Shown: piece after piece, positions 1 to 64,000 of the stretch
Layout: each line of letters starts with the position of its first letter
Numbering within the stretch: position 1 is the first letter of the stretch
Assembly (NCBI RefSeq): GCF_000196655.1
Contig: NC_014253.1
Location: forward strand, 1,054,001 to 1,118,000
Source: Methanohalobium evestigatum Z-7303
Lineage (GTDB): Archaea; Halobacteriota; Methanosarcinia; Methanosarcinales; Methanosarcinaceae
Direction of reading: 5' to 3'
Length of the DNA: 64,000 nt
Made by a program: the position numbers and the translations under genes
The notes under the pieces: model-generated
Database searches by the model: none
What the model saw: the letters and a program-made list of their open reading frames with translations, nothing else
Told to the model about the DNA's origin: nothing

Positions 1-4
1 TGTA

Positions 5-232
5 ATGTTACAAAAACTGAACAGCAACTTAATAGCTACTTTATTACTTGTAATATTACTACTCTTAACTTTATTATATTATTTAGAGGATTTCATACAT
101 CCCGGTGCATTATATTCTTTCTTTAGGTATATTAGTCAGTTTATTGGCGGTGTTTTTTATGCTCTTGGTATATTTGTTATAATCGGCATTGTAGGTTTCT
201 TTTTAAGATATTTGGTTAAACGATTCAATTGA
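5..232 (+). CDS. small two-helix membrane protein
   Basis: A 75-residue protein with a basic/polar N-terminus, a hydrophobic helix at about residues 9-27 and a second at about 50-68, ending in a positively charged tail (RYLVKRFN). No family is recognised. It starts with ATG four bases into the window, so any upstream operon partner is outside the view. The next gene also begins with a membrane anchor, so the two may belong to the same surface-protein group, but that is only inference from position. Confidence 0.5.
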   Translation: MLQKLNSNLIATLLLVILLLLTLLYYLEDFIHPGALYSFFRYISQFIGGVFYALGIFVIIGIVGFFLRYLVKRFN

Positions 233-284
233 ATAATTATTAATGGCCATCTTCTTTTGATTAATAGTAAGCGAGTGTATAATT

Positions 285-1105
285 ATGTTCAAATCGAGAA
301 ATAAATTACTAATTTCTGGAATTACAGTCATCATCTTATTTTCCAGTATATTTGTACATATAACGATTTTAAACCTTGACATATGGAGACCAGTTGACGA
401 AAGGAATAGTTGTACTTACGGTGTTGAAATAACTGGTCTCTCAGGTAAAAATGTTACAGGGAATACTACAATACTTGTACCAATACCTGCAACAAAAAGT
501 GGAGAATTTCTTCCAGCTGCAAAGCAAGAACACCCTAATTTTCTGCAAGAACAGATTTTAAGATACATCCTCCACACGCCTGAAAGTAAAATATCTGGAC
601 CTTCTTTTAAAAATGAAATTGTATTACTCGATAAATTATCTTCTGGAGGTTATTGGGAAAACTTCATCGCAAAAAAGATGGCAAAATCATGATGGGTTTT
701 AAAACTGATAATTCCCAGCTCCATGACATACATTTTGATAGAACCATGGTCATCAATCATACCGATGTTTTCAATCCCATATACAATAGCAGCCTTATAT
801 TATATCCCTGTAAAAACCTGTCCAAAATATCGATGAAATCATATGGAAATAAGAAAATTTATGCTCAAAATCCTACTTATGAGAGCTGTATTTATTTGAG
901 TGGCAATCTTAACAAAACAACTGTAGATTTAGATATCAGAATCACATGTTATAATGATCTTACCAACTGGCCTGATGAATATCAGGGTTACTATGAATGT
1001 TATGTAGAGAACAAGCACAGAACAAACCTCATAAACAGCACCGGAAAAATACCTGTTAACGTTACTCTTGAACAAACGATTGATCCACAGCCCCTTAAGC
1101 AATGA
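285..1105 (+). pseudogene. exported hypothetical protein split by a frameshift
   Basis: Two overlapping reading frames (285-692 and about 653-1105) look like one protein. The first has an N-terminal membrane anchor (residues 9-27) and an extracellular-type sequence with N-glycosylation sequons (NVT, NTT). The second lacks any start signal and continues in the same style (NSS, NKT, NST, NVT; several Cys). The frames join smoothly if one A is added to the A6 run at 671-676, giving AKKDGKIMMGF across the junction. It could be a real pseudogene, a slippage-dependent gene or a sequencing error in a homopolymer. Function is unknown; about 270 residues when joined. No family recognised. Confidence 0.6.
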
Positions 1106-1289
1106 AAAATCAGTTGGTACTTAAAATTGAACAAGTTGTCCATTGTCAGTGATTTTTCAACAACCTGGTTTTTGCAAATGAATTGTTCGACGTCATGGAT
1201 ATAAAAATTTTATATGATGTTCTTGTTAGATGGGTATGTGAACATCAAATAAAGATGGTCAACAAAAACCGAATTAAAAGGGGGAAAAC

Positions 1290-2525
1290 ATGAAAGCAAA
1301 GTTTAGTACATTGTTGATGGTGATGGTACTGATAAGTATGGCATTTGTATCAACTGCAAGTGCACAAAACAATATATCCAATGAAACACAATATTCTGAC
1401 AAAACGGACAACATTAGTTTAGAAAAAGCTAGGCTAGTCGCTTCTTATTATGTACAATATGTTCCAAATGTGACCGAAAAAGTTGAAAAATTCCAAGACT
1501 GGAATGATGCAACCGTAAAGAAATCAGAGATATTTTATAATCTAAAAGGTGAAAAATCTGCTTATGCATTTAATGTCACCGTAAACGGGGAATATTCAGG
1601 GTATATCCTAATTTCAGCAACAAAAGACAACTATCCTGTTCTTGAATTTTCAAAAGGTAAAATACCCAGTACTATTCCAAAAATTAAAAACAAAACTGAA
1701 TCTTTAGTAAAAGAACACGTTAACAAAGATAACCTAACTATTGGAAAAGCAAAACCACTTTATTTAGGAGCAACATTTTATTATGCTCAATATCCCTTAA
1801 AAAATAAACAGGGTAAAGTTGTCAATAATGTAACGGTAGACTTGACAACACCAGCGATTGTTAAATCTAATAAATCTAAGATTAAAAAACCTGTTATAGA
1901 AATTAATTCTTCAAGACAGCAAAAAATGAAGAAAGAAGAAGCTCACAGACAGTGGAAATCCATTGAGAAAAGAATGAGTACTGGATTAAGCTTATCAAAA
2001 GCTAAAGTATCATCTAGTGAGCTAGGGTGGATTGATGGAGTACCTGCATACGAATGGTATAAAGGTTGTTCACCTACAGCATCTGCAATGGTTTTAGGGT
2101 ATTGGAAAAATAATGGTTATCCTGGTTTTCCTGAAGAAATAACTTTGATAGAAGAATTAGCTAATGCTATGGGTACATCAAATTGGCCTGAAGGCACAAC
2201 TTGGCCAATTGAAATTGACAACGGAATCGAAGAAGTTTGCGATAATCATGGTTATAATAATTTTGATGCAAATAACGATTATTATGTATCATGGAATGAA
2301 GTCATAAATAATGTAAACTCGGATGAACCATTTGTAATTAATATGTTGAGCGGTGGAACAGGTAGTGGTCATTCCCAACCTTATGGTGAACATAGCGTTA
2401 CATGTGTTGGTTATTCAGATAATACAGAAGATTATATATTCATACATGATACATGGGATGAAAATACACATCATATCGCCTTTGGTAATTGGGGAGGAGC
2501 AATGGCGACATGGGTAAATCCTTAA
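1290..2525 (+). CDS. secreted C39-like cysteine peptidase with propeptide
   Basis: This 411-residue protein has a clear signal peptide (cleavage near STASA, residue 25). Residues about 40-115 resemble a streptopain-type propeptide domain: an amphipathic 'KARLVASYYVQY' start followed by the ISATKDNYPVLEFSKG strand region. The C-terminal domain (about 245-411) has papain-like C39_2 features: the putative nucleophile Cys in YKGCSPTASAMVLGYW, the His in GEHSVTCVGY and an Asp/Asn region HDTWD. The likely role is extracellular proteolysis after removal of the propeptide. ATG is preceded by the strong site AAAAGGGGG. A near-palindromic AT box (about 1199-1215) upstream contains a plausible TATA element. 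The following beta-helix protein is also exported. Confidence 0.75.
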   Translation: MKAKFSTLLMVMVLISMAFVSTASAQNNISNETQYSDKTDNISLEKARLVASYYVQYVPNVTEKVEKFQDWNDATVKKSEIFYNLKGEKSAYAFNVTVNGEYSGYILISATKDNYPVLEFSKGKIPSTIPKIKNKTESLVKEHVNKDNLTIGKAKPLYLGATFYYAQYPLKNKQGKVVNNVTVDLTTPAIVKSNKSKIKKPVIEINSSRQQKMKKEEAHRQWKSIEKRMSTGLSLSKAKVSSSELGWIDGVPAYEWYKGCSPTASAMVLGYWKNNGYPGFPEEITLIEELANAMGTSNWPEGTTWPIEIDNGIEEVCDNHGYNNFDANNDYYVSWNEVINNVNSDEPFVINMLSGGTGSGHSQPYGEHSVTCVGYSDNTEDYIFIHDTWDENTHHIAFGNWGGAMATWVNP

Positions 2526-2591
2526 CTACTTTTTTATTGCATTTTTTCAAAGAATTAAGTAGTTCGAAAATGTAATGAGAGGCTGAAAAAC

Positions 2592-3794
2592 ATGAAAATG
2601 AAACATCTTGCTTACTTTGTTTTATTTTTTGTATTAATTTCAACTGGTTCTGTAACAACTGATACAATTATAGTAGATGACAAAACAGGAAATAACTATA
2701 CTTCCATAAAAAAAGCTGTCAATGATGCTAATTCAGGGGATAATATTGTTGTTTATCCTGGTAAATATATAGAAAATATAGTTATTGATAAAGAGGTATC
2801 CATAGAATCTAAATCCAAGAACCCAGAAAATACAGTAATTCAATCCAAAACACCAGAAAAAAATGTTATTCAGGTTAATTCTAACAAAGTGAATATAAGT
2901 GGATTTAAGATAATGGGTGTTAAAAACACGAACCAATCAGGAGTATATCTTGATAGAGTAGAAAAATGTAATATCAGTAACAGTATTTTTTCAAAAAACT
3001 TCAATGGTGTATCTTTTTTCAAATCAGAATGGAATACCTTAGTCAATAATACTGTGAAATCCAACAAAAACCATGGTATTTATTTGAAAAAATCAAAAAA
3101 TAATAGAGTAATAAACAATATTGTAGGTTCAAATAGCAGATATGGTATTTTTTTACAAAGGTCTATAAACAACAATATAATTACCAATCATATTCAAAAT
3201 CATAGTAATAATGGAATAATGGTAGACCACTCAAACAACAATTTCCTAGGAGATAACAAATTTTTTGATAATGAATATGGTATTTACATTCATTCTTCGC
3301 AATCCAATAAATTAAAAGTTAATAATATCTCAAACAATAAAATTGGTATCCAAGGAGGTCTTTCAAACAAAAATGAATTAATTAATAATAGTATATTAAA
3401 AAACAAAGTTGGAATCTTTTTGTACAAGTGTAATGGCAATGATATAATTGCCAATATTATAAATGAAAATATCCATAAAGGAATTCTTCTTCAATATTCT
3501 GTTGATAACAAAATAAGTAATAATACTCTAAATTCCAATGGTTTAGGAATAATCATGGAGGATTTTAGCAGTAATAATACAGTACATTATAACAGTCTGT
3601 CTAAAAATAGAGCTAATATCAGAGCAAATTATTCTATAAACCAGATTAAAAACAATTACATGAATAATAACAGTAGCCAAAATCTTAATAGTGATAGCCA
3701 TGAAATACCTTTTATAAATTCCACATTTTTATTAATTTTGATTGCCACTGCATTTGTCTTTTCAAAAAATAAGAGAGGCAACAAACGGAAATGA
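2592..3794 (+). CDS. NosD-type right-handed beta-helix surface protein with C-terminal anchor
   Basis: The 400-residue product has a signal peptide, the entry motif TIIVDDKTGNNYTSIKKAV typical of archaeal parallel beta-helix (NosD/pectate-lyase-like) proteins, and then about ten Asn-rich helical coils with the recurring pattern N-GI-L--S--N-I--N. The C-terminus is tripartite: a short polar stretch and EIPF, a hydrophobic helix (FLLILIATAFVF) and a basic tail (SKNKRGNKRK). That resembles archaeosortase sorting signals, although the motif is not a textbook PGF or PEF. It is probably a cell-surface carbohydrate-binding or structural protein. RBS GAGG lies upstream of ATG. An archaeosortase gene is present at 23625-24458. 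Confidence 0.75.
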   Translation: MKMKHLAYFVLFFVLISTGSVTTDTIIVDDKTGNNYTSIKKAVNDANSGDNIVVYPGKYIENIVIDKEVSIESKSKNPENTVIQSKTPEKNVIQVNSNKVNISGFKIMGVKNTNQSGVYLDRVEKCNISNSIFSKNFNGVSFFKSEWNTLVNNTVKSNKNHGIYLKKSKNNRVINNIVGSNSRYGIFLQRSINNNIITNHIQNHSNNGIMVDHSNNNFLGDNKFFDNEYGIYIHSSQSNKLKVNNISNNKIGIQGGLSNKNELINNSILKNKVGIFLYKCNGNDIIANIINENIHKGILLQYSVDNKISNNTLNSNGLGIIMEDFSSNNTVHYNSLSKNRANIRANYSINQIKNNYMNNNSSQNLNSDSHEIPFINSTFLLILIATAFVFSKNKRGNKRK

Positions 3795-4470
3795 TTATAG
3801 GATATGATTATAAATCAGAAACTTTTCAGAAAGGAATATTTTTGTTCAGGTATAGTAAGGAATATGGATACCGTCTAAATCGATTATTCATGGTTTTGCC
3901 CAAATAAAAAACAATTTTTATAAAATTTAACTTGAAAATTTTCTAAAAACTCAACTTTTTGATTGTTTTACATTTAGTCATACTTTTGAAAAAATTATTA
4001 ATTTCATAATCAAAGCCTGTCAAAGTAGTTTTTAGCTGGCCTTTTCTAATAGGTTAATCATGCATTTTGAAATTTTTGAAAGTAAACTGATTGGACTTTT
4101 TGTGCAAACACTTTGCAAAAATTGTCAACTTTTTGTGCAACTCGTTAACTTTTTGTGTGGAGGAACTTTTTAGGCAAAGCCCACCAGCAGGGATTGAGTT
4201 TGAGGAAAACTTCAGAATTATTGTCCTATATGGCTGAACCGGTAAGCTATAGATGAGTGCTTTACTGAGTTCAGAAGTTTAGATGGTGTGTACACAACCT
4301 CTTATAATATCAGGAATTAATTCCTTATCAAAGGGAGATATTCATTAACTAAACAATATCCTGTTTCTTACTGGAAACATTAATCTATTAAATCTTTTGA
4401 AAACCTTCAACTTTTGCAATTAAATAAAAAATCTATATATGAATAATCTTAATATTTTTCTTATGAAAAA
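3795..4470. other. intergenic region, no convincing gene
   Basis: This AT-rich gap of about 680 bases separates the beta-helix gene from amtB. I see no coding frame with protein-like composition and no RNA gene. It does hold a cluster of short direct repeats (see 4095-4158) and a 12-base palindrome GGAATTAATTCC at 4313-4324. The segment around 4140-4200 is locally more GC-rich and may be a decayed insertion-sequence end, but I cannot identify a family. Confidence 0.5.
4095..4158 (+). repeat. three short direct repeats of ACTTTTTGTG(CAA)
   Basis: ACTTTTTGTGCAA occurs at 4095-4107 and 4128-4140, and ACTTTTTGTG again at 4148-4157. A fourth degenerate ACTTTTTAGG follows near 4165. Spacing is 33 and 20 bases. 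They could be transposase-binding repeats at the end of a decayed element or regulator sites; nothing in the sequence decides between these. Confidence 0.5.
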
Positions 4471-4502
4471 TATTATATAACATTAAAAGGTAATAAGTTT
4501 CC
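4471..4502 (+). promoter_or_regulatory. amtB promoter with candidate NrpR-type operator
   Basis: A TATA box (TATTATATAA, 4471-4480) preceded by the A-rich BRE-like GAAAAA places the transcription start near 4500. GGTA-N6-TTCC spans 4489-4502, exactly at the predicted start. Methanogen NrpR repressors bind GGAA-N6-TTCC (Methanococcus) or GGTA-N6-TACC (Methanosarcina), so this hybrid is a plausible nitrogen-control operator. The half sites mix the two consensus forms, so binding is inferred. Confidence 0.45.
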
Positions 4503-4527
4503 GTTTTCCTGCAAAAGGGGAGGTACA

Positions 4528-5946
4528 ATGTATAGGATAAGTATAAAGAGCAAAAGAATAACTTTAGTTATTGCAACACTAATTCTCGTACTATTAACTC
4601 TTACAAATTCCGCATATGCAACATCTATCGAGGAAAATGCAGCATCAATAACCAGTTTGGAAACAACCCTTACCTTTGTCTGGCTTATACTTTCCGGTGC
4701 TATTGTGTTCCTGATGCATGCTGGTTTTTCATTAGTGGAAGCCGGACTGACAAGGTCGAAAAATACTGCCAACATTCTGATGAAAAACTTCATGACAATT
4801 TCACTTGGTGTGCTTGTGTACTGGGCTGTCGGTTGGGCTATTATGTATGGAACTGATGCCGCAGGATTAGTTGGAACCAGTCAATTCTTCCTTAGTGGAG
4901 CCGATAATTCACTCTGGAACAGCTGGTGGTTCCAGATGGTATTTGCTGCTACTGCTGCCACGATAGTTTCAGGAGCTGTAGCAGAACGGATGGAATTTAA
5001 AGCATATTTAATCTATGCCATACTGATGGTTGCTCTTATTTATCCGGTGTATGGACACTGGGTATGGAGTGGGTCGGAACTTGCACTGTTGACAGGTGCT
5101 GACAGTTTTATCGTGAATGCGATTGGTACAAGCTTGCATGATTTTGCGGGATCGAGTGTTGTACATGCAGTCGGTGGCTATGCGGCTCTTGCCGCTGTGA
5201 TTATACTTGGTCCAAGAATCGGAAAATTCAGAGATGGAGAGCCAGTAGCTATACCGGGTCACAACCTTGCATATGCGTTCCTTGGGACCCTGATACTTGC
5301 TTTTGGTTGGATTGGATTCAACGGCGGAAGTACACTTGATGCTACTGATGCCTATATGAACCTGGTTATAGTAAACACTTTCATAGCGGCTGCTGCGGGT
5401 GCTGTATCCGCCATGCTGGTTACATGGGTTAAAACCGGTAAACCAGATCCATCACTTACTGCTAACGGTCTTCTGGCAGGTCTGGTTGCAATAACCGCTC
5501 CATGCGGTTCTGTGGAAAACTGGGCTGCACTGATTATCGGGACTATAGGTGGAATTATTGTATATGCAGGTGTTATGTTCAATGAGAATGTCCTGAAAGT
5601 GGACGATCCTGTAGGTGCGATTTCTGTACATGGATACAGCGGCAGCTGGGGACTTCTTTCGGTAGGTATATTTTCGGTGGGTCTTGGTAACGGTATATTG
5701 GAAGATGCCGTATATGCAGCCAGTGTCCCCGGACTTATTTATGGAGGTGTCAGTCAGTTCCTGATTCAACTGGTCGGTGTCATTGTAAACATCATATGGG
5801 CTTTTGGTGCATCATTTTTCATCTTCAAAATTATCGATGTCATTATAGGTACAAGGGTTTCTGAAGAGGACGAAATCACAGGTCTGGATACAGTTGAACA
5901 CGGAATTGAAGCATATCCTGAACATTTTACAACTGAAAGTGAGTGA
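4528..5946 (+). CDS. amtB: ammonium transporter AmtB
   Basis: This 472-residue Amt/MEP/Rh family channel conducts ammonium/ammonia into the cell. An N-terminal signal-like segment is followed by eleven or so membrane helices. Family hallmarks are visible: HAGFSLVEAG in the first core helix, HDFAGSSVVHAVGG with the first conserved pore His, FGWIGFNGGS, and VHGYSGSWG with the second pore His. RBS GGGGAGG sits 7 bases before ATG. It is followed 8 bases later by glnK, the usual nitrogen-regulated pair in which the PII protein blocks the channel when nitrogen is plentiful. A candidate NrpR operator overlaps the predicted transcription start. Confidence 0.95.
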   Translation: MYRISIKSKRITLVIATLILVLLTLTNSAYATSIEENAASITSLETTLTFVWLILSGAIVFLMHAGFSLVEAGLTRSKNTANILMKNFMTISLGVLVYWAVGWAIMYGTDAAGLVGTSQFFLSGADNSLWNSWWFQMVFAATAATIVSGAVAERMEFKAYLIYAILMVALIYPVYGHWVWSGSELALLTGADSFIVNAIGTSLHDFAGSSVVHAVGGYAALAAVIILGPRIGKFRDGEPVAIPGHNLAYAFLGTLILAFGWIGFNGGSTLDATDAYMNLVIVNTFIAAAAGAVSAMLVTWVKTGKPDPSLTANGLLAGLVAITAPCGSVENWAALIIGTIGGIIVYAGVMFNENVLKVDDPVGAISVHGYSGSWGLLSVGIFSVGLGNGILEDAVYAASVPGLIYGGVSQFLIQLVGVIVNIIWAFGASFFIFKIIDVIIGTRVSEEDEITGLDTVEHGIEAYPEHFTTESE

Positions 5947-5954
5947 GGTTAGTG

Positions 5955-6299
5955 ATGAAGATGAAAAAAATAGAAGCTATCGTAAGACCGACCAAGGTTG
6001 ACCATGTAAAAACAGAACTTGAGGATGCAGGGTTTGAAAGTCTTACACAATATGATGTTAAAGGCAGAGGTAAACAAAAAGGTGTTGTACAGCAGTGGAG
6101 GGGCAGGAAATACTGTGTAGATATGCTGCCAAAATCCAAAATCGAGATGGTTGTCTCTGACGATGATGTGAATACTGTAATAGATATTATTCAGAAAACT
6201 GCTTCAACAGGTGAAATCGGAGACGGTAAGATTTTCGTCTCTCCTGTGGAATCCGTAGTGAGAATAAGGACAAATGAAAGAGATGGAGATGCTCTATAA
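5955..6299 (+). CDS. glnK: nitrogen regulatory PII protein GlnK
   Basis: This 114-residue PII signal protein senses ATP/ADP and 2-oxoglutarate and binds AmtB. KKIEAIVRPTKVDHVK at the start, the T-loop region VKGRGKQKG...RGRKY and the C-terminal TGEIGDGKIFVSPVE signature are all present. I use the ATG at 5955 rather than an upstream in-frame GTG at 5943, because GAGGT at 5945-5949 is well placed as its RBS. At the position of the classical uridylylated Tyr51 of enteric PII, this protein has Trp (W48), so control by uridylylation at that site is not possible. The gene ends in a terminator-like hairpin. Confidence 0.95.
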   Translation: MKMKKIEAIVRPTKVDHVKTELEDAGFESLTQYDVKGRGKQKGVVQQWRGRKYCVDMLPKSKIEMVVSDDDVNTVIDIIQKTASTGEIGDGKIFVSPVESVVRIRTNERDGDAL

Positions 6300-6318
6300 A
6301 TCCATCTCCCTTTTATTC
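6280..6318 (+). terminator. putative terminator of amtB-glnK
   Basis: GAGATGGA (6280-6287) is perfectly complementary to TCCATCTC (6301-6308), with a 13-base loop that contains the glnK stop codon. The T-rich CCCTTTTATT tract follows. Archaeal terminators are often just T-runs, so the hairpin may be incidental. Confidence 0.4.
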
Positions 6319-6847
6319 ACAGGTGGATTCCAGAAATTAAACATACCCTGTAATGTGGATAATTCTTAGAAACCCCATGTAATCCATACCATGCATACTT
6401 CCTCCACTAAAAAATATCATACAATGGTGTTGAATACGGGATACGATTTTCTGGATTCCTAAAACTAACTTAATTAAGTGGTATTATGGATACTGAAAGA
6501 AATCGCTTAAAAATTCCATCCAGATTTAGCATGGAAAACTATCCAACTATATTTCTGGATAGGTATTATCTCTGCTGTGTTTCTTAGAGTAATTGTTATA
6601 GCAGAAGGGTTATAATGATTTTATAGCAAGGATAATATCCTATTTAGAAGTTATAGGGTACCTGTTCTTCTTTGCACATAGGTACTGTTATTGTTCAGTT
6701 AATGGGGCATATCAATCTATTTTAGATTTACAGTATTTTTTTAATACAACAATTTAGAGTTTTTAATTGGGTGAAACATTGTCTCTGAATTTGTGGAAAG
6801 ACTTATTAATCGTGATAGTTAACTATTATTTTTAAGGGGGTTTGTAT
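6319..6847. other. intergenic region, no convincing gene
   Basis: About 530 bases between glnK and the cupredoxin gene. No reading frame has protein-like composition. A small inverted repeat (ATCCAGA near 6520 and TCTGGAT near 6553) is present. The promoter of the downstream gene is presumably in the last 80 bases, where AT-rich boxes such as CTTATTAATC occur. Confidence 0.4.
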
Positions 6848-7255
6848 ATGAAGAAACTATTTATGATTTTAGCAATACTAATCAGTGTATTCTTAGCTAT
6901 AGGATGTGCCGGTAATCAACAAAATGGTGGCACAGAGGATAATGGTGAAGATGGAGCTGTGGAAACTACCAATGTAATCATGGAAGATATTCAGTTCAAA
7001 CCAGCTACTATACAAATATCAGTCGGTGACACTGTTACATGGACAAATGAAGACTCTACAGAACATACAGTAACATCTGATAATTTTGATTCCGGAAACC
7101 TGGAGCAAGGGGAAACATTCACACATACTTTTAATGAAGCCGGAGTCTATGATTATCAATGTACTATCCATCCGTCCATGACAGGTACAGTTATCGTAGG
7201 TGATGTTGATACAGGCACAGGGAATACAAACAATGATGGTACAGGAGGATACTGA
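6848..7255 (+). CDS. cupredoxin (plastocyanin/azurin-like) lipoprotein
   Basis: A 135-residue exported blue-copper-type protein. A lipoprotein signal with the lipobox LAIGC places the modified Cys near residue 20. After a Gly/Asn/Glu-rich linker comes a cupredoxin domain: FKPATIQISVGDTVTWTNED, the first ligand His in EHTVTSDNF, then Cys, His and Met in YQCTIHPSMTGT. These are the standard type-1 copper ligands. It probably carries electrons or binds copper outside the membrane. The RBS AGGGGG is correctly spaced for the ATG at 6848, so the TTG six bases upstream is not used. The C-terminus is a low-complexity Gly/Asn/Thr tail. Confidence 0.85.
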   Translation: MKKLFMILAILISVFLAIGCAGNQQNGGTEDNGEDGAVETTNVIMEDIQFKPATIQISVGDTVTWTNEDSTEHTVTSDNFDSGNLEQGETFTHTFNEAGVYDYQCTIHPSMTGTVIVGDVDTGTGNTNNDGTGGY

Positions 7256-7273
7256 ACTTTTTCTTTTCCTTTT

Positions 7274-8629
7274 TTACCTTCTATCCACCACACGTTTCGG
7301 TCTGCCTTTCATACGGTAAAATTCCAGTTTTCCGGGACCTGTAAAATTAAATATAATACTGAATGATACATCCAAATATGCCTGCTCCAGAGCGGGTTTG
7401 TGATGGAAAAATGATTTCAGGAAATTTTCCTTAACTACTTCATAATCGCATTTTTTTGGGTCAATGCATTCAAGACTAACCCTCATAATTGTTTCGTCCT
7501 CATTATTTCCGCTGTACAGGAAGGATTCATATTCGCCAGTAAGATATTCCATATTTTCTCTCTGGAAAACCCCTCGTTCAATATCTACACGATTGAAAGG
7601 AGTTCCACGAACCCAGAATGTTTCAGCTTCACGCTGTGGATTGTCAATTTTCATATGAGTTCTTCCGCATGAACATTTTTGCCTTGTGCGTACTACAGTC
7701 GTATCTTCAGTATCATAATTAATAAGCAAAGTTCCGCATTTTGCACCCACTGGCAACAGCGTTGTAAGCACACTCCTTCCACAATCTCCATCATTTACAA
7801 ACTCTTTCATATTGGGGTCGTATACATCCAGATGAACAAGGTCTTCAGGTACATGAAGCCCGTTTATTTCGCTGCATTCGCCACACATGGTGCCTTCTGT
7901 ACTGCCATAGGTATTGAACACATTACATCCCCATATTTCTGAAAGGTAATCTCTTGCTTCTTCTGCAAAACTTTCACCACCTACTACCAGTCGTTCTATA
8001 CTGGATTCAGAAGGTTCCAAACCTTCTTTTTTCATCCGGTTGGCAAGTCTTAATAATTTGAAGACATTACCCACTATACCTGTAGGTTCGTAGGATGTTA
8101 TTACACGCACTGGAAATGTACATTTACCTTCTGGAATTATGGACATGCCTATATCACGTGCTGCAAGAGTCATTGTGTTTGCACCCACGTTCATCCCATA
8201 GGATGCACACACCACAACCCTGTCACCGGGTCCAAAACCCTGTGATATAAAAGTTCTTTTATATTTTTCAGCAAATCTCTCCCAGTCTTTCCATGTTAGA
8301 AAGAAGGATTTGGGTACACCGCTTGTTCCACTTGTTTCATGTACTGTAAAAACATCTTCCCAACCCACGCTTTTAAACTCAAAAGAATTTGTTTCAGGCG
8401 GCTGGTTATGGCGGATAGTATCTCCCGATATAATTGGCAGATGTAAAAGGTCTTCATGAGACTGGATGTCTGAAGGGTTAATACTGTTTTTGTCAAACCA
8501 TTTCCTGTAAAATGGGGAATTCTTGTAGGCATAGTTAACAGTGTATTTAATACGTTCATCCACAAGTTCATCCAACTCATTCCGACTCATCATTTCAATT
8601 TCCTGGTTGGTATATTCTATATTACTCAT
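7274..8629 (-). CDS. coenzyme F390 synthetase / phenylacetate-CoA ligase-like AMP-forming enzyme
   Basis: This 451-residue adenylate-forming enzyme belongs to the PaaK/F390-synthetase branch. Methanogen members adenylylate the deazaflavin F420 to F390 under oxidative stress; others make acyl-CoA. The phosphate-binding loop HETSGTSGVPKSF (around residue 98), the VVGGESF and NTYGSTEG adenine-site motifs and the C-terminal FYRMKGRPKR are evident. A Cys-rich stretch CSCGRTHMK around residue 320 may bind a metal. The gene runs on the minus strand just downstream (27 bases) of the YyaL-type gene, so the two may be co-transcribed. The exact substrate is not certain from sequence. Confidence 0.75.
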   Translation of the reverse strand: MSNIEYTNQEIEMMSRNELDELVDERIKYTVNYAYKNSPFYRKWFDKNSINPSDIQSHEDLLHLPIISGDTIRHNQPPETNSFEFKSVGWEDVFTVHETSGTSGVPKSFFLTWKDWERFAEKYKRTFISQGFGPGDRVVVCASYGMNVGANTMTLAARDIGMSIIPEGKCTFPVRVITSYEPTGIVGNVFKLLRLANRMKKEGLEPSESSIERLVVGGESFAEEARDYLSEIWGCNVFNTYGSTEGTMCGECSEINGLHVPEDLVHLDVYDPNMKEFVNDGDCGRSVLTTLLPVGAKCGTLLINYDTEDTTVVRTRQKCSCGRTHMKIDNPQREAETFWVRGTPFNRVDIERGVFQRENMEYLTGEYESFLYSGNNEDETIMRVSLECIDPKKCDYEVVKENFLKSFFHHKPALEQAYLDVSFSIIFNFTGPGKLEFYRMKGRPKRVVDRR

Positions 8630-8656
8630 AATATCTTTTTAGGTTATATGTGTCTT

Positions 8657-10843
8657 TTATATGTTTTTTAATGATCTTACCATATCATCAGCATCCGTTT
8701 TTGGAGAACTGCAGGAATAGTTTTGACATATATAAGCGGTTGCTTTTCCTTCCTGTGAATCCATATCTCTGGTAAACCCAGCAATGTTTACAATATCTGG
8801 TGATTGAACTTTATCAGGTTTAAAAAGCACAACTTTGCGGGGTATAAACTCTGTTCTTAATGAGTTTATCATATTCTGGGTATCTTCTGACTGAAAATCT
8901 CCTGTTATTACAACTTCACTGGATGGACCCTGAACAAAATCAAGTGCCTGCATTGAATGAGTAGATGCAATCGGGTTTCTGGATAACGATTTGGAAAACG
9001 ATTTTATGGAATCTGAAGCTTTCTTTTCAAGTTCCGGATTGCCGGTCATCCTTCCAAGACGCATAAGGTTCATAAGAGCTACTGAGTTTCCTGAAGGCGA
9101 AGCCCCATCATAAATTTCTTTTTTACGTACTATAGGTGTTTCTGCATTATCTGGTGTAAAGTAAAATCCTCCGTTATTGTCATCCCAGAAATGGTTAATC
9201 AAGTAGTTATTGAACTCGAGAGCTTTCTCTAGGTATTTAACTTCAAAGGTTGTCTCATAGAGTTCAATTAGTCCCCATGTCAAAAAAGCATAGTCATCAA
9301 TGAACCCGTGTATATCAGAATCACCATCCCGATACCTGTGCATCAGCTGACCAGATGAATCAGACATGTTTTTAATTATAAAATCAGCAGCTTTTCTGGC
9401 GGAGTTGGCATACTCCTTGTCATTAAATACCTGTGCACCTTTTGAAAGTGCAGCAATCATCAGACCGTTCCAGTCAGTAAGTATCTTATCGTCTTTTGCT
9501 GGATGTACACGATTTTCACGAGCTTCAAACAGTTTTCTTCTTGCGACCTCAAGGCGTCTTTGTGAATAAATGGTTTTTAGAAGGTTGCGTTTCCATGCAC
9601 CGCGTTTTTCACGAGCTTCGTTAAGTTTTTCATGAAATTCATCAAGTTCTTCATCAGGCTCTACATCAATATATAAGGGTGTTTCTATTAAATGAGGTAT
9701 ATTTTTACCTGTTAAGTTACCGGTTTTCTCATCACGGAAATTACCTTCTTTTTTAATATTAAAAAGGTTGGTTACAATATTGGCTTCTGACTTCGATAGA
9801 ATTTTATGTATTTCATCATATGTCCAAGTATAGAATTTACCTTCTACTCCCTCACTATCTGCATCTACTGCAGAATAAAATCCCCCTTCTTTTGAGGTAA
9901 GGTCGCGTAGGGCATAGGTGAAAACATCCCTGGCTGTATTTTTATACTCAATTTTTCCGGTTGCTTGGTAAACTTCAATATAAGCCATTGATAGCAATGC
10001 TTGGTCATAAAGCATCTTTTCAAAATGTGGAATCATCCAGTATCTGTCTGTAGAATAGCGGTGGAAGCCAAAACCTATGTGGTCATAAATACCACCTATA
10101 CGCATGTTTTTGAGCGTTTTCTCGACCATTTCCAGTGCTTTGTTATTAGATGTTCGTTCCCAATACCTCATTAAAAACATTAAATTATGCGGTGAAGGGA
10201 ATTTTGGAGCGTTACCGAATCCTCCATATTCAGGGTCATAATTTTCCAGAAGTGATTCATATGCTGAATCAAGTTCCTGATTGCTCAATTCTCTGGTTTT
10301 GGGTGACTTTGTAAATACTTCCTCAACTGATGATGTAATTTGTTCTGCACGGCTTACAAGTTCTCGTTTCTGTTTTGACCACATATCACTGATTCGGGGA
10401 AGTAAATCAATCAGCCCAGTTAATCCGAATCTGCTTTCTTTTGGAAGATATGTGGCGGCAGAAAACGGTTTTTTTTCAGGTGTCATTATAATAGTAAGCG
10501 GCCATCCACCTCTTCCGGTAAGAGCCTGACAGACATCCATATAAGTACTGTCAATATCCGGGCGCTCTTCCCTGTCAACTTTAATACAAACAAAGTTATC
10601 GTTCAGTATTTGAGCAATTTCAGGGTCTTCAAAAGATTCATTTTCCATTACATGGCACCAGTGACATGTGGAATAACCTATAGACAGGAATATGGGTTTG
10701 TCTTCATTCTTTGCTTTTTCAAAAGCCTCATCTCCCCATGGATACCAGTTTACTGGATTATAAGCATGCTGTAACAGATACGGACTTTTCTCATTGATTA
10801 AATGATTGGGGTGTTTCCCAGTTTCACCAGTTTCTTCATTCAT
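8657..10843 (-). CDS. YyaL/SSP411-type protein: DUF255 thioredoxin-like plus six-hairpin glycosidase-like domain
   Basis: The 728-residue protein begins with the DUF255 thioredoxin-like domain: [20 protein letters not shown], then the redox motif CHWCHVME (around residue 60) and [11 protein letters not shown]. The middle and C-terminal part, with [23 protein letters not shown] and [11 protein letters not shown], has the alpha/alpha-toroid features of the SPATA20/YyaL family. Its biochemical role is not settled; redox or sugar-epimerase functions have been suggested for the family. The ATG at 10843 has no strong RBS visible. It sits upstream of the F390 synthetase-like gene on the same strand, a pairing that would fit an oxygen or redox stress role, which is inference. 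Confidence 0.8.
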
Positions 10844-11200
10844 TTAATTTCACCTTTTTTGGAGATAAAGTGTACTAACACCCGTTTTTATTGTTAAATA
10901 AATGTTATAATGCCATTGACAATCAAAATTATAATTTTTAATATGGCTTTATTAACTCTAAATACTCCTATTTAAATTAAGATAGCATGATATTTATATC
11001 TATGTTTAAATCGTTATCCGATAATATATTAAAAGTGAATTTAAAATGTCAGGAAAACATAGATAAAGTATGAATATTCTGATTTATTCAATATATATAC
11101 AAAAAGCTTAAATTGGTTACTTTTTTAGATATACGGTAATTCATTTATCTAAATTGCTAACTATTTACTTGCAAAACGATAAAGATATGGAAATTTAACA
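10844..11200. other. divergent intergenic region with promoters
   Basis: A very AT-rich 357-base gap between two divergent genes. It presumably carries the promoters of the YyaL-type gene (left) and queC (right); AT boxes such as TATATATAC near 11090 and TTAGATATAC near 11128 are candidates. I see no coding frame or RNA gene. Confidence 0.45.
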
Positions 11201-11908
11201 ATGGGAGCAATATCACTACTTAGCAGTGGACTGGATTCGGTAGCAGCTCTGACAATTGCAAGAGAGATAACCGATGTAAAGCTTGCGATTATTTTTGATT
11301 ACGGTCAGCGTTCTGCAAAAAAGGAAATTGAATATTCCAAAAAAATATGCACACATTTTGGTATCGATTACGAAGTTATTAAACTTGATTGGCTCGAAAA
11401 AATTACCAATACATCATTGGTAAACAAAAAGGAAGATGTACCAGAGCTTACACTGGATGATGTTTCGGGAAAAAACGCAACTGAAAAGACAGAAGAATCA
11501 GCAAAGAATGTGTGGGTACCGAATAGGAATGGTATATTTTTAAATATTTCAGCAGGTTTTGCTGAAAGCCTGGAATGTGAATATGTGATAGTTGGATTCA
11601 ACAGTGAAGAGGGACAAACATTTCCTGACAATTCCCCTGAATTTGTAGATTCGATGAATACATGTTTGTCGTATTCTACCAGAAACGGTGTCAAAATACT
11701 CGCACCTTTAGTAGACTATAATAAAAAGGATATTATCAATCAGGCTCTAAAATCAGGTACTCCTCTGGAGTGGAGCTGGAGCTGTTATCATGGAAGAGAT
11801 TTACCATGTGGTGTATGTGAAAGCTGTATTAGACGGAAACACGCCTTTAATGAACTGGGTATTAAAGACCCACTACTTGTAAGGTTAGGTATGGTTGATA
11901 ATGATTGA
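11201..11908 (+). CDS. queC: 7-cyano-7-deazaguanine synthase QueC
   Basis: This 235-residue PP-loop enzyme converts 7-carboxy-7-deazaguanine to preQ0 using ATP and ammonia, the base that archaea insert into tRNA to make archaeosine. The ATP-binding loop [10 protein letters not shown] is at residues 5-14 (family consensus SGGLDS). FDYGQR follows, and the C-terminal zinc site is [15 protein letters not shown], with four Cys. It starts the four-gene group queC-DUF366-queE-queD, with short overlaps that indicate one operon. Confidence 0.95.
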
Positions 11909-11925
11909 CTTTTCCGGTGTATATC

Positions 11926-12480
11926 ATGGAATGTATTTATCTGAATAACAGAAATTATGACGGAAGCCAAATATCATCACTATGGGCATATAATATTGCA
12001 GGAGTTCAGGATGATTCGATAATCTATTTCAGAGGAACATGCAATGTGGAAATCGACCATATGATAGACCTGGAAGACAAAAGAGAAAACGAAGCAATTT
12101 ATTCGTCTGATATGATTCATTTTATAATCGAACATTTTGATTCAACCAACCTGAAACTCGTTTATTCAAGACAGCGTTTATTTGCATCCATTGTATCAGA
12201 AATATTGATGGATAAGGGATTTAATATTAAACGCGAAGGTGATGACCTTTTTATAAACAATAGGAAACTTTCAGTATCAATTGCCAGTACTTCAGCTGTA
12301 TCACAAAAAATTCATTTCGGGATTAATGTAATACATGATTATTATGCGGATTTAAAAAGTATAGGGTTTGAAGAAAGTAAAATCGAACAGTTGATGTGTG
12401 AAATTGCTGAAAGTTATGTTAATGAATTAGATGATATTGAAAAAGATTTACGAAAATCCAGACCACTTGATGTGATTTAA
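11926..12480 (+). CDS. DUF366-type protein in the preQ0 operon
   Basis: A 184-residue cytosolic protein resembling archaeal DUF366 proteins, which recur near queuosine/archaeosine genes. Sequence features include YDGSQISSLWAY near the N-terminus and SVSIASTSAVSQKIHFGINV in the centre. A TTG at 11905 would overlap the queC end and is possible, but ATG at 11926 (GGTG upstream) gives a more typical start. Its TAA overlaps the queE ATG (TAATG), so translation is probably coupled. No catalytic role is established from the sequence. Its placement between queC and queE argues for a part in deazaguanine synthesis or tRNA modification. Confidence 0.7.
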   Translation: MECIYLNNRNYDGSQISSLWAYNIAGVQDDSIIYFRGTCNVEIDHMIDLEDKRENEAIYSSDMIHFIIEHFDSTNLKLVYSRQRLFASIVSEILMDKGFNIKREGDDLFINNRKLSVSIASTSAVSQKIHFGINVIHDYYADLKSIGFEESKIEQLMCEIAESYVNELDDIEKDLRKSRPLDVI

Positions 12481-13199
12481 TGAACGCACCGATAAGTGAG
12501 ATATTTTGTTCTGTTCAGGGCGAGGGACCCTATGTAGGTGTAAGGCAGGTTTTTGTACGTTTTATCGGATGTAACCTTCAATGTCAATATTGTGACACAC
12601 AGAGAGAATATGTGGATTTTTGCAGGTTTGAGGAAAATCCCGGATCGGATGAATTTGAATTGATACCCAACCCTCTGGATGTCAATACTGTTGCTGAATC
12701 AATAGAATCATTTAGCAGTGTTCATTCGGTTTCACTGACAGGTGGAGAACCCCTGATACATGCAGATTTCATAAAGAACCTGCAAATTTCTGCTCCTTTA
12801 TATCTGGAATCCAATATGACCCTACCTGAGATGGCGAAAAAGGTTAAAGATAAAGTGTCATTTGTATCAGGAGACGTTAAAATTATAAATGAATTTGAAT
12901 GTGATGATTTTGAAACACATATCGAAAAAACAATTGATAGTTTCAAAATATTAAAAACTACAGAATCCAGAGATTGCTTTTGTAAAATAGTAGTACTGGA
13001 AAACACAAAAATTGAATATGTTCTGGATATTATGGACAAAATATCTGACTATATATCCGGGGCTATATTACAGCCTGTAACACAGGGCTACAACCGCCCA
13101 TCTGTTCAACACCTGCTTCAAATTCAAAAACAATTGCTGGATAAAGGAATAAATACTAAAGTAATACCACAAACCCACAAAATGCTGGGGTGCCTATAA
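12480..13199 (+). CDS. queE: 7-carboxy-7-deazaguanine synthase QueE
   Basis: This 239-residue radical-SAM enzyme rearranges 6-carboxytetrahydropterin into 7-carboxy-7-deazaguanine. The cluster-binding motif CNLQCQYCDT (Cx3Cx2C, residues about 31-40) is preceded by SVQGEGPYVGVRQVFVRF, which is diagnostic for QueE. VSLTGGEPLIH is the SAM-binding GGE motif, and the end NTKVIPQTHKMLG is family-typical. It overlaps both neighbours by the stop/start TAATG, showing tight operon organisation with DUF366 and queD. Confidence 0.95.
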   Translation: MNAPISEIFCSVQGEGPYVGVRQVFVRFIGCNLQCQYCDTQREYVDFCRFEENPGSDEFELIPNPLDVNTVAESIESFSSVHSVSLTGGEPLIHADFIKNLQISAPLYLESNMTLPEMAKKVKDKVSFVSGDVKIINEFECDDFETHIEKTIDSFKILKTTESRDCFCKIVVLENTKIEYVLDIMDKISDYISGAILQPVTQGYNRPSVQHLLQIQKQLLDKGINTKVIPQTHKMLGCL

Positions 13200-13549
13200 T
13201 GGAAAAAATGCGACTTGGAATCATAGAATCAATTGATACTGCTCACTATTTACCGGGACATGAGACATGTGGGATTGTACATGGTCATACCTACAGAGTA
13301 GAAGTAGTGATAGAAGGCGAAAAAAACGGCGGCATGGTCATGGATTTTGCAGACCTGAAAAAGATAGTAAAGGATATACTGAAGGATTATGACCACACAT
13401 TATTAAACAATATACTGTCCTATCCAAGTTCTGAAAACCTTTGTGAAAATATATATTCCAAGCTTTCTGAAAAACTAAAAATGCTTGTAAAGGTTAGAAT
13501 CTGGGAAGGAGAAGGTAAATGGTGTGAGATTGATTCAACTACAAGTTAA
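13199..13549 (+). CDS. queD: 6-carboxy-5,6,7,8-tetrahydropterin synthase QueD
   Basis: This 116-residue PTPS-family enzyme makes 6-carboxytetrahydropterin from dihydroneopterin triphosphate, the step before QueE. The zinc-binding histidines are in DTAHYLPGHETC and VHGHTY, and the catalytic Cys is in CGIVHGH. MVMDFADLKKIV and YDHTLLN contain other family-conserved residues. I choose the ATG at 13199, which overlaps the queE stop (TAATG), over an in-frame GTG at 13190. It closes the preQ0 operon. Confidence 0.95.
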   Translation: MEKMRLGIIESIDTAHYLPGHETCGIVHGHTYRVEVVIEGEKNGGMVMDFADLKKIVKDILKDYDHTLLNNILSYPSSENLCENIYSKLSEKLKMLVKVRIWEGEGKWCEIDSTTS

Positions 13550-13618
13550 TACACGGTGTCCCAACATCTATATGAATGTTCGTTATGTATTATAATGCAA
13601 TCTAAGAGGTAAGCTATT

Positions 13619-14566
13619 ATGCCAGTTGAAAATAGTGATAATCAATCATGTCCTGACTATAGTAATGAACAGCTACGGATGATTTCAGAGCATCCGTGTT
13701 ATGACCCAAAAGCTCAGCATAAGTTTGGACGGATGCACCTTGCAGTAGCTCCAAAATGTAATATCCAGTGTAAATATTGTATAAGGGATAATGACTGTGT
13801 AAATGAATGCCGTCCGGGTGTAACAAGTAAAGTTCTTACTCCACAGGAAGCGCTCGAAAAAACTCGACAGGTTTTGGAAGAACATCCTTTTATTAAGGTG
13901 ATAGCAATAGCAGGTCCCGGTGACCCGCTGGCAAATGATGAAACATTTGAAACATTTAAGCTCATAAAAGAAGAATTCCCAAATGTTATCATCTGTATGA
14001 GTACTAATGGTCTTGCACTACCTGACAGGATTGATGATATGCTGGATGCAGGTGTGCAAACATTAACTGTAACAGTTAATGCAGTTGACCCTGAAATCCA
14101 GAGACAGATATGTGATCGTGTGGTTTACAATGGAAAGCTTTACAAAGGAAAAGAAGCAGCAGAATTGCTTATCAACAACCAACTGGAAGGTATAAAAAGG
14201 GCTATTGAAGCAGGAATTGTCATAAAAATTAACACTGTCCTTGTTCCGGATGTAAATGATGACCATGTAGTAGACATCGCAAAAAAGATGAATGAACTTG
14301 GAGTATTCATCATGAATATTATGCCTCTTATACCACAGGCAGAATATGCTGAATGGAGAGTACCTACAGAGGAAGAACGTAAGGCTGCACAGGCATCATG
14401 TGAACCTTTTGTGTCCCAGATGCGCCATTGTCGCCAGTGCAGGTCTGATGCTTATGGACTGCTTGGTGAAGACCTTTCTCAGATGAGTGAAGAAAGAAGA
14501 AACATGGTCAAAATGGAGACACTGAGAAAATCAAAAACCAAATCCGATAAGGATAAGGACGATTAA
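13619..14566 (+). CDS. nifB: NifB-type radical SAM protein
   Basis: This 315-residue protein matches methanogen NifB, the radical-SAM enzyme that builds the 8Fe-9S-C NifB-co core of nitrogenase cofactor. Diagnostic features are HPCYDPKAQHKFGRMHLAVAP, the radical-SAM motif CNIQCKYC, NECRPGVTS, AGPGDPLAND and the C-terminal RHCRQCRSDAYGLLGED. It has no fused NifX domain, as in archaeal forms. The RBS AGAGGT lies upstream of ATG. No other nif genes are in view. nifB occurs in many methanogens away from the nif operon, so nitrogen fixation cannot be concluded from this window. Confidence 0.85.
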   Translation: MPVENSDNQSCPDYSNEQLRMISEHPCYDPKAQHKFGRMHLAVAPKCNIQCKYCIRDNDCVNECRPGVTSKVLTPQEALEKTRQVLEEHPFIKVIAIAGPGDPLANDETFETFKLIKEEFPNVIICMSTNGLALPDRIDDMLDAGVQTLTVTVNAVDPEIQRQICDRVVYNGKLYKGKEAAELLINNQLEGIKRAIEAGIVIKINTVLVPDVNDDHVVDIAKKMNELGVFIMNIMPLIPQAEYAEWRVPTEEERKAAQASCEPFVSQMRHCRQCRSDAYGLLGEDLSQMSEERRNMVKMETLRKSKTKSDKDKDD

Positions 14567-14604
14567 ATTAATTTATCAGCAAAAAACAGAGAGGAAGCTT
14601 TTCA

Positions 14605-15591
14605 TTGGATTTGAAACAGGTTGCAGACGGCATCAGGAATTTTGAAGGTGTAACTCGAAAAAAACCTATTGAAGGTATAGTTGAAATCTTTGAATCAGTA
14701 CGTTCTGAATATGGGGGCACACTGGTAGATTTTGGAGATGATGCTGCAGTTATTGATATTGATGGAAATGATGTTATCCTGTTTGCTGCAGATTCCATCT
14801 GGGAAAAATTGATGAAAGCCAGCCCTTGGTGGGCCGGTTATACAGCCGTTCTTGCCAATGTAAATGATATTGCAGCAATGGGGGCACGTCCACTGGCAAT
14901 GGTGGATGTCATATCATCCAGTGATAAGGATTCCTGTAATACTCTCCTAAAGGGAATAACCGATGGCATCAAAAAATTCGGTGTGCCTATGGTAGGAGGC
15001 CATTTGCACCCTGACACTCCATACAGTTCAATAGCAGTTGCAATCATCGGTATTGCAAAAAAGGACTGTATTATCCGGAGTGATACTGCAAAACCTGGTG
15101 ACTCTATTATTGTAGCCTATGACATGGATGGCAGAATGGGTCCCAATTCTCCGTACAGTTGGGATACCACTTCATTTAAAGATCCAGAAACAGTAAGAAA
15201 TCGTTACCTTGTGATGCAGACCATAGGAGAAAAGAAATTAGCAACCTCAGGAAAAGATATTAGCAACCCGGGAACAATCGGAACACTGGGAATGCTTTGT
15301 GAAACCAGTAATGTAGGTGCATCTGTTGACATTGATAAAATCCCGTTTCCTGATGGTGTAGAACTTGAACAGTGGCTAAAGGTTTACACTGCAACAGGTT
15401 ACATCCTTACTGTAAACTCTGAAAATGTCGATGAATGCATTCAAGTGTTCAATGACGCAGGGATTACAGCATCGGTAATTGGTGAGATAAACGACACATT
15501 AAAACTTGATATTTACAACAAGGACGGTCGGGAAACTGTTTTTGATTTTAATACCGATGATATAACCGGTATAACATGTAAAAATGATTGA
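14605..15591 (+). CDS. methanogenesis marker protein 2 (AIR-synthase-related)
   Basis: A 328-residue PurM/SelD/ThiL-like ATP-binding protein. The FGDDAAVIDIDG metal/ATP loop, the ADSIWEKLM segment and the NVNDIAAMGARPLAMVDV motif place it in the AIR synthase superfamily, and the overall architecture matches the methanogenesis marker 2 family, which is restricted to methanogens. Its reaction is unknown; phosphoryl transfer is likely. TTG at 14605 is taken as start because GAGAGGA lies about 10 bases upstream and the protein aligns from this point (MDLKQVADGI). It follows nifB by 38 bases on the same strand. Confidence 0.8.
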   Translation: MDLKQVADGIRNFEGVTRKKPIEGIVEIFESVRSEYGGTLVDFGDDAAVIDIDGNDVILFAADSIWEKLMKASPWWAGYTAVLANVNDIAAMGARPLAMVDVISSSDKDSCNTLLKGITDGIKKFGVPMVGGHLHPDTPYSSIAVAIIGIAKKDCIIRSDTAKPGDSIIVAYDMDGRMGPNSPYSWDTTSFKDPETVRNRYLVMQTIGEKKLATSGKDISNPGTIGTLGMLCETSNVGASVDIDKIPFPDGVELEQWLKVYTATGYILTVNSENVDECIQVFNDAGITASVIGEINDTLKLDIYNKDGRETVFDFNTDDITGITCKND

Positions 15592-15757
15592 TTCTTTGAT
15601 AGGTACATTATTCAATTTTTAAAGAACGGTTATTATTGTTTTGTTGACAAGTTAACAATCCATAAAGCATATCTAATAAGCCGTTATAGAATAAATTTAA
15701 AAATAAATAATATCTATAAGTTTTAATAATTATTGAAGTTTAACTGTAGTGAAAATC

Positions 15758-16118
15758 ATGAGTTTTTTTGACAGGATCTTACCCAGAGGTAATGAGGAAG
15801 AACCTATCTCTGTGCTTAGAGGGTTTAACGGCATTGCAGAATTATATGACAACAGGGTTGATATTAAAAAAGGCAAGAATCAACCACCGTACCTTACGCT
15901 GAACCCTTTGTGATATATCAGAAATTCATGTAAAAGAAAACGGTAAACTTAAACAGAGGTATTTGAGTTTTGTACCAAAAGCAGATATTGAGGACAGAAC
16001 ATCATTTCAGGACGATATGTGTACCATAGTAACAAATTATAAACCTGAACTCATCTATAAATTTGCATCCAGTGTACAGAACGTATCTCCTGATGTAGAA
16101 ATATTAACCGATTTTTAA
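15758..16118 (+). pseudogene. small PH-like (DUF4429-type) protein, frameshifted
   Basis: An ATG frame (15758-15913) gives MSFFDRILPRG followed by SVLRGFNGIAELYDNRVDIKKG, which resembles short bacterial/archaeal PH-like domains, then meets TGA at 15911. A second frame, open only from 15903, continues as CDISEIHVKENGK...RYLSFVPKADIED to TAA at 16116. The strand-order of a PH-like fold continues across the junction, so the two frames look like one gene of about 120 residues with an indel between 15903 and 15913. The second half has no start or RBS. Function is unknown. Homology to DUF4429 is my reading of the pattern, not a search result. Confidence 0.6.
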
Positions 16119-16128
16119 ATAAGGTATG

Positions 16129-16425
16129 TTAATAATCCTTGCTACTTACCCATGAATCCAGTTCTTCATACATGAACTTTTCAGCTTCCTGTACGGTTTC
16201 AAGGTCGCCGCGAAGTGCAAGTACTTCTCTTTCTGCTTCATTTACAATATTAACATTTACTTTACGATTTATTGGCTCAAGGTCAAACATTTCAACCATA
16301 TCGTATATTAAAGATGACGGAGTTCCGGGCGGTATTATTAAATCGTACAAATCCTTCTCATCTTCATGTTTTTCATCCATTATTTCTTTATTTTCCAAAT
16401 CATCAAATGTAAACTTTTTAGCCAT
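16129..16425 (-). CDS. small acidic hypothetical protein
   Basis: A 98-residue soluble protein. The N-terminal part (KKFTFDDLENKEIMDEKHEDEKD) is charged and probably disordered. It is followed by a compact domain with NRKVNVNIVNEAEREVLALRGDLETVQEAEKFMYEELDSW. The start at 16425 is preferred because GGTGA is five bases upstream; the in-frame GTG further upstream is part of that site. I do not recognise the family. It is convergent with the frameshifted PH-like gene. Confidence 0.65.
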   Translation of the reverse strand: MAKKFTFDDLENKEIMDEKHEDEKDLYDLIIPPGTPSSLIYDMVEMFDLEPINRKVNVNIVNEAEREVLALRGDLETVQEAEKFMYEELDSWVSSKDY

Positions 16426-16455
16426 AATAGTCACCACTGATTATTGTTTCTATTT

Positions 16456-16572
16456 TACGAAAGTGGGGCAACAGGGGTAAGTGAAAGCCAACGACTTTAG
16501 TCGTTCTCTTTAAATCAAGGATTTAAAGATATCTTTAAACTCCGTTTAAAGAGTGATTAAACAACCCCGTTG
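16456..16572 (+). repeat. multi-hairpin element, copy 1 (upstream of tnpB 1)
   Basis: An outer stem pairs CAACAGGGGT (16469-16478) with ACCCCGTTG (16564-16572). It encloses three perfect hairpins: AACGAC/GTCGTT (16490-16505), CTTTAAATC/GATTTAAAG (16508-16528, 3-base loop) and TCTTTAAAC/GTTTAAAGA (16532-16552, 3-base loop). A 37-base left segment beginning at 16456 is shared almost exactly with the reversed copy near 31.3 kb. The element lies about 90 bases before tnpB 1. It may be a left transposon end or a structured RNA. The first hairpin resembles the right-end hairpin of TnpB element 3 (62255-62274). Confidence 0.75.
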
Positions 16573-16665
16573 ATGTTTGATAAGTTTTATGATAAACATT
16601 ATAATCGCTAACATTAGGTAAAAATTATATAGTTTCAACACGTATAATCAGTATCAGGTAAGTGG

Positions 16666-18012
16666 GTGGAGTCGATAGTTCGTAAAGAAGGTCAAAACTG
16701 CAGGAATCTGAGATTCAAGATACATCCTACTCTTGAACAGGAGAAGAAACTGAATGAAACTTTAGAGTACTGCAGGTCGACCTGGAACCATCTTCTGTCC
16801 ATCAGAGTAGATTTATACGATAGGTTTGATCTGTCAGTATCTAAATCATCTCTGGAAAAATACCTGAAAAATCTGGACTATCCTATACATTCATCAGTAA
16901 GACTGGATGTATTCCAGAGATTATGTTCCGCTTATGACAAGTTTTTTGATGATATCAAGAACGGGAGACTGAAAAACACCAAACCTAAAAAAGGGATGTT
17001 CGTCAAGAGAAAAGACATACCATGTGGGAACAATTCATCCGGATTTATCAAATACGATGGAATTCTTCCGAAAGGTCACCCGAAGTTCAAGAGTAAAGAA
17101 GATTTCAGTAGTTTCAGATATAAACAGCATGGAAACGGGTGGAAACTTGAAGATAACAAGTTATACCTATCCAAAATAACCGGTAAATCAAATCTCATCA
17201 AAATTGATATTGACAGATTGCCAGATGGTGAACTGAAGACCTGTACCCTCAAGAAGGAAGGCAAACAATGGTTCGCATATCTGACAGTAGAATTGCCAGA
17301 AAACCCAGTTCCATCTACTCCAGAAAACGCTGTTGGCATAGACTTAGGACTGAAATCTTTCATAACAACTTCAAACGATGATTTTGTCGAACCACCACGA
17401 TTCCTCAGGAAAGCTGAGAAAAGGCTTGCTAAAGAACAGCGAAAATTGTCGAGAATGGAATTCAAATCAAACAACTATAAAAAGCAGAAGCAAAAAGTGA
17501 ACAGGATTCACAGGAAAGTAGCATCTGCTAGAAACCATTTCTCACATTGTTTGAGCAAATTGTTGGTTGAGAAATACGACCTGATTGTATTCGAGGATCT
17601 AAAAATAAAAAATCTTGTTAAAAATAACAAACTGGCTAAATCAATCTCCGATGTAAGCTGGAACAAACTGGTTCAGCATGTGACCTATAAAGCTGCTGAA
17701 AGAGGTAAGATTGTAGACAAGATTAATCCCGACAATACTACACAGGTCTGTTCTCATTGCGGAACCAAGAAAAAAGAGAAACTGAGATTGGGTGATAGAA
17801 TATTCTACTGCAGTAAATGTGGATTAGAAATCGACAGGGATCTTAATGCTGCAGTCAATATTCTGACAAAATCATCGTACTATAACCCAATGCATACCGT
17901 GGGGCTCGCGGGAATGAACGGCTGTGGAGATGGTGCCTCTACGACTGGTCTCGGTATCGGTTCGCAAGTACCGCCGATGAATCAGCAAACGCTCAACCTA
18001 TTAAGAGGTTGA
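16666..18012 (+). CDS. tnpB: TnpB, IS200/IS605 family (zinc-ribbon subtype)
   Basis: A 448-residue TnpB, the RNA-guided nuclease of IS200/IS605 (IS1341-type) elements and relative of Cas12. The RuvC catalytic residues are intact: Asp226 in VGIDLGLKSF, Glu310 in LIVFEDLKI, and the Asp of IDRDLNAAVN (about 390-392). The zinc ribbon is complete (CSHC at 362-365 and CSKC at 382-385). The N-terminus has the FKIHPTLEQEKKLNETL helix-turn-helix typical of the family. The C-terminal tail (GCGDGASTTGLGIGSQVP) overlaps the region expected to encode the guide-RNA scaffold. No tnpA transposase accompanies it. GTG start at 16666 is uncertain. Confidence 0.9.
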   Translation: MESIVRKEGQNCRNLRFKIHPTLEQEKKLNETLEYCRSTWNHLLSIRVDLYDRFDLSVSKSSLEKYLKNLDYPIHSSVRLDVFQRLCSAYDKFFDDIKNGRLKNTKPKKGMFVKRKDIPCGNNSSGFIKYDGILPKGHPKFKSKEDFSSFRYKQHGNGWKLEDNKLYLSKITGKSNLIKIDIDRLPDGELKTCTLKKEGKQWFAYLTVELPENPVPSTPENAVGIDLGLKSFITTSNDDFVEPPRFLRKAEKRLAKEQRKLSRMEFKSNNYKKQKQKVNRIHRKVASARNHFSHCLSKLLVEKYDLIVFEDLKIKNLVKNNKLAKSISDVSWNKLVQHVTYKAAERGKIVDKINPDNTTQVCSHCGTKKKEKLRLGDRIFYCSKCGLEIDRDLNAAVNILTKSSYYNPMHTVGLAGMNGCGDGASTTGLGIGSQVPPMNQQTLNLLRG

Positions 18013-18027
18013 GGCTCTCAAAAGAAC

Positions 18028-18046
18028 CCCACGATTTAGTCGTGGG
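18028..18046 (+). repeat. right-end hairpin of TnpB element 1
   Basis: CCCACGA (18028-18034) and TCGTGGG (18040-18046) form a perfect 7-bp stem with a TTTAG loop. It lies 15 bases after the tnpB stop, the position of right-end hairpins in IS200/IS605 elements. The guide-RNA scaffold would end just after it, near 18055. Confidence 0.6.
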
Positions 18047-18061
18047 AGAGTAGTCAGTTAA

Positions 18062-18466
18062 TTAGTCAGGTCCTTTTTTAAAGCTTTCCACGTATGGTTT
18101 TATATCCAGAACGGGAGTTTTATCCAAAGCATCCAGACCTTTTACATGCAATATATTATCAACCACTTTTTCAAGTTTTACTGTCGTGATGCCTATTCCA
18201 TTTGGTCTTTTTGGTGTGCGTGACGCAAAAACTCCAGCCCTTATCCCATCAATACGCCTTTTTTGAATCAGTTCATAATTGTTGAATTTATCAAAATAAA
18301 ATATGACTTCCAGCCTGTCAAAATCTGTAACCCTATATAATCCATCTTTAAATTCATCGTAAATAATTATTTTTGATACAGATTGATACATATCTTTATT
18401 ATATTTGAGTTCATGGAACGTATTGTCAACATATCCTACAGGTCTCATTTTTATCGTTTCATCCAT
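18062..18466 (-). CDS. TrmO/TsaA-like tRNA methyltransferase (YaeB/UPF0066 family)
   Basis: A 134-residue protein of the TsaA-like beta-barrel family; bacterial TrmO N6-methylates t6A37 of threonyl tRNA using SAM. The signature GVFASRTPKRPNGIGITTVKL and the C-terminal KGLDALDKTPVLDIKPY are clear. The N-terminal MRPVGYV is also typical. It overlaps the upstream regulator gene by 8 bases, so the two are likely co-transcribed. The substrate in archaea is inferred. Confidence 0.8.
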   Translation of the reverse strand: MDETIKMRPVGYVDNTFHELKYNKDMYQSVSKIIIYDEFKDGLYRVTDFDRLEVIFYFDKFNNYELIQKRRIDGIRAGVFASRTPKRPNGIGITTVKLEKVVDNILHVKGLDALDKTPVLDIKPYVESFKKGPD

Positions 18467-19262
18467 CTGAAACCTCGCTCATATCAGTAATCCTTGTGGA
18501 TATATTTGTATAATATTGCACCAGTTCCTGTCCCCATTTAACAGCACTATCATCATAACTTATAATTTTTTTATGGTTAAACTTCCCGTTTTTATCTAGC
18601 AGATTCAGATATGTAAGTTTATCAGATACCAGTATAGATGCTACACCCATTTCATCATTATATAACAATGTATCAGTATTTTCCATATTTATAAAGGCAT
18701 CACTCATATCTTGGTAGTCAGTTTTTAATCGGGAAAATACCGCCTTTTGCAAAATCATTGTTATATCTGCACCATTTTTTGCAAGATCAAGGAATATTGA
18801 CGGGTAATTGGGATGAAAGATTGATGTAATGGCAGTAACAGAATTTGATTCTTTAAGACCATCAAGTAATTCCTGGGGGATTTCAAACAGGTTGTCAAGA
18901 TCGGGTTCAATTATCTTATAGTCTCCAAGTTCTCTGATTCTTGTCAACAGATTTTTGGGAATCGGATCAAAATTACGGTTTTCCCAGTAGTCCTCATATT
19001 CTTCAAAGATATCAAGAGTTTCAAGAAATGGTATTAATTTATCAACGATAGCTTTTCCTATTTCTGTCAAATGGTAGTATTCGTTTTCTTTAACTATAAG
19101 ATAATTTTCTTCAAGAATTTTTATCTGGGGCATTATCGAACTTGATGTGACATTGAGCTTGTTTCGTATGTCATCTCTGTTTTGTGGTCCTTTGCTAAGT
19201 AGAAGCATTAGGTTCTTTCTTTTATCCGAGAGAAATATTATATCAATTAACGACGTTTCCAT
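18459..19262 (-). CDS. winged-helix transcriptional regulator with FilR1-type domain
   Basis: A 267-residue regulator. The N-terminal 75 residues form a winged helix (RKNLMLLLSKGPQNRDDIR, then NVTSSSIMPQIKILEENYLI and a wing ending in YHLTEIGKAIVD). The C-terminal 180 residues match the FilR1/DUF1724 domain found in many methanogen regulators, including ITSIFHPNYPSIFLDLAKNGADI. The ligand is unknown. ATG at 19262 (GTGAG upstream) is chosen over a GTG three codons earlier. It may regulate its own operon with the TrmO-like gene. Confidence 0.8.
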   Translation of the reverse strand: METSLIDIIFLSDKRKNLMLLLSKGPQNRDDIRNKLNVTSSSIMPQIKILEENYLIVKENEYYHLTEIGKAIVDKLIPFLETLDIFEEYEDYWENRNFDPIPKNLLTRIRELGDYKIIEPDLDNLFEIPQELLDGLKESNSVTAITSIFHPNYPSIFLDLAKNGADITMILQKAVFSRLKTDYQDMSDAFINMENTDTLLYNDEMGVASILVSDKLTYLNLLDKNGKFNHKKIISYDDSAVKWGQELVQYYTNISTRITDMSEVSDG

Positions 19263-19332
19263 GTATCTCACTTATGTTTATATGATTTTGATATATCCAA
19301 ACAATATTGCCAATAATAATTATCATAAAATT

Positions 19333-20058
19333 TCAATCAATAAATTCTTGCAGGAATGCAGACCCCTCTTCTGATTGGAATAAAGGGATGTTCCAGTCCT
19401 GTATGATTTTTTTTCGGGTTGTAATGGTTTTCTGGTTTAGTAGGGGGTTAAATCCTTCGATTTCGTATTTTGTTTTATAAACCATTATACCCCGACGGTG
19501 CCATTGCGGAACTTTTGCAAGGTTTATACCTCTTTTAAACAACATCTCATGTATATCACTGGATTTTAAACCTTTCATATGTCTGGCGGCTTCATTTTCA
19601 CTCCAGCCTTCAGAAAGTAGTGTATAATACCCATATGAATTGATGCAGTTTCTCCATGCTTCACTCTGACGCCAGACCATATATTCACTAATTTGTCTGT
19701 ATGTAAGAGGTACAATTCTTGAATCAAAGGACAATGGTTCATCTGAATCCATTTGCATGGTAAGAGCACTACTTAAAAAACTTGGAATCACGGAATCAAG
19801 TTTTTCCACTCTACCGTCAAAGGTAATATCATCAAAAAAAAGATTAATTTCGTCTGAAAAACTATATGCAAATACTGGACTAATACCACTCTTTTTTAAA
19901 AAAAGTTCTATGGCATCAGTCATCGCGGATGCAAATTTTTTGTCATATGGTTTTTCAAGGTTCTGGCGAGATAGCGTTTTTTTAAAATTCCTTCCATCAA
20001 TACGTACGATTAATGGTGGTGCACAGCGTAAATCTGCATAGATTTCTCTCTTTTTCAT
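19333..20058 (-). CDS. thg1: tRNA(His) guanylyltransferase (Thg1 family)
   Basis: This 241-residue enzyme adds or restores G at the 5' end of tRNA by 3'-5' polymerisation. The metal-binding motif IVRIDGRNFKKTL near residue 17 and YSFSDEINLFF near residue 66 are the catalytic carboxylate motifs of Thg1. SEWMVWRQ-like EYMVWRQSEAWRNCINSYGY is highly diagnostic. In archaea Thg1-like proteins often act in template-dependent tRNA repair. It precedes the FilR1 regulator on the same strand, 70 bases apart. Confidence 0.9.
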   Translation of the reverse strand: MKKREIYADLRCAPPLIVRIDGRNFKKTLSRQNLEKPYDKKFASAMTDAIELFLKKSGISPVFAYSFSDEINLFFDDITFDGRVEKLDSVIPSFLSSALTMQMDSDEPLSFDSRIVPLTYRQISEYMVWRQSEAWRNCINSYGYYTLLSEGWSENEAARHMKGLKSSDIHEMLFKRGINLAKVPQWHRRGIMVYKTKYEIEGFNPLLNQKTITTRKKIIQDWNIPLFQSEEGSAFLQEFID

Positions 20059-20066
20059 AAACGCTA

Positions 20067-20336
20067 TTACTCTTGATATGCTTCTTTTTCCAGTTTTTTG
20101 AACTTGTTAATAAGGTCACGTATTATTACGATGTCGCCTGAAGTTACAACCCATCTATATGGAATGATAACACCTTTTGTGGGGACATCAAAAATTTCTC
20201 TGTTTATATCAGATATTGCAAGACCGGTAACTTTTCTGTTGTTAACATCCAGTACCATATCACTGATTTTTCCGACATATGTACCTGCATTGGTATAAAC
20301 ATTCAACCCGAATAACGATGATATTTCCGCACGCAT
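20067..20336 (-). CDS. PRC-barrel domain protein
   Basis: An 89-residue cytosolic protein made of one PRC-barrel domain: SLFGLNVYTNAGTYVGKISDMVLDV at the start and IPYRWVVTSGDIVIIRD at the end. Such stand-alone PRC-barrel proteins are common in archaea and are thought to bind RNA or partner proteins, in some lineages in cell division; the exact role here is unknown. It has the strong RBS AGGAGAT before ATG and is 8 bases upstream of thg1, so they are probably one transcript. Confidence 0.85.
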   Translation of the reverse strand: MRAEISSLFGLNVYTNAGTYVGKISDMVLDVNNRKVTGLAISDINREIFDVPTKGVIIPYRWVVTSGDIVIIRDLINKFKKLEKEAYQE

Positions 20337-20397
20337 ATTATCTCCTTTTATTTTTATTTTTTAGGTATATTAATATTTGTATTTTTGTTTTAAAAAA

Positions 20398-21321
20398 TTA
20401 GAGGTTTAACTTAGCAATTTCTTCCTTTACAGATGCACCTGATTGTGATAATTTTTGTTTTTGATCGTCCGTCAAATCAAGTTCTATAATATCTTCTACT
20501 CCACCTTTGCCAAGTTTAACCGGAACTCCCAAGTATATGTCATTAAGTCCGTATTCACCATTTAAATATGCGGCTGCAGGAAGTATCCGCTTTTTATCGT
20601 TTACTACTGAATCCACCATTTTAACAATTGATGCTGATGGTGCATAAAACGCACTGCCTTCTTTTAAGTGTTCAACTATTTCAGCTCCTCCGTGAATGGT
20701 TCTTTCAACAAGCCGATTGATAGTATCCTCTGACATGATTTCTGTTATAGGTATTCCTGATACTGTCGAATATTGGGGCAATGGTACCATCAGGTCGCCA
20801 TGTCCGCCAAGAACCATTGCATTAACATCCTGTATAGAACAACCAAGTTCCATTGCTATAAATGTTTCAAACCTGCTGGAATCAAGCACTCCACTCATTC
20901 CGAATACCCGGTTGTGTTCAAAACCGGTAACCTCAAGAGCAGCATAAGTCATTATGTCAAGCGGATTTGTAACGGTTATAATAGTTGAATCAGGTGCATG
21001 TGTCTTTATATTTTCACATACATCTTTGGTGATATTTGCATTTTTATCAAGCAGGTCATCTCTGCTCATTCCCGGTTTTCTCGGCATACCAGCAGTAACT
21101 ACAACAACATCAGAACCTTCTATATCTTTGTAATCGTTTGTACCTGTTATATCGGTATCATACCCCATAACAGGTGCTGATTGCATGAGGTCAAGGGATT
21201 TACCCTGTGGCAGTCCCTCGATAATGTCTGTCATCACAATGTCGCCTAATTCAAGTTCTGCAAGACGCTGGACAGCTGTAGCTCCAACATTTCCTGCGCC
21301 TATTACTGAAATTTTGGTCAT
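20398..21321 (-). CDS. mdh: malate dehydrogenase (LDH/MDH family)
   Basis: This 307-residue enzyme interconverts malate and oxaloacetate with NAD(P)H. The Rossmann motif VIGAGNVGATA is at residues 5-15, the Arg-containing loop PRKPGMSRDDLLDKN at about 79-95, the substrate-site NPLD, and the catalytic His in VLGGHGDLMVP. The Arg residues in MPRKPGMSR and FGMSGVLDSSRF favour malate over lactate. The Asp in MTDI after the first beta strand suggests preference for NAD over NADP. It is in the minus-strand group with the PRC-barrel gene. Confidence 0.92.
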   Translation of the reverse strand: MTKISVIGAGNVGATAVQRLAELELGDIVMTDIIEGLPQGKSLDLMQSAPVMGYDTDITGTNDYKDIEGSDVVVVTAGMPRKPGMSRDDLLDKNANITKDVCENIKTHAPDSTIITVTNPLDIMTYAALEVTGFEHNRVFGMSGVLDSSRFETFIAMELGCSIQDVNAMVLGGHGDLMVPLPQYSTVSGIPITEIMSEDTINRLVERTIHGGAEIVEHLKEGSAFYAPSASIVKMVDSVVNDKKRILPAAAYLNGEYGLNDIYLGVPVKLGKGGVEDIIELDLTDDQKQKLSQSGASVKEEIAKLNL

Positions 21322-21490
21322 GGTTTAGCCTTCTATGTAATTTTGATTAATATTTTAATTTGGTTGCTAATTGAATATACAAAATATTTAAATTTTTAAT
21401 GTATATACTTAATTATTCTTACATTTTTTCGGTATATAGAGGTTAATGTTTTAATTGTATTTCGGTATAAATTAATGAGCTGGTGATATT

Positions 21491-21667
21491 ATATTTGAAA
21501 GCTGGGTTGAATTGTGTCCAAAAATAGACAAAGGCGTCAGGTTTTCAGAATGTAGGAAATGTAAATATTTCACAAGAGTGGACTATCTCTTTATAATTTG
21601 TGGATACAAAGGGTTTGCAAAAAAGAGAGTATTTTACAGGAAACTGGAACAATTAGACAAAACTTAA
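21491..21667 (+). CDS. small Cys-rich protein with a non-canonical start
   Basis: A 58-residue frame reading FESWVELCPKIDKG, FSECRKCKYFTRVDY, then LFIICGYKGFAKKR, with a CRKC pair and flanking single Cys residues. Composition is protein-like and it ends cleanly at TAA. There is no ATG, GTG or TTG in frame: the open frame begins after TGA at 21476-21478, and GGTGAT sits just before ATT (21488) and ATA (21491). Either it uses a rare start codon, is a pseudogene remnant, or is spurious. It may be a small metal-binding protein; no family recognised. Confidence 0.4.
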   Translation: MFESWVELCPKIDKGVRFSECRKCKYFTRVDYLFIICGYKGFAKKRVFYRKLEQLDKT

Positions 21668-21735
21668 ATATCAGGATAAAACTTCTAACCTAATAAAAGA
21701 GTTTATATTGGAGGACGATTAACATCTGTACTTAT

Positions 21736-21903
21736 GTGACAGATTTTTTAAGATATTCAGGTTTTATAATAGCAGGATTTGTTACATTCATGATAAGCAT
21801 AGTTTATTTGGGTTCAATTTCTCAATTAGGTGCAATTTCAGGTTTTGCCATATCTACCGTGATGCTGTATGCAGGTATAAGGAAAATGGAAATAAAAAAC
21901 TGA
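21736..21903 (+). CDS. small membrane protein
   Basis: A 55-residue protein, MTDFLRYSGFIIAG..., with two hydrophobic helices (about residues 8-27 and 30-46) and a basic tail RKMEIKN. The GTG at 21736 is 21 bases after GGAGG (21710-21714), too far for a normal RBS. In-frame non-canonical ATT (21718) or ATC (21724) would be better spaced. It follows the small Cys-rich frame on the same strand and converges with mptD. Function is unknown. Confidence 0.4.
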   Translation: MTDFLRYSGFIIAGFVTFMISIVYLGSISQLGAISGFAISTVMLYAGIRKMEIKN

Positions 21904-21905
21904 AT

Positions 21906-22280
21906 TTATTCAGGACTGTTCTCAATCCTGTTTATCTTCATCAATGGATAGTTCAGTTTTTCATCATATTTGAGTGATACCTTTGCTTCTTTTTCTTTGT
22001 ATGATATATCCAGAACAACATCCAGCATACATCCCTCAAGTTCACAGTATCCAAATTCACCGTTTAACCTTGAACGAACCATGTCTCTGTTGATGGTTAC
22101 TTTTATATTTTTAACATACGGCTGGACTGATATGCTTTGAGATATTGCTTTTTCAAGACTATCAACAGTTTCAAGAGTCAGAGGTGACCCTGTAAATTGA
22201 TGATACAACGCTCCGAGTTTTATTCCCGCTTCAAATACTGCCTGTTCACTGTCGCTAATTGATTTATTAGAATCGTTCAT
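21906..22280 (-). CDS. mptD: archaeal dihydroneopterin aldolase MptD
   Basis: A 124-residue protein of the archaeal MptD family (formerly DUF372), which cleaves 7,8-dihydroneopterin to the hydroxymethylpterin used for tetrahydromethanopterin, the C1 carrier of methanogenesis. DSEQAVFEAGIKLGALYHQF and GYCELEGCMLDV are family-like, and the length is right. It lies 17 bases downstream of pssA on the same strand, so it is the last gene of the artA-asd-pssA-mptD group. The assignment rests on recalled family pattern rather than a search. Confidence 0.7.
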   Translation of the reverse strand: MNDSNKSISDSEQAVFEAGIKLGALYHQFTGSPLTLETVDSLEKAISQSISVQPYVKNIKVTINRDMVRSRLNGEFGYCELEGCMLDVVLDISYKEKEAKVSLKYDEKLNYPLMKINRIENSPE

Positions 22281-22297
22281 TTTACCACATTTGTCCT

Positions 22298-22981
22298 TTA
22301 CTTATCATAATATTCTCTGGGAATTTTCATTATCGGTGATTCAAGATACAAAAGCATCAGCAGTATTAAAATAGTTGATAAAATATGTGTGATTTCAATA
22401 TTTATAAAATATGACCCAACGATTATTATAAAAAATACAAATCCAAAAGCAAGCGTTTTCATTCCTCTGATTTTTGGATAGGTGTAAGTGCTTATCATAA
22501 GAATTGAAAGAATTAATGTTAGAATGATTATGGCTGATGAGAATATATATTTTTGATAAACCAGCAAATACGATGCAAGTACAACACCTGAGGCTGTAAT
22601 GGGCAACCCCTCAAAATCCTTGATATTGTTTGTTTTAGTATTAAACCTTGCAAGCCTTAATATCCCGCATATAAAATATACAAACACTGCACCCATCATA
22701 ACGTATGGAAACTGGGAACCGTAGATGGCGTAGATAATAACCACAGGAGCTGCACCGAAAGAGATGATGTCTGCCAGAGAATCCAGATGTTCTCCCAGTT
22801 CTCCACTCTCTATATATCTTGCAATAAACCCATCCAGTCCATCGGCAATTGCTGCAGTAAGTATTAAAACAGCTGCAAGGTGATGGTTATTGTCTAACAC
22901 AGCAAGCATGGCTGATATACCGAATAATGCATTTGATATTGAAATAAGGTCTGGAATTTTAAGTGTCTGGAATATATTCAT
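22298..22981 (-). CDS. pssA: archaetidylserine synthase (CDP-alcohol phosphotransferase)
   Basis: A 227-residue integral membrane enzyme that joins serine to CDP-archaeol to give archaetidylserine. The CDP-alcohol phosphotransferase signature ADGLDGFIARY...GELGEHLDSLAD (D-x2-DG-x2-AR-x8-G-x3-D-x3-D) is perfect. About six to eight hydrophobic helices follow. Its start overlaps the end of asd by 23 bases. With asd and artA upstream it forms an operon linking polar-lipid synthesis and archaeosortase. In Haloferax, PssA and PssD were reported to be required for archaeosortase-dependent lipidation. Confidence 0.9.
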   Translation of the reverse strand: MNIFQTLKIPDLISISNALFGISAMLAVLDNNHHLAAVLILTAAIADGLDGFIARYIESGELGEHLDSLADIISFGAAPVVIIYAIYGSQFPYVMMGAVFVYFICGILRLARFNTKTNNIKDFEGLPITASGVVLASYLLVYQKYIFSSAIIILTLILSILMISTYTYPKIRGMKTLAFGFVFFIIIVGSYFINIEITHILSTILILLMLLYLESPIMKIPREYYDK

Positions 22982-23624
22982 CTGAATCCTCGGTTATCGG
23001 TGCTGTATTTGTTTTTGAATTAAACTTTGCTATTATTGATTCACCTGCAGTAACCTTATCTTTGATATCGCATACTATATCAAAATTATCTGGAACAGTG
23101 ACATCTACCCTTGATCCGAAACAAATCATACCTATCCTTTGACCTTGGGAAATCAAATCCCCTTCATCAACATATGTGATGATCCGGCGTGCTATTAATC
23201 CTGCAATCTGGGTTACTTTGGTGTTGCCATATTCGGTTTTTATCGTTATTTCGTTGCGCTCATTTTTCTCTGAATCCTTATAAAATGCAGGTAAAAAACT
23301 ACCATTTGTATAACTGGTTTTGATAATTTCTCCTTCCAGAGGTGTACGGTTTACATGGACATCATTAAAATTCATAAATATACAGATTGTACGGTTGCGA
23401 ATATCTATTACCTTGCCGTCTGCAGGAGAAACCATACATTTATTGCACTTTTTTGGATGCCTTACAGGGTCTCTGAAAAACCAGATAGAAAATACTGTTA
23501 CTGCAATTCCCGCGTAGGATACAACTTGCAGGTAAAAAAGGTTCAATAAATAGGCTGCTGTACCTGTAAAGATGGTAAACAGGGCTATCGGTATTATCTT
23601 TGATATTGACCCTTTTGCAAGCAT
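22959..23624 (-). CDS. asd: archaetidylserine decarboxylase (phosphatidylserine decarboxylase family)
   Basis: A 221-residue membrane-anchored pyruvoyl enzyme that converts archaetidylserine to archaetidylethanolamine. Two N-terminal membrane helices (about 8-26 and 29-47) precede the catalytic part. VSPADGKVIDI, FMNFNDVHVNRTPLEG and the self-cleavage motif FGSRVDVTVP (Gly-Ser, giving the pyruvoyl group on Ser) are visible. Its ATG immediately follows the artA stop and its 3' end overlaps pssA, so all three genes are translated from one mRNA. Confidence 0.88.
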   Translation of the reverse strand: MLAKGSISKIIPIALFTIFTGTAAYLLNLFYLQVVSYAGIAVTVFSIWFFRDPVRHPKKCNKCMVSPADGKVIDIRNRTICIFMNFNDVHVNRTPLEGEIIKTSYTNGSFLPAFYKDSEKNERNEITIKTEYGNTKVTQIAGLIARRIITYVDEGDLISQGQRIGMICFGSRVDVTVPDNFDIVCDIKDKVTAGESIIAKFNSKTNTAPITEDSDEYIPDT

Positions 23625-24458
23625 TTATTGGTTTCCTACAATTTTATTCAAAATATCCTGTGCATGTTTATTTATAATCTGCCATAACCCTTCTATTAAT
23701 TCCAGAAGTTCAGGCAGAATTCTAAGTACGATAAAAGCAATCACCAGCAAAACTACGCCTGCACCTGATTTAGCAATGAAATGATGGGCTATATCAAAAC
23801 TGTTGGGACCAAACCATTGATATGCATAGGCAACCACAACAAAAACGTCTCTAAACAGGTTCAATCCGTATATAACAGGAACTGATACCATAAAGGCTGT
23901 AAACAATTTTTTTATCGGAGCTGTTACAGCAACAATTAAACCTGTAAACAGAGCTATACTTTCAATTGCAGTACATGCAAGTATGATTTTTACTGTATAA
24001 CCGTTAAGAGTTATAAGGTTCCATGATATCATCTCGGCAGGGTATCCCAGTCCATGAAGAATCCATACTACCTGCTGTGTAACAACCGTAATTAACCATT
24101 CATTTAGAGCAGGAATTTGGGAAAACGGGAAGTAAAAAACCGACCCGAGAGCTGTTGCGATTGTAGCCATTGTAGTAACATCTGTAGAACCCGAGGTAAA
24201 GGTTGATTCACCCGGTGACATTCTGTATTCTTTTATCATTGTATAGGATAGTAGAATACAAAAGGCACCAATACCGATTGTTAATGTGACATTAAAATAG
24301 TCGTTAATTTTTATATAGTGCAGTGGCTGTAAAAACCAGTGAACAGAAAACAGCAACCATCCTGCACCACCTATCGCTTTATGTATTTTGTATTTTCCGG
24401 TGATGATTGAAGATGCAACCATCAGTGAAACTGCAATCCAGAGTATGTTTTCTATCAT
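23625..24458 (-). CDS. artA: archaeosortase A
   Basis: A 277-residue polytopic membrane transpeptidase with about eight helices. Archaeosortase A cleaves the C-terminal sorting signal of surface proteins such as S-layer glycoproteins and links them to archaeal lipid. The catalytic triad is complete: Cys162 in ILACTAIES, Arg203 in NLFRDVFVV and His225 or His226 in FDIAHHF. LTLNGYTVKI before the Cys is typical. It heads the operon with asd and pssA, consistent with the lipid-dependent reaction. A possible substrate is the beta-helix protein at 2592-3794, with its hydrophobic, basic-tailed C-terminus. Confidence 0.9.
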   Translation of the reverse strand: MIENILWIAVSLMVASSIITGKYKIHKAIGGAGWLLFSVHWFLQPLHYIKINDYFNVTLTIGIGAFCILLSYTMIKEYRMSPGESTFTSGSTDVTTMATIATALGSVFYFPFSQIPALNEWLITVVTQQVVWILHGLGYPAEMISWNLITLNGYTVKIILACTAIESIALFTGLIVAVTAPIKKLFTAFMVSVPVIYGLNLFRDVFVVVAYAYQWFGPNSFDIAHHFIAKSGAGVVLLVIAFIVLRILPELLELIEGLWQIINKHAQDILNKIVGNQ

Positions 24459-24664
24459 TATCAGGCACCAATAAATAACAGTATTTTATTTTATATACAA
24501 ACTGTATAGTATTAATTTTTACCGTAGATTATAAAAAGTATCCAATATATATGATTGATGTATCAAACATCATACCTTTTCTGGTAATTATTGGAATTGA
24601 ATATTGAATTGAAATTACACTACAAATAGATTTTCATATTTTCAAACTATCAGTAATTTACAAA

Positions 24665-25081
24665 ATGGTACCAGAGACACCTAAATTAACAGTTGATGCC
24701 GTAACAATCTTAAATGGTAAGATTGTACTGGTCAAAAGAAAAAACCCGCCATATCAGGGAAAATTTGCACTGCCGGGTGGTTTTGTAGAAATAGGTGAAA
24801 CCACTGAAAATGCGGTCAAGCGCGAATTAAAAGAAGAAACCGGGCTATCAGGAGAAATTGTTAAATTGCTTGGGGTGTATTCAGACCCTGACCGAGACCC
24901 TCGGGGTCATACTGTATCGGTATGTTACCTTTTAATAGGAAAAGGTGTACCTGTAGCAGATACAGATGCTAAAGATATAGAAGTTTTTGATATTACAAAG
25001 ATACCAGAACTGGCGTTTGATCACAATAAAATAATAAATCAGGCAACGGAGGATATATATGGAATTCTGTCCAAAATGTAA
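24665..25081 (+). CDS. Nudix hydrolase
   Basis: A 138-residue pyrophosphohydrolase with a complete Nudix box, GGFVEIGE...REL-EETGL, at about residues 38-60. The [13 protein letters not shown] stretch after it is typical of archaeal and bacterial ADP-ribose pyrophosphatases. It probably removes ADP-ribose or damaged nucleotides; the substrate is not proven. The 3' end overlaps the tfs gene by 23 bases, implying coupled expression. Confidence 0.88.
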
Positions 25082-25370
25082 AAGTTTAATGTTCCCAGTA
25101 GATAATTCAATGAAATGCAGGAAATGCGGTCATATAAAAGGAAGCGGAAGCAGTGATACGTTTGTTTCAAGAACTGAAAAGGAAAACCGTGAGGTGACTG
25201 TACTGGAAGGCGAGGTTGACCAGGGGCTTCCCACAACAGAAGCAAAATGTCAGGAATGTGGTCATACCGTCGCTTACTGGTGGCTGAGGCAGCTGAGGTC
25301 AGCAGATGAGTCAGAAACAAGGTTTTTCAAATGTACCAAATGTGGAGCAACATGGAGAGATTACGATTAA
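25059..25370 (+). CDS. tfs: transcription factor S (TFIIS-like)
   Basis: This 103-residue archaeal RNA polymerase cleavage factor rescues backtracked polymerase. The N-terminal zinc ribbon has CPKC and CRKC (residues 4-7 and 19-22). The C-terminal ribbon has CQEC and CTKC, with RSADESET carrying the conserved Asp-Glu pair that enters the polymerase active site. The RBS is GGAGG inside the end of the Nudix gene. Confidence 0.95.
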
Positions 25371-25498
25371 TTTTTATAAACCTTTTTAAAGTATAATTGA
25401 CTGGAGTAACGTAGGTGTCGGACAAAATAAGGAAATTTATATAACAGTTGATTTATAAAGAAATTGTAGTTTTTAAAATATCTTGATGGAGACCCAAA

Positions 25499-26236
25499 AT
25501 GTTCAGGGCAACGATAGATGCGTATCTTTTAAGAGATTCGGTAGAAATATTGTCAGTACTTGTGGATGAAATCAGACTCAGAACTTCATCCGATGGAATA
25601 TCTGTGAAGGCAGTTGACCCGGCTAATGTGGCAATGGTAACGTTTAATCTGGATTCCAGTGCATTTGATGATTTTGAAGCAGATGAAGGTGAAATCGGAC
25701 TGGACCTTACAAAAATCAGCGATATTCTGGGAGTAGCAGATAAAAACGATAAAGTTTACATGGAACTTAATGAAAATTCCCAGAATATGTCGATAAACAT
25801 AGGCTCGTTTTCCTATACATTGTCCTTACTGGATCCCTCTACAATACGCTCTGAACCCAAAATACCACAACTCGAGTTGCCTGCTGAAATCATTTTAAAC
25901 GGAACTGACCTGCGCAGAGCTGTAAAAGCGGCTGAAAAAATCAGCGACCACATGCTTCTTGGTGTAAATGATGATGTATTCTACATGGAAGCAGAAGGCG
26001 ATACGGACAAAGTAAGGCTTGACCTACCACGCGACCAGTTAATAGACTTAAAACCGGATGATGTACGGTCATTGTTTTCGCTGGATTATCTGTCGGACAT
26101 TGTAAAACCAGCATCCAAATCAAATGAAGTTGTCCTTGAACTTGGTCAGGATTTCCCGATAAAAATAAACTTTGAAATTGCAAATGGTATAGGGAAAGTT
26201 GGTTATCTTCTTGCACCAAGAATTGAATCCGAATAA
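25499..26236 (+). CDS. pcn: DNA polymerase sliding clamp (PCNA)
   Basis: A 245-residue PCNA that encircles DNA as a trimer and tethers polymerases, ligase and nucleases. MFRATIDAYLLRDSVEILSVLVDE at the start, the KAVDPANVAMV motif, the acidic interdomain connector region near residue 120 and the C-terminal YLLAPRIE are conserved. It is 8 bases upstream of priL, so clamp and primase are co-expressed. A TATA-like TTTATAAA near 25374 may be the promoter. Confidence 0.95.
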   Translation: MFRATIDAYLLRDSVEILSVLVDEIRLRTSSDGISVKAVDPANVAMVTFNLDSSAFDDFEADEGEIGLDLTKISDILGVADKNDKVYMELNENSQNMSINIGSFSYTLSLLDPSTIRSEPKIPQLELPAEIILNGTDLRRAVKAAEKISDHMLLGVNDDVFYMEAEGDTDKVRLDLPRDQLIDLKPDDVRSLFSLDYLSDIVKPASKSNEVVLELGQDFPIKINFEIANGIGKVGYLLAPRIESE

Positions 26237-26244
26237 AATCTGTA

Positions 26245-27300
26245 ATGCATATGGACAGCAAATCCCTTGCTTTATATCCATTTGTTACTGAAGCTTTCAG
26301 TTATGTGGAAACTCTTGGATTTTCACTTGAAAGGTTGCTGAATTCACGTGCACTGGATTCAGCACGTTTTCGTGGAAAAGAGCGTGTAATCCAGTCAATT
26401 GAAGATGGAGAGATACAAAAACCGGGACTTAGTGGTTCAGGAGAGGAAAAAATAGTTCTGGAATTACTCTCCTATCCCTTTTCCAGAATTCTTGTGTCCT
26501 GTATTAATGATTCCTATCTTATCAGACGCTATGCTCTTGCAGAAGCAGAATCCGCGTCAAAACTGCTTAAAACAGAAAACAAAGATTTTCTGGTAGAGAT
26601 AGCAAACGATTTTAATGTTTCTATAACTCCTTTTGATTCTCATTTTGCAATGCATTTTACAGATTATATAAAACTTGCAAACACCATGAAAGATTTAAAA
26701 TGGAAACTTGTTAACCGAAGATTAAAACAGGGATATGTCCATATTACCCACGAGGAAGTAGCCCGCCTTTTACAGGAAGCCATAAGAGACCGCATTCAGA
26801 ATGCACTTCCGCTGGATGTATCCTCTGAAGCCTGTAATAACTGTAATTCTTATATTGACGAGATAAAAGAGGTTTTACAAAACCGCAAGAGTGATGTCAA
26901 TATCGATGAAATGGGAGAAGTGGATACTGAATCGTTTCCGCCCTGCATATCAAATGCTATTTCAGGTGTCAGTACAGGAGCAAATCTTGGACATTCCATG
27001 AGGTTTGCGTTAACCTCGTTCCTGTTGAATGTGGGGATGAGTGTTGATGAGATAGTGGATATGTTCAATGTCTCACCCGATTTTGATGAGGAAAAAACCC
27101 GTTACCAGATAGAACATATTGCCGGTTCATCTGGTTCACCCTACACCCCCCCATCCTGTCAGACGATGAAAACCTACGGAAACTGTTATGGTGGTGATGA
27201 GTTCTGCCAAAAAATAAACCATCCACTGAATTATTACCGTAAAAAATTATATAAAAAGGCAAAAAAGGAAAAAGAAAAATCTCAACAACATGACAGTTAA
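26245..27300 (+). CDS. priL: DNA primase large subunit PriL
   Basis: A 351-residue regulatory subunit of archaeal/eukaryotic-type primase. The N-terminal LALYPFVTEAFSYVE is family-typical. The C-terminal iron-sulfur domain has Cys residues in FPPCISNAISG, PPSCQTMKTYGNCYG and FCQKINHPLNYYRKKL, matching the four 4Fe-4S ligands of PriL. Two extra Cys (CNNC, about residue 194) lie in the middle. The last 4 bases overlap the convergent cobB/cfbB-type gene. Confidence 0.92.
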   Translation: MHMDSKSLALYPFVTEAFSYVETLGFSLERLLNSRALDSARFRGKERVIQSIEDGEIQKPGLSGSGEEKIVLELLSYPFSRILVSCINDSYLIRRYALAEAESASKLLKTENKDFLVEIANDFNVSITPFDSHFAMHFTDYIKLANTMKDLKWKLVNRRLKQGYVHITHEEVARLLQEAIRDRIQNALPLDVSSEACNNCNSYIDEIKEVLQNRKSDVNIDEMGEVDTESFPPCISNAISGVSTGANLGHSMRFALTSFLLNVGMSVDEIVDMFNVSPDFDEEKTRYQIEHIAGSSGSPYTPPSCQTMKTYGNCYGGDEFCQKINHPLNYYRKKLYKKAKKEKEKSQQHDS

Positions 27301-28619
27301 CGTTTGCTGTATTTTCTGCACATATCCACGAATCTATCTACGGGGAATGTTGCAGGATGAGCGTGCATATAACTGGCTATTGAGTTGTGTTCTGAAAGGC
27401 CATCTTTTCCGTCTTCTATACCTTTTCCACGTATCATTTCGTATTCCAGTTTAGCGTCTCTGGAACATTCTGTTGTAGAATAATGAAATTCATGTCCAAG
27501 AAGAGTTCCGTTGATAAATTCTCCACTGGCTTCTGCTTTTGTATGTCCGAGTGCTTTGAGTTTGTTGGTCATCCGGGTATTTGCAGGGAATACGTCAGCC
27601 ATTTTATATTCAACATCATCAATTTCATAGGAACTGCAAAGATACTGCATACCACCGCATTCTCCATAGATTGGCATCCCGTCTGCGGCAAGATTTTTCA
27701 ATTCACTGGTTGTTTTTGATTTTTCAAGGTCTTCTATGTAAAGTTCCGGATAACCTCCGCCCAGATATATACCATCGACATCCGGGAGTTCTCCCTGTAC
27801 CGGGCTGAAGAATTCGATATCAGCACCGCACTGTCTGAATGAATCCAGCATATCCTGATAGTAGAAACAGAAAGCACCATCCATACCCACTCCTATGGTG
27901 ACATCGGGTTTTTTGTTTTCAATTGTTCCTACGCTGGTCACTGGTTTTACAGGTTCTCTTGCAAGTGACATTACAGCATCAAGGTCGATGTTTTCCTCTA
28001 TAAATTCTGCCAGTTCGTCCAGATTATGGTCTTCTTCTGATGCCATATGAAGCCCGAGATGCCTTGACGGTACGGAAACATTCTGGTTTTTGGGCAGTGC
28101 TCCTACAACTGGAATATCAGAAGGTAGAGCGTCCTTTATCATTTGAGCATGACGCTGACTTCCTACTTTATTAAGAACCACACCTGCAACATTAACATCC
28201 TTGTCATATTCTGAATACCCTTTAAGAATTGCACCGACACTTCTTGACATTCCATGAACGTTTACAACAAGGATTACGGGTGCGCCAATAACTTTAGCTA
28301 CATGAGCGGAACTGGATATTTCAGTAGAATCCACACCGTCATATAGTCCCATGACACCTTCTATCACCGATATATCGGCATCATTTGAGGAATATTCAAT
28401 GCTCCTTCTGATGTATTCTTCATCCATCATGTAGGTGTCAAGGTTTCTTGAGGGTTTCTTACAGATGGCGGTATGATGAGTGGGGTCTATATAATCAGGA
28501 CCTACTTTATAGGGCTGAACCTTTAGATTTCGTTTTGAAAGGGCAGCCATTATGCCCATTGAAACAGTGGTCTTTCCTACTCCACTATGTGTTCCAGCGA
28601 TAAGTACGGAATTTGTCAT
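27297..28619 (-). CDS. cobyrinate or Ni-sirohydrochlorin a,c-diamide synthase (CobB/CbiA/CfbB family)
   Basis: A 440-residue glutamine-dependent amidotransferase. An N-terminal dethiobiotin-synthetase-like ATPase has the P-loop GTHSGVGKTTVSMG and VGPDYIDPTHH. The C-terminal class-I-like glutaminase has the nucleophile Cys in YGECGGMQYL and the His in GHEFHYS. In methanogens one paralogue (CbiA) amidates cobyrinate for B12 and another (CfbB) amidates Ni-sirohydrochlorin for cofactor F430. The sequence alone does not tell me which this is, and no other cofactor genes are near. Confidence 0.85.
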   Translation of the reverse strand: MTNSVLIAGTHSGVGKTTVSMGIMAALSKRNLKVQPYKVGPDYIDPTHHTAICKKPSRNLDTYMMDEEYIRRSIEYSSNDADISVIEGVMGLYDGVDSTEISSSAHVAKVIGAPVILVVNVHGMSRSVGAILKGYSEYDKDVNVAGVVLNKVGSQRHAQMIKDALPSDIPVVGALPKNQNVSVPSRHLGLHMASEEDHNLDELAEFIEENIDLDAVMSLAREPVKPVTSVGTIENKKPDVTIGVGMDGAFCFYYQDMLDSFRQCGADIEFFSPVQGELPDVDGIYLGGGYPELYIEDLEKSKTTSELKNLAADGMPIYGECGGMQYLCSSYEIDDVEYKMADVFPANTRMTNKLKALGHTKAEASGEFINGTLLGHEFHYSTTECSRDAKLEYEMIRGKGIEDGKDGLSEHNSIASYMHAHPATFPVDRFVDMCRKYSKR

Positions 28620-28702
28620 GGTTGCTGATTGAGTTTATTTTATATATAACAATTATCATTCACTGGTTTTTAATATTATAAATTCAATCCCTATTAGAAA
28701 AT

Positions 28703-29641
28703 ATGGAAACCATGATGTTTTCACACTCACAATGCAATAACCAGGAAGTTCTGGTGGACAGTTATGGACGCAGGGTCACCAGTTTAAGGATATCTATCAC
28801 TAATCGCTGCAACCTGAACTGCATCTACTGTCATCATGAGGGAAATTCCAGTAGCAAAAAAGAGATGTCTGTAGATGACATATCTAAAATAGTTCATACT
28901 GCATCATGTTATGGGGTTAATAAAATAAAGTTCTCTGGTGGTGAACCGCTTGTCAGGGATGATTTTGAACAAATACTGCAGTCTTTGCCCCCACTTAAAG
29001 AAATTTCTGCCACCACCAACGGAGTATTACTTAAAGACCGTGCCCATGAATTAAAGGCAGCCGGTCTTGATAGAATAAACATCAGTCTCGACACTCTTGA
29101 TCCTGAATGCTATCAGTTTATTACTGGCGGAAAGCAGGGTACGTTGGAACAGGTGATTGAAGGTATAAAAGCATCAGTTGATGCAGGGCTGACACCAGTC
29201 AAGCTCAATGTGATACTTCTAAAGGGTATTAATGATACAAAAATTGACGAAATGATTGAGTTCATCCGCAGTTTCGATGGTAATGTGATACTGCAATTGA
29301 TTGAATTAATGGATTTTGAATTTGAAGTATATCATCAGTACCGTGTAGATATTCAGGCTATCGAAAATGAACTTGAAAGCCGTGCTGACGAGATCAGAGT
29401 TCGCAGTATGCACAGAAGGAAAAAATACATAATTGATTCTGCAGAAATTGAGCTTGTACGCCCGATAGACAATACTCAATTCTGTGCCAACTGCAATCGT
29501 TTAAGAGTAACAGCAGACGGGAAACTCAAACCCTGTCTGCTGGTGGATAACAACCTTGTTGATGTGTCAGAGGCATCATCAGAAAAGATGGATGAATTAT
29601 TGAAACTTGCAGTAAGCCGCAGAGTTCCGTATTACAGGTAA
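28703..29641 (+). CDS. moaA: GTP 3',8-cyclase MoaA
   Basis: This 312-residue radical-SAM enzyme performs the first step of molybdopterin synthesis. The N-terminal cluster motif is CNLNCIYCHH (Cx3Cx2C), with RVTSLRISITNR just before it. The KFSGGEPLVRDDF motif binds SAM, and the second cluster motif FCANCNRLRVTADGKLKPCL binds GTP. An ATG at 28703 is used; an internal ATG three codons later is possible. Methanogens need the cofactor for formylmethanofuran dehydrogenase. Confidence 0.93.
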   Translation: METMMFSHSQCNNQEVLVDSYGRRVTSLRISITNRCNLNCIYCHHEGNSSSKKEMSVDDISKIVHTASCYGVNKIKFSGGEPLVRDDFEQILQSLPPLKEISATTNGVLLKDRAHELKAAGLDRINISLDTLDPECYQFITGGKQGTLEQVIEGIKASVDAGLTPVKLNVILLKGINDTKIDEMIEFIRSFDGNVILQLIELMDFEFEVYHQYRVDIQAIENELESRADEIRVRSMHRRKKYIIDSAEIELVRPIDNTQFCANCNRLRVTADGKLKPCLLVDNNLVDVSEASSEKMDELLKLAVSRRVPYYR

Positions 29642-29664
29642 TAAATAAAGAATGGAGGTATAGA

Positions 29665-29817
29665 ATGGACGTTAAAATAACAGTTGATGGAGAAGAAATA
29701 CCACTCAATGAATTCGTGGAACAAATCATCGGTAACATGGTTGTTGGCGGTGTAGAATCATTGAAAGGCGTGGATGAAAACTGGAACAATATATCGATAA
29801 ATATTGAAAAAGATTGA
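29665..29817 (+). CDS. small hypothetical protein downstream of moaA
   Basis: A 50-residue acidic protein: MDVKITVDGEEIPLNEFVEQ, then a hydrophobic INNMVVGG-like segment and WNNISINIEKD. The RBS GGAGGT (29654-29659) is ideally placed before ATG, and the frame ends in TGA just before the convergent surE gene. Composition (beta strand, helix, strand) is protein-like. No family is recognised. It follows moaA by 23 bases and is probably co-transcribed. Confidence 0.7.
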   Translation: MDVKITVDGEEIPLNEFVEQIIGNMVVGGVESLKGVDENWNNISINIEKD

Positions 29818-29823
29818 TTTAAT

Positions 29824-30612
29824 TTAGATAAGATGTTCAATTTCAGAAGGATGTACAGGTGATGTAGAATCCAGTGATATGGGTGTTACAGAAATGTGCC
29901 CGTTATGTACAACAGCATGTACATCTGACCCTTCTTTATCATCATTAATATGGTCTCCCGCTATCCAGTAATAGGCTCTGCCGCGCGGGTCGTATCGCTC
30001 TTCTATTGACATAGTGAAAAATTTACGGGCAAGCTGTGTGATTTCAATCTCTGTATCATCTTCTGCCATATGTGGAATATTTACATTCAACAGGTCTACA
30101 TTATCCGGAAGACCGTGATGGATTACTTTTTTCGCTATTCTGTTGATGATGTTTTTCCCAACTTCAAAATCATGCTGGTAATCCCTTAAATCATCAAATT
30201 TTAGTCCTTCATCAGTTACCTGTATGGATGCCGCGATTGCAGGTATACCATAACTTGCACCTTCAAGAGCAGCACCTATAGTACCGGAAGTTGTTACAGT
30301 ATCTGTACTGATATTTTCACCAATATTAAAACCTGAAAGCAAAAGGTCTGGTTTTTCATCCATGAGTTTAAAAATCCCAAGAATTACTGAATCAGTTGGA
30401 GTCCCTCCGATAGAATACGCTTTGACACCATCTATATTGGCTTTTGTAATCCTTAAAGGTTCAAAAAGAGATATTGAACGTCCTACACCGCTTTGCTGTA
30501 CTGCAGGTGCTGCAATGGTGACATCTCCGAGGTCTTTTATACTGTTGTATGCAGCACTGATACCCGCCGAATATACTCCATCATCATTAGTAAGAAGAAT
30601 TTTGTTAGACAT
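29824..30612 (-). CDS. surE: 5'/3'-nucleotidase SurE
   Basis: A 262-residue metal-dependent phosphatase that dephosphorylates nucleoside monophosphates. The metal-binding motif ILLTNDDGVYSAGI at residues 5-18, APAVQQSGVGRSIS, GGTPTDSV and LSGFNIGEN are all conserved. The C-terminal D(P/T)RGRAYYW region is typical. It is a single gene on the minus strand with an upstream AT-rich promoter. Confidence 0.92.
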   Translation of the reverse strand: MSNKILLTNDDGVYSAGISAAYNSIKDLGDVTIAAPAVQQSGVGRSISLFEPLRITKANIDGVKAYSIGGTPTDSVILGIFKLMDEKPDLLLSGFNIGENISTDTVTTSGTIGAALEGASYGIPAIAASIQVTDEGLKFDDLRDYQHDFEVGKNIINRIAKKVIHHGLPDNVDLLNVNIPHMAEDDTEIEITQLARKFFTMSIEERYDPRGRAYYWIAGDHINDDKEGSDVHAVVHNGHISVTPISLDSTSPVHPSEIEHLI

Positions 30613-30668
30613 TGGTTATCCACATTGTTTACTAATGTTTTATAGTTAATGGGATTTCAAAGGGAAAA

Positions 30669-30678
30669 AGTTTAAATC
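30669..30678 (+). promoter_or_regulatory. BRE/TATA promoter facing the structured noncoding region
   Basis: GAAAAAG followed by TTTAAATC matches the archaeal BRE-TATA consensus closely. Transcription would begin near 30700 and run away from surE into the structured region. No protein gene follows for 750 bases. Confidence 0.5.
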
Positions 30679-30699
30679 TCTTTCTAATTTGCATTATCA

Positions 30700-30935
30700 A
30701 AGTAGGGTCAACTACTAACCGCTAAACCGGTTAGCTTGTCCTTCCATCTCTTAACTTCGACTACTAGCAGAAGCTAAGCGGAGGACATTAGGAAGGCTGA
30801 CAGCTCCCATATTGCGTTGTTCTATCGGGATTCAGTTTAACTTTCAGAGTTAGAAGCATGTTATCCCAAAATATGTTATACACATATAAACTAAAACAGG
30901 AAGCCACTTGGTCTTTAGCCAAGTGGTAGTTCACA
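30700..30935 (+). ncRNA. candidate structured ncRNA or miniature IS200/IS605-type element
   Basis: No open frame is convincing here, but the sequence folds well: CTAACCG/CGGTTAG (30715-30734, 6-base loop); a long irregular hairpin TGTCCTTC/GGAGGACA (30737-30787) enclosing CTTAACTTC/GAAGCTAAG; and CCACTTGG/CCAAGTGG (30904-30926) with the loop TCTTTAG. The last hairpin, followed by TAGTTCAC, looks like an IS200/IS605 right end. A good promoter lies 25 bases upstream. Conserved motifs of RNase P RNA and of the SRP RNA apical loop were not found. Both a stable RNA and an internally deleted transposon are possible. Confidence 0.45.
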
Positions 30936-31130
30936 GCTACTATGCATCACTGTCTGCACCGCATCGTTTGTGCTCGACACCAGGCAGTATTTGATGGAAC
31001 CTGATGATACACAAACAACTGATTAAACAATGTCTTACATCAGGCAACTTGCTTAAAGCAATTGTACACTGAAAGCATTGCTACATCTATAATACTGTAT
31101 ATACAATACTAAAATAAAAAAAAATATTGA
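30936..31130 (+). other. intergenic, further inverted repeats, no gene seen
   Basis: Inverted repeats continue: CTGTCTG (30950-30956) with CAGGCAG (30981-30987), and CCTGATG (31000-31006) with CATCAGG (31038-31044). They might belong to the same transcript as 30700-30935. No coding potential is seen. Confidence 0.35.
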
Positions 31131-31146
31131 TTCAAAAAGCAATAAC

Positions 31147-31301
31147 CAACGGGGTTGTTTCATCATTCTTTAAACTTCGTTTAAAGATATTGGTAAATTT
31201 TCAATTTACCAAGTTTAAGTTTAACTCTAAATTTTTTAATTTAGAGTGTTTTGATTTAAAGAAAACGGTTAGAAACCGTTGGCTTTCACGTACCCCTGTT
31301 G
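31147..31301 (-). repeat. multi-hairpin element, copy 2 (solo, reversed)
   Basis: Read on the minus strand, the outer stem CAACAGGGGT/ACCCCGTTG is the same as in copy 1. It encloses a first hairpin AACGG...CCGTT, two extra hairpins not in the other copies (ACTCTAAATT/AATTTAGAGT and TGGTAAAT/ATTTACCA), and the last hairpin TCTTTAAAC/GTTTAAAGA. About 37 bases beyond the first outer strand, starting ACGAAAGTGGGG, match copy 1. No tnpB gene is attached. Confidence 0.7.
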
Positions 31302-31452
31302 CCCCACTTTCGTAATCAATTTGTTCAGTCTATCCTAATTTAGATTATAATCCTAACCTTTACACCATTACGACTAAATATTTAAATAGTTATATGGTTA
31401 TTCGAGTGAAAATTTTATAATAACAGCAGTTTAAAAGTATCGGAATGCAACC

Positions 31453-32133
31453 ATGCTGGACATAAAATACCTATTTAAAGATTTAATCAGGACAAGAAAG
31501 ATTCAAAACTTTATAAACAACCGATTAAAAGATGAATCCATCCTCTTTCTACCGAAAAACAATATAAAATATATCTGTACAAACGATGCAGTATTTGAGA
31601 ACAGCCCTCTGCTTTACACCCTTATGCAGGTAGAAAGTGACTACATCTTTGATGATTTGAATCCTGATGATATTGTTCTGGATATAGGTGCAGGCATCGG
31701 TGCGTTTTCTCTTAAAGTTCACCAGAAAGTAGACCACATATACGCGGTAGAACCTTTATGGAAAAATGAATTGTCCAAAAACTGTGAATTATCAGGTGCT
31801 GACAATGTGACTATTCTGCCCTATGCATTAAGCAGTGATGATCTATCCATAGAATATGAGGATAGGAAAGCAAATGTAGAGGGTAAAACCCTTTCAGAGC
31901 TTAAAGAACTATGCGGCGGACATGTAGATTTTTTGAAAATGGATTGTGAAGGGGGAGAATGGAGTATAAAACCTCGCGAGCTTAAAGGTATCAGGAGAAT
32001 TGAAGCCGAGGTTCACAGTTTTAATGGTGAAAATATGAATGATTTTGTAAAAATGCTGGAATCAAATGATTTTATTGTCAGAAAGAAAAAAAATGCCTGT
32101 AATAATATGCTAATTCATGCATGGAAACTTTAA
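31453..32133 (+). CDS. FkbM-type SAM-dependent methyltransferase
   Basis: A 226-residue Rossmann methyltransferase. The SAM site is DIVLDIGAGIGAFSLK (about residues 74-89), followed by an acidic IYAVEPLW after strand 2. FLKMDCEGGEW is the FkbM-family signature near the active site, and IEAEVHSF follows. FkbM enzymes O-methylate hydroxyls, often on sugars or polyketides, so a glycan target is possible; no partner genes are adjacent. ATG is at 31453. It converges on the peroxiredoxin gene with a 2-base gap. Confidence 0.8.
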   Translation: MLDIKYLFKDLIRTRKIQNFINNRLKDESILFLPKNNIKYICTNDAVFENSPLLYTLMQVESDYIFDDLNPDDIVLDIGAGIGAFSLKVHQKVDHIYAVEPLWKNELSKNCELSGADNVTILPYALSSDDLSIEYEDRKANVEGKTLSELKELCGGHVDFLKMDCEGGEWSIKPRELKGIRRIEAEVHSFNGENMNDFVKMLESNDFIVRKKKNACNNMLIHAWKL

Positions 32134-32135
32134 CT

Positions 32136-32930
32136 TTAGTCTTCATATCTTTCAGAATGTTTATTCCTTTCTGTTTTGTCCTTTTTCAGGCAGAAATACC
32201 ATTCAGGACAGTATGACCCTTCTTCTTTAATTCTTTCTATTGCACTTTCATAGGTTTTTGGAGGATTTATAATAAGGTCATCTCCGGGATACCAGCCCTC
32301 TGGTGTTTGAACATTTTCTTCATCGCTTTTTTGCATGGCCAATATTAAACGTTTGATTTCATCAAGATTTCGTCCATTGGATAAAGGATAATAAATGGTT
32401 GCTCTAATAATTGCATGAGGATCGATTATAAAAACAGCTCTTACAGTGTGTGTACTGAAGGAATCTTTTGATTTACTTTTCCCAGTAGTACGTAATTGCT
32501 CCATTACTTCTTCCTGTGACCACTTAGCTTTTGGATGAATCATTCCGTATTTTTGGGCAACTTTCATGTTGAGGTCGTCTATAATCGGAAAAGTAATGTC
32601 TATATTTCCATACCCCTTGTATTTAATATTGTCTCTTATGGATTTGAGCCATGTAATATGGGAATAAATACTATCAATGGATAAACCCAGTAGTTCAGTG
32701 TTTAATTCCTTGAATTCTTCCTGCATATGTGCAAATTTTAGGAACTCGGTTGTACACACAGGTGTAAAATCACCGGGATGGCTAAAAAATATAACCCATT
32801 TACCTTTATAATCATTTGGAAAATTAATTTCTCCAACAGTGGAATCTGCTTTGAATGCTGGTGCATTATCCCCTATCAGCGGCATGGAATGATAGTTCGA
32901 TTCTTCCTGAGTATTTTCATTTTCTTTCAT
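32136..32930 (-). CDS. peroxiredoxin (Prx6/AhpC-TSA family)
   Basis: A 264-residue peroxidase reducing H2O2 and organic peroxides. The peroxidatic Cys is in FFSHPGDFTPVCTTEF (about residue 60). The Prx6-like STHTVRAVFIIDPHAIIRA and YYPLSNGRNLDEI regions follow, and a C-terminal YCPEWYFC contributes further Cys for disulfide formation, as in archaeal 2-Cys Prx6 enzymes. An N-terminal extension of about 18 polar residues precedes MPLIGDNAPAF; an internal start there is possible. Anaerobic methanogens use such enzymes against oxygen exposure. Confidence 0.9.
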   Translation of the reverse strand: MKENENTQEESNYHSMPLIGDNAPAFKADSTVGEINFPNDYKGKWVIFFSHPGDFTPVCTTEFLKFAHMQEEFKELNTELLGLSIDSIYSHITWLKSIRDNIKYKGYGNIDITFPIIDDLNMKVAQKYGMIHPKAKWSQEEVMEQLRTTGKSKSKDSFSTHTVRAVFIIDPHAIIRATIYYPLSNGRNLDEIKRLILAMQKSDEENVQTPEGWYPGDDLIINPPKTYESAIERIKEEGSYCPEWYFCLKKDKTERNKHSERYED

Positions 32931-33144
32931 ATATTATTCACCGACATCAGTTTAGAGTATCAATAATCTGTTTTTTTATGTAGGGAAAATAACCGTTAAA
33001 TTTGAAATAAATCACTTACTGGTTTCTATTAACACCCCTTTCATATCAATAAAGTGGTTTTTTCATGTATATTTTACGATTGGTTAAACGGGTCAGTTGT
33101 AACTAAAAATTTGAAAAATTGAGGTAGGAATAGAAAAATTATGT

Positions 33145-33483
33145 TTATTTTCGTAGATGTTTTTTTAATTTATACAGCCCGATTGCATATATACCCATGG
33201 AAAATATTCCTATAGAAAAAATCCCAAAAGAAAACACACCTATTGAAAATACTCCTACAGCAAATAATCCGGCAGAGAATATTCCAGCAGAAAATATACC
33301 TGTACTAAAATTACCTGCTGATAAATAACCTATTGAAAATTCACCTGCTGAAACCAGTGGCAGCCCGAATATATTTTCCATACCTGCAATATATAGTCCC
33401 AATACAACAATTAGCAGTACAGCTAATACTATAACAATTACATTTTCGGAATTAAACCCCTTCATAAAAACAAATAATTCCAT
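33145..33483 (-). CDS. membrane-anchored protein with tandem five-residue S-x-G-x-F repeats
   Basis: A 112-residue protein. A hydrophobic helix (about residues 15-34) is followed by twelve consecutive five-residue units of the form S/A-x-G-x-F/L/Y, for example SAGEF, SIGYL, STGIF, SAGLF, SFGIF, SMGIY. A basic tail LKKHLRK ends the protein. The periodicity of five is like pentapeptide-repeat beta-helices, but the consensus differs from A(D/N)Lxx and is very hydrophobic. It may form a membrane-embedded or membrane-surface solenoid. ATG at 33465 is an alternative start. Function unknown. Confidence 0.75.
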   Translation of the reverse strand: MELFVFMKGFNSENVIVIVLAVLLIVVLGLYIAGMENIFGLPLVSAGEFSIGYLSAGNFSTGIFSAGIFSAGLFAVGVFSIGVFSFGIFSIGIFSMGIYAIGLYKLKKHLRK

Positions 33484-33609
33484 ACTGAGTATATTAATTT
33501 TGTGTGTATAATTAATATAAATTCAGGGTGAATAATTTTGTCAATTAATATTTAAGCATATTATTTTTAAAATTGTTTAGTTTTTAGGTGGTCAATACAT
33601 GAGGGATAA

Positions 33610-33622
33610 TTATATATATAAA
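33610..33622 (+). promoter_or_regulatory. TATA-type promoter
   Basis: The run TTATATATATAAA, preceded by a purine-rich GAGGGATA, is a strong archaeal TATA box. Its predicted transcription start at about 33640-33645 coincides with the 5' strand of the hairpin at 33645. Confidence 0.5.
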
Positions 33623-33644
33623 AACTAAAAATAGTTTAGATTAA

Positions 33645-33693
33645 GAGCGGGTTAGACTAATTTTTTACTATACCCCCACTCCTCAACCCGCTC
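33645..33693 (+). ncRNA. candidate small RNA or 5'-leader hairpin
   Basis: GAGCGGGTT (33645-33653) is perfectly complementary to AACCCGCTC (33685-33693). The 31-base loop holds a T6 run and the pyrimidine-rich TACCCCCACTCCTC. The stem is much more GC-rich than its surroundings and begins where transcription should begin. The U32 peptidase gene starts 50 bases after it, so it could be a leader structure of that gene or a separate small RNA. Confidence 0.45.
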
Positions 33694-33743
33694 TCATATG
33701 ATTCTAACAAAGGTTTGATATATCCTAATGCAAACTGGATACC

Positions 33744-34961
33744 ATGAACTATCCATCCAGACAGTTACCTGAACTTGTAACGGGTGTTAGAAACCAAGCT
33801 ACTCTAAAAGCATGCAGTAAATATACTGATGCTGTCTATTTTTCACTGGACAGGTTCAATTTAAGAGCAAGAGCAAGGGATATAACTTCCGATAATCTGG
33901 GTTCTTTTGTAAAGCAAGCTAAAAGTTATGGATTAAAATGTTACCTGACTTTGAATTCTGTGATATATCCAGAGGATTTGCAGGAACTGGACAAGGTTTT
34001 GGATGATGTATCCAAAGTTAATATAGATGCAGTGATTGCATGGGATCCTGCGGTTATTAAAAAAGCGGTAGATAAAGGACTTGATATACATATATCCACT
34101 CAGGCTAATGTATCCAACTGGGCAACTGCCGAATTCTATAAAACACTGGGTGCAAGCAGGGTGATACTTTCCCGTGAGCTGACATTGGAACAAATAAAAG
34201 ATATTCGGAAAAACACCGATATAGAGCTTGAAGTTTTTGTACATGGAGCAATGTGTCAGGCGGTATCAGGTCGGTGTTATCTTTCTGCCTATATCGTTGG
34301 GAAATCAGCCAATTGTGGAGAATGTTCCCAACCATGCCGGTGGCAGTGGACACTACATGGTGAAAATGGGGAACAGATTGAACTTGAGGGTAAATATCTA
34401 CTGAGTACAAAAGACCTGTGTATGATAGAGCATATACCAGAACTTGTGAACTCTGGTGTAGATGCTTTCAAGGTGGAAGGGAGATTAAGAAACACCAGTT
34501 ATATAAATACAGTCTCAAAATGCTACCGAGAGGCGCTGGATAATTACTTAAACGGAACATACACAAACCAGAAAGCCCAATTTTGGAAAACAAAACTGAT
34601 ACAGGAATACAATCGGGGATTTTCTACAGGATTTTACTTTGGAACTCCGGGACCTGAAGGATTGAACCCTGATTCTGATATGAACATATCATCTGTAAAG
34701 AGAGAAGCGGTTGGGATTATTACAAATTATTACCCGAAACAGAGTGCTGCAAGTGTAGATTTGCGGGAACAGGGACTCCAGGTTGGGGATGATATTGTTA
34801 TAGAAGGTGCTACTACATACATTGAACAGAAAGTTGAATCCCTTGTCACAAACCGCAAACACCTATCAACCGCTGAAAAAGGACAGCTCGTGGGCATGAG
34901 TGTCAGGGATAAAGTCCGCAAAAATGACCGGGTGTACAAAATTGAAAATACAATCAAATAA
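33744..34961 (+). CDS. U32 family peptidase-like protein
   Basis: A 405-residue protein of the peptidase U32 family. Bacterial relatives work in tRNA (TrhP) or 23S rRNA (RlhA) hydroxylation, rather than classical proteolysis. The family signature EVFVHGAMCQAVSGRCYLS is at about residues 162-180, followed by CGECSQPCRW with conserved Cys likely to bind iron or a cluster, and STKDLCMIEHIPELVNSGVDAFKVEGR. The C-terminal part has a short beta-barrel-like region. It may have a hairpin leader. The 3' end overlaps the convergent CcdA-type gene by 8 bases. Confidence 0.85.
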   Translation: MNYPSRQLPELVTGVRNQATLKACSKYTDAVYFSLDRFNLRARARDITSDNLGSFVKQAKSYGLKCYLTLNSVIYPEDLQELDKVLDDVSKVNIDAVIAWDPAVIKKAVDKGLDIHISTQANVSNWATAEFYKTLGASRVILSRELTLEQIKDIRKNTDIELEVFVHGAMCQAVSGRCYLSAYIVGKSANCGECSQPCRWQWTLHGENGEQIELEGKYLLSTKDLCMIEHIPELVNSGVDAFKVEGRLRNTSYINTVSKCYREALDNYLNGTYTNQKAQFWKTKLIQEYNRGFSTGFYFGTPGPEGLNPDSDMNISSVKREAVGIITNYYPKQSAASVDLREQGLQVGDDIVIEGATTYIEQKVESLVTNRKHLSTAEKGQLVGMSVRDKVRKNDRVYKIENTIK

Positions 34962-36066
34962 CATTAAAATTCAGCAGTATAGCCAGTATAATTAATACGA
35001 CCCCTGTAATAAGCCTTATTTCTGAGCGCCTTTTTTCCCTGAATTCTGTCACTGTATCCGGATTTAGACCAAATGCAAGCAAACCCCCGAGTATAAAAAC
35101 GGGAAATACAACCCCGAAATTATAGACTGCAAGATATAACGTTCCTTCCACAACTTCAACCCTTGTCATCATCATATCCAGTATGGATAAATAGACTGCA
35201 CCGACACAGGGTGCTTTGACAAGTGAAAACAACCCGCCAGCAAAAAGTGAGAGCATCAGAATGTTTTTACCCTTTATATTACCCATAAACGATATCAATG
35301 ATTTTGGGGTTTTGAACGTGGATTTATCACGGGTTTTCATATAATAGGCATCATAGATATGCCACGCTCCAAGCCCACCTATCAGTGTTACCATGAACAA
35401 AGTAATAGTTTCATGTATTTCAGGCATGGAATTGATGGTTTTTAATATCCCCATTCCTACAACCGTGTATGTGATAAATATACCTGCACAAAAACCCGCT
35501 ACAATTGTTAGCATATCCCGACGATTCCCTTCAGATGTAAGCGTAACAGATGCCATAAAAGCCATTACTGCAAGCAGACATGGATTAAATCCTGCAAGTA
35601 TACCTGCAATAAGGACCATTACAGGAGAGATTTTTAAGGGTGGTTTGGTTATTGTTGAATTGTTATCAGTGTCATCTGATGTTTGTAAAGGTGGAGCGTT
35701 TTTAATAGATTCTATCAATAACTCTTTGAATAGTGTTATATTACCCTTATAATCCTGATAAGTTATTTTTGTACTCTCATTGATAACCAGTACAGGTACA
35801 GTATAAACACCATATTCTTTCATCTGGTTGTAGGATGTTGAAATTTCATAACTGGAATAATTGATATTTTCTGAATTGTCAACAACATTTTCAATTACAG
35901 GTGCTATTTTCTGGCATTTGGAGCAACCATTTTCATAAAAATATTCAACTCTGGTATCATCTTGGGCTGATACAGTAGGAACTAAAAAAAGCAGGATAAT
36001 AAGTATTACAAATGTAATCAATGGTGTTTTAGTGACAGCTTGTTGTAGCGCAGGTCTTTTTGTCAT
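34954..36066 (-). CDS. thioredoxin-like plus CcdA/DsbD-type membrane protein
   Basis: A 370-residue fusion. A signal peptide or anchor (to SAQDD) leads to an extracytoplasmic thioredoxin-like domain with the redox pair CSKC in FYENGCSKCQKIAP. A low-complexity linker follows, then six or so membrane helices of CcdA/DsbD type with single Cys in AGFNPCLLAVMAF and VKAPCVGAVYLS, the pair that passes reducing power across the membrane. I take the ATG at 36066 (MTKRPALQ). The longer frame from 36129 lacks signal-peptide order. It overlaps the upstream gene by 38 bases. Likely role: keeping surface or cytochrome-like proteins reduced. Confidence 0.8.
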   Translation of the reverse strand: MTKRPALQQAVTKTPLITFVILIILLFLVPTVSAQDDTRVEYFYENGCSKCQKIAPVIENVVDNSENINYSSYEISTSYNQMKEYGVYTVPVLVINESTKITYQDYKGNITLFKELLIESIKNAPPLQTSDDTDNNSTITKPPLKISPVMVLIAGILAGFNPCLLAVMAFMASVTLTSEGNRRDMLTIVAGFCAGIFITYTVVGMGILKTINSMPEIHETITLFMVTLIGGLGAWHIYDAYYMKTRDKSTFKTPKSLISFMGNIKGKNILMLSLFAGGLFSLVKAPCVGAVYLSILDMMMTRVEVVEGTLYLAVYNFGVVFPVFILGGLLAFGLNPDTVTEFREKRRSEIRLITGVVLIILAILLNFNVI

Positions 36067-36484
36067 AATTTTGCTCTGAAACTGTCTTTGTGGATATTTC
36101 CAGCAGTTCACCGGTATCTGCCGATACATACCCCTCTACAACATAAAGGTCATCAATACCAGAACATGCACAGGTTCTCTCCATGGCTTCAACTTTCCAG
36201 ACATTTGTTTCGTTCTGGACAGGTGTACCATCCAAGTTGTAAACTGTCCCTCTCTCGAGTTTGGCTGTAACTACTCTCCAGTCAGGGTTATCAAAATTTT
36301 TTGTCAGATAATCTGAAGCACTTGTATTGTTGGTTACTACGCTTATAGCATGTGATGCATTGATATTTAGGCTTAATTCAGGATTCCTGCTTTCTGGTTC
36401 ATTATTAAGGAAAGCACTGCCTACAGCTATCAGACCAATGACGATAACAATTGCAATAACAGCAATTATTTTAATTTGTTTCAT
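36029..36484 (-). CDS. membrane-anchored Cys-containing hypothetical protein
   Basis: A 151-residue protein starting MKQIKIIAVIAIVIVIGLIAV, a single N-terminal membrane anchor. The outside domain has WRVVTAKLERGTVYNLDG and YVVEGYVSADTGELLE, which recall PepSY-like domains, and two Cys clusters (CACSG and TCATTSC). The start at 36484 follows GGGGAAGTGGG; the longer frame would read through the tRNA 3' flank. It overlaps the CcdA/thioredoxin gene, so it may be a redox partner or substrate. The family is not recognised. Confidence 0.6.
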   Translation of the reverse strand: MKQIKIIAVIAIVIVIGLIAVGSAFLNNEPESRNPELSLNINASHAISVVTNNTSASDYLTKNFDNPDWRVVTAKLERGTVYNLDGTPVQNETNVWKVEAMERTCACSGIDDLYVVEGYVSADTGELLEISTKTVSEQNYDKKTCATTSCH

Positions 36485-36519
36485 TTCCCACTTCCCCCAT
36501 TTATCGTGATGTATTTTAG

Positions 36520-36604
36520 TGCGGGAGGTGCGATTCGAACGCACGTACTCCTTCGAGACTGGACCCTAAATCCAGCGCCTTTGACCTGGCTCGGCAACTC
36601 CCGC
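36520..36604 (-). tRNA. tRNA-Leu (anticodon UAG)
   Basis: On the minus strand GCGGGAG (36598-36604) pairs with CTCCCGC (36521-36527), with A as discriminator base. The anticodon stem CTGGA/TCCAG holds the loop TTTAGGG, giving UAG. GTTCGAATC forms the T loop, and there is a long variable arm (CTCGAAGGAGT), as expected for a class-II leucine tRNA. Length is 85 bases; CCA is not encoded. Confidence 0.95.
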
Positions 36605-36656
36605 GCCTGAGGATATACATACAATGTATCCCTACATATTAACGTTACGGATTATT

Positions 36657-38036
36657 TTACTTTTGGTTTGCTAACCTAAACACTGCCAAGGATTTTTCCC
36701 GTTCTGTTTTGTGGTTAATTATCGGTTCAGGGTAACCCGGTATAAATGTATTTTTATTTTCCAGATTATGAATACTTTTGCAGGATACATTTCTTAGTTC
36801 TTCTATCCATTTTTTAATATAAATACATTCAGAATCGAATTTTTTCTGCTGAGACCACGGATTAAATATTCTGAAAAAAGGCTGTGCATCGGGTCCTGTG
36901 GATGCAGACCACTGCCAGTTTCCAATATTGACCGATTTATCATAATCCACAAGTTTTCTGGCAAAGTATTGTTCTCCCCATTTCCAGTCTATATGCAAAT
37001 CTTTTACAAGGAATGATGCAGTTATCATTCTTACTCTGTTATGCATGTATCCTGTATAATTCATTTCTCTGATACCCGCATCTACTATCGGAAATCCAGT
37101 TTCTCCTGCACACCATTTTTTGAATTTATCTGAATCGTTATCCCATTCTATGGAATCGAATTTTTTCTTGAATGACTGTTTGAATATATATGGATAATGA
37201 TGCGCAAGGTAGGTATAAAAATCCCTCCAATATAACTGTGTAATCAGAGGATGGGATATACCAAGCTTATCGATTACCGTGTAATAGAACTCTCTGATGG
37301 ATATAGTACCAAACTTGTTATGTGCTGACAACCCAGTAGTTGCATCCAGGAAAGGATAATCTCTTTCATTCTCATAATTTTTAAATTCATCCAGGTTTTC
37401 AAGTATCTTTAAAGCGTTAGACCGTCCACCTTTTACATATAATGGTTTGTTTCTTTTAGCTTTTAAGAAATGGTCTGTATCATTTAATTCATTTTCAATT
37501 TTGCCGGTGTAGAAGTTTTGTTTGCTGGACATTTCAGGTAAATTGACATCAAATTTAGATGCTTTTTTGAAAAAAGGTGTAAACACTGTATAAGGTGTTC
37601 CTTTTTGAGTCTTGATTTTGTCAGGATTATTCAAAAGTAGGTCGTTGCATGAGATAAAATCTACGTTGTACATTTCACATGCTTTTTTGAAAGCTTCATC
37701 TCTTTTTTTGCTAAATGGTGTATAATCCCTGTTTACAAAAACTGCATCTATCAAATTTTTATTTATAAGGTTGGTTACAACATTTTCCGCGATACCGTGA
37801 AAAAGATAGAGTTTGGCACCTTTGTCATTCAGCTGATGTTTTAGATCCTCTAATGATTCTATAAGAAACTGGAAAGAGTTTGGATTGAAATTATCATTTT
37901 TTTCTATAAGCCTTGGGTCAAAAATAAAACACGGAATAACATATTCTGAATTTTCAAGAGCATAATCAAGTCCTGTATTATCATCGACTCTTAAATCTCT
38001 TCTGAAAATAAAAATCGACCTTTTATAACTGTTCAT
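36657..38036 (-). CDS. phr: deoxyribodipyrimidine photolyase (class I)
   Basis: A 459-residue light-driven DNA repair enzyme that splits cyclobutane dimers. The N-terminal antenna domain begins SIFIFRRDLRVDDNTGL. The FAD domain includes FLDATTGLSAHNKFGTIS, LYWRDFYTYLAHH, KWCAGETGFPIVDAGIREM, and the diagnostic WSASTGPDAQPFFRIFNPW with DKSVNIGNWQW before it. I use the ATG at 38036 (MNSYKRS); the longer frame overlaps the helicase gene. It follows the MrfA/Hrq1-like helicase by 46 bases on the same strand, a plausible DNA-repair operon. Confidence 0.9.
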   Translation of the reverse strand: MNSYKRSIFIFRRDLRVDDNTGLDYALENSEYVIPCFIFDPRLIEKNDNFNPNSFQFLIESLEDLKHQLNDKGAKLYLFHGIAENVVTNLINKNLIDAVFVNRDYTPFSKKRDEAFKKACEMYNVDFISCNDLLLNNPDKIKTQKGTPYTVFTPFFKKASKFDVNLPEMSSKQNFYTGKIENELNDTDHFLKAKRNKPLYVKGGRSNALKILENLDEFKNYENERDYPFLDATTGLSAHNKFGTISIREFYYTVIDKLGISHPLITQLYWRDFYTYLAHHYPYIFKQSFKKKFDSIEWDNDSDKFKKWCAGETGFPIVDAGIREMNYTGYMHNRVRMITASFLVKDLHIDWKWGEQYFARKLVDYDKSVNIGNWQWSASTGPDAQPFFRIFNPWSQQKKFDSECIYIKKWIEELRNVSCKSIHNLENKNTFIPGYPEPIINHKTEREKSLAVFRLANQK

Positions 38037-38082
38037 AATTGAAGATAACGGGTTTCGATTTAAATATATTCTTGTAAAGACT

Positions 38083-40803
38083 TTATCCACTCAGTTGTTT
38101 TTCAGTGTCGGATTTGAGTTTTTGAATTTTGGGATTATCAGGTTCAAGTTTTAGCGCTTTATTAAATTCATCAAGGGCTGCTTGATATTTTCCGAGATTG
38201 ACAAGATTGATACCCTTTAATTTTCTAAGATTTGCAGTGTTATAACCCATTTCCAGAACTTTATTAATACATTCTGAGGATTGTTCATACATTCTTAAAT
38301 GGAAACAGGCTTTCGCCTTATCATAGAGGGCATTGGCGTTATCTGGTTCGAGTTGTAAAGCATTGTCAAAGCATTCACACGCATTTTTGTGTTTTTTCTC
38401 TTTTCCAAAAACCCTACCTTTTTTAATCCATTCATCCGCAGAGATTAATTTACTGTTGCCGAATTTATCCAGAGGTTTTGTTCCAGATTTTGATTTTTTG
38501 GGTGGAGTGTATCTGGGTTTTGCAAGCATTTCACGCAGAATCATTATAGCTGCATGTTTATCAAGAGGACTGTTATTGTTGCCACATTTTGGAGACTGTA
38601 TACAGCTTGGACATCCATCGTTGCAGGGACAATTTTCGATAGCATTTAAGGTGACATCCAGCATCTCAATGAGCTTATGGTATCCGTTTTCGGCATAACC
38701 TACTCCTCCATTATGCCCGTCATAAATGAATATACCACTTTTATCTCCGATATCAGAATGGTTGGATTTTGAAAGACCTCCGACATCATTCCTGTCCGCC
38801 AGAAGATGAATAGGATACATTGCAATCATACCGTGCTCTACAGCATGAATACCCCCGTCAAAATCAAGGTCGCAATTGTTTACAAGTTCTTTAAACCTTT
38901 CAGGCAATTCCATCCATAAAGATTCGGTTTCAAGGGTTGTCCTTGGCATGTCAAGTGAATATTCGCCCAGTTCTTCTTCACTAAACTGCTGGAACTTTTT
39001 GTAACCCGTTACCTGTTCTTCTACTTCAACACTGCCGTATCCGATTGTTATATCATTTGAGGTATTAAGAGAGCTGTTTTCATAAATTTCCTTTACAGAT
39101 ATTTCTGAATCAATTAATGGTTTGGTATAGTAGTCAGCCCGGGTCTCCTGAACATAAATTTCACCTTTCTCGTGATTCATTTCAGTGACAATATATGGAA
39201 TTCCTTGGCTCAGATATATTGACCCTTCAAAACCTTCCCTGAATGCCTGAGAACTTTCCATATCTTTTTCAAGGGTTTTTCTTTTATTACCACTTACCAG
39301 TACTATAGTATATCCATGCTTGCTTATATTGCGGATGGAAACATCCATATGAGGCTGGGGAATCAGTGATGATTTAGGTTCTTTTTCTGTAACCATTTTC
39401 TGGTTATCAAGTGACTGCACAATACTGTGGAATTTAGGTCCAAAATACATTTCGTCTTTTTCTCTTAGTGGTATTTCCTTGGCAGCACAGAGGATATGAC
39501 CTTCCTGTATATACGGATTTGATACATTAATAACAGCTTTTTCGATGTTTTTCCTGAAAAACTTATCAGGATTCCTCATATAATACTGATCAAGGGCATC
39601 AGGTCCTGCTACCATGAAAACCGCACTTTCATTATCTCCACGACCGGCTCTTCCTGCCTGCTGTTTAGTATTCATCACTGTCCCGGGATAACCGTCAAGA
39701 ACACATACATCAAGACCTCCGATGTCAATACCAAGTTCAAGCGCATTGGTTGAGATTACGCCTCTAAGTGTACCCTCAGACAATTGTTTTTCTATATTTT
39801 CTCTGTCATCTTTGTGATATCCACCTCTGTATGAGCATACTTTTTCAGAAGAATCGCGGGTTTCAAGTTCTTTTTTAGCAGATAACGCCATTCTTTCAGC
39901 TTTTTGTCTTGACCTTGTAAAAATTATAGATTGATAACCGTCCTGTACAAATGTTGAAAAAAGTCTTACAGATTCATAGAAACTGGCTTTCCTGACATTG
40001 AAACCTTTCTTATTTATAAAAAGAGGAGGGTTCCAGAAAACAAATTTCTGCGGACCGTTACTTGATCCATCACTATCAATAACGGTGACATCTTTTCCGG
40101 TAAGACAGTGTGCATGTTCTTCTGGATTACCAATTGTTGCTGTACAGCAGATGTATTGTGGATTTGAACCGTAATAGTTGCATACACGCTCAAGTCTTCT
40201 GAGAAGGTTTGCCATATTACTGCCAAGAACTCCCCTGTAATAGTGGCTCTCATCAAGAATGATGTATTTCAGGTTGGAAAGAACCCTAAACCATTGATGC
40301 TTCCATTGAAGCAGGCTCATATGAAGCATTTCAGGGTTTGTGAAAATGATACGCGAGTTATTTTTTGCAGATTTTTTCTCTTCATCAGGTATTGAACCTA
40401 TGAACCTGTTTATATCTATATCAAGTCCAGTTTCATCCCTGAAATTCTGGAACTTTTTAACCTGGTCATTAACAAGAGCATTCAAAGGTGAGACATATAT
40501 TACAGTCGCATCATTGTTATCCGTAAGGTGTTCAAAAACAGGTATAAGATAAGAAAGCGTTTTCCCACTTGCGGTTCCTGTCGAAAGTACAATGTTTTTT
40601 CCATTCCTTATATTCTCAATCGCTTCCACTTGATGTTTATACAGGTTATTTATCCCTGCTTTATCCAGTCCATAATTTATCAGTGGTTTCAGTTCAATGG
40701 TTTTATACTCTGGATTTTTTGCAGGTATATCTTCAATATGTACTATCTGGTTCTGATATCCTCTGGATGACCTGATTTTATTAATCTGCTGTTTTACGCT
40801 CAT
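38083..40803 (-). CDS. DEAH helicase (MrfA/Hrq1-like, DUF1998) with C-terminal TPR repeats
   Basis: A 906-residue superfamily-2 helicase. Motif I STGTASGKTLSY, DEAH-like motif II ILDESHYYRG, motif III CTATIGNP, motif V STNALELGIDIGG and motif VI QQAGRAGR are all intact. The C-terminal metal-binding domain CPCNDGCPSCIQSPKCG belongs to the DUF1998/MrfA-Hrq1 group, linked to repair of crosslinks and bulky damage. Residues about 800-905 form two to three TPR units (KHKNACECFDNALQLEPDN, GKYQAALDEFNKALKLEPDN). This TPR fusion is unusual and may recruit partners. The gene is upstream of the photolyase. Confidence 0.88.
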   Translation of the reverse strand: MSVKQQINKIRSSRGYQNQIVHIEDIPAKNPEYKTIELKPLINYGLDKAGINNLYKHQVEAIENIRNGKNIVLSTGTASGKTLSYLIPVFEHLTDNNDATVIYVSPLNALVNDQVKKFQNFRDETGLDIDINRFIGSIPDEEKKSAKNNSRIIFTNPEMLHMSLLQWKHQWFRVLSNLKYIILDESHYYRGVLGSNMANLLRRLERVCNYYGSNPQYICCTATIGNPEEHAHCLTGKDVTVIDSDGSSNGPQKFVFWNPPLFINKKGFNVRKASFYESVRLFSTFVQDGYQSIIFTRSRQKAERMALSAKKELETRDSSEKVCSYRGGYHKDDRENIEKQLSEGTLRGVISTNALELGIDIGGLDVCVLDGYPGTVMNTKQQAGRAGRGDNESAVFMVAGPDALDQYYMRNPDKFFRKNIEKAVINVSNPYIQEGHILCAAKEIPLREKDEMYFGPKFHSIVQSLDNQKMVTEKEPKSSLIPQPHMDVSIRNISKHGYTIVLVSGNKRKTLEKDMESSQAFREGFEGSIYLSQGIPYIVTEMNHEKGEIYVQETRADYYTKPLIDSEISVKEIYENSSLNTSNDITIGYGSVEVEEQVTGYKKFQQFSEEELGEYSLDMPRTTLETESLWMELPERFKELVNNCDLDFDGGIHAVEHGMIAMYPIHLLADRNDVGGLSKSNHSDIGDKSGIFIYDGHNGGVGYAENGYHKLIEMLDVTLNAIENCPCNDGCPSCIQSPKCGNNNSPLDKHAAIMILREMLAKPRYTPPKKSKSGTKPLDKFGNSKLISADEWIKKGRVFGKEKKHKNACECFDNALQLEPDNANALYDKAKACFHLRMYEQSSECINKVLEMGYNTANLRKLKGINLVNLGKYQAALDEFNKALKLEPDNPKIQKLKSDTEKQLSG

Positions 40804-40952
40804 TTCAAGAAACCACTCTTAATTTTCAGTGTTCATTGTATTAAATCATCGGTTGAGTCATGATAATAAAAAATAAACAATATTTTATTTGATAAAAAAT
40901 TATCATAGATTCCATGTTTGGAAAAACGAAAAGGTATCTTACAACGTCATTG

Positions 40953-42289
40953 TAATTGATAAACTTAGTAACATTAGATAACTAATTTTATTATCAGTTA
41001 CATTCGTGAGATATACTCACCGGGTGTAACGCTACACCCTCTATCCCATCTAAATCAGGGATTGCTTTCTTCATAATATTATAGGCACCATTTACATCGG
41101 CATTGATTATAGTGCCGTTAGATGATCGGAAAAGCCCTCTTTTAATTCTTTTACCAATATAAGAAGTCCTTCTCTCAACTGGTTCTCCATCGAGGAACGA
41201 ACACTTCGATGTATAGGATTCTTCTTGCTCAATCACTTTCAATCCAACATCTTCGGCTTTGTATTTTAGTTGTTCAGGAAGTCTATGAAATGGAATCTGT
41301 GTAAACTTTTGGTTATTGCGCTTACCCATATACACTTCTTGTTTCCACCCTTCGTTATATCCAATGACTAGTGTGCCGATGTTGTGTTTGACACAAAAAT
41401 CAACAATCCTTTTACTTGCTTTATGGAAGAAGTCATTGATTTTCATTTTATATTTATGGTATAGTTTTTTCAGTTTTTTGCTGTTTTTGATGCCTAATTT
41501 ATCATAAATGGATTTTAGTTTTCCAGATTTTTTGTTGTAGAACTGGTTTATTGATTTTGCGACTCCGCCCTTAATAACAATCGGTTTTTCACCGATGTTA
41601 TTCACCATAGTGACGATATTATTAATTCCCAGGTCGATACTGGCGATGTTTTCTTCGTTTGGATCTGGTGTTTCTAAATCCTTCTCGTAAACAATTTCAC
41701 ACTTATAACCAACTCCCATAGGAATAATTCGAACTTGATTTAGTTTAGTGTCATCTGTAAGACGAGTTTCTACTTGCAGGTTCGTTTTCTTCGGTAACTT
41801 GAGGACTCCGTTTTTTATCTTACACTGTTGGTTTGTGAAAGTGAGAATATTTTCGCCATTTTTCTTTTTATATTTTGGTGGGTTGGGTTTTGAATAGTAA
41901 TTTTCTGGGTTCTTTTCCCAGTCTTTAATTGATTGGAAGAAAGATTTCCAGTTTTTATCCATCAGTTTTAGTGTCTGTTGTGCTGTTTGTGTGGGTAAAA
42001 CAGAATAATTTTCAGTACCTTTTAACTGTTTATTTAGTTCTTCGTATCTTACCCAATCACCATCATCATTTAGAGATTGTTTAACTATGAAGTTTGCCTG
42101 GTTGTATAAGTTCTTGGAAATATGACACAACCAGCTAAGGTTTTTATCATAATTTAGATATATCGTTTCGGTTCTTTTTACCATAACAATCTCCATGATG
42201 AATATAATTGATTAACTGATTATATTTTCTGTTATCAATTCTTATATATTTTACTTATAAAGTATACTATATAAAAACTCTTGATTTTG
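40953..42289 (-). mobile_element. IS200/IS605-type (IS1341-like) TnpB element 2
   Basis: The boundaries are inferred from the in-frame rejoining of the flanking gene (TTG at each side), giving about 1337 bases. It contains tnpB only. Subterminal hairpins are present: TTACAA/TTGTAA (40939-40955) near the right end, and an AATTGAT/ATCAATT stem near 42200-42235 at the left end. The exact termini need a search. Confidence 0.5.
40994..42184 (-). CDS. tnpB: TnpB, IS200/IS605 family (subtype without zinc ribbon)
   Basis: A 396-residue RNA-guided nuclease-like protein. RuvC residues are present: Asp in ASIDLGINNIVTM, Glu in GTLVIGYNEGWKQE and Asp in INADVNGAYNIM. Where other TnpBs have a CxxC...CxxC ribbon, this one has SYTSKCSFLDGEP followed by SYIGKRIKRGLFRSS, with only one Cys. 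The start at 42184 (MVKRTETIYL) follows GGAG, rather than the ATG 12 bases upstream. It appears to have inserted in a small gene. It is related to the third copy at 60953. Confidence 0.9.
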   Translation of the reverse strand: MVKRTETIYLNYDKNLSWLCHISKNLYNQANFIVKQSLNDDGDWVRYEELNKQLKGTENYSVLPTQTAQQTLKLMDKNWKSFFQSIKDWEKNPENYYSKPNPPKYKKKNGENILTFTNQQCKIKNGVLKLPKKTNLQVETRLTDDTKLNQVRIIPMGVGYKCEIVYEKDLETPDPNEENIASIDLGINNIVTMVNNIGEKPIVIKGGVAKSINQFYNKKSGKLKSIYDKLGIKNSKKLKKLYHKYKMKINDFFHKASKRIVDFCVKHNIGTLVIGYNEGWKQEVYMGKRNNQKFTQIPFHRLPEQLKYKAEDVGLKVIEQEESYTSKCSFLDGEPVERRTSYIGKRIKRGLFRSSNGTIINADVNGAYNIMKKAIPDLDGIEGVALHPVSISHECN

Positions 42290-42459
42290 ACAGGTTATAT
42301 TCAGAATACAGGGAAATGTTACGTCGAGAACTTGTACAGGTTTAAAGCCCTTAACATAAAGCGTATACATGATAAATTTAAAGATACTGATAACGTTATA
42401 ATTCCAGATGCACATCTGGATACTTCTGGCAGGGATGTATACGTTATTGCGTTTGTGAT

Positions 42460-45400
42460 TTAATAGTTGTATATCGCAGGTAATTTAACATGAACATCTG
42501 TACCTGCATTTTCCTCACTATCCACCCAGATGTATCCGTTATGGGTTTCAATTATTTTGTTACACAGATACATCCCGAGACCTGTTCCTTCATATTTGCG
42601 GGTCATGGAACCATCGATTTGATAGAACAGTTTGAAAATATCAGGAATGGATTCTTTTTTGATTCCTATACCGTTATCTTTTACAATTATATGAACAAAA
42701 TTGTCCATACTTTTATCAGCATCATTAAAAGCATGTATCTGTATTTTACCACCTGAAGAGGTGAATTTGCGGGCATTATCCATAAGGTGAACCAGAACCT
42801 GCCTCAGATAATCTTTATCTCCGTTAACATATGGAAGATTTTCATCTACGTATTTTTCAATCGAAATCTCCTTTTCTTTAATCTGCAGGCTGAGGTTTGA
42901 AACTACTCCATCAATTAGGGTTTCTACATCAACAGGTTCGAATTTATACTGAATTTTTTCTGTCTGTAACTTGTTTACATAAAGCAATGATTCTATGAGC
43001 CACCTGAGTCTATCACAGCTTTTTACAATACTATCCATCCCTTCTTTTTGCTTTTCATTAAGGGTTCCAAGTTTTTCGTTGTATATTAATTCGCTGAAAC
43101 CTTTAATGGACGTGATAGGAGTTCTCAATTCATGACTCAGGTTAGATATGAACTCATCTTTCATTTTATCCAGTTCTCTGAGCTCTTCGTTTGTTTTTGA
43201 AAGTTTTTCAGAATAAATTCTTAATGTTTCTTCCGATTGTTTGCGTTCTGTGATATCCAGAAGTGTAGCTATAGCGATTTTTCTTTCAGGTATTGAATTT
43301 ACCGCCATACTGATATATTTCTGGTTGTTGTTTCTGTCTATAAACCTGAATTCGTATTTTCTGGGTACTGACGTGGAATTGGCTAACAGTTTGTAGTAAT
43401 TTTCCCTGAGATACGGCAAATCTTCTTCAACTATAAAATCAGTCCAGTTTTTCCTTTTTTCAATTTCTTCTTTGGAGTATCCAGATAATTTTTCAAATTC
43501 CCTGTTAACGAGCAAAAACGTTGAATTTTCGTCTGCAATTGCAGTAGCTGACCCTGTTGTTTCAAAAATAGTTCTGTAACGTTTCTCACTTTCCTTTAAC
43601 GCGATTTCAGTTTTCTTGCGTTCTGTAACGTTTCGGGTGCCGAAAATTGCCTTGACATCATTTTCGTCCTCATCATAGACAACATTGCCGACGGTTTCCA
43701 GCCACAGATAGTAACCATCAGCGTGCTGGTACCGATGTTCTACAGTTGCAGATTTCTGGTTGTTGATACATTTGTAAAAAAGATGCTTCAACTTGTTTCG
43801 GTCTTCTGGGTGAACAAAATCAAATACATTTTTACCGACAAGGTAATGCGGTTTGTACCCAAGAATATATTCATGTGACGGGCTTACATATTCAAACACT
43901 CCTTTTTCATCTGTCTGGCTGACAAGATCAAGCATGTTGTTGGTAATCCTTCGGTATAATTTTTCATTTTCCTTTAATGCTTTTTCAATCTTCTTTCTTT
44001 CTGTGATATCCCTTGCAATGCTTAATATAGCGGGTTTACCTTCATACTCTACCAGACTGGAGTTTATAGCTACCGGTATTTTTTTACCGGTTTTTGTTAC
44101 ATGTGACGCTTCAAACGCAAAATAACCATCATCAAGGATGCTATTAATTCGGTTTTTAATTTTTATTTTGCTTGTCTCATCATCAATACCTTTGGGTCCC
44201 ATAGCAAGCAATTCTTCTCTGGAATATCCAAGTCTTTGAACTGCGACATCATTTACATCCAGAAAATTACCTTCAAGGTCATGAACAAAAGCAGCATCAT
44301 TCATTCCATTGAAAATATCCTGATACTGTTTTAAAGACTGCTGAACTTTGTTATAAGCTTTAATTTTTTCATCTTCAATTTCCAGATTGTACAAAGCATA
44401 CGACAGGTCATTTGTAAGTTCATCAAACAAATCCAGTTCATCATTATCTTTCCCGTATTCAGACGGAACGGTGACAGAAAGTATTCCATAAGTTCTGTTA
44501 TTGTATTCCAGTTTTCTGGTCAGGTTGTTACCTTTATGCACATCAGGAAGCGGACAATTGACACAGGCAGAAACAGGATTTTTTACCACTATTGTATCGG
44601 ATTGATTCAATGCTTTTTGCACACAATCAATTAATCCACCGTCTTTAAGCTTATCTTTTATATAAGCAAACTCAGCTCCCATGCCAGCCTGTACAATATT
44701 GTTGAATCCACCTCCACCGTTTTCATCCATCAGTGCTATCCATGCATTGTGATAACCCCGGGTTTCAACAAGTAATTCGCAGGATTTTTGTATTAATTGG
44801 AAGCGGTCATTTTCATGGGTTATGAGCTGGTTTACGTTTCTTATTGCTCTTAATACCTGATTCAGATAATCTTGCTTCTCCTCTGCCAGTTTTCGTTCTG
44901 TAATATCTATACCCGAACTGAGAGTACCTGTAATGTTTCCGTTTTGATCCTTTAGAACAGTATTATGCCATGATATAATTCTCTCTTCACCTGTACCGGT
45001 CAAAATCGGATTTTCAAAGCGCTGTGCTGTCTGAATACCTTCATTTAACAATTTTCCTGAAACAGATTTTATGTCATTTTTATATCGTTCAGGAATAATA
45101 TCAAAAATATTGCTTCCTACAATTTTGTCTTTGTTATAACCAAGGATTTCACAACCCTTGTTGTTGACAAGGGTTATGTTTTGGTTGCAGTCAAGTGCCA
45201 GTATAATAGTTCCAGAAACATCAAGGTATTTTTTCATCAGGTCTTTTTCCTGTTTGAGTTGTTCAGTCCTTTCTTCTATACGTTTTTCCAGTTCTATGTG
45301 AGACTTTTCAAGCTCTTTTTCCATCTCTTTTTCAGTAGTAATATCCCGGAGGTGTTCTATAATCTGTGTTAATTCACCGTTTTCATCCTGAACCGGATAG

Positions 45401-45762
45401 GCTCGTACATCAAGCCACACTCCCATACTTTCGATATATTTTTGAACCTGTGACGGTTGTTTTGTTTTGTAAACGTTTTTGGTTGCACAAATATCACATG
45501 GTGACTGCCTTCCAATAATCTCAAAACATTTTTTGCCCTTTACCTCTTCAGGTGAAACGTTCAGGAACTTATATCCTGCTTTATTATAACAGATAATTTC
45601 ATGGTCTGTATTCTGGATTCCAATGACGTCAGGTATTGCATCAAAAATAGTATCAAAAGGAATGAATGATTCAGAATCAGGAGATTTGGGTTGTTTTACC
45701 TGATTACGCAACGTTTCCAGTTCCCGGATTAGCTGTTTTTTGGTCTTGTTTTCATCCTGCAT
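42460..45762 (-). CDS. multi-PAS/GAF sensor histidine kinase
   Basis: A 1100-residue soluble kinase without membrane helices. Order: PAS (about 35-155, with CDICATKN), a coiled coil, PAS (180-295), GAF (300-475, with CVNCPLP), three PAS domains (485-600, 605-725, 730-850), HisKA with the phospho-acceptor His in SNLSHELRTPITSIKGF (about 880), and a C-terminal HATPase with DNARKF, DNGIGI and GTGLGMYLC. It should sense redox or small ligands in the cytoplasm. ATG at 45762 is preferred. No response regulator is next to it; another kinase follows upstream on the same strand. Confidence 0.88.
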   Translation of the reverse strand: MQDENKTKKQLIRELETLRNQVKQPKSPDSESFIPFDTIFDAIPDVIGIQNTDHEIICYNKAGYKFLNVSPEEVKGKKCFEIIGRQSPCDICATKNVYKTKQPSQVQKYIESMGVWLDVRAYPVQDENGELTQIIEHLRDITTEKEMEKELEKSHIELEKRIEERTEQLKQEKDLMKKYLDVSGTIILALDCNQNITLVNNKGCEILGYNKDKIVGSNIFDIIPERYKNDIKSVSGKLLNEGIQTAQRFENPILTGTGEERIISWHNTVLKDQNGNITGTLSSGIDITERKLAEEKQDYLNQVLRAIRNVNQLITHENDRFQLIQKSCELLVETRGYHNAWIALMDENGGGGFNNIVQAGMGAEFAYIKDKLKDGGLIDCVQKALNQSDTIVVKNPVSACVNCPLPDVHKGNNLTRKLEYNNRTYGILSVTVPSEYGKDNDELDLFDELTNDLSYALYNLEIEDEKIKAYNKVQQSLKQYQDIFNGMNDAAFVHDLEGNFLDVNDVAVQRLGYSREELLAMGPKGIDDETSKIKIKNRINSILDDGYFAFEASHVTKTGKKIPVAINSSLVEYEGKPAILSIARDITERKKIEKALKENEKLYRRITNNMLDLVSQTDEKGVFEYVSPSHEYILGYKPHYLVGKNVFDFVHPEDRNKLKHLFYKCINNQKSATVEHRYQHADGYYLWLETVGNVVYDEDENDVKAIFGTRNVTERKKTEIALKESEKRYRTIFETTGSATAIADENSTFLLVNREFEKLSGYSKEEIEKRKNWTDFIVEEDLPYLRENYYKLLANSTSVPRKYEFRFIDRNNNQKYISMAVNSIPERKIAIATLLDITERKQSEETLRIYSEKLSKTNEELRELDKMKDEFISNLSHELRTPITSIKGFSELIYNEKLGTLNEKQKEGMDSIVKSCDRLRWLIESLLYVNKLQTEKIQYKFEPVDVETLIDGVVSNLSLQIKEKEISIEKYVDENLPYVNGDKDYLRQVLVHLMDNARKFTSSGGKIQIHAFNDADKSMDNFVHIIVKDNGIGIKKESIPDIFKLFYQIDGSMTRKYEGTGLGMYLCNKIIETHNGYIWVDSEENAGTDVHVKLPAIYNY

Positions 45763-45891
45763 ATTATATACCATTATATCAAGAGGTTTTGAGTTAAAAA
45801 GTAATTGTCAGTGTTAACCACCACTGTACTTTACAAGTTGCAACTTAATTTACTAAACATTGTAATTATAAATAATGATTTATATTAATAT

Positions 45892-48285
45892 TTATGCTTT
45901 TTTTAAAGTTACCCAGAACACACTGCCTCGACCTTCAGGATTATCATCTACTCCTACTTCACCATCATGCAGTTCAATTATTTGTTTAACAATGGCAAGG
46001 CCCAAACCACTTCCTTTAACACTGTCTTTTTCAAGCCGCTGGAAACGTGTAAATATTGTTTCTTTATCTTCATCAGGAATTCCTTCACCAAAATCTGTGA
46101 AACTAACCTTCCAGAATTTCCCAATATCGTCAATATCAATAATAACCCTGCTGTTTTCAGGACTGTATTTTACTGCATTGGATAACAAATTTGCAAACAC
46201 CTGTTCCATAACAGGATTAATTATTGCTGGATATTCACCTTCAGCCAAAAATTCAATATCGATGTTTTTATCCTTAGCCTGCTGTTCAAAATCAGAGACT
46301 ACACTTTTCAAGATTGCTGAAATATCCTGCTTTTCAAATTCCAAATCCTCCATTGCATCCAGCTTTGCAAAATAAGATGCATTCTGAATTAATTCAATGA
46401 GTTTTTCATTGCTCGCCTTGATTTTGTTCAAAACATCGAGTTTATAATCATCATTTTCCATACTGATTAACAACTGGGTGAAACCCTTGACGACACCAGC
46501 TGGATTGAGAAGATCATGCCGCAGTATGTCTGTAAACATATCCTTCAATTTGTTTGAATGTTCAAGTTTGTCCGCATATTCCTGCAATTTTTCTTCTGCA
46601 TTTTTCCTGCCTGTTATATCTCTGGCAACCAGAAGTATGGCAGGTTTGCCCTGGTACTGTATAAATCTTGAATTAACCTCTACAGAGATTGTAGAACCAT
46701 CGTTTTTTATATATTTAGTTTCAAAAACCGCACGTCCATGCCTGTACAAGTCATTTTCAAATGCGTTAAGATTTCCTACCTGTTCCAGTGCATCGATATC
46801 CTTGTAACCCATTTTCAGGATATCGGCTTTGCTGTAACCAAGAAATTCGCAGGCTGTCAGATTGACATCCAGAAAATTTCCGTCTAAATCCTGCACAAGG
46901 ACCGCGTCTATCAAATCTTCAAACAAAGTTCTGTACCTGATTTCTGACTCTTCAATACGTTTTTTTGATTTTTCGTGTTCGGTTATATCTTCTCCAGAAC
47001 AGATGACATAATCCACGTCACCATTGTAATCAAATTCAGGAGTTAATGTAATAGATAAATTACGAAGCTCTCCGTTTTTATTTATAAGCTTTTCAGTCGT
47101 CTGCAAACGGGATTTGTTCTCAAAAACATAATCACTTAGACCTTTAATTAAATATGCTGTCTGTTTTAAATGAACGTCATAAATATCGTTGTATTCCAAA
47201 TCTTCTTTTCTAAAACCGAAGAAGTTTGCATGCGGTTTGTTTACCAGCCCATATGTTCTCCTGTCTGCAAAGTACCAGATGTGGGTATCAATATTGTCAA
47301 TAACTTTTTCCATTTTTCTGGTTTTATCGTCCTGTTCATCGGTTTTTCCGGTCAAATCCGTGATTGTACCGATACAGCCTACTATTTTCCCATCTTCTGA
47401 TGTATCAGGTGTGAAATAAGCTCTGATTTTGAGGTTTTTTCCTGTAAGAACTGTTTTATACTCGCCTTCATAAAACTGTGTATATCCATCCAGAGCATTC
47501 CTGATACAGTTTTTAATCTCACTGTTTACAGGTAAATTGAAGATATTAAGGCCTATGATTTTTTCCTTTGAAGATTTTGTAATATCTATAAGGTATTTAT
47601 TACACTGGATTATCTCACCGTTACTGTCAGTTGAAAAAACTCCCAGCGGCAGGTTTTCTATCAAACTTCTGTGTCTTTTTTCGGATTGTTCAAGCGCATT
47701 ATCTGCAATTTTTTTCCCGAGTTCTGTTCCAATAACATCAGATACCATCTGTAAAATATTGAGATTATCAATCCTGTAATCCGTTGTAATATTATCCAGA
47801 CCTATAAAACCCGAAAGTTCATCATTTATGTGCAGAGGTATAATGATGAAAGATCTGACGTCTCCCTTACCCAGTAGATTCTTTTCTTTCAAAGCTTCAT
47901 CAGGAAGTGTAGCAACGTCATTAACATGGATAACTTCATCTTTTTTCAACTCATTCATAAGCCACGGAAAAACATCAGTGGACAGGTTCTGCAATTTCTC
48001 TTTCCAGGGTTCAATACCGGTATAACACCACTCATGGGTGTTATCCATGGTTTTTTTATTATTTTTAAAAAGAAAAACATAACTTCGTGTAGAACTGAAC
48101 AATACCCCGAGTTTACCAAGTGAATCCTTTATTTTTGCATCCACATCACTGAATCGTCCAAAAATATTTGTTATGGATGCAATTGTCTGGGTTAAATTCA
48201 TTTTATCTGTTACATAATACTCAGTATGGGGTTGAACAGTGCTATAGTAGCTATATTTATCATTTTTCAACGGAAAACCTGCCAT
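45892..48285 (-). CDS. GAF/PAS sensor histidine kinase
   Basis: A 797-residue soluble kinase. An N-terminal GAF domain (about 25-190, ending in GDVRSFIIIPLHINDELSGFIG) is followed by three PAS domains (about 200-310, 320-430, 440-560), HisKA with the acceptor His in FTDILRHDLLNPAGVVKGF, and HATPase with NAVKYS, DFGEGIPDE and GSGLGLAIVKQI. The HRHDLLNP-type acceptor motif is common in methanogen kinases and also occurs in the truncated kinase at 62282. ATG 48285 is chosen over the TTG codon before it. No regulator gene is adjacent. Confidence 0.88.
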   Translation of the reverse strand: MAGFPLKNDKYSYYSTVQPHTEYYVTDKMNLTQTIASITNIFGRFSDVDAKIKDSLGKLGVLFSSTRSYVFLFKNNKKTMDNTHEWCYTGIEPWKEKLQNLSTDVFPWLMNELKKDEVIHVNDVATLPDEALKEKNLLGKGDVRSFIIIPLHINDELSGFIGLDNITTDYRIDNLNILQMVSDVIGTELGKKIADNALEQSEKRHRSLIENLPLGVFSTDSNGEIIQCNKYLIDITKSSKEKIIGLNIFNLPVNSEIKNCIRNALDGYTQFYEGEYKTVLTGKNLKIRAYFTPDTSEDGKIVGCIGTITDLTGKTDEQDDKTRKMEKVIDNIDTHIWYFADRRTYGLVNKPHANFFGFRKEDLEYNDIYDVHLKQTAYLIKGLSDYVFENKSRLQTTEKLINKNGELRNLSITLTPEFDYNGDVDYVICSGEDITEHEKSKKRIEESEIRYRTLFEDLIDAVLVQDLDGNFLDVNLTACEFLGYSKADILKMGYKDIDALEQVGNLNAFENDLYRHGRAVFETKYIKNDGSTISVEVNSRFIQYQGKPAILLVARDITGRKNAEEKLQEYADKLEHSNKLKDMFTDILRHDLLNPAGVVKGFTQLLISMENDDYKLDVLNKIKASNEKLIELIQNASYFAKLDAMEDLEFEKQDISAILKSVVSDFEQQAKDKNIDIEFLAEGEYPAIINPVMEQVFANLLSNAVKYSPENSRVIIDIDDIGKFWKVSFTDFGEGIPDEDKETIFTRFQRLEKDSVKGSGLGLAIVKQIIELHDGEVGVDDNPEGRGSVFWVTLKKA

Positions 48286-48412
48286 CAAACAGTATTAACA
48301 TGATACTATAATGTTAGTTTAATGATATAATGTTAATTAACTTCTATATCAAGCCGTATATAAAAAGGTTTTTTAGAAGTAGCCCGATGTTTTTATTATT
48401 GTAACTTTATTT

Positions 48413-50371
48413 TTATAGGTTATCCGGATATTTGAGAATCACGCACGATTGAGTGCATTTACCGCATTTTGTACAGGATTCGTCTATAGTAATGTTGGTA
48501 TGGTTTTCTGTACCATCGGATAATTTTACAGCACCAACCGGACAGATGTCTTTACAGATACCGCATTTCTTACATTTTACTGCTCTTTTCAACTGTCTTG
48601 TAGTTTCTTTAAAAACAGAATGTGATTCATCCTTTGTTTTTGCTGTGACCTGTATATTTCCGGATGAAAAGACTTTGATGCTTGCAGTATCGGTTTTTAC
48701 GAGCAATGTTCCAAGGTCCTGTGAAAAAACGGTTTTGCCCATTATATTCATGATACCGGCTGCCTGGTCAATATACATGCCTTTTACAGTTCCTTCAACA
48801 GTATATCCACCTGATTTGCAGGGAGATATTCCAGAAGTCATTTCCACACTGAATGGTTCTTCAGGTTTTTCAGGTGTTGTTCTAATATCCAGTTTTTCAG
48901 CAAGTTTCAGCATTTTGGGCGGTAGTTGTCTCCATCTCCAGAATCCATGCTCAACAAATTCATCGGGTAATCCGTTCCTGTGAGCCCAATTAAGAAGGAA
49001 ATTATTCCAGTGCTCATACATTTCGGGATGTATTTCTTTCATCCTTTGATATTCAGCAGAAAGTGCCGCAGGACAAAGATAACATCCAACCCTTTCAAAA
49101 CCCATGTCATAGAGTGGATTGTATTCAAGTTTTTGCCAGTAGATGTACAGCCAGAGTTCAATAGCTTTCCAGTCTTTTATTGGAAATATATTCAGCTGAT
49201 TGGGTACAAAAGGATTCTGCTCTATAGTGGATATTGCTGACCTTGAAAACGACTCATAAGTACGTTTACCGTCTACAGTAAGGCACATCCCTTTTTCACT
49301 ACATTTATCAATTATAGTATTTGCAGGAGCCAGTTTACAAACTTTACAGCACCACCTGAAATCTTTTGCAGGCGGACCGAAATCACCTACTTTTTCCCAG
49401 AATTTATTACCTGCACCGGATTCAACAAAATCTATATTATTTTCACTGGTAAACCGTCTTGCAAATTCGACCGTTTCAGGATATTCAATACCGGTATTTA
49501 TGAAAAACGCTTTAAGTTCCCTGTTTTTAAGAGCTTTTCTGGTCAAATCCAGGACAACAAGGCTGTCTTTACCCCCACTAAAGGATACATGAACAGGCAG
49601 ATTTTTGTATTCTTTCTGGTTCACAATACCTTTTATGGTATTCATGGCGTTTTTCTGGAGCTGTTTTAAATGAGAAGCATTGGCAATAATAACATCGTTT
49701 AAATCGGGATTTTTTTCGGATAAAGTTACTTCAGAATTGTCAATTTTTTTGACTTTCAAGACCGCTTTTTCAGATGCAGAGAAATCCTTGCTGTCAAGAT
49801 ATGCAGTTCCGTAACCTGTAAGCTTTGGTGTTTTTATAAGAACCTGTTCACCATTTTTTATATCATCTGTGTAATATTCAATCTGGTCAAATTTTACCTT
49901 TTTACCGCTTAAATGGCGTTTAGTATCCTTCACAGTCACAGTTTTTTTATCGGTATGGTTTAGCAGGATTTTTGAACCTACCAGAGATATGTCGAATTTG
50001 TAATCAAGAGTTTCAAGGTCGAAACGTAATGTACCGATATGATAACCATCTACAATAACCTCATCAGTTTTGTCTTCACCGGGAATTTTGTTAAGAAGAA
50101 TCAGTTTATCTTCTATCGGGTTGCAGCCATAAATGGATTGAAGTTTTTGGGATAATATTTCACGCTCATAAGAAGAACAGAACCTGACGTCACCGGGTTG
50201 TGACAGGTTTATTTTGTTGCCGATATTATTGCATATTCCGCATTCTTTTCCTATAAGAGGGAGATTACACCGGTTGCACCAGAAAATATAATTTTTATTG
50301 TAGGTTATCTGTTTTTGTTTTTTATAGTTTCTTGGTCTGGATTTGCGTTTTGAAAACGTGGATTTTTGCAT
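48413..50371 (-). CDS. PAPS-reductase-family protein with zinc ribbon, PUA-like and ferredoxin domains
   Basis: A 652-residue archaeal multidomain protein. An N-terminal zinc ribbon (CNRCNLP...CGICNN) is followed by a possible PUA-like region (about 170-240). The PP-loop ATPase/PAPS reductase domain has VHVSFSGGKDSLVV, and the Cys motif RWCCKVCKLAP may bind an iron-sulfur cluster. FPIKDWKAIELWLYI is family-typical. The end holds two 4Fe-4S motifs (CKKCGICKDICPVG, CTKCGKCTQSC). It is likely to act in sulfonucleotide reduction or tRNA thiolation; the sequence does not decide. Convergent/divergent neighbours give no operon. Confidence 0.75.
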   Translation of the reverse strand: MQKSTFSKRKSRPRNYKKQKQITYNKNYIFWCNRCNLPLIGKECGICNNIGNKINLSQPGDVRFCSSYEREILSQKLQSIYGCNPIEDKLILLNKIPGEDKTDEVIVDGYHIGTLRFDLETLDYKFDISLVGSKILLNHTDKKTVTVKDTKRHLSGKKVKFDQIEYYTDDIKNGEQVLIKTPKLTGYGTAYLDSKDFSASEKAVLKVKKIDNSEVTLSEKNPDLNDVIIANASHLKQLQKNAMNTIKGIVNQKEYKNLPVHVSFSGGKDSLVVLDLTRKALKNRELKAFFINTGIEYPETVEFARRFTSENNIDFVESGAGNKFWEKVGDFGPPAKDFRWCCKVCKLAPANTIIDKCSEKGMCLTVDGKRTYESFSRSAISTIEQNPFVPNQLNIFPIKDWKAIELWLYIYWQKLEYNPLYDMGFERVGCYLCPAALSAEYQRMKEIHPEMYEHWNNFLLNWAHRNGLPDEFVEHGFWRWRQLPPKMLKLAEKLDIRTTPEKPEEPFSVEMTSGISPCKSGGYTVEGTVKGMYIDQAAGIMNIMGKTVFSQDLGTLLVKTDTASIKVFSSGNIQVTAKTKDESHSVFKETTRQLKRAVKCKKCGICKDICPVGAVKLSDGTENHTNITIDESCTKCGKCTQSCVILKYPDNL

Positions 50372-50483
50372 CTGTATCAGTGATAGTTGGATAGGTTTTT
50401 AAAATCCTTTGGTGGAGCAAAATTTTATTATGTAACATTATTTCAGCCTATCTTTTAGTAAATAATACCTATAATCCAAAATT

Positions 50484-51638
50484 ATGTATGATGTGTTAAT
50501 TATTGGTGCAGGTCCTGCAGGAACAACAGCTGCAAAACATACTGCTGAAAAAGGACTGGATACATTACTCATTGAGAAACAAAAATTACCACGAAAAAAG
50601 CCGTGTGCAGGTCTTGTATCCCAGCGTGCTCTAAACAGCCTTGAATTTGAAATACCCAAACATCTGATAAAAAGATACTGTTATGGAACACGGATAAAAT
50701 ACAAAAATCATGTTCTTGAATCAAAACTTGACAGACCGGTAGGGATTCTGGTCTCAAGAGATGAATTTGATTATTATTTATCCCAACAGGCGACCAAAAA
50801 AGGTGCAGAAATTCTTGATAACACATCGGTAAATTCAGTCAACGCAGAGAATGATTATGTTGCTGTTAACACTACAAAAGGCTTATTTAAAGCACGGATT
50901 GTTATTGGTGCAGATGGAGTCAACAGTATATGTGCCAGATATGTAAGGTCTGGTTCAGAAACCAATAGAAATGCTTTTTCTCTGATTTCTGAAGTGCCGG
51001 CATCAATCGAGTATATTAACAACAAATATCTGGATATAACAGAAGTTGATTTTGGAAGAGTGAAAAACGGTTATTTTTGGACGTTTCCAAAAGACAACCA
51101 TATTTCGGTTGGACTGGGATTATTTGACAACTCTTCAGAGTCAAAACCCCTTAAAACCTACTACGATTATATAAAAGACCAGTATTTTGATTACCTGAAA
51201 CCCAGAGGTCATTTTATACCTATAGGTGGATATAAAAGGGATGTTCATTCTGACCGCGTAATTCTTGTAGGTGATGCTGCTGGATTTGTAGATGCATTTT
51301 TAGGAGAAGGCATCTCTTATGCAATAATGTCTGGGAAAATTGCTGCAAATACTGTTATTGAAGCTTTTGAAGAAAACGATTTTTCCGAAGATAAGTTCTC
51401 AACTTATCTTACAAGATGTGAAGATGTTTTTGGGAACAATTTGAAATACTCATTGATATTTTCCAAGTTTTTTTATAGTTTCCCAAACATTTTTGCAACA
51501 ATGCTGACAAGTAGCGAATTGATGTTAAATAAGGCATTGCTTGTTGTAAAAGGTGAATCAGAATACAAACAATTTATAAGTTGGCTGTTACCGAGGTTTC
51601 CATATTATATTTTAAAAATTTTGAAAGCCAATGTTTAA
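50484..51638 (+). CDS. geranylgeranyl reductase family flavoprotein
   Basis: A 384-residue FAD oxidoreductase. The N-terminal dinucleotide fold YDVLIIGAGPAGTTAAKHTAEKG, then KKPCAGLVSQRAL (the Cys-containing motif of this family), RDEFDYYL, VIGADGVNS and GDAAGFVDAFLGEGISYA are all clear. Family members saturate the isoprenoid chains of archaeal lipids or act on related polyprenols. Several paralogues usually exist, so the exact substrate (archaeol, dolichol or quinone) is uncertain. It is 30 bases upstream of the flippase and may be co-transcribed. Confidence 0.85.
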   Translation: MYDVLIIGAGPAGTTAAKHTAEKGLDTLLIEKQKLPRKKPCAGLVSQRALNSLEFEIPKHLIKRYCYGTRIKYKNHVLESKLDRPVGILVSRDEFDYYLSQQATKKGAEILDNTSVNSVNAENDYVAVNTTKGLFKARIVIGADGVNSICARYVRSGSETNRNAFSLISEVPASIEYINNKYLDITEVDFGRVKNGYFWTFPKDNHISVGLGLFDNSSESKPLKTYYDYIKDQYFDYLKPRGHFIPIGGYKRDVHSDRVILVGDAAGFVDAFLGEGISYAIMSGKIAANTVIEAFEENDFSEDKFSTYLTRCEDVFGNNLKYSLIFSKFFYSFPNIFATMLTSSELMLNKALLVVKGESEYKQFISWLLPRFPYYILKILKANV

Positions 51639-51668
51639 CTTAATTTAGTATGATATAAGGACGACAGG

Positions 51669-53114
51669 ATGAGTGAATACAAACTTTTTGCACAGAGAAT
51701 CGGACTTGTAGGCATAACCAATTTAGTTGGAAGTTTAAGCGGACTTATACTGCTTCCCATATTGACAAAGAATATGCCGGTTGAGAGTTATGGTATATGG
51801 GTACAGATTATCGTCACAGTGGGTATCGTACCAAATATAGTGATGCTTGGATTACCTGCTGCAATGGTAAGGTATTTACCGTCTGTTAAAAAAGCAGAAG
51901 ATTTTCAGGATATTTTCTACTCTTTTTTGTCTATAGTAATATTAACAGGTTTCTCGGCGTCACTTATGGTTTATCTACTTGCAGGCAGTATAGCCTCGGT
52001 TTTATTTGATGGCAATACACTTGCTGTACAGATTCTATCAGCAATCATATTTCTTGAATCATTAAATGGTATCCTTTTTAATTATTTCCGAGCTACACAG
52101 CAGATTAAAAAACATTCAGTTTTACTGGTTACTAAAACAGTTCTTTTCATAGTACTTGTATCATTTTTTGTATTGATGGGTGAAGGTTTAACAGGTGCAC
52201 TTGCAGGTCTTTTAACCAAAGATATAGTGTTATTGCTGGCTACAACAGTTATAATAGGGGCAGAAATAGGAATCAAAAGACCGAGATTTACAAATATAAA
52301 AGAATATCTAAGTTTTGGTTTGCCCAACGTTCCCGGTAGTATGTCGCAGTGGGTTGTTAATTCAAGTGACCGTTATGTAATCAGTGGTTTTCTGGGTACT
52401 TCCGCTGTTGGTTTGTATTCACCGGGATATACTCTTGGAAACATTGTAAGAATGTTTCTTGCACCGCTTAATTTTATGTTGCCAATGATTTTATCAAAAT
52501 ACTATGATGAAAACAATCTGGATGAGGTTAAAAAAATACTTAGTTATTCTTTGAAATATTTCCTTGCTGTGGGTATACCCGCAGTTTTTGGACTATCTTT
52601 TCTATCAGAACAGATATTGTTGATACTATCAACCCCGGAAATTGCATCTAAAGGTTATCAAATCACACCGTTTGTAGCATTGAGTGCGCTGGTATTTGGA
52701 GTATTTATTATCTTTGAGAAGGTTATTTATCTGGAAAAGAAAACAAAGACTATCGGAAAAATTTGGATGTTTGCTGCTGTTTTAAACTTTGGACTGAATA
52801 TATTGATAATTCCCTATATCGGTATCATAGGAGCAGCTGGAACAACCCTCTTATCATTTATTGTAGGTCTTTGTTTGATTGCGTATTATTCCTCAAAATA
52901 CCTGAAGTTTGATGTGAATTTCAGGTTTATATCAAAGAGCCTTTTTGCCTCGATTTTAATGTCTTTGATAGTTATATCCTGGGACCCTGTTAACCTGTTT
53001 GATGCACTTGTCATGATTGGTATCTGTGCAGTGTTTTATTTTGCGGTTTTGATATTGCTTAAGGGATTTGCTAAAGAAGAAATAGAATTTTTCAAAAACC
53101 TTATCCGCCCTTAA
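51669..53114 (+). CDS. oligosaccharide flippase (Wzx/MATE-like)
   Basis: A 481-residue polytopic membrane protein with about 12-14 helices. It begins LFAQRIGLVGITNLVGSLSGLILLPILTKNMP, typical of the polysaccharide-biosynthesis/RfbX family, and has SSDRYVISGFLGTSAVGLYS in the middle and GIIGAAGTTLLSFIVGL near the C-terminus. It is expected to move lipid-linked glycans across the membrane for S-layer or surface-polymer glycosylation. The upstream geranylgeranyl-reductase-type gene may modify the carrier lipid. Confidence 0.88.
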   Translation: MSEYKLFAQRIGLVGITNLVGSLSGLILLPILTKNMPVESYGIWVQIIVTVGIVPNIVMLGLPAAMVRYLPSVKKAEDFQDIFYSFLSIVILTGFSASLMVYLLAGSIASVLFDGNTLAVQILSAIIFLESLNGILFNYFRATQQIKKHSVLLVTKTVLFIVLVSFFVLMGEGLTGALAGLLTKDIVLLLATTVIIGAEIGIKRPRFTNIKEYLSFGLPNVPGSMSQWVVNSSDRYVISGFLGTSAVGLYSPGYTLGNIVRMFLAPLNFMLPMILSKYYDENNLDEVKKILSYSLKYFLAVGIPAVFGLSFLSEQILLILSTPEIASKGYQITPFVALSALVFGVFIIFEKVIYLEKKTKTIGKIWMFAAVLNFGLNILIIPYIGIIGAAGTTLLSFIVGLCLIAYYSSKYLKFDVNFRFISKSLFASILMSLIVISWDPVNLFDALVMIGICAVFYFAVLILLKGFAKEEIEFFKNLIRP

Positions 53115-53191
53115 TTAAGTGTTTTTAACATTTGGTTATCATTTAATTATGCATAATTTAAAATAATTAGGTGGGTATTAAGGAAAGATAA

Positions 53192-53677
53192 ATGTTAAAT
53201 GCTGAACCCTCCGAACGTATAGACCCAAGCGCTTTAAAATCCTGGTTTGTCAGCGGATTTTTGACCGGTGTTATCCTCTTACTGATTCCTATATCCTATA
53301 TAACTCTGATAAGTTCTATCTGGGATTTGCCTATTTTGTGGGGCTGGATAGGGATAGCTGCAGTGGTAACTTTTACAATATGGTCGGCAATTGTAGAACC
53401 CCGGCTTAAAATGCGTTTCTGGAGATATGAAATAAGGGAAAATGAGATAGATATCCAGCACGGAATTTTTATTGTCAGACGGACCCTTATCCCCATGGTC
53501 AGAGTTCAACATGTAGATACTGAACACGGACCTGTGATGAGGTTTTTCGGATTGGCGACATTAAGGATATCCACAGCTGCCACAAACCATTACATCCCTG
53601 CTTTATCGAAAGAAAAATCCGCAGAACTTATGGGACAAATTGCATCCCTTGCAAGATTAAGTGATGAAGATGTCTGA
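53192..53677 (+). CDS. bPH2 domain membrane protein (YdbS-like)
   Basis: A 161-residue protein with two membrane helices (about 21-45 and 50-68) and a bacterial-type PH-like (bPH2) domain: RYEIRENEIDIQHGIFIVRRTLIPMVRVQHVDTEHGP and the end FGLATLRISTAA. The two-gene arrangement with the next, larger bPH2 protein matches the ydbS-ydbT pair of bacteria; the overlap with it is about 8 bases. The role in archaea is unknown; family members affect envelope-stress resistance in Bacillus. RBS AAGGAAAG precedes ATG. Confidence 0.8.
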   Translation: MLNAEPSERIDPSALKSWFVSGFLTGVILLLIPISYITLISSIWDLPILWGWIGIAAVVTFTIWSAIVEPRLKMRFWRYEIRENEIDIQHGIFIVRRTLIPMVRVQHVDTEHGPVMRFFGLATLRISTAATNHYIPALSKEKSAELMGQIASLARLSDEDV

Positions 53678-55121
53678 GTACAAACACCAGCACCCGGTCA
53701 TGATCATTGTGGAAACCTTCAAAAGTATAATTTATGCTTTACCACCTCTATTCTTTTTTGTGTTATCATTGAGGGATGACCTGTCAGGAATGGATTTTTC
53801 TTTTCTTGTATGGATAGCAATTGTTTTTCTGGTTCTCCTTCTATCGTATTCTGCAGCAAAATGGTACCTATATACCTATCAATACGAAGAAGGTTACCTT
53901 CACATAAAAAAGGGATTACTGTTTAAAAAAGAGAGATCGATTAAGAGAGAACGTGTACAGACAGTTAATGTACGCACAAATATACTGCTAAAACTTCTGA
54001 GAGTTGCCAGTGTACAGGTAAAAACAGCAGGTAGTGGAATGGAATCTGAATTGACACTTACTGCTGTATCCATAGATGAAACCCAAAAAATTAAAGCTCA
54101 TTTGGAAAAACATAAACCATACAAATCACAGAAAACATCCTCTGATGAAACAATAACTGAAACATATGAAAAAGAAGTAAATACTTATCGTATTTCACCA
54201 TGGAACCTTTTTCTGGCAGGTGCTACATCAGGTAGATTCATGCTTCTGTTTTCCATCATCGCAGCTGCCTTCTCCCAGATTTATCCATATATACCCGAAA
54301 CATACCTGCGACTTGTGCTGGAACAGGTTGTTCCTGAAAGTGGCGTCAATATGATATTCCTTGTTATTATCCTGCTAATATTGCTACTAATATCATGGAT
54401 TTTATCAACAATAGTTTTCATGGTTAGATATGCCAATTTCACATTAACCCGTCAGGATGATAGTCTAAAAATATCCTGGGGAATAATTGAGCAAAAAGAG
54501 TACAATCTGGATTTGAATCGTGTGCAGGCAGTGTCAGTACAGGACGGTTTGCTGAGACAGCCGTTTGGTCTATGTTCGGTTTCTGCAGAGGTTGCGGGTG
54601 GTAGTTCTGAAAAACAGGATTATATAACCAGATTATATCCACTGCTGCATTTTAGAGAACTGCCGAAATTTTTGGATGATATATTGCCAGAATACAGCAT
54701 GCCTGCAGATGATAATATGGTACCGCTGCCTTCGAGGTCAAGGAAACGTTATATTATACGTTCATCCATACCTGTGCTTTTGGTTATCCTACTACTTCAA
54801 ATGGTACCATACGGTTGGATATCTCTGTTACTTTTACCACCTGCTTTTTTACTGGGAGTATCCCGTTACAATACAGGCAGAACAGCTCTCGGGAATAAAC
54901 AATTAACCTTACGGTTTCGGAATATACACCGATATCATGTATTCATATTAAAAAACCATATCCAATCCATGCAAATAAGCACCAATCCGTTCCAACGCAG
55001 AAGTGATTTAAGTACAGTAAGAGTTTCGGTATTGTCATCTCCGGCAGGAAAAGATTTCAAAATAGCGGATGTTGACAATGAGGAAAATAAAAAAATCTGG
55101 CAATGGTTTTCAAGAGGTTAA
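53670..55121 (+). CDS. bPH2 domain membrane protein (YdbT-like)
   Basis: A protein of about 484 residues with pairs of membrane helices between three PH-like segments. The first repeat is YLHIKKGLLFKKERSIKRERVQTV (about 80-110). The second is SLKISWGIIEQKEYNLDLNRVQAVSVQDG. A third, weaker copy is near the C-terminus. Start codons at 53661, 53664 and 53670 are possible; GTGAT before 53670 suggests that one. Its start lies inside the end of the smaller bPH2 gene, so translation is coupled. Confidence 0.78.
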   Translation: MSEYKHQHPVMIIVETFKSIIYALPPLFFFVLSLRDDLSGMDFSFLVWIAIVFLVLLLSYSAAKWYLYTYQYEEGYLHIKKGLLFKKERSIKRERVQTVNVRTNILLKLLRVASVQVKTAGSGMESELTLTAVSIDETQKIKAHLEKHKPYKSQKTSSDETITETYEKEVNTYRISPWNLFLAGATSGRFMLLFSIIAAAFSQIYPYIPETYLRLVLEQVVPESGVNMIFLVIILLILLLISWILSTIVFMVRYANFTLTRQDDSLKISWGIIEQKEYNLDLNRVQAVSVQDGLLRQPFGLCSVSAEVAGGSSEKQDYITRLYPLLHFRELPKFLDDILPEYSMPADDNMVPLPSRSRKRYIIRSSIPVLLVILLLQMVPYGWISLLLLPPAFLLGVSRYNTGRTALGNKQLTLRFRNIHRYHVFILKNHIQSMQISTNPFQRRSDLSTVRVSVLSSPAGKDFKIADVDNEENKKIWQWFSRG

Positions 55122-55227
55122 TTTATCAAAAAGACATTATTTTTTCTGCCTATCTGTTCTATAAACAAATTTAATATACTGTTAAATCTTTCAATATTAT
55201 AAATACAATTAAAAGAGGTTTGGTAGT

Positions 55228-56229
55228 ATTTTACCAGAAGGTAATAATGGGTTATTGATACATCACTGGGATACAGACGGTATCTGTTCGGCAGCGATAC
55301 TCTTTGAATATCTGGGTAAGGAATTTGACACTTACGTTCCACATATAGGGAATTATTTTTTTACTGTCGATGAGATTGATAAAATAAGCAAAAAAAACTA
55401 CGATTTTATCATCATCGCTGATATGGCAATTCCTGAAGATAACATTGTGGATTTGAAGAATAAATCAGGTGTACAGATTTATATATTTGACCACCACCTG
55501 CAGGATAATATCCAGAGAAACGGTATACATCACTCAAATCCTGTAAGCATTGGTGAACCAGCTGAAAATTATCCTTCAAATACATGGGTTTTAACCAGAC
55601 TGCTGGACAGAGAAATCGACCTGTTTTCAATTCTTGGTGCAGTCGGTGACAGGGAAAAGAAAATCAAGGATAATGTAGATATTTACCCCTACATTAAGGA
55701 ATTTTTAAATGATGGTGAATTTTACTTTGAGGATTTGTTGAAAATGGTCGAGTTAATCGATTCCAATTACAAGGTAGGGGATAAACAAAAGGTGATGGAT
55801 GCTGTTCATTTTGTCAAGCAAAATAAACTTTATCCACAGCGTATACTGGACAACAGTGATTGGCATAAAAATCTTGATGACCTCGAAGAAGAAACAGAAC
55901 GTCAGAAGAACATGCCTGTAGATTATGAAGACGGAATAGCAATACAGGAAATCAACACCCGATATAATATAACATCACCTGTTGCAAGAAGTCTTGCCTG
56001 GAGTGGTAAATGCAGAGTTGCTCTGGTAGTAAACCGCGGGTTCTTTGATGATAAAGACCAGTTGTATGTAAGAGCAGGACAAACAGGACCTGTTATGACA
56101 CCTGTAATTGATGCTGCACAGGAGAGAGGATATTCTGCAGGCGGCAAAAAAGAAGTTGCAGGTATCATCCTTCCAAAAAGTGACACCGATTACTTTATCA
56201 AAGAAGTAATAGGTTTATTAAAGGAATAA
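55228..56229 (+). CDS. DHH family phosphoesterase
   Basis: A protein of 333 residues (from ATT 55228) or 324 (from TTG 55255). The first metal site is LIHHWDTDGICSA and the DHH motif is IFDHHLQDN; GAVGDREK and the C-terminal SAGGKKEVAGI (DHHA1-like) follow. Family members are nanoRNases, pAp phosphatases or RecJ-like exonucleases. GAGGT at 55215-55219 is ideally spaced for an ATT start, and the upstream residues LPEGNNGL read as protein. It precedes APS kinase by 47 bases, which would fit pAp recycling. Confidence 0.8.
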   Translation: MLPEGNNGLLIHHWDTDGICSAAILFEYLGKEFDTYVPHIGNYFFTVDEIDKISKKNYDFIIIADMAIPEDNIVDLKNKSGVQIYIFDHHLQDNIQRNGIHHSNPVSIGEPAENYPSNTWVLTRLLDREIDLFSILGAVGDREKKIKDNVDIYPYIKEFLNDGEFYFEDLLKMVELIDSNYKVGDKQKVMDAVHFVKQNKLYPQRILDNSDWHKNLDDLEEETERQKNMPVDYEDGIAIQEINTRYNITSPVARSLAWSGKCRVALVVNRGFFDDKDQLYVRAGQTGPVMTPVIDAAQERGYSAGGKKEVAGIILPKSDTDYFIKEVIGLLKE

Positions 56230-56276
56230 TCAAAGATTTATGAAATTAATATTGATAACGAGTAACAGGTGGATGT

Positions 56277-56822
56277 ATGAACAACGGTAATAGTAATAAT
56301 GGATTTGTGGTATGGTTAACAGGACTGCCGGGGACAGGGAAATCAACCATTTCAGCAGAGCTTACTAAAATTTTTCAGGAAAAAGGTTTCTGTACCGAAA
56401 CCATGGATGGTGATGAGATACGCAAAGGTCTAAGTGCCGATCTTGGATTTACCAAAGAAGACCGGCAGGAACATGCAAGGCGCGTGGCATTTGTCAGTAA
56501 ACTCCTTGCGAGAAATGGTGTCGCTGTTAATGTAGCGCTGATATCTCCATACAGGTCTTTCAGAGAACATGCAAGAAATGAAATCGAGAATTTTGTAGAG
56601 GTTTATGTAAAAACCCCGCTTGAGGTATGTATGGAAAGAGACCCGAAAGGTCTGTATGCCAAAGCCCAACAGGGTGAGATAACCGATTTGACAGGGTATC
56701 AGGACACCTATGAAGAACCTTTAAACCCCGAAGTGGTAATTGATACATGCGACACCACTCCCGAAGGTGCTGCTGAAACTATCGTCAGTAAACTGGATGA
56801 ACTGGGATACTTTTCGAATTGA
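56277..56822 (+). CDS. cysC: adenylylsulfate (APS) kinase CysC
   Basis: A 181-residue kinase that phosphorylates APS to PAPS. The P-loop VWLTGLPGTGKSTIS is at residues 12-26. DGDEIRKGLSADLGF, NVALISPYRSFRE and the KGLYAKA lid region are all conserved. ATG follows GGTGG. In the absence of ATP sulfurylase nearby, APS supply is not explained. PAPS could serve sulfate assimilation or sulfation of surface glycans. It is between the DHH phosphoesterase and the DASS transporter on the same strand. Confidence 0.93.
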   Translation: MNNGNSNNGFVVWLTGLPGTGKSTISAELTKIFQEKGFCTETMDGDEIRKGLSADLGFTKEDRQEHARRVAFVSKLLARNGVAVNVALISPYRSFREHARNEIENFVEVYVKTPLEVCMERDPKGLYAKAQQGEITDLTGYQDTYEEPLNPEVVIDTCDTTPEGAAETIVSKLDELGYFSN

Positions 56823-56840
56823 TATTATTAGTATAAAGTA

Positions 56841-58244
56841 GTGTTATGGATGGGGAGAGATAACAACCACAGCTACCTCATAATCATATTCTCCCTGATA
56901 ATACTTGCAGGGATTTTTCTTGCACCATCACCTGAAGGTTTAACTGTCGAGGGTAAAAATGCGCTCGGTATCTTTATTGTAGCTATAATATTGTGGACTA
57001 CCAATGCTCTCCCTCTATCAGTGACCGGTCTATTTGTAATAGTTCTGCTGCCCCTGCTCGATGTGATGTCCAGCAAGGACGCTTTTTCACTTTTTGGAAA
57101 CCGTGCAGTGTTTTTTATCCTGGGTGCGTTTATCCTTGCAGCAGGCATGATGAAAACAGGACTTAGTAAACGTCTTGCCCTGAAAATGCTCAGCAGGTTC
57201 GGAGGAACTCCCAGAAATCTGCTGGCTGGTATCATGATTTCCTCTGCTCTCATGTCTTTCATCATGCCAGAACATGCTGTTGCAGCCATAATGTTTCCTG
57301 TGGTATCAACTATCGCTGATAACCTTGACCTTGAACCTCTGGATAGCGAGTATGGAACTTTACTTTTCCTGTCTCTTGCTTGGGGTGCGATTATAGGTGG
57401 TGTGGGTACTCTGCTTGGAGGTGCCAGAAACCCGCTTGCTATCGCTATGTTGAAAGAGAATACAGGTATTGAAATATCGTTTTTTGAATGGTGCGTAGCT
57501 GCAATTCCTATAGTTTTCGTGATGCTTGTCATCGGGTTTGTGGTTTTGAATTATTTCTTCAAGGTCGATGTAGATGATGTCAAGCCCGCAAAAAGGGTTC
57601 TTGAGAAGGAATTGAACCGGATTGGCAGCATGGACATCTATGAGAAGAAATCCGGTGCGATATTGGTGTTGACAATCCTCTCATGGATATTTCTGGGTCA
57701 TGATTTTGGACTGGCAGCTATTGCAATTCTTGGTGCTGTTGCTATTTTTATACTCAATGTTGTAAACTGGGAAGATATAGAGTCCGATGTCAACTGGGGA
57801 GTAATCCTGATGTACGGTGGTGCTATCTCCATCGGCTCGGCACTATCCCAGACAGGTGCAGCGCAGTGGCTTGCGAATCAGGCTCTTGACAGTTTTGTTC
57901 TGACTCCGATTTTGTTAATGCTTGGAATTTCTTTAGTCGCCAAATTCCTGACAGAGGGTATCAGTAATTCTGCAGCTGTTGCGATTTTGATTCCTATAGG
58001 TTTTAGTGTAGGTGATGTAGTTGGCATCAATCCAGTGGCTATGGTCTACCTGATTGCTATTCCATCAGGTCTTGCATTTATGTTCCCAATGGGTACTCCT
58101 CCAAATGCTATCGCCTATTCATCGGGATATTACGAAATTAAAGATGTGTTGGTACCGGGATTAATTTTAAATCTTACTTCTTGGATAGCTTTTATTATAA
58201 TGGCACTTGTATACTGGCCAATCATTGGACTGAGCATAACCTGA
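56841..58244 (+). CDS. DASS/SLC13-type anion:sodium symporter (possible sulfate transporter)
   Basis: A 467-residue polytopic membrane protein with about 11-12 helices. The N-terminal FIVAIILWTTNALPLSVTGL, FLSLAWGAIIGGVGTLLGGARNP and the C-terminal LTEGISNSAAVAILIPIG and MFPMGTPPNAIAYSSG repeats contain the paired SNT-like motifs of the divalent-anion:Na+ symporter family. It may carry sulfate, phosphate or dicarboxylates. It lies 18 bases after cysC, which favours sulfate. GTG 56841 or ATG 56850 could be the start. A universal stress gene follows by 37 bases. Confidence 0.85.
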   Translation: MLWMGRDNNHSYLIIIFSLIILAGIFLAPSPEGLTVEGKNALGIFIVAIILWTTNALPLSVTGLFVIVLLPLLDVMSSKDAFSLFGNRAVFFILGAFILAAGMMKTGLSKRLALKMLSRFGGTPRNLLAGIMISSALMSFIMPEHAVAAIMFPVVSTIADNLDLEPLDSEYGTLLFLSLAWGAIIGGVGTLLGGARNPLAIAMLKENTGIEISFFEWCVAAIPIVFVMLVIGFVVLNYFFKVDVDDVKPAKRVLEKELNRIGSMDIYEKKSGAILVLTILSWIFLGHDFGLAAIAILGAVAIFILNVVNWEDIESDVNWGVILMYGGAISIGSALSQTGAAQWLANQALDSFVLTPILLMLGISLVAKFLTEGISNSAAVAILIPIGFSVGDVVGINPVAMVYLIAIPSGLAFMFPMGTPPNAIAYSSGYYEIKDVLVPGLILNLTSWIAFIIMALVYWPIIGLSIT

Positions 58245-58281
58245 TTATTCAAAATATTTGATTTCATCAAAGGATACAATC

Positions 58282-58719
58282 ATGAACGAATCCAACACTA
58301 TAATGGTAGCATTTTCAGCAACCTCCATCCATAAAGAACCAGCAAAACGCGCACTTGATATGGCGCAGGAAAAAAATGCAAAATTGATAGTACTGAGTGT
58401 ACGTGATAAAAACATAACAGAAAAAGTAGCCAAAGTTACTCAAAATCACGGATTTTTGGGTAAAGAAATAGTTAAGGATTTGATGAAGGATATTAAGAAA
58501 GATAGAGATGAATTAATATCTGAGAGACTGGGTAGAATTGGTGAAGAAGCCGAAAAGCGCGGTATCGATTATAAGACTCTGCAGTTAAAAGGGGATTTTG
58601 TTGAAAATGTGGTTGAGGTTGCCGGTAAACATGGTGTTGATACTGTTCTGGTTGAGGATATGGGCAGAAAAACTGACAGGTTAAAGACCAAATTAGAGTG
58701 TGAGGTTGTAGTTGTCTGA
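58282..58719 (+). CDS. universal stress protein family (UspA-like)
   Basis: A 145-residue cytosolic protein with a Usp-type fold: TIMVAFSATSIHKEPAKRALDMAQ at the start, KLIVLSVRDKN as strand 2, and VDTVLVEDMGRKTDR near the end. The usual ATP-binding G-x2-G-x9-G(S/T) motif is not obvious, so nucleotide binding is uncertain. The start at 58282 has AAAGGA seven bases upstream. It follows the DASS transporter, and may be an accessory regulator of it, as Usp proteins often sit beside transporters. Confidence 0.75.
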   Translation: MNESNTIMVAFSATSIHKEPAKRALDMAQEKNAKLIVLSVRDKNITEKVAKVTQNHGFLGKEIVKDLMKDIKKDRDELISERLGRIGEEAEKRGIDYKTLQLKGDFVENVVEVAGKHGVDTVLVEDMGRKTDRLKTKLECEVVVV

Positions 58720-58836
58720 TTTATTTGATGAGTTTTTAGGTGCCAAATGATATAGATAATATTCAATAAAATTACCAGAAAAATTTTATTAAAGATTAAA
58801 TTTATTTATATATGATATTCATTCAGGTGAAAAATA

Positions 58837-59574
58837 ATGAAAGGGCTAATACCAGCGGCAGGGAGCGGAACCCGATTGGGTCCGTTTACCCATGCGATGC
58901 CAAAAGAACTGTTACCGGTAGGAGATAAAGCAGTTATTGAGCATGCGGTTGAATCGTTTGTTAATGCGGGAATAGATGATATTACCATTGTTGTAAGCCC
59001 AAAAAAGCACGGTCTTTCAGATTATCTTGGTTCAGGAAAACGTTTCGGCGTGAATATAACCTATGTTGTCCAGGATGATAGACTGGGTCTTGCAAATGCT
59101 GTCGAGGCTGGAGAACATGTAATTAATGGCTCACCATTTGCTGTTGTACTCGGGGACAATTTCTTCTCACCGGATACCATCCTGCAGGACTTGAAACAGT
59201 TCCATGAAAATAATAAGGCTGATGCTACTGTCGGTGTTATGGAAGTGTCTGATGTCACAAGACATGGGATTATCAAAACAAACGGCAACAACATTGTAGA
59301 TTTGATCGAGAAACCTGAAGCTGACAAAGCACCCAGCAAACTTGGTATAGCCGGTATGTATGTATTTGAACCGCAAATATTTGATGCTATAAGGGATACA
59401 AAACCCGGTTATAAAGATGAATACCAGCTTACCGATTCGATTAAAATTTTGGTAGAACAGGGTAAAAATGTGGTCTACAGGGAAATCGACGGCATCCATA
59501 TCGATGTCGGAACTCCTGAAGACCTGATGAAGGCCAATGATTATTATCTGAAAAACAACAAATCAAAAGAATAA
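58837..59574 (+). CDS. sugar-phosphate nucleotidyltransferase (RmlA/GalU-like)
   Basis: A 245-residue nucleotidyltransferase forming NDP-sugars, probably dTDP- or UDP-glucose. The N-terminal signature KGLIPAAGSGTRLGPFTHAMPKELLPVGDK is typical, with the catalytic Lys in MPKEL. VVLGDNFF is the metal-binding Asp region, and EKP and DEYQLTDS bind the sugar. There is no C-terminal hexapeptide domain, so it is the short type. It converges on the glycosyltransferase gene. Together with the flippase it suggests surface-glycan synthesis. Confidence 0.88.
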   Translation: MKGLIPAAGSGTRLGPFTHAMPKELLPVGDKAVIEHAVESFVNAGIDDITIVVSPKKHGLSDYLGSGKRFGVNITYVVQDDRLGLANAVEAGEHVINGSPFAVVLGDNFFSPDTILQDLKQFHENNKADATVGVMEVSDVTRHGIIKTNGNNIVDLIEKPEADKAPSKLGIAGMYVFEPQIFDAIRDTKPGYKDEYQLTDSIKILVEQGKNVVYREIDGIHIDVGTPEDLMKANDYYLKNNKSKE

Positions 59575-59586
59575 TTCAACTTTCAA

Positions 59587-60726
59587 TTATACTTTTTCTC
59601 TATCAATCGCCTGCCAGATATGTTTGCCTTTAAACATATACCTCAGGCTGAAAAGTAGATAAACCTGATGCCAGATAAACGATGACAGTATATTTGAACT
59701 CCACAACCCTGAAATGAGTGCACCTGCAAATCCTGCAATAATTACCAGACCAAACACGATATTAAACTGTGATAAAAATACCGACCACAAAATTACGCTG
59801 ACAAAAAACATGACAGGAACTACAAAAAACATTAAAAACCTCATTGGAAGTATCAGGGTTCCAAATTTCCCGTATTTTGAGGATATAAGGTTGATGTTGT
59901 GCAGAGTCGCTTCCTGAAGTCGTGAAGACCGGCGGATTTTCTGGCGGCGCTGCTGCGTAAGGTTTTCTGTTATGTATTCATAAAATTTTGCATTTGCTTC
60001 ATATATACACCTATAACCGTTGCGGATGATTTCAAGCGCCATTCCTGCATCCGATGCCCCGTGTGTTGCAGGTATTGGTGAAAATGCCTTTTTCCTGAGA
60101 GCGATCAGGGGACCATTAAAACAGTAGGTCGAATGAATATGGCTTTCCCATGTACACATTTTACCGTAGACTGAACGGTAAGCCTTCTCGGAACCTGTGG
60201 TAAATGATTTTTCTTTCACAATTGGTTCCAGCTCTCCGCATACTGCTCCAATATTATCGTCACTTAACAGTGTGCCAATCGCATAGTCAAGTGCATTGTC
60301 TTCAAATACCACATCAGCGTCCGTTGTAACCACGATATCAGTTCTTGCACTTTTAACCCCAAGGTTAACTGATTCGTTGGTACCGGTTCGGCTGTCTTTT
60401 ACAATGATTTCTCCCGATACATTATATTTATCAAATGCATCTTTTGCAAGTTCTACGGTGTTGTCTGATGACCTGTCATCCACAACGATTGCATGGATTT
60501 TATCTGTCGGATAATTGATATCCCTGAGATTTTTGATACGGTGCTCTATCACTTTTTCTTCGTTGTATGTGGGTATTACTACAGTAATGTCTGGAGGGTT
60601 TTTTATCTTGTTCCCTGAGTTTTCTTTTGTAAATATTACTGCGGCTATGTAGATAAGGTAAATAGATACCGGGATTGCAGCGGTTATTATTGCGGAGTAG
60701 AGTAGAAGAGACATTTGTTTGAACAC
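59587..60726 (-). CDS. membrane glycosyltransferase family 2
   Basis: A 379-residue processive-type GT2 enzyme. One N-terminal helix (about 8-30) is followed by the catalytic domain: VVIPTYNEEKVIE, VDDRSSDNTVEL, TTDADVVFEDNALD (the D-D metal motif), and the acceptor-site GASDAGMALEIIRNG with QRRQKIRRSSR, a variant of Q-x2-R-W. Three C-terminal helices (about 290-355) finish it. It probably extends or transfers a sugar to a lipid or polysaccharide. The sugar is unknown. Confidence 0.85.
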   Translation of the reverse strand: MFKQMSLLLYSAIITAAIPVSIYLIYIAAVIFTKENSGNKIKNPPDITVVIPTYNEEKVIEHRIKNLRDINYPTDKIHAIVVDDRSSDNTVELAKDAFDKYNVSGEIIVKDSRTGTNESVNLGVKSARTDIVVTTDADVVFEDNALDYAIGTLLSDDNIGAVCGELEPIVKEKSFTTGSEKAYRSVYGKMCTWESHIHSTYCFNGPLIALRKKAFSPIPATHGASDAGMALEIIRNGYRCIYEANAKFYEYITENLTQQRRQKIRRSSRLQEATLHNINLISSKYGKFGTLILPMRFLMFFVVPVMFFVSVILWSVFLSQFNIVFGLVIIAGFAGALISGLWSSNILSSFIWHQVYLLFSLRYMFKGKHIWQAIDREKV

Positions 60727-60800
60727 TATTAAGGCTTTGGTCGTTAATATAATTTATCAACAAGTTAAGGTATGTTAAAGTTCATGAGAAAGGGGTATAG

Positions 60801-60897
60801 GGGGTCAAAGGAAACCAACGACTTTAGTCGTTCTCCTTAAATCAAAGATTTAAGGATATCTTTAAACTTGGTTTAAAGAGTGAGGAATTTAGACCCC
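60801..60897 (+). repeat. multi-hairpin element, copy 3 (upstream of tnpB 3)
   Basis: The outer stem GGGGTC (60801-60806) pairs with GACCCC (60892-60897). It encloses AACGAC/GTCGTT (60817-60832), CCTTAAATC/GATTTAAGG (60835-60855) and TCTTTAAAC/GTTTAAAGA. Compared with copy 1, the second stem changes T-A to C-G on both strands, and the outer stem has different bases that still pair. It lies about 55 bases before the tnpB 3 start. Confidence 0.75.
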
Positions 60898-60952
60898 ATT
60901 GCTTAAAAGAACAAAATTTTTTATTTTAGGAAAACATTATATATATAATACA

Positions 60953-62245
60953 ATGAAAATCACCACCAAAAACTATCTACGGATGAACAAGCAGCAGTAC
61001 TGGATAGTTGACACTTTGAGTAAACTATCCAAAAACCTGTATAATGTCGGGGTGTACAATGTCCGACAGTACTATTTCTACAATAACAAGTTCTTACCGT
61101 ACACCAATAATTACCATTATTGCAAGGATAATGATAATTACAGCCTGTTATATAGCGATAATGCTCAACAGATTCTCAAAATCGTAGATAGGACTTTCAA
61201 GAGCTATTTCAGACTGCTTAAAGAAAGGAAAAAAGGAAACTACAACCGACCCATTAATACACCAGGTTACTTGGACAAAAATGGACGGTTTGTATTGATA
61301 TATCCCGCTCAAAGAATGTCTATTAAGGGTAGATATTTCAAACTAGGCATGAGTAGGGAATTCAAAAAGCAGTACGGACTTAATGGTGATGAATTAACTT
61401 TCAAACTACCCGACCATATCAATCCTGATGAATTGAAAGAAGTCAGGATTGTTCCAAAACATGACGGTAAATTCTACCAGATGCAGTATGTATATGATAA
61501 AAAACTACAAGACATGAATCTTGATAAAAATCAATATCTATCAATCGATTTAGGTCTTGATAATTTTGCAACCTTTGTGGAAACATCCACAGGTACAGCC
61601 GAGATAATTGACGGTAAACACATCAAATCCATTAACCAGTTCTACAACAAAGAAAAGGCAAGGTTGCAGGGTGTGAAAGACAAACAGGGTATGGAACACA
61701 AGTTCACCAAAAGATTGAGTAGGCTTACTAATAAGCGAGATAACAAGGTGGACGAGTTCCTGAACAGGTCGGTTGATTACATTGTTAAAACCTGTATAGA
61801 TAAAGACATCGGCAACATTGTTATCGGTGAACTGAAAGAAATCAAACAGGAACAGAATATCGGTAAAAAGAACAATCAGAATTTCCAGAGCATACCATAT
61901 TTCCTGTTCAAAAGTAAACTACAGTCCAAATGTGATTTGTACGGAATCAACTACATAGAAGAGGACGAATCCTATACAAGTAAAACCGATGCACTGTCTC
62001 TGGAACCCATCAGAAAACATGAAGAATATATGGGTAGAAGAATCAAGAGAGGACTGTTCAAGTCTTCCACCGGTCAATTGCTCAATGCCGATGTTAATGG
62101 TGCATTAAATATCTTAAGAAAAGTAGTCGGTGATTCAATCCAAAGGATAACCGATAGAGGTCTCGTCAGCAGACCGGAGAGAATAAGGGTTACTTTCGAA
62201 CCTGAAAAGCGACCAGCCTTCTCTCGAATTAAATTGTCAGTTTAA
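60953..62245 (+). CDS. tnpB: TnpB, IS200/IS605 family (subtype without zinc ribbon)
   Basis: A 430-residue TnpB related to the one at 40994. RuvC residues are in LSIDLGLDNFATFVE (Asp), IGNIVIGELKEIKQE (Glu) and LNADVNGALNIL (Asp). SYTSKTDALSLEP and EEYMGRRIKRGLFKSS replace the zinc ribbon, with no Cys at all there. ATG at 60953 is chosen; upstream in-frame codons lie in the multi-hairpin element. The hairpin at 62255-62274 marks its right end. It abuts a truncated histidine kinase. Confidence 0.9.
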   Translation: MKITTKNYLRMNKQQYWIVDTLSKLSKNLYNVGVYNVRQYYFYNNKFLPYTNNYHYCKDNDNYSLLYSDNAQQILKIVDRTFKSYFRLLKERKKGNYNRPINTPGYLDKNGRFVLIYPAQRMSIKGRYFKLGMSREFKKQYGLNGDELTFKLPDHINPDELKEVRIVPKHDGKFYQMQYVYDKKLQDMNLDKNQYLSIDLGLDNFATFVETSTGTAEIIDGKHIKSINQFYNKEKARLQGVKDKQGMEHKFTKRLSRLTNKRDNKVDEFLNRSVDYIVKTCIDKDIGNIVIGELKEIKQEQNIGKKNNQNFQSIPYFLFKSKLQSKCDLYGINYIEEDESYTSKTDALSLEPIRKHEEYMGRRIKRGLFKSSTGQLLNADVNGALNILRKVVGDSIQRITDRGLVSRPERIRVTFEPEKRPAFSRIKLSV

Positions 62246-62254
62246 CCTGACAAG

Positions 62255-62274
62255 CCAACGACTTTAGTCGTTGG
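62255..62274 (+). repeat. right-end hairpin of TnpB element 3
   Basis: CCAACGAC (62255-62262) and GTCGTTGG (62267-62274) form a perfect 8-bp stem with a TTTA loop. It is nearly identical to the first hairpin of the upstream multi-hairpin elements at 16490 and 60817. The element probably ends within about ten bases after it. Confidence 0.65.
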
Positions 62275-62281
62275 TAGCTGA

Positions 62282-62968
62282 CCTAGAGAACTGGAAAAAT
62301 CAAACCAATTCAAAGACACTTTTACCGATATTATAAGACACGACCTTTTAAACCCTGTAACTGTTGTAGACGGCTACACAAAGTTGTTAATTAAGAAGGA
62401 ACAAGACGATAACAAGGTTCATCTACTTAATAAGATACAATCAAGCAACAACAAGGTTATAGAATTGCTTGAAAATGCAACGGAATTTGCAAAACTGGAA
62501 AACATAGATAACGTGGAATTCGAAAATAGAGATATTATTGAGATAATCAAAAAGGTTGTTAATGATTTCCAGTACCAGTTAAATAGTAAAAATCTTAAAG
62601 TCGAGATATTAACAGATAAGAAACATTTATGCAAAATCAATTCAATGGTTGAGCAGGCATTTGCTAATTTGTTGTCAAATGCTATCAAATATAGTCCTGA
62701 TAATAGTACAATTAAAGTTTATGTTGAAGATGAGGGTCATTATTGGAAAATTAATGTAGCAGATTTTGGAGCCGGTATTCCTGATGAAGACAAACCCCAT
62801 CTTTTCGATAGGTTCTCAAGAAAAGATAAGAAGGGTATCAAGGGTACAGGATTTGGGCTGGCTATAGTAAAAATGATTGTGCATATTCATGGTGGAGAGG
62901 TGGGAGTTACGGATAACTCTGAGGGAAATGGTTCTGTTTTTTGGTTTACTCTTGAAAAAAGAGTATAA
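62282..62968 (+). pseudogene. 5'-truncated histidine kinase
   Basis: The frame opens right after the TnpB element (TGA at 62279-62281) and reads RELEKSNQFKDTFTDIIRHDLLNPVTVV (HisKA with acceptor His), then a HATPase with NAIKYSPDN, DFGAGIPDEDKP and GTGFGLAIVKMI. It ends at TAA 62968. There are no PAS or GAF sensor domains and no good start; the first in-frame TTG is at 62384. It closely resembles the kinase at 45892. The N-terminal half is not on the other side of the element, so it was lost or moved. Confidence 0.8.
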
Positions 62969-63065
62969 ATATGTAATTGGCACATATCCAAAAAATTATA
63001 TTATAAAAAATATTAAATAAATTGTTAATCATATTTATTTATAATGTTTCAATGAGGGAAATGAA

Positions 63066-64000
63066 TTGGTATTTAATCTACCTAATGAATTATTGGATTT
63101 TTTTGGAAGAAAGAAAATCTTAATTTTACTTACGTTATTTCTGGGTATATTTGTTGTTTTGGTAGAAACCATCATTGAAATCTATTATTTATTCCCCTCA
63201 TCATCTTTATCAGCATTTGATGTTTTTGCACATTTACTAATCTTACCTCTTTTCTTATTATTTGGTCTGGTTATTGCAAACATTATGGGCGAATACAAGA
63301 GGTTAAACAATGTAATACGCTCTATCAATAATGTTAACCAGCTTATAGTTAGGGAAAGTAACCTTAATAAGTTAATAGAAGAAACCTGTAATAACCTGAC
63401 CCAGACCAATGCTTTTGATAGTGCATGGATAATTATCTTTGATGAAGATAATAATGTAAATGCATCATCAGAATCTGGTGTAGGTGCTGTATTCTACGAT
63501 TTTTTAGAAAAATACGAAAGTAATGATACCATAAAATGTATTCAGGAAGTTTTTAATCAAGACGGTATACTGGTGATTGAAAATACAGAATATACATGTA
63601 TGGCTTGTCCACTTAGTTCAGAAGAACCGGGTAAAAATTCTCTAGTATCGAAACTGAATTATGGAAATAAAAACTACGGTTTGATGGCTGTATCCGGTCC
63701 TAGCAATATAATTTCAGAACGTGAAAAGGATTTATTTCAGGAAGTAGCCAATGATATCTCCTATTCCCTGTATAATATTGAAATGAAAAAAGAACTGAAG
63801 AAAAGAGAGGAGGACTTAAAAGAAAGTGAAAATAAATTCCGCAGTTATGTGGATTACGCCCCTTTTTGGATATTTGTTATCGATAGACATGGAAACTACG
63901 TAGACGTAAATCCTACCGCTTCTTCTATGACAGAGTATACTATGAATGAATTACTTTCGATGAACATTGTCGATCTACATCCATCTGATGCATATGAACA
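63066..64000 (+). CDS. membrane sensor protein with GAF and PAS domains, probably histidine kinase (partial)
   Basis: The frame starts at TTG 63066 (GAGGGA six bases upstream) and stays open to the end of the window, 311 codons. MVFNLPNELLDFFGRKK is followed by two membrane helices (about 18-38 and 57-75), a GAF domain (about 95-240) with CMACPLSSEE, a coiled-coil (LKKREEDLKESENKFRSYV), and the start of a PAS domain (FWIFVIDRHGNYVDVNPTA). The kinase part would lie downstream. The GAF resembles that of the kinase at 42460-45762. Confidence 0.8.
   Translation, partial: MVFNLPNELLDFFGRKKILILLTLFLGIFVVLVETIIEIYYLFPSSSLSAFDVFAHLLILPLFLLFGLVIANIMGEYKRLNNVIRSINNVNQLIVRESNLNKLIEETCNNLTQTNAFDSAWIIIFDEDNNVNASSESGVGAVFYDFLEKYESNDTIKCIQEVFNQDGILVIENTEYTCMACPLSSEEPGKNSLVSKLNYGNKNYGLMAVSGPSNIISEREKDLFQEVANDISYSLYNIEMKKELKKREEDLKESENKFRSYVDYAPFWIFVIDRHGNYVDVNPTASSMTEYTMNELLSMNIVDLHPSDAYE

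Follow-up and report, generated by a model that had tools for sequence, protein, structure and literature searches.

The window analyzed here comprises 64,000 nucleotides (positions 1,054,001 to 1,118,000 of NC_014253.1) of the 2.24-Mb chromosome (C1) of the halophilic methanogen Methanohalobium evestigatum Z-7303, the genome of which also includes a 164-kb second contig (C2). Inspection of the sequence confirmed three hairpin arrays described in an earlier note, at 16469–16572, 31147–31301 (minus strand), and 60801–60897 (copies 1, 2, and 3). Folded as single-stranded DNA, they gave z = −5.2, −4.7, and −6.0, none of 200 shuffles being equally stable, and RNA folding agreed on the strong stability. 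The second stem reads CTTTAAATC/GATTTAAAG in copy 1 and CCTTAAATC/GATTTAAGG in copy 3 with pairing kept, and the outer stems of these two copies differ as well, both as the earlier note had written.

All three arrays are the left ends (LE) of IS200/IS605-type TnpB elements. The suggestion of a transposon end made in the earlier note was thus right, the borders being proven by empty sites for copies 1 and 2 and the array including the palindrome IP_L. About 76 TnpB genes or remnants are spread over the 2.4 Mb of the genome, together with three Y1 tnpA loci (two intact, at C1:1425927 and C1:1814656, both beside tnpB, and one broken). TnpB families were named by N-terminal sequence as A (copy 1), B, D, E, Ep, E3 (copy 3), F, G, and H. 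The nearest genome used for empty-site comparison was a Methanohalobium MAG of the same genus (G001, the sister genome). No literature on Methanohalobium together with TnpB was found. Element 1 has the following features:

16455–16458, plus strand: left cleavage sequence TTAC, the target, retained on the left side of element 1
16459–18057, plus strand: element 1, a TnpB-only transposon of the IS200/IS605 group carrying copy 1; both borders from an empty orthologous site (G001:C147)
16469–16572, plus strand: array with the outer stem of LE 1, CAACAGGGGT (16469–16478) pairing with ACCCCGTTG (16564–16572) in the DNA fold
16483–16487, plus strand: GAAAG directly 5' of the IP_L foot, like the left guide AAAG of IS608 (PMC5934647)
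16488–16505, plus strand: IP_L, CCAACGACTTTAGTCGTT; its GG foot is altered beside the insertion in comparison with empty LEs (CCAACGGTTTCTAACCGTTGG)
16506–16553, plus strand: 48-bp twin-hairpin module in IP_L (copy 1), from a covariance-model match (74.4 bits) and gap-free empty-site alignments
16666–18012, plus strand: tnpB 1, 448 amino acids, two CxxC motifs (zinc ribbon), Pfam OrfB_IS605 (4.5e-30) and Cas12f1-like_TNB
18028–18057, plus strand: right end 1 with IP_R CCCACGATTTAGTCGTGGG (18028–18046) and terminal TCAG, from the sequence and the empty site

In the sister genome, the empty site reads TTTTAC directly followed by TTAATTAGTC. Element 1 therefore covers exactly 16459–18057, with TTAC retained and no duplication.

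30707–31311, minus strand: element 2, 605 bp, non-autonomous, with its TTAC target at 31312–31315; borders from an empty site (G001:C15)
31264–31282, minus strand: IP_L of element 2, from sequence and fold

Copy 2 had been called solo. It does lack a tnpB gene, but instead of being an isolated array it is the LE of this complete element ending at 30707, which combines an A/H-type LE, an F-type tnpB remnant (detected by tblastn), and an F-type right end. Within element 2, a B-type right end (GCCACTTGGTCTTTAGCCAAGTGGTAGTTCAC, window 30880–30937, plus strand) is a remnant of another transposon.

60786–62282, plus strand: element 3, TnpB-only, with copy 3 and the TTCAT target at 60781–60785; ends by homology to other E3/F ends
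60801–60897, plus strand: outer stem of LE 3, GGGGTC (60801–60806) pairing with GACCCC (60892–60897) in the DNA fold
60815–60832, plus strand: IP_L of element 3, from sequence
60833–60880, plus strand: 48-bp twin-hairpin module (covariance-model match, 76.7 bits)
60953–62245, plus strand: tnpB 3, 430 amino acids, without CxxC (CxxC scan), Pfam OrfB_IS605 (3.9e-21)
62255–62282, plus strand: right end 3, CCAACGACTTTAGTCGTTGG and then TAGCTGAC

The left flank of element 3 matches a sister contig up to near the insertion; a contiguous empty site was not found in the sister genome. Directly after the element lies an N-terminally truncated histidine kinase gene (window 62283–62968), presumably broken by the insertion of element 3 or by an earlier event.

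TnpB 1 and TnpB 3 had been assigned to different families sharing one 5' element. The difference held, with no significant similarity in blastp (E 0.21), and the CxxC scan found no zinc-ribbon motif in representatives of families D, E, Ep, and E3. What the two have in common on the 5' side is only the plan and an inserted module; the LE sequences themselves differ (TTAC versus TTCAT target types).

Simple versions of the LE have one hairpin (TTAC-GAAAGTGGGGCAACAGGGGTACGTGAAAGCCAACGGTTTCTAACCGTTGGATGAAACAACCCCGTTGG) and consist of TTAC, a GAAAG guide immediately 5' to the foot of the palindrome, the IP_L palindrome, and an outer stem. Empty sites were also obtained for an Ep element (TTTAT) and an F element (TCAC); like elements 1 and 2 (TTAC), both lie 3' of a short target that is not duplicated. 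Subterminal palindromes have their guide 5' of the foot (16483–16505; IP_R 18028–18046), and IS608 has a TTAC target and the guide AAAG at corresponding places (PMC5934647). The LEs thus resemble those of IS608 and ISDra2 in TTAC at the left flank, the GAAAG-type guide 5' of the palindrome, the absence of target duplication, and a second hairpin 3' of IP_L. They differ in that IP_L is broken up by an inserted unit, and in that one LE type is common to several TnpB families and to chimeric non-autonomous elements. Copy 2 and the element at C2:140796 are short, with IS605-type ends and deleted cores, as are palindrome-associated transposable elements (PATEs, PMC3119063), a term that fits the host element and not the inserted module. 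The latter element (C2:140682–140796, L264) is minimal, an A/H-type left end being joined to a B-type right end at a common GGATGAAACA, which suggests end swapping by recombination.

A twin-hairpin module in transposon palindromes

The earlier note had read each array as one shared element and missed its two layers: the outer stem and the first hairpin are the transposon end, and the later hairpins are a separately inserted, separately mobile unit. We hold with considerable confidence that the extra hairpins are a module of 48–50 bp placed in IP_L without target duplication rather than a part of the LE. The module is a distinct transposase-free mobile micro-element. Its plan comprises two stems of 9–10 bp with 3-nt loops, TA between them, and C...G at the tips. 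The 50-bp form consists, with few deviations, of C, a 23-nt hairpin (10-bp stem, 3-nt loop), TA, a second 23-nt hairpin, and G, and in the 48-bp form one stem has 9 bp. It is too short to encode a transposase and has inverted-repeat ends, of the CTCTTTAAA...TTTAAAGAG type in LE modules.

The three copies first noticed proved a large undercount. A nucleotide search of the genome gave 73 matches, copy 1 having dozens of partial relatives genome-wide, and a covariance-model search, as the earlier note had advised, identified 35 module sites in this genome and 41, similarly placed, in the sister genome. The 35 sites comprise 17 LE IP_L arrays, 7 B-type right ends (between guide and IP_R, at the IP_R foot), 10 positions in the E-type 3'/omega region, and one tnpB gene, a distribution that favors near-terminal palindromes of IS605-type elements. 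In neither genome was a module found in ordinary chromosome; all lie within TnpB-element sequence, which makes up about 5% of the chromosome by a rough estimate, yet holds every module. The core pattern of a single hairpin matched 46 times versus 7 times in a reversed control, and the four matches outside modules look like chance.

In a search of 84,980 species genomes, the exact stem pattern was found on 48 contigs; those of Methanohalobium alone recur in quantity, and the other matches are mostly isolated and, judged from pattern matches alone, look like chance. With the covariance model, no module was detected in the other genomes among 60 relatives, and the R1 model found it in 2 of 295 genomes of the phylum and in none of the other 293, both searches using strict filters that may lose weak matches. 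A plasmid collection, from which near relatives may be missing, gave no match.

Filled and empty versions coexist within families. Most LEs of family H have an uninterrupted IP_L, and one copy with an intact gene has 48 bp more; family F has some empty and some filled copies, as do Ep left ends, B right ends, and E 3' regions. When the flanks of filled copies were joined, they equaled the empty copies with zero gap, no target duplication, and no deletion at five positions (H and F IP_L, Ep IP_L, the B right end, and the E omega region), each represented by 4–11 distinct empty sequences. At a sixth position, the coding sequence of a G-family tnpB is interrupted at a site not inside a strong hairpin; here, empty relatives align at a lower identity of about 85%. 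Counted from junction types, there were at least six or seven independent insertions.

At C1:2232900, an E element is interrupted by an F element, at one and the same nucleotide in both species, and exactly 48 bp present in the IP_L of the F element here are absent in the sister genome. Gene conversion from another filled copy could explain this difference. B-type filled right ends occur at seven different loci with near-identical modules, so that filled transposons have either moved or been converted many times.

In the E omega region, modules would shorten the TnpB C terminus from RIRLSR to RTL, as deduced from the sequence. At six loci (C1:1142279, 1533411, 1559917, 2059806, and 2232609; C2:60038), tnpB has at its 3' end a GGAAGAA/TTCTTCC stem with a module on the loop side; the module there probably lies inside the omegaRNA scaffold and alters the last TnpB residues.

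These sites also bear on the alternative that the extra hairpins belong to the LE as a fixed, functional component, for instance an elaborated second hairpin as in IS608, with empty ends arising by deletion. Filled ends are indeed common, and the second LE hairpin 3' of IP_L in IS608, ISDra2, and IS605, which tunes targeting, is a precedent (PMC5934647). The module is, however, not confined to the LE: the omega region, the position before IP_R, and a tnpB coding sequence contain it as well. In empty ends, IP_L is intact and perfect, a state that deletions would not restore time and again, and lengths of 48–50 bp with zero-gap junctions and orthologous presence/absence point to insertion. We therefore consider a fixed LE part most improbable.

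The module set comprised 43 distinct modules from 69 sites. Covariation was scored on an ungapped set of 23 hairpin units, and a covariance-model-fitted alignment of 144 matches was left out because it mixed both strands of a near-palindrome. Paired changes affect stem positions 1–4 and 10. Two-sided changes were counted in 28 cells versus 5.7 in shuffles, scores that related sequences can inflate; none had changed on one side, and no one-sided G-U state occurred. Stem pairing amounted to 97.4% versus 84% and dropped to 53–58% when the partner was slid by one column. The lack of wobble intermediates suggests that the stems are kept by DNA hairpins or by arm-templated copying.

Architecture, not model score, was the basis for grouping a GC-richer variant (GCATCAAATC/GTTTCATTTC, geometry 23+2+23+2) with the module. 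The variant has the 23+2+23 spacing of the module and is common to Ep, one B element, and a divergent tnpA-tnpB element (C1:1425927–1426280, L144), in the LE of which it is inserted.

Nesting of modules and the structure of copy 2

Modules nest up to three orders deep. The array at C1:1458389 was un-nested in silico into a third-order module of 49 nt, a second-order module of 50 nt, and a first-order, outermost module of 48 nt identical to the copy 3 module. The sister genome has the two-order intermediate state (G001:C70). When compared with arrays of one to three orders, copy 2 resolved as follows:

31249–31263, minus strand: 5' arm plus loop of the first hairpin, left over from the first-order module
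31214–31248, minus strand: truncated second-order module, CACTCTAAATTAAAAAATTTAGAGTTAAACTTAAA, equal to the first part of the 50-nt second-order module
31166–31213, minus strand: third-order module with the TTGGTAAATT hairpin (covariance-model match)

The second hairpin of the third-order module appears to be fused with the first-order one by deletion. Copy 2 is thus best read as a nest that would have collapsed by deletion between two module hairpins.

DNA or RNA, and the spread of modules

The earlier note had favored a maintained structured RNA, possibly related to guide RNAs. As a rival to the insertion of modules, this reading makes the array a 5' regulator of tnpB or a guide-RNA relative, with stems conserved by selection on RNA. 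It agrees with the perfect stems, the two-sided changes, and the strong folds; arrays always lie on elements that carry, or formerly carried, an RNA-guided nuclease, and some modules do sit in the omegaRNA region. However, among the families with LE modules, A, E3, and F have TATA-like boxes between array and tnpB start, hence downstream of the array; a simple pattern search found none in family H. The array is probably upstream of the tnpB transcript and, the tnpB promoter being apparently downstream of it, most likely works as DNA and not as RNA. Modules of the E omega region, by their position, would be transcribed with tnpB. Further points against the RNA reading are that empty LEs are common within the same families, that near-identical modules occur at unrelated positions (in IP_L, before IP_R, in the omegaRNA region, and in tnpB coding sequence), that G-U intermediates are missing from the two-sided stem changes, and that an Rfam scan of the window matched no family to the array at the gathering threshold. 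A maintained structured RNA is thus highly improbable, and compensatory stem changes near tnpB genes need not imply a functional RNA.

Each array has as its host layer an IS200/IS605-group LE with target tetranucleotide, guide, IP_L, and outer stem. Most likely, the inserted DNA module would enter hairpins exposed as single strands, on the lagging strand or on the transposon circle. The step might be catalyzed in trans by the Y1/HUH TnpA, or the module might be copied from a template at the replication fork. From then on, the host transposon would carry it passively to new loci, as filled elements occupy many loci. A self-nesting hairpin micro-transposon whose targets would be DNA hairpins as such, with insertion into single-stranded transposon DNA directed by structure, and which would also diversify TnpB ends and omegaRNA scaffolds, is advanced here as a tentative possibility. 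We know of no described enzyme for structure-directed insertion into DNA hairpins.

Any one route of mobilization appears doubtful at best. The obvious candidate is Y1 TnpA in trans, given that a related module sits in the LE of an autonomous tnpA-tnpB element. The flanks of the insertion points nevertheless differ (CGTT, TGTT, CATC, GAAG, CTTA, and CTAA) and have no common tetranucleotide. The sequence thus gives no support to target recognition of the Y1 type in trans and argues against ordinary Y1 cleavage. For the same reason, we no longer regard the module as an IS605 MITE that TnpA would cut at a fixed tetranucleotide.

The two hairpins per unit and the presence of Y1 tnpA genes would also fit minimal REPIN-like twin palindromes mobilized by a RAYT-type Y1 transposase. 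REPINs are, however, dispersed in extragenic space, where modules never occur; only three Y1 loci exist, two intact ones beside tnpB and one broken; and there is no GTAG-type tag. This makes such an origin very unlikely.

Alternatively, the module may not be transposed at all: recombination or gene conversion between ends, together with replication slippage on palindromes, may be its sole means of spread. Chimeric ends exist (A/H LEs with F or B right ends), copy 2 resembles a deletion between two module hairpins, and compensatory changes without intermediates could stem from arm-templated repair. Conversion, however, fails to account for the first arrivals, at an exact length of 48–50 bp and without flanking homology, in contexts as unrelated as the B right end, the E omega region, the G coding sequence, and another module. 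Spread by recombination alone is therefore unlikely.

Relation to known small repeats

By description, the kind of element closest to the module would be SMR-A (HqIRS42/43/55) of Haloquadratum walsbyi, three sequence families of about 110 bp with inverted-repeat ends (PMC3119063). They insert without duplication in near-terminal palindromes of IS605-type transposons and derivatives; their mobilization was called enigmatic, and a host-inactivating, host-defense role was proposed (PMC3119063). Both kinds are short, transposase-free repeats with inverted-repeat ends, cause no target duplication, prefer near-terminal IS605-type palindromes, and reside in a hypersaline archaeon. In contrast to SMR-A, the module is half as long (48–50 bp versus about 110 bp), has a strict twin-hairpin geometry with strong stem covariation, and inserts into itself to three orders, whereas insertion of SMR-A into SMR-A was seen once in 114 events (PMC3119063). 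As the defining length differs and the likeness rests on description, the module may be regarded as a smaller, self-nesting variant and not as a member of SMR-A. Whereas SMR-A was proposed to inactivate its hosts, module-filled host elements still occupy many loci, which calls simple host inactivation by such insertions into question.

Small repeats attacking IS605 palindromes had been reported once before, in Haloquadratum, and Methanohalobium is the second lineage. With its clean presence/absence sites, the shorter, strictly symmetrical, self-nesting unit renders the mechanism amenable to testing and suggests that parasites of single-stranded-DNA transposons may fill a general niche, with hairpins as landing sites.

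REPINs with their RAYT Y1 transposases (PMC3116915) are likewise twin palindromes linked to Y1 transposases, but they are extragenic and dispersed, with a tag tetranucleotide, whereas all module sites lie inside transposons. Fungal mtDNA has double-hairpin elements (Paquin et al. 2000, as cited in PMC5910586) that are, like the module, short, transposase-free twin hairpins considered mobile; they differ in being organellar and dispersed. All modules, as described above, lie in TnpB-element sequence. To our knowledge, no preference for transposon ends is known for the fungal elements.

Apart from the module, a larger repeat, also with inverted ends (CTGTCCGACAATT...AATTGTCGGACAG) and mostly about 210 bp long, was observed at C1:1851735, 1774257, 1364571, 1308682, 1149441, and 1270507 (L062, L066, L051, L054, L060, and L052). 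In several LEs, it sits in the IP_L apex; in other cases, it is flanked by left-end and right-end halves, as if the transposon core had been lost by recombination.

Follow-up and report, generated by a model that had tools for sequence, protein, structure and literature searches.

A hairpin cluster in Methanohalobium evestigatum read as the left end of a mosaic IS605-type element with tnpB-less relatives and nested double-hairpin units

We propose that a prominent cluster of hairpins in the genome of Methanohalobium evestigatum Z-7303 is the DNA left end (LE) of a non-autonomous, mosaic IS605-type element whose ends are partly borrowed and whose extra hairpins are inserted units, a reading to which we give a probability of roughly three in four. 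The cluster occupies positions 31147-31301 of the 64,000-nt stretch of DNA analysed here (the window), where an initial annotation had described it as a solo copy of a multi-hairpin element. The interest of the case lies in a family of related elements with a standalone omegaRNA and in the nested double-hairpin units, and neither the standalone omegaRNA part nor the nesting was found in print in the open-licence literature. The features are collected in Table 1; G000 denotes the genome that holds the window and G029 that of another (sister) species of the same genus.

Table 1. Features of the hairpin cluster, of the insertion that contains it and of two related copies, in window coordinates.
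Feature	Position	Strand	Basis
Left end (LE), outer stem around four hairpins	31147..31301	-	Folding of sequence, alignment of LEs
TTAC target left of element	31312..31315	-	Empty site in sister species reads TCAC
GAAAG foot, candidate guide sequence pairing with TTAC target	31283..31287	-	IS608 pairing rule
Near-terminal hairpin of LE, AACGGTT..AACCGTT	31264..31280	-	Fold, LE alignment
Added hairpin, first half of a nested double-hairpin unit	31224..31247	-	Unit whole in L107 and L108
Complete double-hairpin unit (23-nt hairpin, TA, 21-nt hairpin)	31167..31212	-	Pattern and tandem-hairpin scan
Putative AT-rich promoter-like stretch between LE and RNA	31082..31146	-	Sequence
Whole mosaic IS200/IS605-type insertion, 605 bp, without full gene, PATE-like	30707..31311	-	Empty site in G029
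5' part of standalone omegaRNA gene, 3' core and guide lost	30938..31081	-	Model R1, similarity
41-nt right-end scrap of TCAC-type TnpB element, inverted	30894..30934	+	Genome similarity search
5' end of third-family tnpB (M..LTLKVKLNPDR)	30810..30894	-	Similarity
3' end of same gutted tnpB and right end, TGAC with foot CAAG	30707..30808	-	Similarity, end reading
Copy 1: TTAC-type LE, one double-hairpin unit, before tnpB 16666-18012	16455..16575	+	Similarity, pattern
Copy 2: TCAT-type LE, one double-hairpin unit, before tnpB 60899-62245	60781..60905	+	Similarity, pattern

The Cluster as a Left End

The cluster is an IS200/IS605-type left end on the minus strand rather than a free RNA gene, since its start coincides with both the target tetranucleotide and the breakpoint of an empty site in the sister species, and since a near-terminal hairpin with its foot is present. 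As in other left ends of this type, a short fixed target is kept at the left and the element begins right after it. By the IS608-type rule the hairpin foot at an IS200/IS605 end pairs with the target tetranucleotide, which here joins AAAG to TTAC, and both variable pairings of the rule are kept in all of eight ends from five element types picked by eye, a sample that left out the left ends of L013 and L014.

The outer stem is as claimed in the initial annotation, with 31293-31301 pairing with 31147-31154 (CAACAGGGG/CCCCGTTG, read from 31301 to 31147 on the minus strand), and none of 200 dinucleotide shuffles folded as well as the cluster, either as RNA (z -5.1) or as DNA (z -6.7). The flanking bases, about 37, that were said to match copy 1 do match, over 39 nt at 97% complementarity (31277-31315 against 16455-16493), but they are the element's own first bases after TTAC and not flank. 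Likewise the two hairpins described as added are present (31224-31247 and 31190-31212) and lacking in copy 1, but the first inner hairpin of copy 1 is broken up, and the second of the two is the first hairpin of the unit at 31167-31212. Nor are such hairpins special to this copy, for units of the same kind recur in the LEs of several TnpB families as well as in right ends.

Searching the whole genome with the cluster region gave at least 47 matches, with 40 of 69 candidates scored; 33 stretches around matches were taken, of which 32 were examined and the last overlaps the window. TTAC directly precedes an LE of the cluster type at 20 places in G000 (19 besides the one in question), and comparison of LEs shows that types with zero, one or several inner hairpin units all occur. 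The window LE is best read as a form with three units that probably underwent a deletion between two like hairpins.

The initial annotation had raised the possibility of a free-standing RNA gene captured by TnpB elements. A capture of this kind, whether of a leader, an attenuator or a free RNA gene, is improbable, even though the cluster folds well as RNA and is found a short way upstream of tnpB (copies 1 and 2) or of the standalone RNA (the solo elements described below), because it starts exactly at the target tetranucleotide and the empty-site breakpoint and has what an IS605 LE should have, a near-terminal hairpin with its foot. The inner units also vary among copies from none to one or several. 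Two solo copies at an orthologous site, L060 and L099, retain the RNA without the LE, which speaks for a capture, but they look like copies that have lost their LE, and the direction of descent, discussed below, points from the tnpB element to the solo RNA. Rfam gave nothing at gathering thresholds in the window and nothing up to E 0.1 for the loci L018, L019, and L184.

The 605-bp Insertion

What had been annotated as a solo copy forms one end of an insertion of 605 bp. The search for an empty site in relatives, which the initial annotation had recommended, succeeded in the sister species, where contig C15 of G029 joins the counterpart of window 30501-30708 directly to that of 31312-31600 at 96% identity, with the breakpoint at the same base as the LE start. 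Since G029 lacks exactly this segment, 30707-31311 either arrived as one insertion or was precisely excised in G029, and such an excision would look identical to an insertion in the window genome. The target reads TCAC in G029 and TTAC in the window, which could be a point change; as TCAC is the target of the third family in Table 1, there may instead have been an older insertion of that family whose left end was replaced. Of the other candidates that were scored (40 of 72 in G000 and 40 of 60 in G029), none repeats the mosaic order, so that a single empty site is the support for movement as one unit, and two events plus a deletion may be an alternative history of the composite. The neighbouring open reading frames are not transposases but encode SurE (29824-30612) and a methyltransferase (31453-32133).

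The best explanation of the left 374 bp is that they derive from a family of elements without tnpB. Covariance model R1 of the omegaRNA of that family matches the window at 30866-31081 with 142 bits, the alignment being poor beyond about 30938, and the 3' core of the RNA is missing. This truncated omegaRNA should be dead, whereas both ends of the element are present. The 41-nt scrap next to it occurs at nine other places with 98-100% identity over 41-42 nt, and at further ones over 33-35 nt. The annotation was right that a full tnpB or transposase gene is absent, but the insertion is not free of tnpB, as fragments from another family lie at 30707-30894.

Such a make-up recalls the PATEs of Haloquadratum walsbyi, which are described as transposase-free, IS605-related elements (PMC3119063). 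Like them, the insertion is too short for a transposase, is a strain-specific insertion, has IS605-related palindromes near both ends and lacks terminal inverted repeats, its ends differing (GAAAGTGGGG.. versus ..GTTGAC); no target duplication was seen when the window was compared with the G029 empty site. It differs from what that text describes in being a mosaic, whose left and right ends come from two families, and in having relatives in which a promoter-like stretch is followed by a structured standalone omegaRNA; omegaRNA is not mentioned in the accessible part of that 2011 paper. A classical MITE is ruled out by the lack of terminal inverted repeats and of a target duplication. Of the earlier suggestion of a MITE mobilised in trans, it is therefore the second half that survives, as a non-autonomous element moved in trans fits the empty site, the relatives without tnpB and the Y1 TnpA encoded elsewhere.

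A decayed tnpB fragment beside the cluster had been named in advance as the finding that would reduce it to the end of a deleted element. Such a fragment is indeed there, but it belongs to another family than the LE. We consider it unlikely that a tnpB-bearing element inserted here, lost its middle by deletion and was later scrambled by other elements. The LE and the tnpB fragments come from different families with different targets, and the left part is common to and collinear with elements that lack tnpB (11 full-RNA copies in two species), which is why it was probably without tnpB before it arrived. Such a history would nonetheless account for the start and the end of a third-family tnpB within the same insertion, for the TCAC of the G029 empty site, which is the target of that family, and for the truncation of the window omegaRNA, and some PATEs of Haloquadratum are described as products of core deletion (PMC3119063).

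On our preferred reading of a mosaic element with borrowed ends, the insertion would move as single-stranded DNA, and a Y1 TnpA encoded elsewhere and acting in trans would recognise, at the left end, the near-terminal hairpin and the pairing of AAAG with TTAC and, at the right end, which is borrowed, the pairing of CAAG with TGAC. There are four Y1 TnpA matches in G000, two of them within one interrupted gene, and the genes have open frames of 178 and 121 aa, with a stop in the third; G029 likewise has four, of which one has a frame of 178 aa. Two elements that encode TnpA (L062 and L063) have an outer stem and two tandem hairpins beside tnpA, an LE-like build as judged by eye.

Relatives With a Predicted Standalone OmegaRNA

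The recommended search for other solo copies recovered 11 full standalone omegaRNA copies in the two species, three in G000 (L015, L018, and L060) and eight in G029 (L095, L096, L097, L098, L099, L107, L108, and L118), together with partial copies in the window, at L100 and on contig C20 of G029. Both ends are seen, with nothing tnpB-like between them, in eight of the full copies (L015, L018, L095, L096, L097, L098, L107, and L108); L060 and L099 have no LE and L118 begins at a contig end. The layout runs from the LE through an AT-rich promoter-like stretch to an RNA of about 230 nt that ends in the right-end hairpin and TCAG. Nine of the 11 have GAAC as the foot of the right end, whereas L015 has CAAC and L060 AAAC, and these two break the pairing rule. 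L018 sits in a block of 1,551 nt in G000, in place of which G029 has 46 nt (boundaries approximate). By a DNA search of 111 genomes of the family, which gave matches in six of them, the solo family is confined to the genus, the four genomes outside it having short matches only.

Aligned over their full length, the 11 copies have a mean column identity of 91%. Their consensus structure has 67 pairs with 96.6% of cells paired, as against 30-47% in slid controls, although the alignment from which the structure was obtained is also the one on which it was scored, a circumstance in its favour. Nine pairs have changed on both sides, compared with a shuffled mean of 4.7, and none of 500 shuffles reached nine; further pair types, one of five covariation measures, did no better than chance (33 versus 32.6 in shuffles, 257 of 500). 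Compensatory changes thereby support the modelled structure of the solo RNA.

The omegaRNA (or reRNA) of TnpB elements such as ISDra2 ends at the right-end hairpin, and the flank beyond it serves as the guide. The full-length solos have a covarying scaffold that ends in the same way, and over roughly their final 110 nt they are almost identical in sequence to the 3' end of elements that carry tnpB (L019 and L021, for example). They differ from the omegaRNA of TnpB elements in being encoded without tnpB and in their 5' half. Model R1 matches all of seven L019-type tnpB loci tried and neither of two tA-type loci (L020 and L024). In a search of the class, R1 matches were present in 31 of 237 genomes, and loci were obtained for 18 of the 29 genomes of other genera with a match; at 14 of the 18 there is an L019-like tnpB whose 3' end overlaps the R1 match on the same strand. 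Because the core is common to solos and tnpB elements and R1 fits the 3' ends of tnpB elsewhere, the evidence points from the tnpB element to the solo RNA rather than the reverse. The solo RNA would thus descend from an omegaRNA that overlapped tnpB, its 5' half probably having changed once coding was lost.

Candidates for a solo RNA in other genera (L184, L186, L187, and L189) are indistinguishable from decayed right ends; none of seven TnpB queries matches near the R1 match at L184, L186 or L189, and at L187 there is only another TnpB, on the opposite strand from the R1 match. A domesticated solo RNA at L060/L099 was considered and rejected as well. The two are the one orthologous pair found among the solos, with flanks alike, the LE gone in both and the first 20 nt after TCAG unchanged, but the RNA differs at 21 of 231 positions (9%), as compared with 21 of 420 in the left flank, three of 179 in the right flank and none, apart from one gap, in the 79 nt compared directly before the RNA. 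An RNA that diverges more than its flanks argues against a function at that site, and we take it as a decaying copy. The L060/L099 omegaRNA adjoins a tRNA-like gene.

Double-Hairpin Units

The hairpins that had been called added belong to a recurrent unit of 45-50 nt made up of a hairpin, TA, and a second hairpin. In 337 kb of the same genome, a sample enriched for IS ends and including the whole window, a scan for double hairpins in tandem, with each stem perfect over a length of 8 or more, gave 23, and three Markov controls gave 0, 0, and 0. Twenty of the 23 are units, two combine a unit hairpin with the neighbouring right-end hairpin and one (at 928098) is unrelated. A strict pattern, which finds only units like those at IS ends because it was written from them, was run over 111 genomes of the family and gave 24 matches in G000, 28 in G029 and, among the 109 others, a single one (G106) that is taken as chance since its arms pair at only 7/9; the reversed-pattern control gave 0. 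The 24 of G000 (20 on contig C1 and four on C2) all lie within IS605-type elements when their contexts are read by eye, with nine in left ends, 14 in right ends and one in a tnpB gene. The fourth tnpB of the window (40994-42196) has none of the three pattern matches of the window near it.

Across the examined loci there are 25 distinct variants of the unit, G106 included, and the four outer arm bases, which the pattern leaves free, take eight sequences (TCTT, TTGG, ACTC, TCCT, ACTT, TTTG, AACT, and TTCT), all with perfect partners. Among the 16 distinct arm pairs, pairing is perfect in nine and imperfect in seven, and of the seven two are hybrids of two units and two come from G106.

The comparison of near-identical copies with and without units suggests that these were inserted, into the LE and into the loops of one another. 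Right ends of the TCAC family carry a 50-nt insert in L079, L160, L157, and L030 and have none in L068, L069, L070, L071, L074, and L039. The tnpB of L162 has a 50-nt double-hairpin insert relative to that of L032, at a site shared with three copies in G029. As to nesting, the loop of the first hairpin in L011 is longer than that of copy 2 by a nested insert of 99 nt, L107 and L108 have a second unit in the loop of the first, and in L011 and L014 a third unit lies within the hairpin of the second.

An account without any mobile unit, in which the extra hairpins stem from slippage or template switching during single-strand replication, is possible but rather doubtful. Palindromes are prone to both processes, some hairpins are hybrids whose two arms come from different units (L098 and L119), and the window copy itself resembles a deletion between two like hairpins. 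What slippage leaves hard to explain is the precise 50-nt insert in tnpB as compared with its intact paralogue, and it sits poorly with a closely similar unit turning up in contexts as unrelated as a tnpB gene, right ends and the LEs that belong to several families.

If the units are indeed inserted, they resemble by description the SMR-A repeats of Haloquadratum, given in the 2011 paper as repeats of about 110 bp that insert in near-terminal palindromes of IS605-type transposons and PATEs and whose mode of mobilisation is there called enigmatic (PMC3119063). Both are short non-coding repeats with no known mobiliser, and 23 of the 24 G000 units lie, as judged by eye, at element ends in the same kind of target; the units differ from what is described there in measuring 45-50 nt, in consisting of two adjacent hairpins in place of prominent terminal inverted repeats, in nesting in one another and in lying, in one case, inside a tnpB coding region. 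Mitochondrial DNA has double-hairpin elements that are likewise tiny units of two adjacent hairpins found at many sites. The likeness is one of description; the units here are archaeal, and the copies found lie in IS605-type elements.

Two Possible Layers of Parasitism

Taken together, the sequences can tentatively be read as two layers of parasites on IS605-type elements in one archaeal genus, the first being tnpB-less omegaRNA elements that borrow both TnpA and TnpB, and the second nesting units of 45-50 nt that enter the hairpins of IS605 ends by a single-strand route; we hold this joint reading to be possible rather than probable. Since the solo omegaRNA of about 230 nt ends in the right end, the flanking DNA would be its guide. 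The RNA may be loaded in trans into TnpB from sister elements that share its omegaRNA core, and the loaded TnpB would cut donor sites vacated by excision, so that an element without tnpB could persist. The tiny double-hairpin units, for their part, would have inserted in the LE and then in one another's loops.

A search of titles and the beginnings of abstracts in the open-licence literature found no report of archaeal omegaRNA elements without tnpB, and no terms for such elements were found in PMC12558985. The system provides a natural test of whether standalone guide RNAs allow TnpB to work in trans for non-autonomous elements. Its very small hairpin units, which were found here in IS605-type elements only, can be compared exactly with copies in the same genome that lack them. 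If the two-layer reading is true, then a tnpB that bears a unit has been kept in several copies in two species, perhaps by translational bypass. In both species the unit breaks the tnpB frame, always at one site, the four copies being L162 (G000 C1:1042555), L163, L164, and L165; the frame of L162 is open on either side of the unit, and the paralogue L032 is intact and without the unit.

Other composites of ends were seen as well. L030 (G000 C2:140687) is a minimal element of less than 200 bp in which a TTAC left end is fused to a TCAC right end with a unit. At L025, L028, L029, and L031 an element of about 200 bp or longer, whose ends resemble CTTGTCCGACAATT../..AATTGTCGGACAGC, occupies the loop of an LE hairpin, and the LEs of L027 and L032 are broken by such a loop-sited element as well. 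At L028 and L029 it links an LE half to a right-end half, and hence the core is gone.
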